Shown here one piece after another: positions 1 to 34,656 of a DNA stretch of 34,656 bases. Location: positions 1 through 34,656 of the forward strand of contig CADCIP010000057.1 of assembly GCA_902801485.1 (NCBI GenBank). Reading direction: 5' to 3'. The translations under genes and the position numbers were made by a program. The stretch comes from an uncultured Bacteroidales bacterium (GTDB lineage: Bacteria > Bacteroidota > Bacteroidia > Bacteroidales > Bacteroidaceae). How positions within the stretch are numbered: the stretch's first letter is position 1; the number at the start of each line of letters is the position of its first letter. The notes beneath the pieces were generated by a model. That model had not been told where the DNA came from. It ran no database searches and saw only the letters and a list, made by a program, of their open reading frames with translations.

Positions 1-22
1 TCTCCGCGGTAGAAATGCGTTG

Positions 23-54
23 CAAAGGTAAGCGGATTTTTGAGAACCACCAAA
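23..54 (-). promoter_or_regulatory. Bacteroidetes-type promoter reading out of the left edge
   Basis: Read on the minus strand there is TTTG, a 20-base spacer, then TACCTTTG (-7 box at 23-30). This fits the Bacteroidetes consensus TTTG-N19-21-TAnnTTTG. It would start a transcript near base 16 that leaves the window, so its gene is not visible. Confidence 0.6.
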
Positions 55-146
55 AAGCAAGTCCGAAGTGTTAAAATCTAAAAGTAGTTGATATACAGAG
101 ATTTATCTCTATATGTTTTTCATTGTTTGTAGTTGTTTAGAGGTCT

Positions 147-923
147 CTAAATACAGCGAAAAAAAGCGAACTCTCCGATGCTTGTCACGCTTTTGGGGAT
201 GGTGATGGAGGTCAGACCAGTGCAATGATCGAAGGCATGGTTGCCTATGTTTGTCACACTATTTGGGAAAGTGAAGGATGTCAAGCTGTAACAGTCCTGG
301 AAGGCAGAGTTTCCAATAGAAGTACAAGATGATATGTCACCTACTGAAGACAGGCTGAAACACTCCAAGAATGCATAGGTTCCGATGAAAGTACAAGATG
401 ACAAGTCACCTACTGTGGTTAGCCTGGAACAACCACGGAATGTGTTGGTTTCGATGGAAGTACAGGATGACAAGTCACCCACAGAGGTCAGGCTGGTGCA
501 ACCACAAAATGCCTGCTCGCCAATGGAAGTACAGGATGACAAGTCACCCACAGAGGTCAGACTGGTGCAATCTTCGAATGCATAGTATGCAATGGAAGTA
601 TAAGATGACAAGTCACCCACGGAGGTCAGGCTGGAACAACCACGGAAGGCAGAGCCCCCAATGGAGGTAACTTGATAGGTCACACCACCATACGAAACAG
701 TAGCTGGTATTGTGATACTACCCGTTGTAGACCTATCAATAGCAGGTGAATAATATCCACCTTCTCCTACTTGAACAGTTTTATCCGTAGTACTTGTAAC
801 ACTGAAAGTCATCTCAACACCCTCTACTGTATTGGCAGTAAATGTCATTCCGACATACTGTCCATAAGCAACAATGCTCATTAGCATCCCTGCAAGAAAA
901 GAGATTAGTTTTTTTGTTTTCAT
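147..923 (-). CDS. BspA-like leucine-rich-repeat surface protein, short or C-terminally truncated
   Basis: The product is a secreted LRR_5 (BspA/TpLRR) protein, a family linked in Bacteroidales to adhesion and surface display. I chose the ATG at 923 because it begins a clear signal peptide (MKTKKLISFLAGMLMSIVAYGQ); an upstream in-frame start at 968 would bury it. After about 75 residues of non-repeat sequence there are seven to eight 23-residue repeats of the type CTSLTSVGDLSSCTSIGEQAF. The 258-residue product stops inside a repeat (SIGEFAFFRCI then TAG), with no cap, sorting domain or Por-type tail. Relatives are usually several hundred residues, so this is a small family member or a gene cut at its 3' end. 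A run of seven T (sense strand) lies just before the stop. The family is clear; the function is not. Confidence 0.8.
   Translation of the reverse strand: MKTKKLISFLAGMLMSIVAYGQYVGMTFTANTVEGVEMTFSVTSTTDKTVQVGEGGYYSPAIDRSTTGSITIPATVSYGGVTYQVTSIGGSAFRGCSSLTSVGDLSSYTSIAYYAFEDCTSLTSVGDLSSCTSIGEQAFCGCTSLTSVGDLSSCTSIETNTFRGCSRLTTVGDLSSCTFIGTYAFLECFSLSSVGDISSCTSIGNSAFQDCYSLTSFTFPNSVTNIGNHAFDHCTGLTSITIPKSVTSIGEFAFFRCI
388..650 (-). repeat. 69-bp tandem repeats inside the LRR gene
   Basis: On the plus strand, copies beginning GAAGTACAGGATGACAAGTC recur with an exact 69-base period near 457, 526 and 595, with diverged copies on either side. Each unit is 23 codons, one leucine-rich repeat. The near identity of the DNA points to recent duplication and makes copy number likely to vary. 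Confidence 0.75.
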
Positions 924-1236
924 GTCTGAACGATTTTTAATGTTAATATTTTTGATTTGTGAATACAATACAAAAAAAACGTGGACTTCATTCGTCTACG
1001 TTCTTCGAGGTATCGGCAAACACCTAACACACTATATACGAGTAAAAGCCCACGCCTTGGCGTGAGCATCCGAGCTTTTTACTCTTGTGTGTTCTCTAAA
1101 TTTTTGCCGAATTTCGAAGAACAAGAATCTAAGCGGACGCTTCTTTATGTTATATGTCTTTTGTTTCTATCTGTTTATTTGCTCATAGGCGATAATAAAT
1201 TATTATTGAACATTGAACATTATAATACAACGATTT
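924..1236. other. Intergenic region between the BspA-like gene and hepT
   Basis: This 313-base stretch holds no convincing gene. Its main content is the imperfect palindrome at 1000-1122. The rest is AT-rich. No clear TAnnTTTG box was seen for the BspA-like gene on the minus strand. Confidence 0.6.
1000..1122. repeat. 123-bp imperfect palindrome (large hairpin or MITE-like element)
   Basis: The outer arms GTTCTTCGA (1000-1008) and TCGAAGAAC (1114-1122) are perfect complements. Further paired blocks follow inward: TCGGCAAA with TTTGCCGA, CACAC with GTGTG, GAGTAAAA with TTTTACTC, and a central CACGCC/GGCGTG. The whole segment could fold into one long, bulged hairpin. It carries no reading frame of note. 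Confidence 0.65.
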
Positions 1237-1575
1237 TTATTCGTTTATCAACTCTTCTACCTCTTTTTTAAGAAGAGGAAGATGGTTTATAATGATACTC
1301 CAAAGGATATCTGAGGATAAACTGTCATAGGCATGAATGATATAATTCCTTGTATCTACAATCTTGCGTGCATTGGATATCTTGATATCGGGATACTGTT
1401 TTAGGACCCTATTTATGGCTTCACCCATTATTTCTATGTTACGTTCCACAGCCCTTCTAAGCATGAGGTTAGAAGTGAACTCATTAAATTGTTTAGGGCG
1501 GTCTTCGAAGTAGGAAAGTACTTCTGTTACTGCCCCAAGAACATCATATAGATATTTCTGCAATGTTTCATCCAT
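1237..1575 (-). CDS. hepT: HepT-like HEPN-domain toxin (DUF86)
   Basis: This 112-residue all-helical protein is the toxin of a MntA-HepT type VII toxin-antitoxin pair; family members act on RNA. The HEPN signature R-x4-H-x-Y is present as RNYIIHAY (R76, H81, Y83). The tyrosine is the residue known in this family to be AMPylated by the partner. The ATG at 1575 gives an 8-base overlap with the end of mntA (ATGGATGA), indicating translational coupling. An upstream in-frame start at 1599 is possible but would overlap more. All key residues are intact, so the toxin looks functional. Confidence 0.85.
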   Translation of the reverse strand: MDETLQKYLYDVLGAVTEVLSYFEDRPKQFNEFTSNLMLRRAVERNIEIMGEAINRVLKQYPDIKISNARKIVDTRNYIIHAYDSLSSDILWSIIINHLPLLKKEVEELINE

Positions 1576-1870
1576 AGATTGGCACCTTTGTACGATCAAC
1601 GTTTTGACGGAAAATAGGATTGCGAATTGAATTGTCCTCTACCAAATCAACAGAACGGCCAAGCTCAGATTCTAATGAATGTTTTAGACTGAAAAAGTTT
1701 GTTACATAATCTGAAATGTCGGCAGTGTTGAAGTGAACAAGAAAATCAATATCGCTATCGGAAGTAAAACGGGGAGTCAGTACGGAACCAAACACATAAA
1801 GATTCATCACACGGTGATGCTTACACAGTGCTATGATTTTTTCTAGGGAATCCGTTATAATCTGGTTCAT
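1568..1870 (-). CDS. mntA: MntA-like minimal nucleotidyltransferase antitoxin
   Basis: This 100-residue minimal nucleotidyltransferase of the polymerase-beta fold neutralises HepT in characterised pairs by adding AMP to its HEPN tyrosine. The signature G-S-x10-D-x-D is intact (G28, S29, D40, D42, followed by FLV). I chose the ATG at 1870 because the longer frame to 1951 adds a low-complexity leader unlike the family. A promoter lies at 1987-2017, and the gene overlaps hepT at its 3' end, so the pair forms an antitoxin-first operon. Confidence 0.85.
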   Translation of the reverse strand: MNQIITDSLEKIIALCKHHRVMNLYVFGSVLTPRFTSDSDIDFLVHFNTADISDYVTNFFSLKHSLESELGRSVDLVEDNSIRNPIFRQNVDRTKVPIYG

Positions 1871-1986
1871 AAGTTTAATGCTTCGTTTATTTCCGATAAA
1901 ATTGTGAGCCAGCCGCTGCCAGCTGCCTCCCTCATTCACCACCCAATGCATTGTGCATAAAGCAGAAAAACAGAGGCTTCACTTTG

Positions 1987-2017
1987 CAAAAATACGATTT
2001 AGTGAGAGAAGAACAAA
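1987..2017 (-). promoter_or_regulatory. Promoter of mntA-hepT
   Basis: The minus strand reads TTTG, 19 bases, then TATTTTTG (-7 box at 1987-1994). This matches the Bacteroidetes consensus in both sequence and spacing. It predicts a start near 1980 and a leader of roughly 110 bases before mntA. Confidence 0.65.
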
Positions 2018-2482
2018 ATAAAAATGTATTTTTTTCTTCCGAACGTGAGTATTTTAGAGACCTTTGTCTCAAATATAGCGATTATTTTAATACAACCAAC
2101 AAAAAACGACACTAAATTCATAAGATGATGTCTATAACGTCAACGTCAACTGATTAAGTCTAAGGCCAAGAGCCGACATTTGTACACTCCTCGACCCAAC
2201 ACGTGCAGACCCCTGGGCATCGCACGTGCAGACTCCCGAGTCCGCAAATTGAAACAGTTATCGGTTATTGACACAAGTTTCGCATGTTAAGAAGATATAG
2301 GAAGATAGATGTAGATAGCCGCTTTTCAGCGGCGGAAGATAGAGGACATTACTCTGTCTACTGTGATGGTAAGGCAAAACTAATGTCTTTTATCTCCATC
2401 TATCTCCTTTTAACTCCCTTTATCTACAAGGCAAGCGGAGCTTGCGAAGGATGAATGAAGAATTATTGAAGTTAACGTATGA
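2018..2482. other. Gene-free region upstream of mntA
   Basis: No plausible gene was found here. It contains a pair of CACGTGCAGAC direct repeats (2200-2210 and 2223-2233, 23 bases apart, each containing the palindrome CACGTG), a small hairpin GCCGCT-TTTC-AGCGGC (2318-2333), and purine-rich runs of the AGATAG type facing pyrimidine-rich runs of the TATCTCC type. Confidence 0.5.
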
Positions 2483-2490
2483 AAAACGGT

Positions 2491-2544
2491 GAGTTAACTC
2501 AAATGATCAATCGAGTTAACTCAATCGATTAATCGAGTTAACTC
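2491..2544. repeat. Three palindromes GAGTTAACTC at exact 22-bp spacing
   Basis: The 10-base palindrome GAGTTAACTC occurs at 2491-2500, 2513-2522 and 2535-2544, each start exactly 22 bases after the last. The block is bounded by AAAAACGGT on the left and ACGGTTTTT on the right. The outer copies can therefore pair into a long hairpin with a T-run on either strand. It lies about 45 bases after the stop of the HAD gene (minus strand), so it may be a terminator. The phasing also resembles a multi-site operator. Confidence 0.7.
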
Positions 2545-2588
2545 ACGGTTTTTGGGGGTATTTTGAAAATTTTCGGAAGAAGAGCCAT

Positions 2589-3374
2589 TTATATTAGGCG
2601 AAAATGCTGTAAAGCCTTTAGGATTCCATCTTCGTCAACAGAGGATGTAACGTAATCAGCTTCATGCTTCAGGGAATCAAGGGCATTACCCATCGCTACA
2701 CCGATGCCTGCGGTACGTATCATAGAAGAGTCATTGCCTCCATCGCCAAAAGCTATTGTATGCTGTGGGTTCAGCCCCAGATGATGCGTCATCGCCAAAA
2801 GACCTTCGCCCTTATCAGCTCCCTTAGCTGTTATATCAGTAAAGGCAGGATGCCATCGGCCAACGGTACAATCAGTCAGGCGAGCCATCATTTCCTTCTC
2901 GTAATCCTCATCGAAGAAAGGCGTCAGTTGGAAAATGCGTTGCTGGAGCACTTCATCAAAAGGACGGGCCTGATTCAGGTTCTCCACACAAATTTCCTGG
3001 CGGAAGATTCTGTCCACTTGGCCCAACGGATCATGCACAGCCACATCTTTCTCACCCACCATAATCAGTCCGTAGTTCTTCTCTAAAGCATCCTTCATCA
3101 CAAAACGGGCCGTTTCATTCGCAATCTCCTTACACCTTACCACCTTATCACCCACAAAACACAAGGCGCCGTTAATAGTTACGTAGCCGTCTATCAGATG
3201 CTCTATGGCACCAAGGTTAGTGATGATGAGAGGCGGACGGCCTGTAGCAATAAACACCTTATGCCCTGCTTCTTTTGCCAGAGTCAGAGCCTGTATGGTA
3301 GAATCAGGAATCTGGTGTGTTCTGAAGCTCACCAGTGTCCCGTCTATATCAAAAAACAATGCGTACTGTTTCAT
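2589..3374 (-). CDS. Cof-type HAD-superfamily phosphatase (subclass IIB)
   Basis: This 261-residue protein is a cytoplasmic haloacid-dehalogenase-type phosphatase, probably acting on sugar phosphates or similar small metabolites; the sequence does not show the substrate. Motif I is FDIDGT (nucleophile D9, acid D11), motif II is the IATGR region, a lysine lies in AKGADKGEG, and motif IV is GDGGNDSSM. The length and the large cap between motifs II and III fit the Cof/YidA group. It sits about 110 bases downstream of efp on the same strand, with a strong hairpin just before its start and no obvious promoter of its own. Confidence 0.85.
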   Translation of the reverse strand: MKQYALFFDIDGTLVSFRTHQIPDSTIQALTLAKEAGHKVFIATGRPPLIITNLGAIEHLIDGYVTINGALCFVGDKVVRCKEIANETARFVMKDALEKNYGLIMVGEKDVAVHDPLGQVDRIFRQEICVENLNQARPFDEVLQQRIFQLTPFFDEDYEKEMMARLTDCTVGRWHPAFTDITAKGADKGEGLLAMTHHLGLNPQHTIAFGDGGNDSSMIRTAGIGVAMGNALDSLKHEADYVTSSVDEDGILKALQHFRLI

Positions 3375-3381
3375 TATGAAT

Positions 3382-3410
3382 AAAAAAGTCCTGGGATAAA
3401 AGCCCAGGAC
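3382..3410 (-). terminator. Intrinsic terminator-like hairpin after efp, 14 bases from the HAD start codon
   Basis: GTCCTGGG and CCCAGGAC (3388-3410) form a perfect 8-bp stem with a 7-base loop. On the minus strand it is followed by CTTTTTT. It would end the efp transcript, but it also forms the immediate leader of the HAD gene, whose ATG is at 3374. Partial read-through may set HAD expression. Confidence 0.7.
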
Positions 3411-3438
3411 TATATTTTAAGCCACCTCGCCTTTAAAG

Positions 3439-3475
3439 TTCCCCTCTCTCACGGGGGAGGGGTTAGGGGAGAGGC
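3439..3475 (-). repeat. C-rich/G-rich hairpin element, copy 1 (after efp)
   Basis: On the minus strand a C-rich arm with CCCCTAACCCCTCC is followed by a G-rich arm with GAGAGGGGAAC, so it can fold. It begins six bases after the efp stop codon, in the same orientation as the gene. Related copies lie near 6434, 15862, 18891 and 23328. Confidence 0.7.
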
Positions 3476-3481
3476 TGTGTA

Positions 3482-4048
3482 TTAAGCTTTTACACGACCC
3501 AAGTATGAACCGTCGCGGCTGTCAACCTCTACAATCTCCCCTTCCTCGATGAACAGAGGAACACGGATCTCGGCACCAGTCTCAACGCGAGCGGGCTTCA
3601 AAGTATTGGTAGCTGTATCACCCTTCAGACCAGGTTCTGTCCAAGTAACCTGCAGATGAACCTTTACAGGAACGTCAGCATACAAAACGGTTTCAGAACT
3701 TGCATCAACAACAACCTCCACATTCTCACTCTCCTTCAGGAAGTTAACGCCGTTAACCAAAGAGGGATGAATGTTAATCTGCTCGAAAGTCTCGTTATTC
3801 ATGAATACCAAGTCCTCACCATCCTTGTAGAGATACTGATAGGGACGACGTTCTACGCGAACATCCTCCAGTTTCTCACCGATGTTGAAACGCTTCTCAA
3901 TAACACCACCGTTTACAACATCCTTCAGGGTTACGTTCATAATAGTGTTTCCCTTACCGGGTTTGCGATGCAGGAAGTCGATACAGAAGTACAGTTTGCC
4001 ATCCATACGGATACAAACGCCTTTCTTAATGTCTTGTGAATTAATCAT
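3482..4048 (-). CDS. efp: Elongation factor P
   Basis: EF-P binds stalled ribosomes between the P and E sites and promotes peptide bonds at polyproline stretches. I chose the ATG at 4048 (MINSQDIKKG); it gives 188 residues, the usual family length, whereas the longer frame to 4120 runs through the promoter. The N-terminal KOW-like domain shows the loop RKPGKGN with K32 at the tip, the position that carries a modification in many bacteria. Two OB-type domains follow, and the C-terminus is the usual DSRDGSYLGR-type ending. It is driven from the repeat-borne promoter at 4091-4121. Confidence 0.95.
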   Translation of the reverse strand: MINSQDIKKGVCIRMDGKLYFCIDFLHRKPGKGNTIMNVTLKDVVNGGVIEKRFNIGEKLEDVRVERRPYQYLYKDGEDLVFMNNETFEQINIHPSLVNGVNFLKESENVEVVVDASSETVLYADVPVKVHLQVTWTEPGLKGDTATNTLKPARVETGAEIRVPLFIEEGEIVEVDSRDGSYLGRVKA

Positions 4049-4090
4049 AAAATTACCTTTATTTTGTACTGTTTTATACTTTTTCGGGTG

Positions 4091-4121
4091 CAAAGGTACG
4101 AATAAGCGAGGGAAATGCAAA
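4091..4121 (-). promoter_or_regulatory. Promoter of efp, inside inverted-repeat copy A
   Basis: The minus strand reads TTTG, 19 bases, TACCTTTG (-7 at 4091-4098), a perfect consensus. It predicts a start near 4084 and a 35-base leader. The promoter lies wholly inside a 96-bp repeat whose other copy drives the opposite operon. Confidence 0.8.
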
Positions 4122-4186
4122 AGAAAACCAGGATTTTCTTTTCATATCCGAGCGAAAGTACTTTCGGCGTTAGCCAAAGGTACGAA
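4091..4186 (-). repeat. 96-bp inverted repeat, copy A
   Basis: 4091-4186 is the reverse complement of 4601-4696 with only two mismatches, and 77 bases (4091-4167) are perfect. It includes the palindrome CGAAAGTACTTTCG (4153-4166). A diverged copy overlaps it at 4175-4258. Copies A and B flank rpmH and each carries an outward promoter. Confidence 0.9.
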
Positions 4187-4258
4187 TAAGTGAGAGAAAA
4201 GCCAAATTTATTTGAACTTTTCCGAACGAAAGTACCTTCGGCGGAGCCAAAGTTACAA
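4175..4258 (-). repeat. Diverged third copy of the promoter-bearing repeat
   Basis: This segment repeats the order seen in copy A: CAAAGGTACGAATAAG, GAG, GAAA, an AT-rich middle, then CGAAAGTACCTTCGG and GCCAAAG. It is head-to-tail with copy A. It keeps a minus-strand TACCTTTG box preceded by TTTG at about 20 bases, so it may be a second efp promoter. It has drifted far more than copies A and B. Confidence 0.6.
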
Positions 4259-4306
4259 AATAAATTGAAAATTGAAAATTGAAAATTGAAAAATTAAGGC
4301 CAATTC

Positions 4307-4337
4307 TTGCGTAATCAGAAAAAAAGTCATAATTTTG
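4307..4337 (+). promoter_or_regulatory. Promoter of rpmH
   Basis: TTG (4307-4309), 20 bases, then TAATTTTG (4330-4337) fits the Bacteroidetes promoter. It predicts a start near 4344 and a leader of about 40 bases. Just upstream (about 4264-4295) is a short tandem run of GAAAATT units. Confidence 0.65.
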
Positions 4338-4382
4338 CACCCCGAATCGGTATAGACAAACAAATAATAAGCAAAATAAGAT

Positions 4383-4538
4383 ATGAAAAGAACATTTCAG
4401 CCCCACAACCGTCGCCGTAACAACAAGCACGGTTTCCGTCAGAGAATGGCCACAGCTAATGGCCGTCGCGTTTTGGCTTCTCGTCGTGCTAAAGGTCGCA
4501 AGAAGTTGACCGTTTCTGACGAGAATCATGGCAAGTAA
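4383..4538 (+). CDS. rpmH: 50S ribosomal protein L34
   Basis: This 51-residue, highly basic protein of the large ribosomal subunit begins [12 protein letters not shown] and continues [26 protein letters not shown], which is the L34 signature. The tail TVSDENHGK is a short extension of the usual 44-47 residues. The gene has its own promoter and terminator. It stands alone, without the usual rnpA neighbour, and is flanked by the 96-bp inverted repeat. Confidence 0.95.
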
Positions 4539-4560
4539 AGTCAATTTTTACTTAAAATAG

Positions 4561-4602
4561 GAAAGAAGTAGGGGCAACTTTACTTCTTTCTTGTTTTTAT
4601 TT
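4561..4602 (+). terminator. Intrinsic terminator of rpmH
   Basis: GAAAGAAGTA (4561-4570) pairs perfectly with TACTTCTTTC (4581-4590) across a 10-base loop. A T-rich tail TTGTTTTTATTT follows. It lies 22 bases after the rpmH stop. Confidence 0.8.
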
Positions 4603-4696
4603 CGTAACTTTGGCTAACACCGAAAGTACTTTCGCTCGGATATGAAAAGAAAATCCTGGTTTTCTTTTGCATTTCCCTCGCTTATTCGTACCTTTG
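4601..4696 (+). repeat. 96-bp inverted repeat, copy B
   Basis: This is the partner of 4091-4186, in reverse orientation, with two mismatches over 96 bases. It starts at the end of the rpmH terminator and ends with the -7 box of the next operon. Confidence 0.9.
4666..4696 (+). promoter_or_regulatory. Promoter of the PASTA-rluD-ddl genes, inside repeat copy B
   Basis: TTTG (4666-4669), 19 bases, TACCTTTG (4689-4696) is a perfect consensus and is identical to the efp promoter. The predicted start near 4703 leaves a leader of about 20 bases before the ATG at 4723. Confidence 0.8.
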
Positions 4697-4722
4697 GGCG
4701 AATTATTAGACATTAGTTAATT

Positions 4723-5349
4723 ATGGATTTTTGGAAGAAGCTGACCAGTCCCATTGTTTACTGGAACCTTATTATGCTGGTTCTGGTAAGCATCGTCTTA
4801 CTAATCGTACTATGGTTCTGGATGAAGGACTACTCTCATCACGGCGAGCGTGTGGAGGTTCCTCAGACAAAAGGAATGTTGTTGGCCGATGCAGAGTACG
4901 AGTTGGAAAAGCAAGGCCTGGTGGTTGTCATCTCAGACTCATCCTACAATCGTAACCTGCCCGCAGGAACAGTTCTGGAAATGACTCCTGCTGCAGGCAG
5001 CAAGGTAAAGACAGGCAGAAACATCTACCTTACCATCAACACAAGGAATGTTCCTACCCTACCCATCCCAGATATTGCCGATAACTGCTCGCTGCGTGAA
5101 GCAGAAGCCCGCCTGAAGTCGTTAGGCTTCAAACTGGGCCCCATAGAATATGCACCAGGCGACAAGGATTGGGTACTATCCGTTAAATGCAAGGGACGTA
5201 CCGTTGTAACAGGTGACCGTGTGGAGATTGACTGCCCCATCACCTTAGTGGTAGGTAACAACAACGATGGTATAGGAGACGAGTTTGAGGATGAAGAATG
5301 GGATGACTTCAGTGATGACGAAGTCTCATTATCTTCTGATGAAGAATAA
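4723..5349 (+). CDS. Membrane-anchored PASTA-domain protein
   Basis: This 208-residue protein has a short cytoplasmic N-terminus, one transmembrane helix (about residues 13-34, LIMLVLVSIVLLIVLWFW) and an extracytoplasmic part. Two PASTA domains follow (about 45-107 and 110-178); the first contains the usual AxxxLexxGL and PAGTVLEMTPAAGSKVKTG. PASTA domains bind peptidoglycan fragments or beta-lactam-like ligands. There is no kinase or transpeptidase domain. The C-terminus is strongly acidic (EFEDEEWDDFSDDE). It precedes an RluD-type synthase and ddl, an arrangement I recall as common in Bacteroidales, and ddl makes a cell-wall link plausible. The exact role is unknown. Confidence 0.85.
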   Translation: MDFWKKLTSPIVYWNLIMLVLVSIVLLIVLWFWMKDYSHHGERVEVPQTKGMLLADAEYELEKQGLVVVISDSSYNRNLPAGTVLEMTPAAGSKVKTGRNIYLTINTRNVPTLPIPDIADNCSLREAEARLKSLGFKLGPIEYAPGDKDWVLSVKCKGRTVVTGDRVEIDCPITLVVGNNNDGIGDEFEDEEWDDFSDDEVSLSSDEE

Positions 5350-5386
5350 ACGGTAAACCGTGAACAGTAAACGGTAAACTACAATA

Positions 5387-6448
5387 ATGGCGGAATTTGA
5401 CGGAGATTTTTTGAACGAGGAAGAAGACGACATCCTCTCTGTAGCCCCAGAGGAACACGAGCATTGGCGCATAGAGGTCGATAAAGGCCAAAACGCTGTG
5501 CGCATTGACAAGTTCCTGATGGATCACATGGGTGATACCAGCAGGAACCGCATCCAGAAGGCTGCCGAAGCAGGATGTATCCGCGTAAATGACAAGCCCG
5601 TCAAAAGTAACTACAAGGTCAAGCCATACGATGTTATCACGTTGGTACTGGACCGTCCCAAGCGTGACTGGGAGATTGTTCCCGAGGAGATACCACTGAA
5701 TGTGGTCTATGAAGACAACCAGTTGCTGGTCATCAACAAACCTGCAGGAATGGTAGTCCATCCGGGCTGTGGCAATTATAGCGGAACGTTGGTGAATGCG
5801 CTGGCCTGGCACATGAGGGACAATCACGACTTCGACCCCAACGACCCCACCGTAGGACTCGTACACCGCATCGACAAAGACACCAGTGGCTTGTTGGTAA
5901 TAGCCAAGACTGCCGAAGCAAAGACACATCTGTGCAAGCAGTTCTTCTATCATACTACCCGCCGCCAGTACAATGCGCTGGTTTGGGGACCGTTCAAGGA
6001 GGACGACGGCACCATAGAGGGTAACATCGGCCGACATCCGAAGGACCGTCTGCAGATGGCTGTTTATCCGACAGACAGCGAGATTGGCAAACCTGCCATT
6101 ACGCACTATCACGTACTGGAGCGCTTTGGTGCCGTTACCTTGGTGGAATGCAGACTGGAAACAGGCCGTACCCATCAGATTCGTGCCCACATGCGGCATC
6201 TGGGCCATCCGCTCTTTGCCGACGAGCGATATGGAGGCGACCAGATTCTTCGCGGAGAACTCACGGCCTCGTACAAGGCATTCATCCATAACTGCATGAC
6301 CGTCTGCCCCCGCCAGGCACTCCATGCCAAGACGCTGGGATTCGTTCATCCCACCACAGGAGAAGAAATGTTTTTCGATTCGGAGCTGCCCGAGGACATG
6401 ACAGCCCTATTAGATAAATGGAGAAAAAGGGTAGCCCCTCTCCCCTAA
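5387..6448 (+). CDS. rluD: RluD-type 23S rRNA pseudouridine synthase
   Basis: The enzyme isomerises uridines of 23S rRNA to pseudouridine. An S4 RNA-binding domain spans about residues 30-90 (VRIDKFLMDHMG, GCIRVNDKPVKSNYKV). The catalytic domain carries VINKPAGMVVHP and GLVHRIDKDTSGLLV, with D163 as catalytic aspartate, then ETGRTHQIRAHM. The length of 353 residues fits the RluA/C/D family; the subtype is inferred from the S4 domain and context. The protein ends KRVAPLP, and the last residues and the stop (GCCCCTCTCCCCTAA) are supplied by a dispersed C-rich repeat, so the original C-terminus has been replaced or extended. Confidence 0.85.
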   Translation: MAEFDGDFLNEEEDDILSVAPEEHEHWRIEVDKGQNAVRIDKFLMDHMGDTSRNRIQKAAEAGCIRVNDKPVKSNYKVKPYDVITLVLDRPKRDWEIVPEEIPLNVVYEDNQLLVINKPAGMVVHPGCGNYSGTLVNALAWHMRDNHDFDPNDPTVGLVHRIDKDTSGLLVIAKTAEAKTHLCKQFFYHTTRRQYNALVWGPFKEDDGTIEGNIGRHPKDRLQMAVYPTDSEIGKPAITHYHVLERFGAVTLVECRLETGRTHQIRAHMRHLGHPLFADERYGGDQILRGELTASYKAFIHNCMTVCPRQALHAKTLGFVHPTTGEEMFFDSELPEDMTALLDKWRKRVAPLP

Positions 6449-6480
6449 CCTTCCCCCAAATGGGAGGGAGAAAGGCCTCA
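6434..6480 (+). repeat. C-rich/G-rich hairpin element, copy 2 (rluD 3' end)
   Basis: A C-rich arm beginning GCCCCTCTCCCCTAACC is followed by CTTCCCCC-AAAT-GGGAGGGAG, which folds. It encodes the last four residues and the stop codon of the pseudouridine synthase, and has the same orientation as that gene. Confidence 0.75.
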
Positions 6481-6507
6481 CTTTTACAATTGAAAATTGA
6501 TAATTTA

Positions 6508-6536
6508 AGATTAGAGATTAGAGATTAGAGATTAGG
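6508..6536. repeat. Heptamer tandem array (AGAGATT) before ddl
   Basis: About four head-to-tail copies of a 7-base unit (GATTAGA) occur here. A similar array lies at about 12037-12074 between the TonB gene and pnuT. It is followed by GTTATA/GTTATC hexamers. No coding role. Confidence 0.7.
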
Positions 6537-6591
6537 GGTGAAAAATAAATAGTTATAGTTATCGTTATCGTTGACGTTATAATTGAGAATT

Positions 6592-7581
6592 ATGAATTCG
6601 GAAAAAAAGATTGTTGCGATTGTTTGCGGAGGTGATTCCTCCGAGCATGATGTAAGTATGCGCAGCGCTGCAGGAATAGCATCGTTCCTGGACAAAGAGC
6701 GCTATATAATATATAAGGTAGAGGTGCACGCCATGAAATGGGAGGCGCTCATTGGTGAAGATGAGAAGCGTACGCCTGTTGACAAAAATGATTTTTCGTT
6801 CCTTAACGAGAAAGGCGAACGCATTCGTCCCGACTACTGCTACATCACCATACACGGTGCTCCGGGCGAGAACGGTATTTTCCAGGGCTACCTCGACCTG
6901 ATAGGAATGTCCTACAGCACATGTAATGTACTCATCGAGGCAATGACTTACGACAAGTTCGTGCTGAACAACTATATGCGCAGCATGGGCGTATCGGTAG
7001 CCGACAGTCTGGTGGTAAAGATAGGACACGACCACGAGGTGAGCGATCAGGACATCATAGACCGCATAGGTCTGCCCTGTTTCGTAAAACCTGTTCGTGG
7101 CGGCTCTTCGTTCGGCACAACTAAAGTTAAAACCCCAGAAGCCCTTCGCCCTGCCATCGATTTTGCGTTGAAAGAAGGCGAGGATGTAATGGTTGAGGCC
7201 TTCATGCAGGGAACAGAGATTACCTGCGGCTGCTACAAGACCAAGAAGAACAGTGTGGTATTCCCTATCACTGAGGTAGTAACCACCAACGAGTTCTTCG
7301 ACTACGATGCCAAATACAACGGTCAGGTGGACGAAATAACTCCAGCTCGCATCAGTCAGCATCTGACAGAAAGAGTGCAGAAGCTTACCTCACTCATCTA
7401 TGATATCTTAGGCTGCCACGGCATCATCCGCGTGGATTACATCATCACAGCCGGCGACAAGATAAACATGCTGGAAATCAACACCACCCCTGGTATGACT
7501 GCTACCAGCTTCATCCCCCAGCAGGTTCGTGCCGCAGGACTGGACATTAAAGACGTACTGACGGATATAATTGAGAATTAA
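6592..7581 (+). CDS. ddl: D-alanine--D-alanine ligase
   Basis: This ATP-grasp enzyme joins two D-alanines for peptidoglycan precursors. I took the ATG at 6592 (MNSEKKIVAIVCGGDSSEHDVS), giving 329 residues; a TTG three codons upstream is less likely. Family marks are GGDSSEHDVS near the N-terminus, HGAPGENGIFQGYLDLIGMSY (most relatives have GEDG), the ATP-grasp segment VKPVRGGSSFGT, and the C-terminal EINTTPGMT with the metal-binding glutamate and asparagine. It lies downstream of the PASTA and rluD genes, about 140 bases of repeats away, and may share their transcript. Confidence 0.93.
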   Translation: MNSEKKIVAIVCGGDSSEHDVSMRSAAGIASFLDKERYIIYKVEVHAMKWEALIGEDEKRTPVDKNDFSFLNEKGERIRPDYCYITIHGAPGENGIFQGYLDLIGMSYSTCNVLIEAMTYDKFVLNNYMRSMGVSVADSLVVKIGHDHEVSDQDIIDRIGLPCFVKPVRGGSSFGTTKVKTPEALRPAIDFALKEGEDVMVEAFMQGTEITCGCYKTKKNSVVFPITEVVTTNEFFDYDAKYNGQVDEITPARISQHLTERVQKLTSLIYDILGCHGIIRVDYIITAGDKINMLEINTTPGMTATSFIPQQVRAAGLDIKDVLTDIIEN

Positions 7582-7597
7582 AAGTGTATGGTTGAGA

Positions 7598-7771
7598 GTT
7601 GAGAGTGTAGAGTTGAGAGTCAGTTGAAAAAGTTGAAGGCTGCGATTGAGTGAGAGGAGAAACGAAAGTCGCTTTCAGGCTATCCCGAGCGGAAGTATCC
7701 CGAGCGGAAGCAGTCTCGACCGCAGGTCATAGTTGCAAGTATGAAGTAATAAACTGGTTAAACTCTAAACT
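7598..7771 (+). repeat. Long dispersed repeat, copy 1 (inverted copy at 19716-19881)
   Basis: This 174-base segment matches the reverse complement of 19716-19881. The only differences I see are two small tandem duplications: a 15-base unit ending CGAGCGGAAG doubled here, and a 7-base unit doubled in the other copy. It begins with GAGAGTT heptamers and ends with CTCTAAACT units. Confidence 0.85.
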
Positions 7772-7836
7772 AAATAACTGACTCTAAACTCTAAACTAAA
7801 CAACTGACTCTAAACTCTAAACTAAAATAGACGCAA

Positions 7837-9000
7837 ATGGCAAGTGAATTCGATGCGATACGTCCGTATAACGACGATGAGATTCCTGGCGTAGTAAACG
7901 AACTACTCCACGACAGGCTGATGAATGCCCAGTTGAAAGCATTGCTCCCCTGGTTACCCAAGTGGCTTAGGAACGGAGTAATCCGACTGGCTTTCATAGG
8001 TGTACACAGCACGTTGGACTTTCAGCTGCGCTTCATGAAACCCATTGTCAGGTATATTCTTCGCAAATGCAGCAATGGTGCCACCTTCGAGCACAGCAAG
8101 ATAACAGCAGGCGAAGAGCGCTACACCTTTATGAGCAATCATCGCGATATCGTCTTGGATAGCGCCATTCTGGATTATCTGCTTCACATACATAAGTTTC
8201 CCACAACCTGCGAGATTGCCATTGGCGACAACCTGCTTATCTATCCTTGGATAGAGAAAGTAGTAAAACTGAACAAAGCCTTTACGGTTCGCAGGGGCTT
8301 GGGAGCCAAGGATTTGCTGAAGAGCAGTATGCTGATGAGTCAGTATATACATTATGCGGTGAACGAAAAGCACGAGAACATCTGGATTGCCCAGCGCGAG
8401 GGACGTGCCAAGGACAGTAGCGACACCACCCAGGAGAGCGTACTGAAGATGCTGGCCATGGGCTCGGAAGACGAGAATCCCGTGGAGCAACTGCGCGACC
8501 TGAACATTGTTCCCCTTACCATCAGCTACGAATACGACCCCTGCGACTATCTGAAGGCTACAGAGTTCCAGCTGAAACGCGATAACCCCGCCTACAAGAA
8601 GAGCAAGGCCGATGACGAGAAAAATATGCGCGAGGGTATCTGGGGCTTCAAGGGAGGTATCCATTATGAAGCAGCTCCGTGCATCAACACTTGGCTGGAC
8701 GAGCTGAAAGACCTCCCCAAGAACGAGTTCTTTACCGAGGTGGCTCACAGAATAGACTTGCAGATACACGCCGGCTACAAACTCTTCCCCGGCAACTACG
8801 TAGCAGCCGACATGCTGAACGGAACCACAGAGTTTGCCCAGCATTACACGCAGGAGCAGAAGAAGAAGTTCCTGGATTACCTGCAGCAGTGTCTGGATAA
8901 AATCGGAATCGAGAATAAAGACGAAGCCTTCCTGCGTGAACGACTGCTTACCATGTATGCCAACCCAGTCTTCAACAAGCAAAAAGCCCTGCAAGCATGA
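7837..9000 (+). CDS. PlsC/PlsB-like glycerophospholipid acyltransferase
   Basis: This 387-residue protein carries motifs of glycerolipid acyltransferases. At residues 101-109 it reads NHRDIVLDS, a block-I motif in which the second aspartate is one residue further from the histidine than in the standard HX4D. Later come FTVRRGLGAKDLL and AQREGRAKDSSDTTQES, resembling blocks II and III. It probably acylates a glycerol-phosphate or lysophospholipid at the inner membrane; the substrate cannot be read from sequence. It overlaps the following lipoprotein gene by four bases (ATGA), so the two are translationally coupled. Confidence 0.75.
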   Translation: MASEFDAIRPYNDDEIPGVVNELLHDRLMNAQLKALLPWLPKWLRNGVIRLAFIGVHSTLDFQLRFMKPIVRYILRKCSNGATFEHSKITAGEERYTFMSNHRDIVLDSAILDYLLHIHKFPTTCEIAIGDNLLIYPWIEKVVKLNKAFTVRRGLGAKDLLKSSMLMSQYIHYAVNEKHENIWIAQREGRAKDSSDTTQESVLKMLAMGSEDENPVEQLRDLNIVPLTISYEYDPCDYLKATEFQLKRDNPAYKKSKADDEKNMREGIWGFKGGIHYEAAPCINTWLDELKDLPKNEFFTEVAHRIDLQIHAGYKLFPGNYVAADMLNGTTEFAQHYTQEQKKKFLDYLQQCLDKIGIENKDEAFLRERLLTMYANPVFNKQKALQA

Positions 9001-9605
9001 AACACCGTTCCCTTCTTACATTGGGCCTCATCTGCCTGACGGCTTTTGTTTCATCCTGTAACAAAAGCGAAGATGACACCTACCCCAGCATCATTACAGA
9101 GATGGCTGACTTATACACAGACGGGCAAGGGGTAATGGAGAAGTTTACTACCGATGCCGGTGTAACCTACAAGATTGTAAATGGTAAAGGCGGACTGAAA
9201 GCAAACGTCCTATACCGTATTCTTTGCGGCTATGTTCCATCTGGAGAAAATGCCACAGTCTATCAGGTTCAGAGCGCTTATTATCTTCGCGACAGCACAA
9301 AGATTGCCAAGACCGATCCAACAGGTGTGAAGAGCGCTTGGCGAGCAGGTAAGTATATCAATATGTACCTCAGCCCACTCACACAAGGCGGGACACAGTA
9401 CTGGGGATTCATCACAGACAGCATAAAGGACGGGCACGCATGGGTAAGTCTGTACCATAATCAGAATGCCGACCCGCTCTCATACACCCAACCCACATAC
9501 GCCAGCCTGCCCGTCGATAGCATCAAAGGCATACGGGAAGGCGACATTATTACCTTGTGTATTAACACCTTTAACGGCCTACAGACATGGAACTTCAAGA
9601 AATAA
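8997..9605 (+). CDS. NigD-like lipoprotein
   Basis: This 202-residue protein has a lipoprotein signal peptide ([24 protein letters not shown], lipobox cysteine C21), so it is likely anchored in the outer or inner membrane. The start of the mature part ([17 protein letters not shown]) and the beta-rich remainder resemble NigD-like proteins of Bacteroidales, whose function is unknown. It overlaps the preceding acyltransferase by four bases and the following mnmA by 19, so the three genes form a tight operon. The family assignment is from memory of the pattern and is moderate. Confidence 0.65.
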
Positions 9606-10684
9606 AAGGCTCCGTTGCCGTACTGATATCCGGAGGTGTGGATAGCGCCGTTGTGGTACACCAGCTTTGTGAAGCTGGTTTGAAACCCGACCTTCACTAT
9701 ATCAAAATAGGTATGGAGGGCGAGGATTCTTCCTGCTCTGCCGAAGAGGATATCGAACTCTCGCAGGCTACCGCCCAGAAGTACGGGCTGAAGTTGGAGG
9801 TCACCGATTTGCAGAAGGAATACTGGGAACAGGTAGTAGGCTACGCCATAGAGCGTGTAAAGAAAGGTCTGACGCCCAACCCCGATGTGATGTGCAACCG
9901 ACTGATTAAGTTCGGGGCCTTCGAAGAGCGCATAGGACATCAGTACGACTATATCGCCACAGGACATTACGCTACGAACGTTGAGAAGGATGGCCTGATG
10001 TGGTTGGGAACAGCTAAAGACCCGATAAAGGACCAGACCGATTTCCTGGCTCAGCTTTCTTATGATCAGTTGCGCCACACCATATTCCCTATCGGACACC
10101 TGATGAAGGAAGAAGTACGCCAGATAGCCTTGGATGCCAAGTTGCCCAGTGCCAGAAGAAAGGACAGTCAGGGTATCTGCTTCCTGGGCAAGATAAACTA
10201 CAACGATTTCCTGCGCAAGTTTATGGGCGAGCAGGAAGGAAAGGTGATAGACATAGAAACGGGCAAGGTGGTAGGTCACCATCGCGGCTTCTGGTTCCAC
10301 ACCATCGGTCAGCGCAAAGGCTTAGGCTTAGGTGGCGGCCCTTGGTTCGTAGTCAAGAAGAACATCAAGAAGAATATCATCTTCGTGGCACACGGATGGG
10401 ACACCCAGTTGCAGTACGGACACGATTTCCGCCTGGCCGACATGCACTTCATCACCCGCAATCCATGGGATGAGACTCCCATGAACCTGCCCGTTCAATT
10501 TAAGATCCGGCATGTTGACCATTTTCTGCCGGGCTTCATTTCCCTTGACGAAGAAGGGTATCACATACATTCCGACGAACCCATACAAGGCATCGCCCCC
10601 GGTCAGTTCGGCTGCATTTACGATGCCGATGCCAAAATTTGCTACGGCAGCGGCGAGATAAGTATCTATAAGGATAGAGGATAA
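9587..10684 (+). CDS. mnmA: tRNA-specific 2-thiouridylase
   Basis: MnmA transfers sulfur to U34 of glutamate, glutamine and lysine tRNAs, using ATP to adenylate the base. The N-terminal PP-loop SGGVDS is at residues 14-19. [13 protein letters not shown] provides the first catalytic cysteine and SQGICFLGK the second. The C-terminal beta domains continue through [21 protein letters not shown]. The length of 365 residues is normal. The start overlaps the NigD-like gene by 19 bases. It converges on the thiamine operon across a hairpin terminator. Confidence 0.93.
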
Positions 10685-10714
10685 AGACGATGTATTTAAT
10701 TGATAATTGAAAAC

Positions 10715-10743
10715 GTTTTTGTTAACGTTACGTTAACGAAAAC
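10715..10743. terminator. Bidirectional terminator between mnmA and thiamine pyrophosphokinase
   Basis: GTTTTTGTTAACG and CGTTAACGAAAAC form a 13-bp stem with one G-U pair and a three-base loop. The T- and A-rich ends suit termination from both sides. It sits between convergent genes. Downstream, about 10765-10815 is a degenerate array of AACCTGAAA/AACCTCAAA units. Confidence 0.65.
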
Positions 10744-10820
10744 TCTTTAATCTGAAACTTATAACCTCAAAACCTGAAAACCTGAAACCTCAAAACCTAA
10801 AACCTTATAACCTGAAAACT

Positions 10821-11420
10821 TTATATATACGTCTGGTAAACCATATAATATCCATCGGCATCAATGGAGAACGCATCAGCAAGTGCTTCATTGAGCGTCC
10901 CCTGCCACCATTGTTCGTAAGCATAGGAGTTCCACCGCAGTCCTTCTGACTGGATGCGGGTACAACCGAAATTAAAGATACTCACTTGCTGACCGGCAAA
11001 GGAACGGAAGATTTGAGGGCCGCAGACAGGCATAAAGAAACCATAGTCGGTAAACATCATGCCGTGAACGCCGAATTCGCGGAAATAGCGCATCAGCAAA
11101 GAGATATTACCCAGCGTATGGTCTTCACGTAAACCCGTAGCACCGACATAGGCTATATCATGCCAGCCCTGTTGCAGGCAGTAACGCGTAGCCTTTGTCA
11201 GGTCGTTGTCTTCCTGTTCATCTATGCGGATAAGCCGGTCGTGGTATTCGGCAGGGACGCTATCACCGTCACCCACTACAGCCTCAGCATGAGGGACATG
11301 ACTGATGGCCCCATCACATGCAATGATATGGGAAGCCTGATCTAACACACCAAGAGGAACCTGGTGAGCAGGAAACTGACCGTTCGCCACAATAACGGCA
11401 TCAAACTGTACCTTCTTCAT
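10821..11420 (-). CDS. thiN: Thiamine pyrophosphokinase
   Basis: The enzyme converts thiamine to thiamine pyrophosphate with ATP, trapping imported vitamin in the cytoplasm. The 199-residue protein has the family marks ACDGA, VVGDGDSVP and EQEDNDLTKATRYC, then GATGLREDHTLGN, which line the nucleotide and thiamine sites. It overlaps the upstream pnuT-like gene by 20 bases and is the last gene of the riboswitch-controlled operon. The context strongly supports thiamine as the substrate. The name tnr3 is used for the Bacteroides counterpart. Confidence 0.9.
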   Translation of the reverse strand: MKKVQFDAVIVANGQFPAHQVPLGVLDQASHIIACDGAISHVPHAEAVVGDGDSVPAEYHDRLIRIDEQEDNDLTKATRYCLQQGWHDIAYVGATGLREDHTLGNISLLMRYFREFGVHGMMFTDYGFFMPVCGPQIFRSFAGQQVSIFNFGCTRIQSEGLRWNSYAYEQWWQGTLNEALADAFSIDADGYYMVYQTYI

Positions 11421-12009
11421 GCTTCTTCTTTTTTACTTTCAACATCGTTTTCCACTTGAAATATCCTGCTATGGCAATGATAACATAAAGAGCAAAGAGG
11501 CCGGCCCTGAAAGGAATACCTTTCTGCACATAGAGTGTACAGCCTACTGCATCCACCACTATCCAGAAGAGCCACTGCTCGATGAACTTACGCGCCAAAG
11601 CCCACAGTCCTATGAACGAAAGGGCATTGGTAAACGAATCCAACACGGGAACCGTTGAGTTGGTCCACGTTACCAATATATAATAGGTAATTCCCCAGGA
11701 TACAAAGAAACAGATGGTAACAGGCAAATACATGCTGCGCGGCATGTGGATAATCGGAAGCGGTTCACGTTTCTTGCGCGTCTTCTTGAACTTCCAGATA
11801 CAAAGGCCATAAATAGCAGCCAACGTATAGTAGCACGACATACCGGCATCGCCATAGAGTCCGTGCTGCAGGAATAGAACCACCTCAAGAGCCGGCATGA
11901 TAATTCCGACTATCCATAGGAAAATACTGGCACGATACTCCAGCCAGATATAAATCAGACCCAGTATCGTTGTCAGTATGTCAAGCCAATGTAATGTCAG
12001 GAACTCCAT
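11401..12009 (-). CDS. pnuT: PnuC-family transporter, probably thiamine-specific (PnuT)
   Basis: This 202-residue inner-membrane protein has about seven hydrophobic helices and the PnuC-type features WLEYRAS near the N-terminus and GLYGDAGMSCYYTLAAIYGLCIW in the middle. PnuC relatives carry vitamin precursors by facilitated diffusion. Lying between a TPP-riboswitch-controlled receptor and thiamine pyrophosphokinase, this one most likely carries thiamine; nicotinamide riboside is the alternative from homology alone. Translation is coupled to the kinase by a 20-base overlap. A heptamer array separates it from the TonB gene. Confidence 0.85.
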   Translation of the reverse strand: MEFLTLHWLDILTTILGLIYIWLEYRASIFLWIVGIIMPALEVVLFLQHGLYGDAGMSCYYTLAAIYGLCIWKFKKTRKKREPLPIIHMPRSMYLPVTICFFVSWGITYYILVTWTNSTVPVLDSFTNALSFIGLWALARKFIEQWLFWIVVDAVGCTLYVQKGIPFRAGLFALYVIIAIAGYFKWKTMLKVKKKKHEEGTV

Positions 12010-12036
12010 AAGTTTTTTTATTATAGGTTAAAGATT

Positions 12037-12074
12037 AGGGATTAGGGATTAGAGATTAGAGATTAGAGATTAGA
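12037..12074. repeat. Heptamer tandem array between the TonB gene and pnuT
   Basis: About five copies of a 7-base unit, drifting from GATTAGG to GATTAGA, fill the gap and run up to the TonB stop codon. The type is the same as at 6508-6536. Confidence 0.7.
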
Positions 12075-14397
12075 AGTTAATTGAAAGGTGTGCCATTACA
12101 TTAAACGGAGCAGAGGGTGCAAAACCTGCTGCACCGCTGTCACGAACTCCCCACTCGTTGACGGCCTTGATGGTACCATTATCATTAATCAGCTGTGGAG
12201 CAGCCCAGCCGTTATTATCGAATTTGGCCGAGAAGATATTGTAGAGAGTCACGCCAGCCGTAATATCTTTAATACCGAACTTCTTCAACGAGAAGCTGTA
12301 GCTAAGGTCCACATTGGTACAGAAATGATTCTTCAACTGCAATGTCTCGTAAGTGGTATTACCGTTTTCATCCTTGCACTCCATATCCTTGAATCCGGTA
12401 TTGGTCAGGTACTGGTCACTGATATACTGACTCTGTACAGAAGCCTTCATGCCCTTATAGCTAAAGGTAAGGATGTTGTTCAGGATAAAGTTAGGCGAGA
12501 AGGCCAGCGGCTGGTCACCCAGATTAACGTTAGTGCCGTCTGTCAGCGTTACCACCATATCCTTCACACGGTTTCTGGAGAAAGTAGCATTGGCATCCCA
12601 ACGGAACCAGTCAACGGGCATCCATGCTGCTTCCAGCTCAAGACCCAGGCGATAGCTGTTTTCAAGATTCTTTGTCAGCGCCTCACCAATGGCATTCAGT
12701 TCACCTGTCAACACCAGCTGGTCCTTGTAGTCCATCCAGTAGATATTGGCTCCTGCCGTAAAGTGTTTACTTTGGAACTTATAACCAACCTCCAGGTCAT
12801 TCAGTCTCTCGGGACGGGCCTTTGTATCTTCGCGGTCGGGGTTGGCAATCTGCTGCATAAAGTTATTGCGTACGGGTTCCTTATGTCCTATGCCATACGA
12901 AGCATATACCCTGTGCTGACTGTTGATATCGTAGTTGATACCGAATTTCGGATTAAAGAAATTATACTGATTATCTATAACATAGCTTTTGTCCCTATTC
13001 ACGCCGTACATCACCGTAGGGTCTTGCAGTTTATAACCCACATGACGGTACTGAAGGTCAACAAAAGCATTCAGTCCGCTAACAAACTCATAAGTTGCCT
13101 TGCCATAAAAGTTAAAATCAGTCTTGCGCGAATGGTTACGATAGTATTCAAAGTCAGGCAACAGAGCAGCCGGCTCTGCTACCGTGGTAACCACTCCGGG
13201 TTTAGTCCATACAATACGGCCGAACTGGTCACCCAGATATTGATTCCATCCCCCACCGACAATAACATCCAGATTCCTTTTGTTGTTATAGTTCAGTGAT
13301 GCCACGAAACCATAGAAGTCATTGTCCATCTTCTGCTGGTCAGCCAGATCCTCTACCACACGGTCGTCTGTGCTCAGTCCGAACGATGCCCAGGACTTAC
13401 CGTACCACATCTGCGTGTCAGCACTCTGGTACTGCTGATAATAACCGTTACCCTTGGTATAGTGCAGTCCCACGTTAGAACTGAGATTACGGGTTATCTG
13501 CTGGTTCCATATCAGCTGATAGTTCTGCTGGTGGTAATTGTCTGTCTGGTCCTCGTAATAGCTGTTAGGATTGCCATTGGCATCATAGCCCATCACGCCG
13601 CATGAGTTATAGGTACGCCCGTATAGGCCCTGTTCGTACTTCGACGTATAGTTCCAGGCATGGTATGTTTCCTCAATGCCGTTCCAGGTCAGGAACTTCA
13701 CCACCGTATTGTTGCCAAACCAACCGGCCTGCAGGAAATAAGAGTTCAACTTTGTCGAGGCACGGTCCAGGTAGCCCTGTGAACCGATGTTCGACAAACG
13801 ACCCTGGATACCCCAGTGACCGCCCAGCATACCAGAACTGAAGCGCAGTGTCTCCTTATGACTTGCATAAGAGCCACCGCTGACGTCAATTCCCAGATAA
13901 GGCTTCGCTCCGATACTTTCCGTCAGCATATTCAGTGTAGCACCGAAGGCACCCGCTCCGTTTGTACTGGTTCCTACGCCACGCTGAATCTGCATCGACT
14001 GAACGCTGGATGCGAAGTCACCCATGTTCACCCAGAAAACAGAAGCGCTTTCAGCATCGTTCAAGGGGATACCGTTAGCCGTAATATTGATACGTGACGG
14101 GTCAGTACCACGAACACGCAGACTGGTGTAGCCAATTCCGTTACCAGCGTCCGATGTCGTGGTGATGCTGGGCGTCAGGCTCAGCAAGTAAGGCACATCC
14201 ATTCCATAATTCAATCCTCTCAACTGCTCTTTTGTCAGATTGGTATAGGCTATTGGCGTTTTCTTGGTAGCTCTTAGCGCCTTTACCGTCACTTCAGTCA
14301 GATGATCCACTTTTGCAGAATCTGCCTGCTGAGCAGATACACTGCAGAAACCGGCTGCCCCTGCTAACAGTGCAGCACTCAAAAACAATCTTTTCAT
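12070..14397 (-). CDS. TonB-dependent outer-membrane receptor for thiamine (OMPthi-like)
   Basis: This 775-residue outer-membrane transporter starts with a signal peptide (MKRLFLSAALLAGAAGFCSVSAQQ). A TonB-box-like EVTVKALRATKKTPIAYTN follows, then a plug domain with SLRVRGTDPSRINITANGIPLNDAE and QRGVGTSTNGAGAFGATLNM, and a beta-barrel ending in phenylalanine (AHLSINF), the usual barrel signal. There is no N-terminal carboxypeptidase-like extension, unlike SusC. It is the first gene after a TPP riboswitch and is followed by a PnuT-like transporter and thiamine pyrophosphokinase, so thiamine or its phosphate is the likely ligand. Confidence 0.9.
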   Translation of the reverse strand: MKRLFLSAALLAGAAGFCSVSAQQADSAKVDHLTEVTVKALRATKKTPIAYTNLTKEQLRGLNYGMDVPYLLSLTPSITTTSDAGNGIGYTSLRVRGTDPSRINITANGIPLNDAESASVFWVNMGDFASSVQSMQIQRGVGTSTNGAGAFGATLNMLTESIGAKPYLGIDVSGGSYASHKETLRFSSGMLGGHWGIQGRLSNIGSQGYLDRASTKLNSYFLQAGWFGNNTVVKFLTWNGIEETYHAWNYTSKYEQGLYGRTYNSCGVMGYDANGNPNSYYEDQTDNYHQQNYQLIWNQQITRNLSSNVGLHYTKGNGYYQQYQSADTQMWYGKSWASFGLSTDDRVVEDLADQQKMDNDFYGFVASLNYNNKRNLDVIVGGGWNQYLGDQFGRIVWTKPGVVTTVAEPAALLPDFEYYRNHSRKTDFNFYGKATYEFVSGLNAFVDLQYRHVGYKLQDPTVMYGVNRDKSYVIDNQYNFFNPKFGINYDINSQHRVYASYGIGHKEPVRNNFMQQIANPDREDTKARPERLNDLEVGYKFQSKHFTAGANIYWMDYKDQLVLTGELNAIGEALTKNLENSYRLGLELEAAWMPVDWFRWDANATFSRNRVKDMVVTLTDGTNVNLGDQPLAFSPNFILNNILTFSYKGMKASVQSQYISDQYLTNTGFKDMECKDENGNTTYETLQLKNHFCTNVDLSYSFSLKKFGIKDITAGVTLYNIFSAKFDNNGWAAPQLINDNGTIKAVNEWGVRDSGAAGFAPSAPFNVMAHLSINF

Positions 14398-14426
14398 CGA
14401 TTTCTAAAATATTTAATGTTCATAAC

Positions 14427-14515
14427 TCTCTACGCCAGCATTACCTGGTTCAGATTAATGGGTATATTCTCAGCACTCACCAACTGGTGAGGCACCCCGG
14501 CGAAAGTTACCCCTC
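14427..14515 (-). promoter_or_regulatory. TPP riboswitch (THI element)
   Basis: On the minus strand the conserved blocks appear in order: GAGGGGTAAC, GGGGTGCC, the P3 stem CTCACCAGTTGGTGAG, GTGCTGAGA, ATACCC, CTGAACCAGGTAATGC and TGGCGTAGAGAG. These are the thi-box core and the pyrophosphate-sensing helix. It lies in the leader of the TonB receptor, 30 bases before the start codon, so binding of TPP should switch the whole operon off. The short distance suggests control of translation initiation or of a terminator overlapping the start. Confidence 0.95.
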
Positions 14516-14529
14516 GCTGTTTTGCGATG

Positions 14530-14537
14530 CAAAATTA
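14530..14537 (-). promoter_or_regulatory. -7 box upstream of the TPP riboswitch
   Basis: The minus strand reads TAATTTTG at this place, matching TAnnTTTG, and predicts a start at the edge of the aptamer. No good TTTG was found 19-21 bases upstream. Confidence 0.5.
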
Positions 14538-14545
14538 TAAAGAAA

Positions 14546-14798
14546 AGATAATATAAGGAAGAAAAGAACGATTTTTCTTTTCTTATTTTTCTCACAACCA
14601 CCCGCCATCCCACCATCACAACTGGGTAGTTGTTCCCCTTTGTGGGGCCGTAGCCACATTCAGTGGCTACTCTAAAGACCCCAGTCGCCTGCTTACGTCA
14701 AGGTTTCGGTATGGCTCACAAGCTTTCGCCCTTTGGGTGAGCCATGATTATTTCAAGTCGTATAGCGATGGAGTTGCCCATCGCCAAAGCACTTCGTT
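14546..14798. other. Hairpin-rich gene-free stretch between the thiamine operon and argF'
   Basis: No gene was found. There are three simple hairpins: GTAGCCAC-ATTCA-GTGGCTAC (14650-14670), ATGGCTCAC with GTGAGCCAT (14711-14745), and GCGATGG with CCATCGC (14765-14782). The last lies 17 bases after the argF' stop on the minus strand and could be its terminator, but it lacks a clear T-run. Confidence 0.5.
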
Positions 14799-15800
<1,002 letters not shown>

Positions 15801-15852
15801 TGAAAGGTTAGAAGTTATTGGTTATGGGTTATTGAGCTCTTTAAATAAAGAG

Positions 15853-17565
15853 TTATGAATTTGAGTCCCCCTCGCCTTTTGGAGAGGGGTTAGGGGTGAG
15901 GCTTTTCTCCCTAATCTCCACTCTGCGAATCTTTCCGCTGATGGTCTTAGGCAGTTCCTCTACAAACTCTATAACACGGGGGTATTTGTAAGGAGCAGTT
16001 TCCTGCTTTACATGGTTCTGCAGCTCCTTAATCAGATCGGGTCCCTCCTTACCCCGATATGCATCTGCCAGCACAATGGTAGCCTTCACAACAATACCGC
16101 GCACTTCATCCGGAGCACCTGTGATAGCACATTCCACGACGGCGGGGTGTGTCATCAGTGCATTTTCCACCTCAAAAGGACCTATACGGTAGCCCGAGCT
16201 CTTGATGACATCGTCGGAACGGGAAACAAACCAGAAGTAGCCGTCCTCATCATAATACACTACATCGTTTGTGTAATAGGTACCGTTAATATAGCTTCTC
16301 TCTGTGAGTTCTTTCTGTAAGTGGTACTCTTTGAACAGGCCCAAAGGTTTTTCATGCCCGGCACGGATTACCAACTGACCGTGTTCGCCCGGCTTGCATG
16401 GATTGCCATCGGCATCTACGACTGCCACGGGAAACTGCGGATTAGGCAGACCCATAGAACCCGGTTTGGGCTCAACAAACGGATAGGTACCCAATACCAA
16501 CGTGGTTTCTGTCTGTCCGTAAGCCTCGTATATCATAATACCCGTCTTCTTCTTCCACTCCAAAAAGACCTTGGGGTTCAGTGCCTCGCCGGCGGTAGTA
16601 CAGTAACGGAGGTTAGACAGGTCGAATTTCTCAAGGTTCTTACGAATCATAAAACGATAGACGGTAGGAGGAGCACAGAAAGAGGTAACCTTAAAGTCCT
16701 GCATCACCGTCAACATCTTTTCTGCATCGAAGTGTCCTTCAAAGTCGTATATGAACACCGTAGCACCACAAATCATCTGACCGTAGAACTTACCCCACAC
16801 AGCCTTCCCCCAACCCGTATCAGCAACGGTAAGATGCAGAGATGTTTCGTCAACATTGTGCCAGTACTTGGCTGTCAGAATGTGAGCCAAAGGATAAGAG
16901 AAGTCATGCATTACCATCTTAGGCGCACCGCTGGTACCGCTGGTAAAGTACAGCAGGAAGTCGTCGGTTACCTTGTTCTGTCCTTTCCGGCTCTTGAACT
17001 TAGGTGCCATCATAACCCCTTGCCAATAATTGTCCCAGTTCTGCGGAACAGCAGGACCAATGGAAATGCAGTGCTTAAGCGTAGGACAATAGCCGCGGGC
17101 ACGGATAACATTCCGGAGCACGATGGTATCACCCACAGCAACAATGGCTTTAACACTTGCCTGATGACAACGGTATATAATATCCTTGTCGGTCAGCAGA
17201 TGGGTTGCAGGAATAGCCACAGCCCCGATCTTGTGCAATGCAACCATGGTAATCCACCACTCTACTCTGCGTTTGAGGATAAGCATCACACAGTCGCCCT
17301 TTCCAATATCCAAGGTTTGGAAATAAGATGCCACAGCATCCGAAAGACGCTTATATTCGGAGTAGTTGATATGCTTGACATCGCCTCTGTCGTTAGTCCA
17401 TAAGATGGCTTCCTTCTCCGGATCTGTCTCAGCGTATGCATCTACCACATCATAACCGAAATTAAAGTCCTCAGGCACTTCTACCTTGAAGTTTGCCATA
17501 AAGTCGGCATAATCCTTGAACTCCGTCTGTTTTAGAAACTTCTCTAACATATTATCTTTTACCAT
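15853..17565 (-). CDS. AMP-forming acyl-CoA synthetase with a repeat-derived C-terminal tail
   Basis: This adenylate-forming ligase activates a carboxylic acid to its CoA thioester through an acyl-AMP. The phosphate-binding loop is YFTSGTSGAPKMVMHD, followed by EAYGQTETT, the hinge region SRSDDVIKSSGYRIGPFEVE, and the catalytic lysine in PKTISGKIRR. The architecture fits the medium-chain/acetyl-CoA-synthetase-like group; the substrate is unknown. The natural end is near VEIREK. The last 15 residues, LTPNPSPKGEGDSNS, come from a dispersed C-rich repeat read in frame. It lies between proA and argF' but has no evident role in either pathway. Confidence 0.85.
   Translation of the reverse strand: MVKDNMLEKFLKQTEFKDYADFMANFKVEVPEDFNFGYDVVDAYAETDPEKEAILWTNDRGDVKHINYSEYKRLSDAVASYFQTLDIGKGDCVMLILKRRVEWWITMVALHKIGAVAIPATHLLTDKDIIYRCHQASVKAIVAVGDTIVLRNVIRARGYCPTLKHCISIGPAVPQNWDNYWQGVMMAPKFKSRKGQNKVTDDFLLYFTSGTSGAPKMVMHDFSYPLAHILTAKYWHNVDETSLHLTVADTGWGKAVWGKFYGQMICGATVFIYDFEGHFDAEKMLTVMQDFKVTSFCAPPTVYRFMIRKNLEKFDLSNLRYCTTAGEALNPKVFLEWKKKTGIMIYEAYGQTETTLVLGTYPFVEPKPGSMGLPNPQFPVAVVDADGNPCKPGEHGQLVIRAGHEKPLGLFKEYHLQKELTERSYINGTYYTNDVVYYDEDGYFWFVSRSDDVIKSSGYRIGPFEVENALMTHPAVVECAITGAPDEVRGIVVKATIVLADAYRGKEGPDLIKELQNHVKQETAPYKYPRVIEFVEELPKTISGKIRRVEIREKSLTPNPSPKGEGDSNS
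15862..15902 (-). repeat. C-rich/G-rich hairpin element, copy 3 (coding, acyl-CoA synthetase tail)
   Basis: On the minus strand this reads CTCACCCCTAACCCCTCTCC, a short spacer, then GGCGAGGGGGACTC. It is translated as LTPNPSPKGEGDS at the end of the synthetase. Its orientation matches the gene. Confidence 0.85.
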
Positions 17566-17666
17566 TTACCCATTTACCATTTAAACATTTACCCATTTAT
17601 AACGATAACCGCCAACCGATAACCTTTACAAACTGACTCTAAACTCTAAACTCTCAACTCTCAACT
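17566..17666. repeat. Short-repeat spacer between the acyl-CoA synthetase and proA
   Basis: The spacer is made of two simple arrays: octamer-like ACCATTT/ACCCATTT units (about 17566-17600) and heptamers ACTCTAA passing into ACTCTCA (about 17634-17667). No promoter box is obvious. Confidence 0.6.
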
Positions 17667-18860
17667 CTATCTTCTGGTCTGTCCGTTACCGTTAATGAGC
17701 CACTTATAGGTAGTCATTTCCTCCAAGGCCATAGGACCTCGGGGACCCAGTTTCTGCGTGGAGATGCCTATCTCAGCGCCCAAACCGAATTGTGCTCCGT
17801 CGGTGAAGCTGGTAGGAGCATTGACATAGACACAGGCAGCATCCACCTCGCGCTGGAAGCGCTTGGCAGCCTCATCGTTCTCTGTAATAATACATTCGCT
17901 ATGACCGGAGCCATGTGCCTGAATATGCTGAAGTGCCTCATCAATGGAGTCCACAACACGAATGCTCAAGTCATACGACATCCACTCACGATCCCAGTCA
18001 AAGGATTCTCCTTCCTCAGGCCTATGTATCTTTACCTTATCTGCCATAGGAGCCAACAGGTCGGGTAAATCCCCCACCCTGTCTTTGTGTATCAAAAGAC
18101 AGTCAAGAGCATTACAAACACTCACTCTGCGCGTCTTGGCATTATTGACGATGGCACGCCCCTTCTCCAAATCACCATCCTTATCGAAATACGCATGCAC
18201 CACACCGGCCCCCGTCTCAATAACGGGCACACGGGCATTGTCGCGCACAAACTCAATCAGTTTCTTGCCTCCACGGGGGATGCACAAATCTACATACCCC
18301 ACAGCACCCAGCAATTCTGCGGTCGCCTCATGTGTAGGAGGCATCAGCGCCACCACATCGGCAGGCAAGCCCTCTGCCAGAAGGGTCTGGTGGATAAGGT
18401 CCACAATAGCCTCGTTGCTGTGATGCGCATTTCTGCTTCCCTTCAAGATACAGGCATTGCCGCTCTTGAAGCAAAGCGAGAAGACATCGAAACTGACGTT
18501 TGGACGCGCCTCATAGATAACACCTATCACACCAAAGGGAACCCTCACCCTGCGCAGGTACAAGCCATTCTCTAATGTCCGTTCTTTGGAAATAATTCCT
18601 AAGGGAGAAGGCAAGGAGGCAACGTGACGCATATCGGATGCTATACCCTGCAACCGTTCTGGTGTAAGGAGCAGGCGGTCGTACAAAGGATCTTTGGCAT
18701 CCATCTGCTCCAAGTCCTGTCTGTTAGCCTCCAAAAGCAATTCCTTGTTAGTGAGAATGGCATCTGCCAAATGCTCCAGCAAGAGGTTACGCTGCGCATC
18801 ATCCACCAGCGCCAAAGACCTACTGGCCTCCTTTATTTTTTTAAATAACTCTTTCATCAA
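17667..18860 (-). CDS. proA: Gamma-glutamyl phosphate reductase
   Basis: The NADPH-dependent enzyme reduces glutamyl-5-phosphate to glutamate semialdehyde in proline synthesis. The 397-residue protein shows VPFGVIGVIYEARPNVSFDVFSLCFKSGNACILKG (cofactor region), DLCIPRGGKKLI, the catalytic cysteine in DAACVYVNAPTSFTDG, and the C-terminal FGLGAEIGISTQKLGPRGPMALEEMTTYKW, all typical. It follows proB on the same strand, separated by a C-rich repeat, and the two form the usual kinase-reductase pair. Confidence 0.95.
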   Translation of the reverse strand: MMKELFKKIKEASRSLALVDDAQRNLLLEHLADAILTNKELLLEANRQDLEQMDAKDPLYDRLLLTPERLQGIASDMRHVASLPSPLGIISKERTLENGLYLRRVRVPFGVIGVIYEARPNVSFDVFSLCFKSGNACILKGSRNAHHSNEAIVDLIHQTLLAEGLPADVVALMPPTHEATAELLGAVGYVDLCIPRGGKKLIEFVRDNARVPVIETGAGVVHAYFDKDGDLEKGRAIVNNAKTRRVSVCNALDCLLIHKDRVGDLPDLLAPMADKVKIHRPEEGESFDWDREWMSYDLSIRVVDSIDEALQHIQAHGSGHSECIITENDEAAKRFQREVDAACVYVNAPTSFTDGAQFGLGAEIGISTQKLGPRGPMALEEMTTYKWLINGNGQTRR

Positions 18861-18890
18861 TGCTCAATGCTAAGCAATTCTGTTTTTTAT

Positions 18891-18931
18891 CTGCTCCTCC
18901 TTCTCTCGGGGGGAGGTCGGGAGGGGGGCTA
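18891..18931 (-). repeat. C-rich/G-rich hairpin element, copy 4 (after proB)
   Basis: On the minus strand it begins at the proB stop codon (TAGCCCCCCTCCCGACCTCC) and ends in a purine-rich arm AGAGAAGGAGGAG. The orientation is the same as proB. It is the least conserved of the five copies. Confidence 0.6.
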
Positions 18932-19705
18932 ATTTCCGGAGAATTCCGTATGAATGGTTTCCGATGGTCTTTCGGCCAAATCTTTTAATATATTCTCTCT
19001 GTTGCCGTTGGCAATGATGACCTTGATACCTGCAGCTGCTACGTTACTGGCTGTCTTGTATTTAGAAGCCATCCCCCCACGTCCGGCACTGCTTTTCTCT
19101 GTTTGAATATAGCGCGAGAGATCCTCACCCGGCTTAATGGTACGTATCACCTCACTCTCCGGACTGGCAGGATTACCTGTATAAATGCCGTCCACATTAC
19201 TCAGCAATACCAAGGTCTGCGCATTCATCATCTGTGCGATAAGCCCCGAAAGTTCATCGTTGTCCGTGAACATTAACTCCTCGATGCTGACAGTATCGTT
19301 CTCGTTCACGACCGGAATAACGCCATTCTCCAACATTACCTCCATACAGGCACGCTGATTCTGGAAGGTACGTTCCGTGGAGAAATTCTCCTTGGTAGTC
19401 AGCACCTGACCTATGTGGAGACCGTACTCACGAAAGAGGTCGTAATAGAGGTTGATAAGCTTCACCTGTCCCATAGCCGAGAAAAGCTGGCGCTGCTCCA
19501 CAGAGTCCAACATGTGGTCCACCTGCAACTCCTTACGTCCGCAGGCTACTGCACCGCTGGAAACCAGAATCACCTCGTAATTATGCCAGCGCAGCCAGGC
19601 AATCTGATCGACCAAGGCCGACATGCGGGTAATATTCAGCTTACCCTCTGCCATTGTCAGCACATTGCTTCCGACCTTTACTACTATACGTTTCTTCATA
19701 TTCAA
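18929..19705 (-). CDS. proB: Glutamate 5-kinase (short form without PUA domain)
   Basis: The enzyme phosphorylates the gamma-carboxyl of glutamate, the first step of proline synthesis. It is an amino-acid-kinase-fold protein with VVKVGSNVLT at the N-terminus, LVSSGAVACGRKEL, PVVNENDTVS and FTDNDELSGLIAQMMNA, SSAGRGGMASKYKTA, and VIIANGNREN. At 258 residues it stops after the kinase domain and lacks the C-terminal PUA domain of the E. coli type. Short forms are known in other bacteria, so this is not a truncation. Its stop codon is the first part of a C-rich repeat. Confidence 0.93.
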   Translation of the reverse strand: MNMKKRIVVKVGSNVLTMAEGKLNITRMSALVDQIAWLRWHNYEVILVSSGAVACGRKELQVDHMLDSVEQRQLFSAMGQVKLINLYYDLFREYGLHIGQVLTTKENFSTERTFQNQRACMEVMLENGVIPVVNENDTVSIEELMFTDNDELSGLIAQMMNAQTLVLLSNVDGIYTGNPASPESEVIRTIKPGEDLSRYIQTEKSSAGRGGMASKYKTASNVAAAGIKVIIANGNRENILKDLAERPSETIHTEFSGN

Positions 19706-19715
19706 TTCATAATTC

Positions 19716-19881
19716 AGTTTAGAGTTTAACCAGTTTATTACTTCATACTTGCAACTATGACCTGCGGTCGAGACTGCTTCCGCTCGGGATAGCCTGAAAG
19801 CGACTTTCGTTTCTCGTTTCTCCTCTCACTCAATCGCAGCCTTCAACTTTTTCAACTGACTCTCAACTCTACACTCTCAAC
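19716..19881 (-). repeat. Long dispersed repeat, copy 2 (inverted copy at 7598-7771)
   Basis: The sequence is the reverse complement of 7598-7771 apart from two short duplications. It fills almost the whole spacer between proB and argD, so the spacer itself is repeat. It contains GCTCGGGATAGCC and CTCAATCGCAGCCTT, blocks also seen near 34020-34094. Confidence 0.85.
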
Positions 19882-19901
19882 TTTTAATCCTTTCTTGACT
19901 C

Positions 19902-21041
19902 TTACGAGAGTACCTTTTTGAATTTGTCTATGAACTGCTGAGCCTCATCCATACTCAGGCACAGGGGAGGCAGCAGACGGATAACATTGGTACCAGAGCA
20001 GCCCGTGAAGCAATGCTCCTCTTTAATAAGACGGGTACGAGGTTCCTTATACGGAATATCCAGTTCTATGCCTATCATCAGGCCCTCGCCACGAACATCT
20101 ACAATATGGTAGCTACCAACGAGTTTCTTCAGTTCACTGATCAAGAAAGCACCCACTTTAGCAGCATTCTCCACCAGGTGTTCCTCCTCCATGATATCCA
20201 AGACTGCCAAGGCACCGGCACAACCCAGATGGTTGCCGCCAAATGTTGTTCCCAACTGACCATAGACAGGAGTGAACTTAGGAGAAATCAATACGCCGCC
20301 CATGGGGAAACCGTTGCAGATACCCTTGGCAACGGTAATCATATCGGGCTTCACACCCAGATGCTGATGGGCAAAGAACTTACCGCTACGGCCATAGCCG
20401 CACTGTATCTCGTCGCATATCAGCACGGTATTATGCTTGTCACATAACTGACGAAGAGCCTGCAGGAATTCTGCGCTCACCAGGCGGATACCGCCAACAC
20501 CCTGAATACACTCTATGATACAGGCGCAGACATCGTCCTTCTCTATTTCCTTCTTCCAAGCTTCGATATCGTTAAGTGGCAGATAGGTAACATGCCCGTT
20601 GGCATTGATAGGCGCAATAATCTTGGGGTTGTTGGTAGCTTCCACGGCCAACGAGGTGCGACCGTGAAAAGCTTTCTCCAAACTCAGCACACGGGTACGG
20701 CCGTTATAAAACGATGCCAGTTTCAAGGCGTTCTCATTGGCCTCGGCACCTGAATTAATGAGAAACAGGCTGTAATCCTCATATCCACAAGCCTTACCCA
20801 AACGGCGGGCAAACTCTTTCTGCAAAGGGTTCTGCACCGAATTGCTGTAGAAGCCTAACTTAGCAACCTGATTACTGATTGCTTCTACGTAATGAGGATG
20901 AGCATGTCCAACACTTATGACAGCATGACCGCCGTAAAGGTCCAGATATTCATTTCCTTCTGTATCCCACACCTTACAGCCCTTGCCGCGTTCTATTGCT
21001 ATATCAAATAATGGATAAACGTCGAATAATGTCATTTCCAC
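19902..21041 (-). CDS. argD: Acetyl/succinylornithine aminotransferase
   Basis: This PLP-dependent class III aminotransferase makes N-acylornithine from the semialdehyde with glutamate. The 379 residues include YLDLYGGHAVISVGHAHPHY, NSGAEANENALKLA, FHGRT, the PLP aspartate in ICDEIQCGYGRSGKFFAH, and the Schiff-base lysine in MITVAKGICNGFPMGG. Given the succinylornithine-type carbamoyltransferase nearby, the substrate is probably the N-succinyl form. It lies between argC and proB on the arg operon strand. Confidence 0.93.
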   Translation of the reverse strand: MEMTLFDVYPLFDIAIERGKGCKVWDTEGNEYLDLYGGHAVISVGHAHPHYVEAISNQVAKLGFYSNSVQNPLQKEFARRLGKACGYEDYSLFLINSGAEANENALKLASFYNGRTRVLSLEKAFHGRTSLAVEATNNPKIIAPINANGHVTYLPLNDIEAWKKEIEKDDVCACIIECIQGVGGIRLVSAEFLQALRQLCDKHNTVLICDEIQCGYGRSGKFFAHQHLGVKPDMITVAKGICNGFPMGGVLISPKFTPVYGQLGTTFGGNHLGCAGALAVLDIMEEEHLVENAAKVGAFLISELKKLVGSYHIVDVRGEGLMIGIELDIPYKEPRTRLIKEEHCFTGCSGTNVIRLLPPLCLSMDEAQQFIDKFKKVLS

Positions 21042-21080
21042 TTTAACTTTTTAACCATTTAATCTTTTAACCTTTTAACC

Positions 21081-22046
21081 CTAAAAAGCACTCGCCTTCA
21101 ATTCAAGACCAGCTTTCTCGTCGAGTCCGAACATCAGGTTCATATTCTGAACAGCCTGACCGACAGCTCCCTTGAGCAGATTGTCGATGCAGCTGATCAT
21201 CAAGAGCTGGTCTTCGTACTTCTCGACATAGACCACAGCCTTATTGGTATTCACCACCTGCTTCATATCAGGACTTTTGGTAACAAAATGCGTAAAGGCT
21301 GCATCCTTGTAATAGTCGGCGTATATCTGTTGCACCTCCTCGATGGGCTTGTCGCACTTGGCGTATGCTGTTACAAAGATACCTCTGGTAAAGCAGCCGC
21401 GCTGAGGGATGAACAACACTCTGCCTTCATAACCGGGACAGAGTTCCTGCACCGTCTGATTAATCTCCAGCAGATGCTGATGGGTGAAGGTCTTATAGAC
21501 CGAGATATTATCGTTACGCCAAGAGAAGTGCGTTGTTGCACCAGGCTTCTGACCGGCTCCTGTACTTCCCGTGATACCATTCACATGAATATCGCCACTG
21601 ATGATTCCTGCCTTCAGCGCAGGCAGCATAGCCAGCTGAATGCAGGTGGCAAAGCAACCAGGGTTGGCTAAATGACGGGCGGAACGAGTCTGTTCACGAT
21701 GTGTCTCCGGCAGACCATAGATATAGTCGTGGTCGCCTTTTATGCGGAAATCCTGTGCCAGATCGATAATCTTCACGTTCGCAGGAATCTCATGTTCTTT
21801 CAGGAACTGCTCACTCTTGCCATGACCGAAGCAGAAGAATACCACATCCACCTTATCAAACGGCATCTCGGAAGTAAAGCAGAGGTCCGTTTCACCTATT
21901 AACCCCTCATGGACATCGCTGACATAATTGCCGGCATTCGATACGCTGTTGGCAAAGACAATCTCTGCCTGTGGATGGTTCAGCAACACCCTTATCAACT
22001 CACCGCCTGTATAGCCTGCGGCACCTAAGACCCCCACCTTTATCAT
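21081..22046 (-). CDS. argC: N-acetyl(succinyl)-gamma-glutamyl-phosphate reductase
   Basis: The enzyme reduces the acylglutamyl phosphate to the semialdehyde. The 321-residue protein has the Rossmann start VGVLGAAGYTGGELIRVL, the catalytic cysteine in LANPGCFATCIQLAMLPAL, GSTGAGQKP, and the histidine region HQHLLEINQ. The length is that of the short form common in Bacteroidetes. It overlaps argG by four bases, so the two are translationally coupled. Confidence 0.94.
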   Translation of the reverse strand: MIKVGVLGAAGYTGGELIRVLLNHPQAEIVFANSVSNAGNYVSDVHEGLIGETDLCFTSEMPFDKVDVVFFCFGHGKSEQFLKEHEIPANVKIIDLAQDFRIKGDHDYIYGLPETHREQTRSARHLANPGCFATCIQLAMLPALKAGIISGDIHVNGITGSTGAGQKPGATTHFSWRNDNISVYKTFTHQHLLEINQTVQELCPGYEGRVLFIPQRGCFTRGIFVTAYAKCDKPIEEVQQIYADYYKDAAFTHFVTKSPDMKQVVNTNKAVVYVEKYEDQLLMISCIDNLLKGAVGQAVQNMNLMFGLDEKAGLELKASAF

Positions 22047-23248
22047 CTCTTCTCGTCTTTATGGATACCATAGTAAACGCGGAGTGGCGTACTTGAAACC
22101 TTGATAAAGCCTTTGGCTTCATCGGCAGTCCAACCTGTCTGCGTCTCGCCGTATTCACCCAGTTTACTCTTCGTCAGGTCGTTGGCACTGTCGATACCAA
22201 CAGTCTCGAAGCCATAAGGACGGAGCTTCAGAATGGCAGTACCAGTTACATTACGCTGGCTGCTAGCGAGCATAGCCTCGATATCGGGCATAACAGGCTC
22301 AAGGTACTGGCTCTCATGCAGGAACATGCCGTACCAGTTGGCAACCTGGTCCTTCCAGTACTGCTGCCACTTGCTCAAAGTTGACTTCTCCAGCAGACGG
22401 TGTGCCTCGATGATAAGTTTGGGAGCTGCAGCCTCGAAACCAACGCGGCCCTTGATACCGATGATGGTGTCGCCAACATTAGCATCACGACCGATGGCGT
22501 AAGAAGCGCCAATCTCCTCAATCTTCTGAATGGCTTTGATGTGGTCGTCGAACTTCTCGCCATTCACAGCAACGATTTCGCCCTTCTCAAACTGAATCTT
22601 CAGCAAGGACTCCTTCTCAGGGTTCGTTACGTGCTTCAGATAAGCTTCCTCGGGCAGTCCCTGTGTAGGGTCAAGCAATTCACCGCCGCAGATAGATGTG
22701 CCCCAGATGCCGACATTATATGAATACTTCAGTTTGGTGAAGTCTGCAAAATAGCCATTAGCATTCAGGTAGTCAACCTCCTCCTTACGAGTCAGGTTAC
22801 GATCTCGGGTCAAAGTAATAATCTCCACACCAGGAGCCATTACCAGGAAGGTCATATCAAAACGTATCTGGTCATTACCGGCACCTGTGCTGCCGTGAGC
22901 AATGGCATCGGCACCAATCTCCTTGGCGTAACGGGCAATGGCCAGTGCCTGGAAGATACGTTCCGAACTTACCGAAATAGGATAGCAGTTGTTACGCAGC
23001 ACGTTGCCGAAAATCATGTATTTCAGCGACTTCTCATAATACTCCTGCGTCACGTCGAGGGTAACATATTTCACGGCGCCCAATTTGTATGCATTCTCCT
23101 CGTTTCTCTTCAACTGCTCGGCAGAGAAACCGCCGGTATTAGCACAGGCGGCATATACCTCATAACCTAACTCCTTGGTTAGATACATCACGTTGTAACT
23201 GGTGTCCAATCCACCACTGAAAGCTACGACTACTTTTTTCTTTTCCAT
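22043..23248 (-). CDS. argG: Argininosuccinate synthase
   Basis: The enzyme condenses citrulline and aspartate with ATP. The ATP-pyrophosphatase loop AFSGGLDTSYNV is at the N-terminus, followed by ACANTGGFSAEQL, AHGSTGAGNDQIRFD for citrulline and aspartate binding, and NVGIWGTSICGGELLDP. The 401-residue length is normal. The ATG at 23248 follows 146 bases of repeat-rich DNA. It is third in the arg operon after argR and the GNAT gene, and overlaps argC. Confidence 0.95.
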   Translation of the reverse strand: MEKKKVVVAFSGGLDTSYNVMYLTKELGYEVYAACANTGGFSAEQLKRNEENAYKLGAVKYVTLDVTQEYYEKSLKYMIFGNVLRNNCYPISVSSERIFQALAIARYAKEIGADAIAHGSTGAGNDQIRFDMTFLVMAPGVEIITLTRDRNLTRKEEVDYLNANGYFADFTKLKYSYNVGIWGTSICGGELLDPTQGLPEEAYLKHVTNPEKESLLKIQFEKGEIVAVNGEKFDDHIKAIQKIEEIGASYAIGRDANVGDTIIGIKGRVGFEAAAPKLIIEAHRLLEKSTLSKWQQYWKDQVANWYGMFLHESQYLEPVMPDIEAMLASSQRNVTGTAILKLRPYGFETVGIDSANDLTKSKLGEYGETQTGWTADEAKGFIKVSSTPLRVYYGIHKDEKR

Positions 23249-23327
23249 ATTATTTAATTCACAATTCTTAATTCATAATTCTAACGTTAACGATAATGAT
23301 AACGATAAACTCTAAAGAAGACTCTCT

Positions 23328-23397
23328 AACCTCAAGTTCCCCTCTCCCCGGATAGGGGTAAGGCTTTCCTCCTTCGGGAGGGGATGGGGGTAGGCTA
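23328..23397 (-). repeat. C-rich/G-rich hairpin element, copy 5 (after the GNAT gene)
   Basis: On the minus strand it begins at the GNAT stop codon (TAGCCTACCCCC), has an internal hairpin CCCCTCCCGAAGGAGG, and ends CCGGGGAGAGGGGAACTTGAGG. The orientation is the same as the gene. It is the longest copy. The adjoining 23280-23310 has ACGATAACGATAA hexamers. Confidence 0.7.
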
Positions 23398-24015
23398 ATG
23401 TCTCTCTATTTCCTGAAGGTGCTTGATACGCGACAGCACCTCATCCGACAACTTTGCAGGCAGATGCTCAGTGGGGTCGAAAAGCATCGCCGTGCAGATA
23501 CAGAACTTCCGGTTACGCTCTTTCAGCACCGGATAGTTGACGCAACCCTCGCAACCTTTCCAAAATGCCTCGTCATCTGTCAGGTCGGCGAAAGTCACCG
23601 GCTGGTAACCCAATGCAGTGTTCATTTTCATCACAGCAGCACCGCTTGTCAGACTGAAAATCTTGGCATGGGGCCAACGGGTACGGGCCAGTGTAAACGT
23701 CAGGTCCTTGATGCGTTTGGCAATATGCAGGCCTCGGAAGTCGGGGTGTACAATCAGACCACTAGTCGTCACATACTGCTGGTTCTCCCACGTCTCAATA
23801 TAGCTGAAACCAGCAAAACGTCCGTCCGGTGCCAAGGCGATGACTGCCTTAGCTTCAAACATCTTCTTCGCCAGATACTCATGGGTACGCTTGGCAATAC
23901 CTGTGCCACGAACTTTGGCAGCATCGGCTATCGTCTCAAGAATGGTGTCCACATAAACCTCATGCTCAGGTCCAGCCACCATAATCTTTATATCATCTGT
24001 TTTTATATCGCTCAT
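23395..24015 (-). CDS. GNAT acyltransferase in the arginine operon, candidate first enzyme (N-acylglutamate synthase)
   Basis: This 206-residue GNAT protein has the acyl-CoA-binding segment VHPDFRGLHIAKRIKDLTF (the RGxxIAxR-type loop) and a preceding beta-strand GFSYIETWENQQYVTTSGLIV. Its C-terminus is cysteine-rich (CEGCVN, FCICTA). It lies between argR and argG with 25 bases to argR, inside an arginine operon of a lineage that uses N-succinyl intermediates and lacks a classical ArgA. The likely job is to make N-succinylglutamate (or acetylglutamate) from glutamate and the acyl-CoA. The fold is visible; the specific reaction is inferred from context. Confidence 0.7.
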   Translation of the reverse strand: MSDIKTDDIKIMVAGPEHEVYVDTILETIADAAKVRGTGIAKRTHEYLAKKMFEAKAVIALAPDGRFAGFSYIETWENQQYVTTSGLIVHPDFRGLHIAKRIKDLTFTLARTRWPHAKIFSLTSGAAVMKMNTALGYQPVTFADLTDDEAFWKGCEGCVNYPVLKERNRKFCICTAMLFDPTEHLPAKLSDEVLSRIKHLQEIERH

Positions 24016-24040
24016 TTTTCTATTAATAAAGTCTGATTTT

Positions 24041-24517
24041 TCACTTTTGATTTAATTGCGGAACAATTTCCGAAATCGCCACACGCGCTTTATCTCTTTC
24101 CAAATCTTCCTGCAGCACTACCAACACAGTATCATCTCCTGCCACAGTACCCAAGAAAAAAGGATAATGGGCATTGTCTATGTCGTAAGCGACCATACTG
24201 GCATGCCCGGGTGGCGTATGTACCACCATCAGATTACCTGAGAAATCCACCCTCCAACAACTCTTCCTCATCTCCTCATGCGTGAGCACAGGAGAAAACA
24301 TACCCTCTCTGGGTAAGGCATACACACTGTGTCCGTTACGCCCGCGAACCTTACTTATACGTAATTGTTTCAGGTCACGGCTCAGTGTTGTCTGCGTACA
24401 GGGGAAGCCAGCCTTGTCTAATTCAACCTGCAAATCCTCCTGACTCTCTAAAGACTGAGAACTTACAATAAGTCTGATAGCCTGTAAACGGGTCTTTTTA
24501 TCTTGTCGTTTTTGCAT
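24041..24517 (-). CDS. argR: Arginine repressor
   Basis: ArgR is a hexameric, arginine-responsive DNA-binding regulator. The N-terminal winged helix includes TRLQAIRLIVSSQSLESQEDLQVEL and the recognition segment FPCTQTTLSRDLKQLRISKV. The C-terminal domain has PGHASMVAYDIDN and GTVAGDDTVLVV, which bind arginine and form the hexamer. I placed the start at 24517 (MQKRQDKKTRL), giving 158 residues. The ATG at 24526 is possible but would leave almost no leader after the -7 box at 24537-24544. It heads the arg operon and is preceded by operator-like repeats. Confidence 0.92.
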   Translation of the reverse strand: MQKRQDKKTRLQAIRLIVSSQSLESQEDLQVELDKAGFPCTQTTLSRDLKQLRISKVRGRNGHSVYALPREGMFSPVLTHEEMRKSCWRVDFSGNLMVVHTPPGHASMVAYDIDNAHYPFFLGTVAGDDTVLVVLQEDLERDKARVAISEIVPQLNQK

Positions 24518-24536
24518 ACTAGCCATTTTTCGACCG

Positions 24537-24544
24537 CAAAGATA
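24537..24544 (-). promoter_or_regulatory. -7 box of the argR-led operon
   Basis: The minus strand reads TATCTTTG, matching TAnnTTTG. The predicted start is near 24530, about 13 bases before the chosen argR ATG. No good TTTG stands at the expected -33 place; operator-like repeats lie there instead. Confidence 0.6.
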
Positions 24545-24562
24545 CAACATATTTTTGGAACA

Positions 24563-24621
24563 GCATTAAAAATATGCAAAGAATATGCAACAGAAAGGCT
24601 CTTTTTCTGCATTTTTATGCA
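24563..24621. promoter_or_regulatory. Candidate ArgR operator sites
   Basis: Three related inverted or repeated motifs are packed upstream of the argR promoter: GCAT-N7-ATGC (24563-24577), a second ATATGCA 11 bases after the first (24572 and 24583), and the perfect palindrome TGCAT-TTTT-ATGCA (24608-24621). Size and AT-rich centre resemble ArgR boxes. The binding protein is inferred from position. Confidence 0.45.
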
Positions 24622-24761
24622 AACAAAACGAATACGCCTGCCATCTTTCTCAATGTTCATTATTTCTTTATTTATTGTTGATTTCCGTCTTTTTGAAGCA
24701 TTTTTATAACATGGAGCAGAATTGGCGACAAACAGAACAGTAAAAATAGGATATTAGTGTT

Positions 24762-24769
24762 TATTTTTG
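24762..24769 (+). promoter_or_regulatory. Possible -7 box of the araC-family gene
   Basis: TATTTTTG lies 44 bases before the ATG at 24814. No convincing TTTG precedes it at 19-21 bases. Confidence 0.4.
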
Positions 24770-24813
24770 CATTCTAAACAGAAAAAAACGAACAGCACGG
24801 AAATATTGGCAAC

Positions 24814-25713
24814 ATGGATATACAAGATTTAAAGCCCCGAAGGGGAGACGACACTTATAGGATTGGTGATAGCGAAGACCTGGTTGTGATGGAGAATATT
24901 GGCACGATACCCACGGGAGGCATGTGTTCGCAAAATCATGGCATTATTTTCTTTTGTACTGAAGGCAGGGCACAGTTCGAATACGACGGCAATGTTGTGC
25001 AGATACAGAAGAACGACATGTTTCTGTATATGGTCCACAGTACGATGTGCAATTTTCTGACATCACCGGATTTTAATTGCCGACAGATTTGGTTTACTCG
25101 CAGTGAACTTTGGAATATCGAAATCTATAATCTGATAAGTCTGGCAGATATGTCGCTGCTCAAGCTGCACCCTGTTGTCCATCTTAACGATGACGACATA
25201 AAGCTTTGTGACACCTATTTCCAGTTGCTGTGCAGCAGGATAAAGTCATCGTCTGCGCTTACCTCCTATATCGTACGTTCACTCTTAGGCACCATAATGC
25301 TGGAAATACTGTCCATCATGCGGCGTATTTCTGAGCGGGCGGTTGAGGAGAATCAGCAGGAAGAACTCAATCCCAACCTTCATAAGAAACGGATTATCGA
25401 CAAATTCATGAGGTTAGTGGAAGAGAGCGACGGCCGCATCCGCAAGGTGGATGAATTTGCCACCCGACTGAATATCACACCGAAATATCTCTCTACCATT
25501 CTCAAGGAAGTGATGAATCGCAGGCCAAGCACCTATATACAGCTATACACATTGAAAGCTATTGAGTACCGTCTGCGTTTCACAGATATGACGATGCAGG
25601 AAATTTCGAACGACCTGAATTTCCCCAATCCCTCGTTCTTTGGCAAATACTGCAAAGAACACCTGGGTATGACACCGTTGGGATATCGGATGAAATACCA
25701 CAAAGGGACATGA
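24814..25713 (+). CDS. AraC-family transcriptional regulator
   Basis: This 299-residue regulator has an N-terminal cupin-like sensing domain (about 20-110, with IIFFCTEGRAQFEYDGNVVQIQKNDMFLY) and a C-terminal double helix-turn-helix (about 195-295). The latter includes FATRLNITPKYLSTILKEVMNRRPSTYIQ and ISNDLNFPNPSFFGKYCKEHLGMTPLGYR, the family signature. It diverges from argR and is followed on the same strand by a set of hydrolase genes, which it probably controls. The inducer is unknown. Confidence 0.88.
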   Translation: MDIQDLKPRRGDDTYRIGDSEDLVVMENIGTIPTGGMCSQNHGIIFFCTEGRAQFEYDGNVVQIQKNDMFLYMVHSTMCNFLTSPDFNCRQIWFTRSELWNIEIYNLISLADMSLLKLHPVVHLNDDDIKLCDTYFQLLCSRIKSSSALTSYIVRSLLGTIMLEILSIMRRISERAVEENQQEELNPNLHKKRIIDKFMRLVEESDGRIRKVDEFATRLNITPKYLSTILKEVMNRRPSTYIQLYTLKAIEYRLRFTDMTMQEISNDLNFPNPSFFGKYCKEHLGMTPLGYRMKYHKGT

Positions 25714-25785
25714 AAGAGATTGTATTGAGGAATGATGACTGAGCAACAGACAGTTTTTAATATAATATAAATAATGTATAGAACA

Positions 25786-26844
25786 ATGAAAAGACAGATT
25801 TCCCTTTTGCTCCTGCCATCGGTGATGCTGGCAGCCATGAGCCTTGCTTCGTGCAAGAGCAGTAACAAACCCGCCGATGAAGTGTCTGTTCAGGACAGTA
25901 TTCCCGAGATGCTGAAAGACGTAGCAGGCATAGAGAAATTTCAGACCAAGCTCGACTACAGCAAGGCAGAAAACTGGGTGGACAGAGCGACTGAGGCTAC
26001 GAAGCCTGTCGATGTATTCTTCATCTATCCTACGGTGACAGGTTTCCGCGACCCTGTTCAGATATGCGAAGTGACCGACTCAGAAATGGTGGCAGGTGCC
26101 AAGTTTGTCAGACAGGTTCAGACCAGTGTGTTCGAAGAGAGTTGCAACATCTACATGCCCTATTATCGTCAGATTTCGATGCCAAAACCTGGCACCGATT
26201 ACCGTTTCGTCACCAACTATCTCTCTGGTTTCGATGCCACCGATGCACTCGACTACTTCCTGACAAACTTGAACCAAGGGCGCCCATTCATTCTGGCCGG
26301 TCACTCGCAGGGCTCCTCAACCCTTCTCAACTTGCTTGAGAACTACATGACCAAGCATCCTGAGTATCTGAAGCGAATGGTTGCTGCCTATCCCATCGGC
26401 TTTGCAGTGACCAAGGACTTCCTGGAGCGCACGGGTTTGAAGTTTGCCGAAGGAGCCACCGACACGGGTGTCATCATCTCATGGAATACTGAAGGGGTCG
26501 GCAACAAGGATGCCAAGAACGTGACACTGGCTCCTGACGGCTTGAGCATCAACCCCATTAACTGGAAGCGTGATGACACATACGCACCCGCCAAAGACAA
26601 CCTCGGCTCGCTAGACGATATGACGGGCAAGATGATTATTCCCGGCATTGTCGATGCCCGTGTTGACACTATCCGAGGCTCCGTCGTTGTCACCACTGCT
26701 GAAGCCAAGCCCTTTGCCATCAGCGAAGAAGCAGCCGTTCCTTTGTTCGGTCCTGAATGTTATCACCGCAATGACTACGGTTTCTTCTATAACAACCTGA
26801 AGCAGAACATTGCCGACCGCATCAAGGCGTTCATGGAAAAATAA
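25786..26844 (+). CDS. DUF3089 alpha/beta-hydrolase lipoprotein
   Basis: This 352-residue protein starts at the ATG at 25786 with a lipoprotein signal peptide (MKRQISLLLLPSVMLAAMSLASC), so it is exported and lipid-anchored. The body has VDVFFIYPTVTGFRD and the nucleophile elbow GHSQGS in an alpha/beta-hydrolase fold, which suits the DUF3089 family of putative esterases. The substrate is unknown. It follows the AraC gene by 72 bases and precedes another hydrolase by 19, suggesting an operon. Confidence 0.8.
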   Translation: MKRQISLLLLPSVMLAAMSLASCKSSNKPADEVSVQDSIPEMLKDVAGIEKFQTKLDYSKAENWVDRATEATKPVDVFFIYPTVTGFRDPVQICEVTDSEMVAGAKFVRQVQTSVFEESCNIYMPYYRQISMPKPGTDYRFVTNYLSGFDATDALDYFLTNLNQGRPFILAGHSQGSSTLLNLLENYMTKHPEYLKRMVAAYPIGFAVTKDFLERTGLKFAEGATDTGVIISWNTEGVGNKDAKNVTLAPDGLSINPINWKRDDTYAPAKDNLGSLDDMTGKMIIPGIVDARVDTIRGSVVVTTAEAKPFAISEEAAVPLFGPECYHRNDYGFFYNNLKQNIADRIKAFMEK

Positions 26845-26863
26845 GAGTTACCCAAACAAAGTT

Positions 26864-27814
26864 ATGAACATGAAAACAAAGAAAATACTGCGAATAGTGG
26901 CAGTGGTTATCATTGCCCTCATGGTCATCGGTGGAGGAATCTGGCTGATTACCGGCCGCTCACCATTGGCCATCATTGTGAAGAGTGCTTTGCACCAGAT
27001 GGACACGGAGTCGTACGACAAGGCCATGGCCGACAAGACCGACAAAAGTAAAACGGAGATTCCTGCCGATGTGGTATTCCCCCGTGAGGTTGTTCAATAT
27101 ACCATCGGAAACATGCAGGTGTTTGAGGTGCCAGCAGAGAACGACACAAAACCTGTAGTGCTTTATATTCACGGCGGTGCCTACGTCCATAACTTTACCT
27201 CTCAACACTGGAAAGCCATGGCCGAGTGGGCCAAGACCACAGGCTGTGGTATCGTGACGCCAAATTACCCGCTGCTGCCCCTTCATACAGCCACCGAGGC
27301 TCATCCGCTTATGATGCAGCTCTATTGCAAACTTTTGAAGTCTATGCCTGCCAGTCGCATTCTCATTATGGGCGACTCAGCAGGAGGCGGCTTTACACTG
27401 GCTCTGGCGCAGCAGATACGCAATGACTCGCTCGGTCTGCCTCGCCACCTGGTGCTCATCTCCCCCTGGGTCGATGTCATGGGCGGCGATCCTTCGATAC
27501 AGGAGCGCGACAACTGGCTAACCATCGACGTGTTACAGAAGTATGGGACCGCCTGGGCAGGACAGTTGGATGTTTCCAACCCGATTATCTCACCCCTATA
27601 TGGCGACATGGAAGGCCTGCCGCCTACCGACCTCTTTACCGGCACATGGGAAGTGTTCTACACAGATGTCTGCAAGACCTACGACAAGATGAAGGCCGCG
27701 GGAGTCGATGTCCGACTGCACGTTGCCGAGAAGATGGGGCATGTCTATCCCCTCTGGCCCAGTCCCGAGGGTCGTAAAGCCCGCCGCAAGATTGCTGAAA
27801 TCATTAAAGAATGA
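26864..27814 (+). CDS. Membrane-anchored alpha/beta hydrolase, HSL/esterase-lipase type
   Basis: I started this 316-residue protein at 26864 (MNMKTKKILRIV) because the longer frame overlaps the upstream gene. An N-terminal hydrophobic segment (about 8-28, ending GGGIWLITG) is a signal anchor. The oxyanion motif YIHGGAYVHNF and nucleophile motif GDSAGGG (catalytic serine) mark the hormone-sensitive-lipase branch. Near the end EKMGHVYPLWP supplies the likely catalytic histidine. It probably cleaves acyl or acetyl esters outside the cytoplasm; the natural substrate is not known. Confidence 0.82.
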   Translation: MNMKTKKILRIVAVVIIALMVIGGGIWLITGRSPLAIIVKSALHQMDTESYDKAMADKTDKSKTEIPADVVFPREVVQYTIGNMQVFEVPAENDTKPVVLYIHGGAYVHNFTSQHWKAMAEWAKTTGCGIVTPNYPLLPLHTATEAHPLMMQLYCKLLKSMPASRILIMGDSAGGGFTLALAQQIRNDSLGLPRHLVLISPWVDVMGGDPSIQERDNWLTIDVLQKYGTAWAGQLDVSNPIISPLYGDMEGLPPTDLFTGTWEVFYTDVCKTYDKMKAAGVDVRLHVAEKMGHVYPLWPSPEGRKARRKIAEIIKE

Positions 27815-27935
27815 CACTTAATCTTCGTAAGGTTTTTGTACTTTGTACACATTCAGATTGTCAAATGACATGCCTGATACGCTGTGTTTATTGAAAATAG
27901 AACCTGATTTCTTTTCGTATCTCAGACATTCTTTC

Positions 27936-27943
27936 TACCTTTG
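27936..27943 (+). promoter_or_regulatory. -7 box before the GxGYxYP gene
   Basis: TACCTTTG matches the consensus; TTTTC sits 19 bases upstream in place of TTTG. The predicted start is near 27950, giving a leader of about 60 bases. The GxGYxYP gene may therefore start a new transcript. Confidence 0.5.
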
Positions 27944-28008
27944 CCAAAACAAAGCAAAAAATTTGTTCTAAGCATCGGATATTATCAAATAAACACCCTA
28001 TCAACGAG

Positions 28009-29907
28009 ATGAAGAGAAGTGTCAACACATATATCAATGTACATTTCATTCTGCTGATTCTTATAACCGTCTTTGCAGGAGGAAAAACGGAGGCAAAACG
28101 TCAGGAGCCGATAGTTTACATTGACATGAGATACACTTTGAAGGCTGATTACAGAGACAGCATGGCAGTGATTGGTGTTTGGGACGATTTGCATGCCATC
28201 AGCGCACTCCAAGGTATCGTGAACAGGGACAAGCCTCGGCTGTACATAGAATATGTGGAAACCAACGGACGGAGCATAGATGCTTATTGGTGGAACCGCT
28301 ATCGCCGCACAGGGGAATGGCTGAACGGGAGAGACACCTTGCGTTTGGAAAGGGTGGAAGAAGTGGTCAGACATTTCCGCCATCTGCTTCACGGTGTAGT
28401 TGCCTACGACTCTAATGTGGCTTCTACAAGCAATGTGGCAAGCAGTCTGGCTGGTGTGGAGAATCTGCTGCCCCTACGTTGGGATGCACGTCCTGCCTCC
28501 CTCTATCAAAAGCTGACGAATGGCAAGGATGCGTTGGAGGTACGCGAATGGCTGGTAAATCGCGATGGCAGCACCCTGTTTACTGGAAAAGGACAGATTC
28601 CTGGCACGGAACGTGTTTCGTCAGGAAGTCAGAAATGTGACCCCTACCTTTGGTTGCTGGAACGGTACATGAAGACGGGGCGCATGGACGGACGCTATGC
28701 TGGTTACTATCAAGATCAAATGTGGCGCCGCAAACCCTTAGCCGCTCCCACCAATCATCATACACTTACCAATCACGACTTTTTCATCAGTCGAAAAGCG
28801 TTCTTTTTCGATTTATCCCCTTGGCCAGACGAAGCTACCGACGATATGAGTCAGCCTATGGGAACAGACTACCGTACGCTATGTGAAATGCTGCAGCAAG
28901 CGCATACCCTCCGAAGAGGCTCCGCGCCCTGCTACATTGGCGGTTTTCCTGAATGGGCCTACAAATATACCAAACGTGCTGGCGGCAAGCATGCAGATGT
29001 GGATACAGAATGGCAATTTGCCGAGTTAATCAGCAGATACATGGCTTTCAAGGATGCTGATGCTATCGGCTACGGAGCTTTGGCAAACGCCTCCTTTTGG
29101 CAGCATTTTCCTTTACAAAAACGCTACTCTCAACCTTGGACTTCCAAGAAAAAACTGAAACAGGCACATTATCTGAATAACGATGGAACAGTTGACACAA
29201 CTCGCAATTATGTGATTATCTACGTGGGTGACTATGATGCATCGTCGTGGATTTCGCAACGTACGCCAGACCTATGGGATAATCCTCACAGGGGAGAGTT
29301 GCCCATGATGTGGTGCATCAGTCCCGTGTTATCAGAACGTGTTCCCCACGTATTGCATAACTTCCGCGTTACAGCCAGTCCCAAAGATTTCTTTGCTGCT
29401 GCCGACAACGGAGCAGGCTATCTGATGCCGGGTGTCGCAGAAAGAGAGGGCGCACCAGAGGATATTGACACATGGAAGAAACACTGCAAGAAATACTACA
29501 GAAAGTGGGGATTGAGTATTACGGGCTTCATCATCGACGGGAATGGACCTGCTATGGGCAAGAAATCACTGGATGCCTACAGGGAATTCAGCCATAATGG
29601 CATCGTTCCCCAAAAATGTGACGTAATCAGCAACTACCGTGGCATGCCCGTGCTGAGGTCTGACTACGACCTTGTTTCAAACAATCCAAAGGAAGCAGCT
29701 CAGGTGCTGGTTGACCGTTTACACCTCCGTAAGGGTGTCCCTTTCCATTGGTTCCGCATTATCCTGAAGAGTCCGGAATGGTATGTAAGTCTCATAGAGG
29801 AAGCCAAACGGCAGGATCCCAGTATCGAACTAGTGGATATGCCAACATTCTTCGAGTTAATGAGAACCTACACCCAGAAACAGCAAAAAAATATTAAGGC
29901 ATCATAA
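28009..29907 (+). CDS. GxGYxYP-family secreted protein (putative carbohydrate-active)
   Basis: This 632-residue protein has an N-terminal signal peptide (about residues 1-29, HFILLILITVFAGGKTEA). It continues with YIDMRYTLK and DDLHAISALQGIVNRDKPRLYI, the start of the GxGYxYP N-terminal domain. The naming motif appears as NGAGYLMPG near residue 468. The C-terminal part resembles a TIM-barrel-like segment found in this Bacteroidetes and Gram-positive family, which is often beside sugar-degrading genes but biochemically uncharacterised as far as I know. It is followed after 10 bases by another secreted hydrolase. Confidence 0.82.
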   Translation: MKRSVNTYINVHFILLILITVFAGGKTEAKRQEPIVYIDMRYTLKADYRDSMAVIGVWDDLHAISALQGIVNRDKPRLYIEYVETNGRSIDAYWWNRYRRTGEWLNGRDTLRLERVEEVVRHFRHLLHGVVAYDSNVASTSNVASSLAGVENLLPLRWDARPASLYQKLTNGKDALEVREWLVNRDGSTLFTGKGQIPGTERVSSGSQKCDPYLWLLERYMKTGRMDGRYAGYYQDQMWRRKPLAAPTNHHTLTNHDFFISRKAFFFDLSPWPDEATDDMSQPMGTDYRTLCEMLQQAHTLRRGSAPCYIGGFPEWAYKYTKRAGGKHADVDTEWQFAELISRYMAFKDADAIGYGALANASFWQHFPLQKRYSQPWTSKKKLKQAHYLNNDGTVDTTRNYVIIYVGDYDASSWISQRTPDLWDNPHRGELPMMWCISPVLSERVPHVLHNFRVTASPKDFFAAADNGAGYLMPGVAEREGAPEDIDTWKKHCKKYYRKWGLSITGFIIDGNGPAMGKKSLDAYREFSHNGIVPQKCDVISNYRGMPVLRSDYDLVSNNPKEAAQVLVDRLHLRKGVPFHWFRIILKSPEWYVSLIEEAKRQDPSIELVDMPTFFELMRTYTQKQQKNIKAS

Positions 29908-29917
29908 CAAAAACCAA

Positions 29918-30733
29918 ATGAAAATGAGAAACAGAGGATCTATCTTTATTCTTGCCCTTCTGATCTTTACAAGCATTGCAAGGGCACAGTACAATCAAGA
30001 CAACGATATTCCCTATCGAGAGAAAGCAGAGGGCTATGCCCAGGAACGCTGCAAATTAGATGTGTATTATCCTACCGACCAGAAGGATGCACCCGTAGTG
30101 GTGTGGTTCCACGGTGGCGGAATAGAAGGCGGCAGCAAACACATCGATTCACAACTCAAGAACTGCGGCCTCGTTGTAGTAGCTGTCAATTACCGTCTGT
30201 TGCCTAAGGCCAATATCAACGACATCCTGGACGATGCGGCAGCTGCTGTTGCCTGGACCTACAAGAACATAGCAAAATACGGTGGCAGTAAACGTAAGAT
30301 CTTTGTGGCCGGACACTCTGCGGGCGGTTATCTGCTGGACATGATAGGCTTAGATAAGCACTGGCTTGCAAAATATGGTGTTGATGCCGACTCGCTGGCT
30401 GCCCTTGTTCCATTCAGCGGACAGTGCATCACTCACTACAACATCCGCAAGCAGCAAGGTCTTGGTCCCCTGCAGGCCACTATCGACCAGTATGCACCGC
30501 TTACCTACGTCCGTCCGGATGCGCCACCTATCATCATTATCTCCGGTGACCGTGAGATGGAACTTTACGGCCGATACGAGGAACAGGCATACTTTTGGCG
30601 TATGCTAAAACTGGTGGGGCACAAGGATGTAACACTCTACGAAATGCAGGGCTACGACCACGGAGCCATGGCACAGCCTGCCTATTACATCCTGAAGCAA
30701 CACATCAAACGAATATGCGAACTCAAAAAATAA
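29918..30733 (+). CDS. Secreted alpha/beta hydrolase (carbohydrate-esterase-like)
   Basis: This 271-residue protein has a signal peptide (MKMRNRGSIFILALLIFTSIARAQ). The oxyanion motif is VWFHGGGIEGGS, the nucleophile elbow GHSAGGY, and a late ISGDREME plus YDHGAMAQPA supply the likely acid and histidine. This order fits BD-FAE-like feruloyl or acetyl esterases as well as general lipases. It is ten bases downstream of the GxGYxYP gene, so the two are almost certainly cotranscribed and may work on the same esterified glycan. Confidence 0.8.
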   Translation: MKMRNRGSIFILALLIFTSIARAQYNQDNDIPYREKAEGYAQERCKLDVYYPTDQKDAPVVVWFHGGGIEGGSKHIDSQLKNCGLVVVAVNYRLLPKANINDILDDAAAAVAWTYKNIAKYGGSKRKIFVAGHSAGGYLLDMIGLDKHWLAKYGVDADSLAALVPFSGQCITHYNIRKQQGLGPLQATIDQYAPLTYVRPDAPPIIIISGDREMELYGRYEEQAYFWRMLKLVGHKDVTLYEMQGYDHGAMAQPAYYILKQHIKRICELKK

Positions 30734-30760
30734 GAATAACTAATAAAAAATATCAAGACA

Positions 30761-31738
30761 ATGGGAAAAATTAAGACTATAGGTGTTCTGACATCGGGTG
30801 GAGATGCCCCTGGTATGAATGCAGCCATTCGTGCCGTGACACGCGCCGGTATATATAATGGTTTCATTATTAAAGCCATCTACCGAGGCTACGAAGGCCT
30901 CATCAATGATGAAGTGAAAACGTTTACCACAGAAGATGTATCAGGTATCATCGATCGTGGTGGTACTATCCTGAAAACAGCCCGAAGCAAGGATTTTATG
31001 ACACCCGAAGGCAGGCAGAAGGCGTATGAAACCTGTCTGCATGAGGAGATTGATGCGCTTGTCGTCATCGGAGGCAACGGTTCACTGTCCGGCGCCCGTA
31101 TTTTCGCCGAGGAATTCGACTTTCCCATCATTGGACTGCCTGGCACCATCGACAACGACCTCTACGGCACCGATGCTACCATCGGCTATGATACCACCAT
31201 GAATACTATCATGGAGTGTGTTGACCGTATCCGCGATACAGCCAACAGCCACGAGCGTATCTTCTTTGTTGAAGTAATGGGGCGCGAGGCTGGCTATTTA
31301 GCTCAGAACACAGCCATCGCTTGCGGCGCAGAAGCCGCCATCATTCCTGAGGATATGACAGATGTTGACCAGTTGGCAGATTTCATGAATCGCGGCATCC
31401 GAAAGTCCAAGAAATCATGTATCGTCATCGTATCTGAAAGTCCCAAGTGCGGTGCCATGTACTATGCCGATCGTGTAAAGAATGAGTTCCCTGGATTTGA
31501 TGTCCGCGTTTCCATCCTCGGTCATTTGCAACGAGGTGGAGCACCATCGGCCCGTGACCGTATTCTGGCCAGCTGCATGGGTGTAGGAGCTATCGAGGCT
31601 ATCATACAGGGACAGCGTAACATCATGATTGGTTATCGCTTCAATGATGTGGTATATGTTCCTTTCAGTGAGTGCATCCGCACCGATAAACCCTTTGACA
31701 AACGTCTCATCAAGGTACTTGACGAACTTAGTATCTGA
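30761..31738 (+). CDS. pfkA: 6-phosphofructokinase, ATP-type, with an unusual GGNGS motif
   Basis: The enzyme phosphorylates fructose 6-phosphate in glycolysis. The 325-residue protein has [15 protein letters not shown] at the N-terminus, [12 protein letters not shown] with the catalytic base, [12 protein letters not shown] and the late [16 protein letters not shown]. The glycine in PGTIDND and the glycine after the Mg-site residue indicate ATP rather than pyrophosphate. The motif usually written GGDGS is GGNGS here, so the aspartate that helps hold Mg-ATP in the E. coli enzyme (Asp103) is asparagine. No separate promoter was seen in the 27 bases before it. Confidence 0.9.
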
Positions 31739-31795
31739 TGATGCCGGCCGGAAAAGCTTTTTCATTGAAGGTTGAGTAGGAAAAGGTTTGTTTTT

Positions 31796-32824
31796 ATGAG
31801 CAAGAAAGGTCGAATAGGAATAGGTGTCTGTCTAATGGTTCTTTGGGGCATCCTGCTGGCCTACCCTTCTAATATCCTGGCGCAGAAAAGAACCCTGCGA
31901 CAGAAGATTGCACGGTTAGACAGCACGCTCTCTGCCCGTTATTATAAAATCCCATACGATACCAACTACGTGATAAGACCCGTGGGAAGGTGGACACTGA
32001 AAGTGAGGTATAACCAGACGGGTAACACCTTCCATACAAAAGGAACCTTAAAAGGTATTACTTCCAAGTCCGACCTCAGCACCACTCGCAAGAACACAAT
32101 TAGCCTTGGCGCCTCATACAGGGGGCTTTCTGCATCCTTTTCTCTCAATCCTGCCAAGATGAAGGGTATTTATAAGGACTATGAACTCAACCTGAACTAT
32201 TTCAGCAGTCGCATTAGTCTCGACTTCAGTTACCAACGGTCAGAAAGTCTCTCTGGCGACATTCACCTCGCTGACAGAGTACAGCAGTTGGAACAGGGCG
32301 ATCTGGCCATGAAGATTGTCAACATAGCTGGATATTATGCCTTTAACTACCGCAAATTCTCCTTTCCGGCAGCCTTCAACCAGAACTTTATCCAACGTCG
32401 TTCTGCAGGTTCCTGGCTGGCTGGCATCAGCTATCAGGGCGGAAGTATCAACACAACCGAAGACCTGAAGACAAGAAGACCGGAAGCACATGATGTCAGC
32501 CTGAAATTTGGGCATTTAGGCCTTGGTGCGGGCTACGGCTATAATCTGGTACTCGGCAAGAATTGGCTGTTGCATCTTTCTGCCCTGCCTACCTTCGTAG
32601 TCTATAACAGAAATAAGTTAATGCTCAATGACGAGGAACTTGAAGCCAAGCACATGCGTTTCCACATGATTTTCAACGAGCGTGTCGCCATCATATACAA
32701 CTTCTCAAAACGTTATTTTGCCGGTGCTACTCTGGTAATGAACAACTCTGTCTACGATAATGATGCAGGAATTATCAATCAGAACAAGTGGCGTGCCCGT
32801 GCCATCGTAGGTATGCGACTGTAA
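31796..32824 (+). CDS. DUF4421-family outer-membrane-type protein
   Basis: This 342-residue protein starts at 31796 (MSKKGRIGIGV); an upstream TTG is unlikely. An N-terminal hydrophobic stretch ending NILAQ is a signal peptide. The body alternates polar and hydrophobic residues in beta-strand-like fashion (RWTLKVRYNQTG, LGASYRGLSASFSL, ELNLNYFSSRISLDFSYQ) and ends in WRARAIVGMRL, suggesting a beta-barrel. It matches what I recall of the DUF4421 family, common in Bacteroidales and without known function. It follows pfkA by 57 bases. Confidence 0.7.
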   Translation: MSKKGRIGIGVCLMVLWGILLAYPSNILAQKRTLRQKIARLDSTLSARYYKIPYDTNYVIRPVGRWTLKVRYNQTGNTFHTKGTLKGITSKSDLSTTRKNTISLGASYRGLSASFSLNPAKMKGIYKDYELNLNYFSSRISLDFSYQRSESLSGDIHLADRVQQLEQGDLAMKIVNIAGYYAFNYRKFSFPAAFNQNFIQRRSAGSWLAGISYQGGSINTTEDLKTRRPEAHDVSLKFGHLGLGAGYGYNLVLGKNWLLHLSALPTFVVYNRNKLMLNDEELEAKHMRFHMIFNERVAIIYNFSKRYFAGATLVMNNSVYDNDAGIINQNKWRARAIVGMRL

Positions 32825-32923
32825 GAACGTGTTTCAATCTGTGCAAGTAGCAAGACCAGTACATAAACAATATTACCCGGCAGCAAACAGTTGCCCAGAT
32901 AAAAGCTAAATATAATATCAACA

Positions 32924-33747
32924 ATGAAAAGTACAAAACTATGGATGCTTCCCGCCAGTTGGAATTCATGTCGGCAGATTTTGCTATTGCCCAGTTTGCC
33001 TTGAAAGCATTGAACGACAAGGAACTGTCCGAAAAATACATGGAACGTACACGCTTCTGGAAACGTCTCTATAATCCCGAGACCAAATGGATTCAGTCAC
33101 GTAACCAAGACGGCAGTTGGAAGCCGTTGGAACATGGATTCATGGAAGCAACATACAAGGATTTCTTCTGGATGGTGCCCTACAACATTAACGGTCTGAT
33201 AGAAACCATTGGTGGACGCGACTCAGCAGAAGTACGACTGGCTGAATATTTCCGCCGACTGGATGCGGACTACGGCGACGACTGGTACGCTTCCGGCAAC
33301 GAGCCATGTTTTGGTTTTCCCTGGCTATATAATTGGGTAGGTTGTCCTTGGAAAACGCAAGACGTTATTCGCCGCGTGCTAAACGAAATTTATGTTGACG
33401 TCTCTGATGGCTTGTCTGGAAATGACGACCTTAGAGCCATGGGAGCCTGGTACGTTTGGGTAAGTCTGGGATTGTATCCCGAGATTCCTGGTGTGGCAGG
33501 TTTTGCCGTGAGCACACCATCGTTCCCCCATATATGCATTCATCTGCCAAATGGGAAAACCATCGTACAGAATAGTTCTAAAGATGGTAAACCCTTTATT
33601 ACAAGTATGAGTATCAACGGGAAAACCTGCAAAGGAACGTGGATTCCATGGGAGAATCTTTCTGATGGAGCTATACTGAAATACACCACATCAGACAAGC
33701 CTAACACAAAATGGGGAACCCAGATTTCACCCCCTTTATATAAATAG
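32924..33747 (+). pseudogene. Remnant of a glycoside hydrolase family 92 alpha-mannosidase
   Basis: The frame from 32941 (268 residues) matches only the C-terminal part of GH92 exo-alpha-mannosidases, which are usually over 700 residues. It shows SGNEPCFGFPWLYNWVGCPWKTQ, then GLSGNDDLRAMGAWYVWVSLGLYPEIPG, both characteristic of this region. Just upstream, an ATG at 32924 begins MKSTKLWML, which looks like the start of a signal peptide, but in another frame that ends after 26 codons. I infer a deletion that removed about two thirds of the gene and joined the start to the end out of frame. Confidence 0.75.
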
Positions 33748-34016
33748 TGAAAAAACAAAGGTTACGTTATTAGAAATTTTATTAAAAAAAATTAACTTTT
33801 GTTTGGAAGATATTGAAAAAGGGTATATATATGTAAATATTTTTCTGGGCGCCTTTTCTACTCTCCTATTTTTGCTATGTTAGAGAAAATGTGCCGGCTA
33901 ACTTGAAAATTTTTGCCGCCTAACGTGGCAGTAAAAATTCTTATGCTAAAGAACATCCTTTTACATTTTACCCAATTCTTGGTTTGTCAAGAAGTTTTTA
34001 TTATTAATTTTTTTAT

Positions 34017-34094
34017 TGAGGCTACGCCTCGAGCCTGCTCACGCTCGGGATAGCCCAAACCAGTTAAGCTCTCCTCTCGCTCAATCGCAGCCTT
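34017..34094. repeat. Diverged member of the long dispersed repeat
   Basis: It shares GCTCGGGATAGCC and CTCAATCGCAGCCTT, in the same order, with 19716-19881. The middle differs, and it starts with a local palindrome GGCTACGCCTCGAGCC. Confidence 0.6.
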
Positions 34095-34123
34095 GTTAAT
34101 TGTTCATTATTAATTGTTCATTG

Positions 34124-34156
34124 ATTTTTGTTTTCGTTTTTGTTTTCGTTTTTGTT
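34124..34156. repeat. Dodecamer tandem repeat
   Basis: Two and a half copies of GTTTTTGTTTTC occur here, directly after a two-copy TAATTGTTCATTAT direct repeat. No coding role. Confidence 0.6.
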
Positions 34157-34217
34157 CAAATCATATCATCTTATAACCCAACAAGGTTTGAGAATCGATG
34201 GTTGTCGAGTTTAGCGC

Positions 34218-34258
34218 GGGTTAGGTGTTGCTCAAACACCTAACCCAACACCTAACCC
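34218..34258 (+). repeat. Hairpin with duplicated 3' arm
   Basis: GGGTTAGGTGTT (34218-34229) pairs perfectly with AACACCTAACCC at 34235-34246 across a 5-base loop. A second identical AACACCTAACCC follows directly at 34247-34258, so the 5' arm could pair with either. An A-rich run follows. Read on the other strand the stem is preceded by T, so terminator function is uncertain. Confidence 0.7.
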
Positions 34259-34327
34259 AACAAAAAAAACAATATCCTCCAAATCGAACGTCAAAATAAT
34301 AAAAAAGTGTCTTTTAGGCTCGAAATA

Positions 34328-34359
34328 TTTGGAGGACAAAGAAAATCGTAGTATATTTG
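34328..34359 (+). promoter_or_regulatory. Promoter of the VapE-like gene
   Basis: TTTG (34328-34331), 20 bases, TATATTTG (34352-34359) fits the Bacteroidetes consensus. It predicts a start near 34366 and a leader of 80-110 bases. Confidence 0.65.
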
Positions 34360-34442
34360 CGAGCTTTTTCGTAGATAATGGTCTGTGAGAAGCACACGAG
34401 ATAACTTTTCTTTATTACTAACCTAATTTAAATTTAACAACA

Positions 34443-34656
34443 TTGAAAGAAAATCTACTTATCAATGGAGAGGCTATGAATGCCCCTCTGGAAGGAATGC
34501 TCGAGGTTGAGCAGTTCCTTAGTGAGAATTATCTTTTCCGTCGCAACGTGCTGAACAGAAAGATTGAGTTTACAACCAAGAATGCTGAAGGCGGGCAGCA
34601 GGCGGATTTCAGGCCTTTGACCCAAGCTGCGCTGAACAGCATCATTCTCAGGGCCA
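34443..34656 (+). CDS. N-terminus of a VapE/VirE-like (DUF3874-type) primase-helicase protein, cut by the window edge
   Basis: The open frame runs off the right edge. It could start at a TTG (34443) or at the ATG at 34476 (MNAPLEGMLEVEQFLSENYL). The segment VEQFLSENYLFRRNVLNRKIEF, then FRPLTQAALNSIILRA, resembles the N-terminal region of VapE/VirE-type P-loop proteins of Bacteroidetes mobile elements and phages. The ATPase motifs lie beyond the edge, so the call rests on 60-70 residues. If right, a mobile element begins near here. Confidence 0.5.
   Translation, partial: MKENLLINGEAMNAPLEGMLEVEQFLSENYLFRRNVLNRKIEFTTKNAEGGQQADFRPLTQAALNSIILRA

Follow-up and report, generated by a model that had tools for sequence, protein, structure and literature searches.

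A short promoter repeat that appears to be inserted, with single-base precision, at the promoter boxes of many genes in Prevotella-like bacteria

Among the elements described so far, the repeat studied here comes closest to BrickBuilt, a MITE, and to the putative mobile promoters. The latter (Matus-Garcia et al. 2012; van Passel et al. 2014) are, as cited in PMC8049555, short repeated intergenic promoter sequences that spread, and passages of PMC4596501 discuss BrickBuilt as a putative mobile promoter. Here we describe a repeat from a window of 34,656 nucleotides, which is the whole stretch of DNA that was analysed. Judging from sequence comparisons, the repeat is probably a non-coding, hairpin-structured mobile promoter cassette of ~84 bp that inserts at resident −7 boxes. 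Copies of this 84-base promoter repeat appear to have been inserted repeatedly and with single-base precision at promoter boxes in Prevotella-like bacteria, and many genes would thereby have gained a copy of one repeat as their on-switch.

In the window, rpmH lies between two arms (4091-4186 and 4601-4696) that form a 96-nt inverted repeat, 98% complementary and with 414 nt between the arms. Recomputation returned the values given in an earlier note on this DNA, namely two mismatches (arm indices 6 and 18) and a perfect run of 77 bases. The outermost 31 bases are the same in both arms, and the outer end of either arm reads TTTG-N19-TACCTTTG. The sequence agrees with the outward-facing promoter ends proposed in that note, and the start codon is reached 42 nt past the TTTG at efp and 26 nt past it at the PASTA gene. 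The inverted repeat is made of two near-identical units of ~84 bp, one reading into efp and the other into the PASTA/rluD/ddl genes. The third, diverged copy that had also been claimed is present at about 4175-4259, with 71% identity to copy B and in tandem with copy A. Pfam matches in the window were found for EF-P, PASTA, pseudouridine synthase, and D-Ala-D-Ala ligase. The coordinates of the features are collected in Table 1.

Table 1 Repeat units, their promoter elements, and neighbouring genes in the window. R1 is the covariance model of the unit.
Feature	Position	Strand	Basis or remark
Unit A1 (copy A), 84 bp	4091-4174	−	Promoter end faces efp; R1 100.2 bits for 4091-4183
Unit A2, diverged tandem neighbour of A1, 73 bp	4175-4247	−	R1 65.2 bits for 4175-4256
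TAACTTTG upstream of A2, probable pre-insertion resident −7 box of efp	4248-4255	−	Sequence
TAACTTTG upstream of unit B, probable resident −7 box of the PASTA gene	4605-4612	+	Left flank alignable to G071 ..TTTTTATTTCGTACCTTTG
Unit B (copy B), 84 bp	4613-4696	+	Promoter end faces the PASTA gene; R1 96.7 bits for 4604-4696
Inner hairpin of unit B	4639-4675	+	Arms 4639-4653 and 4660-4675, bulged G at 4669; covariation (26 units), DNA fold z −3.32
−33 TTTG of unit B	4666-4669	+	Sequence; part of the inner hairpin's right arm
−7 box TACCTTTG of unit B	4689-4696	+	Sequence; consensus as quoted in PMC7366714
−7 box TACCTTTG of unit A1	4091-4098	−	Sequence
−33 TTTG of unit A1	4118-4121	−	Sequence
Fourth unit match	1987-2078	−	R1 58.6 bits; 35 nt before nucleotidyltransferase-like ORF 1568-1951
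efp, target gene of array A	3485-4048	−	Pfam EF-P
rpmH, between the two arrays, its own promoter there too	4383-4538	+	Sequence, locus comparison
PASTA-domain gene, first gene downstream of unit B	4723-5349	+	Pfam

Other repeats were also seen in the window. Two 36-nt arms that abut without a gap (2482-2553, 83% complementary) form a long palindrome, and an ORF contains five repeat copies at 69-nt spacing (244-647), with 63-79% identity to the reference copy. A second dispersed repeat occurs in inverted orientation at 7592-7775 and 19712-19887, ~12 kb apart, in blocks of 74-80 nt that are 97-99% complementary and carry the motifs CGAAAGTCGCTTTC and GAGCGGAAG.

The unit belongs to a large family. 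In the source genome, blastn with the 96-mer gave 40 matches at E ≤ 0.001, and R1, which was built on 26 of the first 30 units (L018, L020, L025, and L030 excluded), gave at least 109 matches at E ≤ 0.01 and at least 81 at 50 bits or more; the R1 counts are lower bounds, as 150 of 2466 candidates were scored. These blastn and R1 matches ruled out a chance palindrome or an isolated duplication. The 80 arrays of the source genome comprised 57 single, 18 double, 4 triple, and 1 quadruple, with a period of 75-88 nt. Within the genus, 54 of 61 genomes (source genome included) had R1 matches, at 0 to at least 69 copies per genome. The genomes are incomplete, MAG-like assemblies (the source genome is 85% complete) and some contigs end inside units, so the copy numbers are minima. 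With blastn, matches were found in 25 of 37 genus genomes and in none of 24 genomes of other families. The earlier note had staked its reading on further copies of the 96-bp unit in the genome or its relatives, and they are abundant.

Across the wider order, 79 genomes of other genera were examined; 6 matched at E ≤ 0.01, and only G085 had matches of at least 40 bits (10 matches, with tandem units of the same build); R1 scores under about 40 bits include some false matches in the relatives' loci, in the rpmH terminator region. A pattern scan of named genomes returned at least 119 stretches; among the matches listed, most were from Prevotella or Prevotellaceae MAGs, and many of the listed genomes came from rumen or other gut sources. 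The 96-mer had no match in phage and plasmid collections. Five IMG/VR contigs (L477-L481) carried the right-end pattern, all five were confirmed by R1, and one of the five units precedes a MutS2-like ORF. Some of these contigs may be host DNA in viral bins, and carriage by phages is possible. The ends of source contigs C64, C41, and C11 lie within or beside units, as expected of a repeat that breaks assemblies. Another short repeat (..CGACTCGGCCAAATGAAAGTAGGCTTTCTATGGCCCTCGCTGCTCTTTCGGTT..) is nested within promoter units on source contigs C16 (~32533-32600, L025) and C9 (~3420, L003).

By its sequence, the unit ends in a promoter of the Bacteroidota type, TTTG-N19/20-TAnnTTTG, with reference to the −33/−7 consensus as quoted in PMC7366714. 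Among 81 strong units, 53 had a spacer of 19 nt and 12 had one of 20 nt. How often unit ends lie shortly before start codons, a count proposed in the earlier note, was determined in the source genome: an ORF started within 150 nt in the promoter direction of 66 of 80 arrays (median 32 nt), compared to 20 of 77 in the opposite direction. With equal views of 400 nt and units of at least 50 bits, an ORF start was found downstream in 47 of 54 cases and on the opposite side in 12 of 54. Sites in other genomes that were picked by the 20-base right end only gave 89 of 97 and 38 of 97, respectively. Genes for tRNA-Leu and tRNA-Pro are likewise preceded by arrays (L215 891-978 and L220 1283-1356). The genes downstream of units include those that, from protein likeness, we take to be der, leuS, nqrA, gyrB, glyS, leuA, pyrE, and metK. 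Together, these results supported the view that the repeat is putatively promoter-bearing, with many genomic copies sited before genes. The spreading promoter repeat of the earlier note is likewise supported by this placement, the range from 0 to at least 69 copies within one genus, and the filled and empty sites described below.

At orthologous loci without a unit, the insertion point is the base after the TTTG of the gene's own −7 box, and the filled and empty orthologous sites imply gain or loss of the unit. Boundaries with both flanks alignable were read by eye at four places. At the PASTA locus, G027 and G005 are empty and read TTATTAGTATCTTTG followed by their leader, and G008 has a G027-type left flank, one unit, and then TCGCGTAAATA like G027; in G075, two units sit at that same insertion point. 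The der locus is filled in G027 and empty in G005 and G035, the nqrA locus is filled in G008 and empty in G005, G027, and G075, and a gene on source contig C3 (C3:63470) has a unit in the source genome and none in G069. At four further places, one flank was alignable. The PASTA locus of G071 reads ..TTTTTATTTCGTACCTTTG and then the leader, and the source genome has the matching flank and an 84-bp unit ending in TACCTTTG. At efp, where the boundary was read against G071, both G071 and G069 have the native TACTTTTG at the equivalent site and the source genome has two units. The source sites C38:25275 and C7:77505, compared with empty G069/G071, showed the same insertion point. Neither window copy is present at efp in these two close relatives, and G071 also has none at the PASTA gene.

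An automatic test on alignments of at least 60% identity placed the boundary exactly after TAnnHTTG in 29 of 57 source-versus-empty alignments, compared to a background of 64 of 9000 positions (0.7%). Alignments from the same locus depend on one another; counted per locus, at least one exact boundary was found for 10 of 15 source loci, and three of the source loci score 34-37 bits and may be weak members. The remaining 28 alignments fell off the box, three of them by one base, and many had poorly conserved leaders. Among 74 units with non-array flanks, TAnnHTTG stood to the left of 33, compared to 10 of 222 shifted control windows, and a recognisable left box was absent from 41.

The variable base of the boxes was then compared with the arms of the unit, in a parse that succeeded for 96 of 236 units (no inner arm was detected in 87 of the 236). 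Among 37 units whose flanks are resident, agreement of the variable base with the inner arm of the unit was seen for the right box in 33 (shuffle mean 14.3; 0 of 5000 shuffles as high) and for the left box in 16 (shuffle mean 11.9; 477 of 5000; not significant). In 47 units within arrays, the right box matched in 42 and the left box in 35, i.e., more often. An earlier, looser test of the two boxes pointed in the same direction. The right box follows the unit's arm and the left does not, so the former is part of the unit and the latter part of the site. These comparisons showed that the unit sits exactly after the TTTG of what is predicted to be a resident −7 box (TAnnTTTG) and ends in a TAnnTTTG of its own. 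Because the unit brings its own TAnnTTTG, the entered box is rebuilt and a target for a further tandem copy is provided. The distance from the rebuilt box to the former 5' leader and the start codon is unchanged, and the renewal of the target agrees with the head-to-tail order of the arrays.

From left to right, the unit consists of a tail of ~7-14 nt, an arm GAAnnTAC, TTTCGCTCGG, an inner hairpin, CTCGCTTATTCG, and TAnnTTTG. The left tail is usually a small hairpin (mean stem 2.48 compared to 1.31 in shuffles, n = 33), and in 32 of 33 parsed units the left arm is subterminal, with a tail of 7-14 nt outside it. The inner hairpin has 15 pairs and a bulged G, which is the last base of the −33 TTTG. 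In 26 units, 96.9% of its 390 cells were paired (0 of 500 shuffles equal), 9 of the 15 pairs had changed on both sides, and only 2 of 378 paired cells were G-U. The arms of the inner hairpin covary almost wholly as Watson-Crick pairs, and the hairpin looks like a palindrome maintained at the DNA level. The outer pairing of GAAnnTAC with the unit's own TAnnTT was weaker (84% of cells, with one pair broken in 18 of 26 units), and the outer stem was absent from the fold of unit B. For sites picked by the right-end 20-mer only, the DNA upstream had a median fold z of −2.69, with 75 of 129 below −2; control DNA 200 nt further up had a median of −0.10, with 14 of 122 below −2.

Six pairs of units in the source genome were at least 95% identical, comprising five pairs of tandem neighbours and the inverted pair of the window (98.8%). 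Dispersed pairs reached at most 92.9% identity. With dispersed copies at most 93% alike, no recent genome-wide burst was seen, and recent copying is local. Copies A and B were likely copied locally and recently from one another, because the five other pairs are all tandem. Most likely, a single insertion took place near rpmH and was then copied to the other promoter, or the two underwent conversion. The earlier note had proposed that the repeat either spreads or is homogenised by gene conversion; the spread holds up and conversion by itself does not, since the empty sites show insertion at a resident −7 box, and local copying between A and B is still likely. The note had also suggested that recombination between the arms could flip rpmH. 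In 30 loci (26 scored by pattern and 4 by eye), rpmH had the same orientation relative to efp in all 30, and inversion was rejected as unsupported.

How the cassette might act and spread can be outlined as follows. Its own −33/−7 pair would drive the downstream gene, and the resident promoter would be displaced ~84 bp upstream. Spread would depend on machinery for which TTTG is the joining site and which creates no longer target duplication, presumably with an enzyme that cuts at TTTG, and local copying would produce the tandem arrays and the inverted pair that flanks rpmH in the window. Open complexes have a melted −7 element, which hints that the target might be single-stranded promoter DNA. 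A tentative extension, which we consider possible if rather doubtful, is a new class of site-specific mobile promoters in which the cassette, as a folded single strand, would be joined into the non-template strand where this is melted in the open complex, just after the −7 TTTG. Initiation would expose the target, each insertion would rebuild both promoter and target, and genes, some of them core genes, would progressively swap their native promoters for one parasitic yet functional family across Bacteroidales.

Several other routes of spread were considered. Spread might need no dedicated enzyme if short-homology recombination or template switching between −7 boxes, with a donor flanked by TAnnTTTG on both sides, were combined with tandem slippage. 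The TAnnTTTG common to donor and target, and the closest pairs being tandem neighbours and the window's inverted pair, speak for this route. However, such an exchange could fall on either side of the variable nn, yet the right box keeps the unit's nn and the left does not, and the covarying hairpins would be left unexplained; we regard it as unlikely. The TTTG on both sides of the unit could be either a 4-bp target duplication or the cut site. A MITE moved by an IS200/IS605 or REP-type transposase (TnpA_REP, HUH Y1) would move as folded single strands, cleaved at TTTG and joined 3' of a TTTG without duplication. The unit matches the Y1 geometry in that it has hairpins, sits 3' of a tetranucleotide that recurs at its right end, and shows no longer duplication, and passages of PMC8266576 describe folded-end recognition and guide-selected cleavage sites in the IS200/IS605-REP family. 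Transposase genes of this type do not track copy number in the 61 incomplete genus genomes, which makes this route improbable: Y1_Tnp was over the cut-off in 17 of 61 genomes, with a median of 5 copies in genomes with it and 15 in those without, it was present in 3 of the 18 genomes with at least 30 copies, and no R1 match lay near the 8 of 28 Y1 matches that were searched. For rolling-circle elements of the IS91/Y2 type, the Y2_Tnp profile matched 0 of 61 genomes, with its control equally silent. There is also only a small chance that the unit is a classical MITE of a DDE transposase, in which the element would be the unit minus TTTG and both TTTG would be a duplicated 4-bp target. TTTG does stand on both flanks, and an element ending in TAnn would rebuild the box. 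However, the inverted arms are not terminal, given the variable tail outside the left arm, the outer stem is imperfect, and no autonomous copy with a transposase between matching unit ends was found in 2.1 Mb of loci.

Two further explanations were considered. In a regulon without mobility, similar promoters would be kept by selection and the palindromes would be operators for one regulator, as the placement before genes, the promoter spacing, and the palindromic arms would allow. Filled and empty orthologous sites with exact boundaries argue against this, with strain arising from the empty sites already, as do the tandem arrays, the variation in copy number within one genus, and the fact that the arms vary in sequence while their pairing stays; we find a regulon very improbable. 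An RNA element repeated in the genome, such as a small RNA, a terminator, or a leader structure, would account for the hairpins, some of which are followed by T-rich DNA. Covariation in RNA usually includes more G-U than was seen in the inner hairpin, and the window had no Rfam match at gathering thresholds, so that we find this reading barely credible.

If the repeat is indeed a mobile promoter cassette, the promoters of genes such as efp, der, nqrA, glyS, and gyrB in these bacteria would be partly the property of a selfish cassette, which would target promoters and replace them without breaking them. Promoter turnover could then be traced directly through filled and empty sites and stacked copies, and one promoter common to unrelated genes would be explained. 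It would also point to recombination machinery with promoter specificity, and the arrays, with one to four promoters upstream of a gene, would offer a natural series in which to study the tuning of expression.

The unit shares features with several known systems. Integron attC sites are imperfect palindromes whose structure is conserved more than their sequence, and the unit is alike in this respect. Unlike attC, it has no attC end motif, and no integron integrase was over the cut-off in any of the 61 genus genomes, where the search gave weak tyrosine recombinase matches in all 61. Like REP/REPIN with TnpA_REP and IS200/IS605, it is a small palindromic intergenic repeat and fits a single-strand cut-and-join geometry, but it shows no Y1 association and both bears a promoter and targets one. 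As described in passages of PMC4755523, PINSR of Prevotella intermedia/nigrescens is likewise an intergenic repeat of Prevotella, with 177 and 184 copies, without terminal inverted repeats and without a named mobiliser. PINSR differs by its length of 188 bp, and PMC4755523, on which this comparison by description, not sequence, is based, nowhere uses the word promoter. BrickBuilt of Porphyromonas gingivalis resembles the unit as an intergenic repeat of Bacteroidota with promoter activity and tandem subunits, according to passages of PMC4596501. Those passages, compared by description only, give BrickBuilt 23-nt repeats, a leader and a tail, terminal inverted repeats, 19 copies, distances of 49-591 nt from coding sequences, and duplications of varying length, and describe no insertion at a −7 box. 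A description of a repeat inserted at −7 boxes was also not found in the open-licence literature of PubMed Central. The putative mobile promoters, known here via the citing paper PMC8049555, are similar to the unit in being short, repeated, intergenic, promoter-bearing, and spreading. Beside these, the unit has covarying hairpins, tandem arrays, and a defined insertion at the −7 box with rebuilding of that box, and the insertion and rebuilding appear to be a new feature relative to known mobile promoters.
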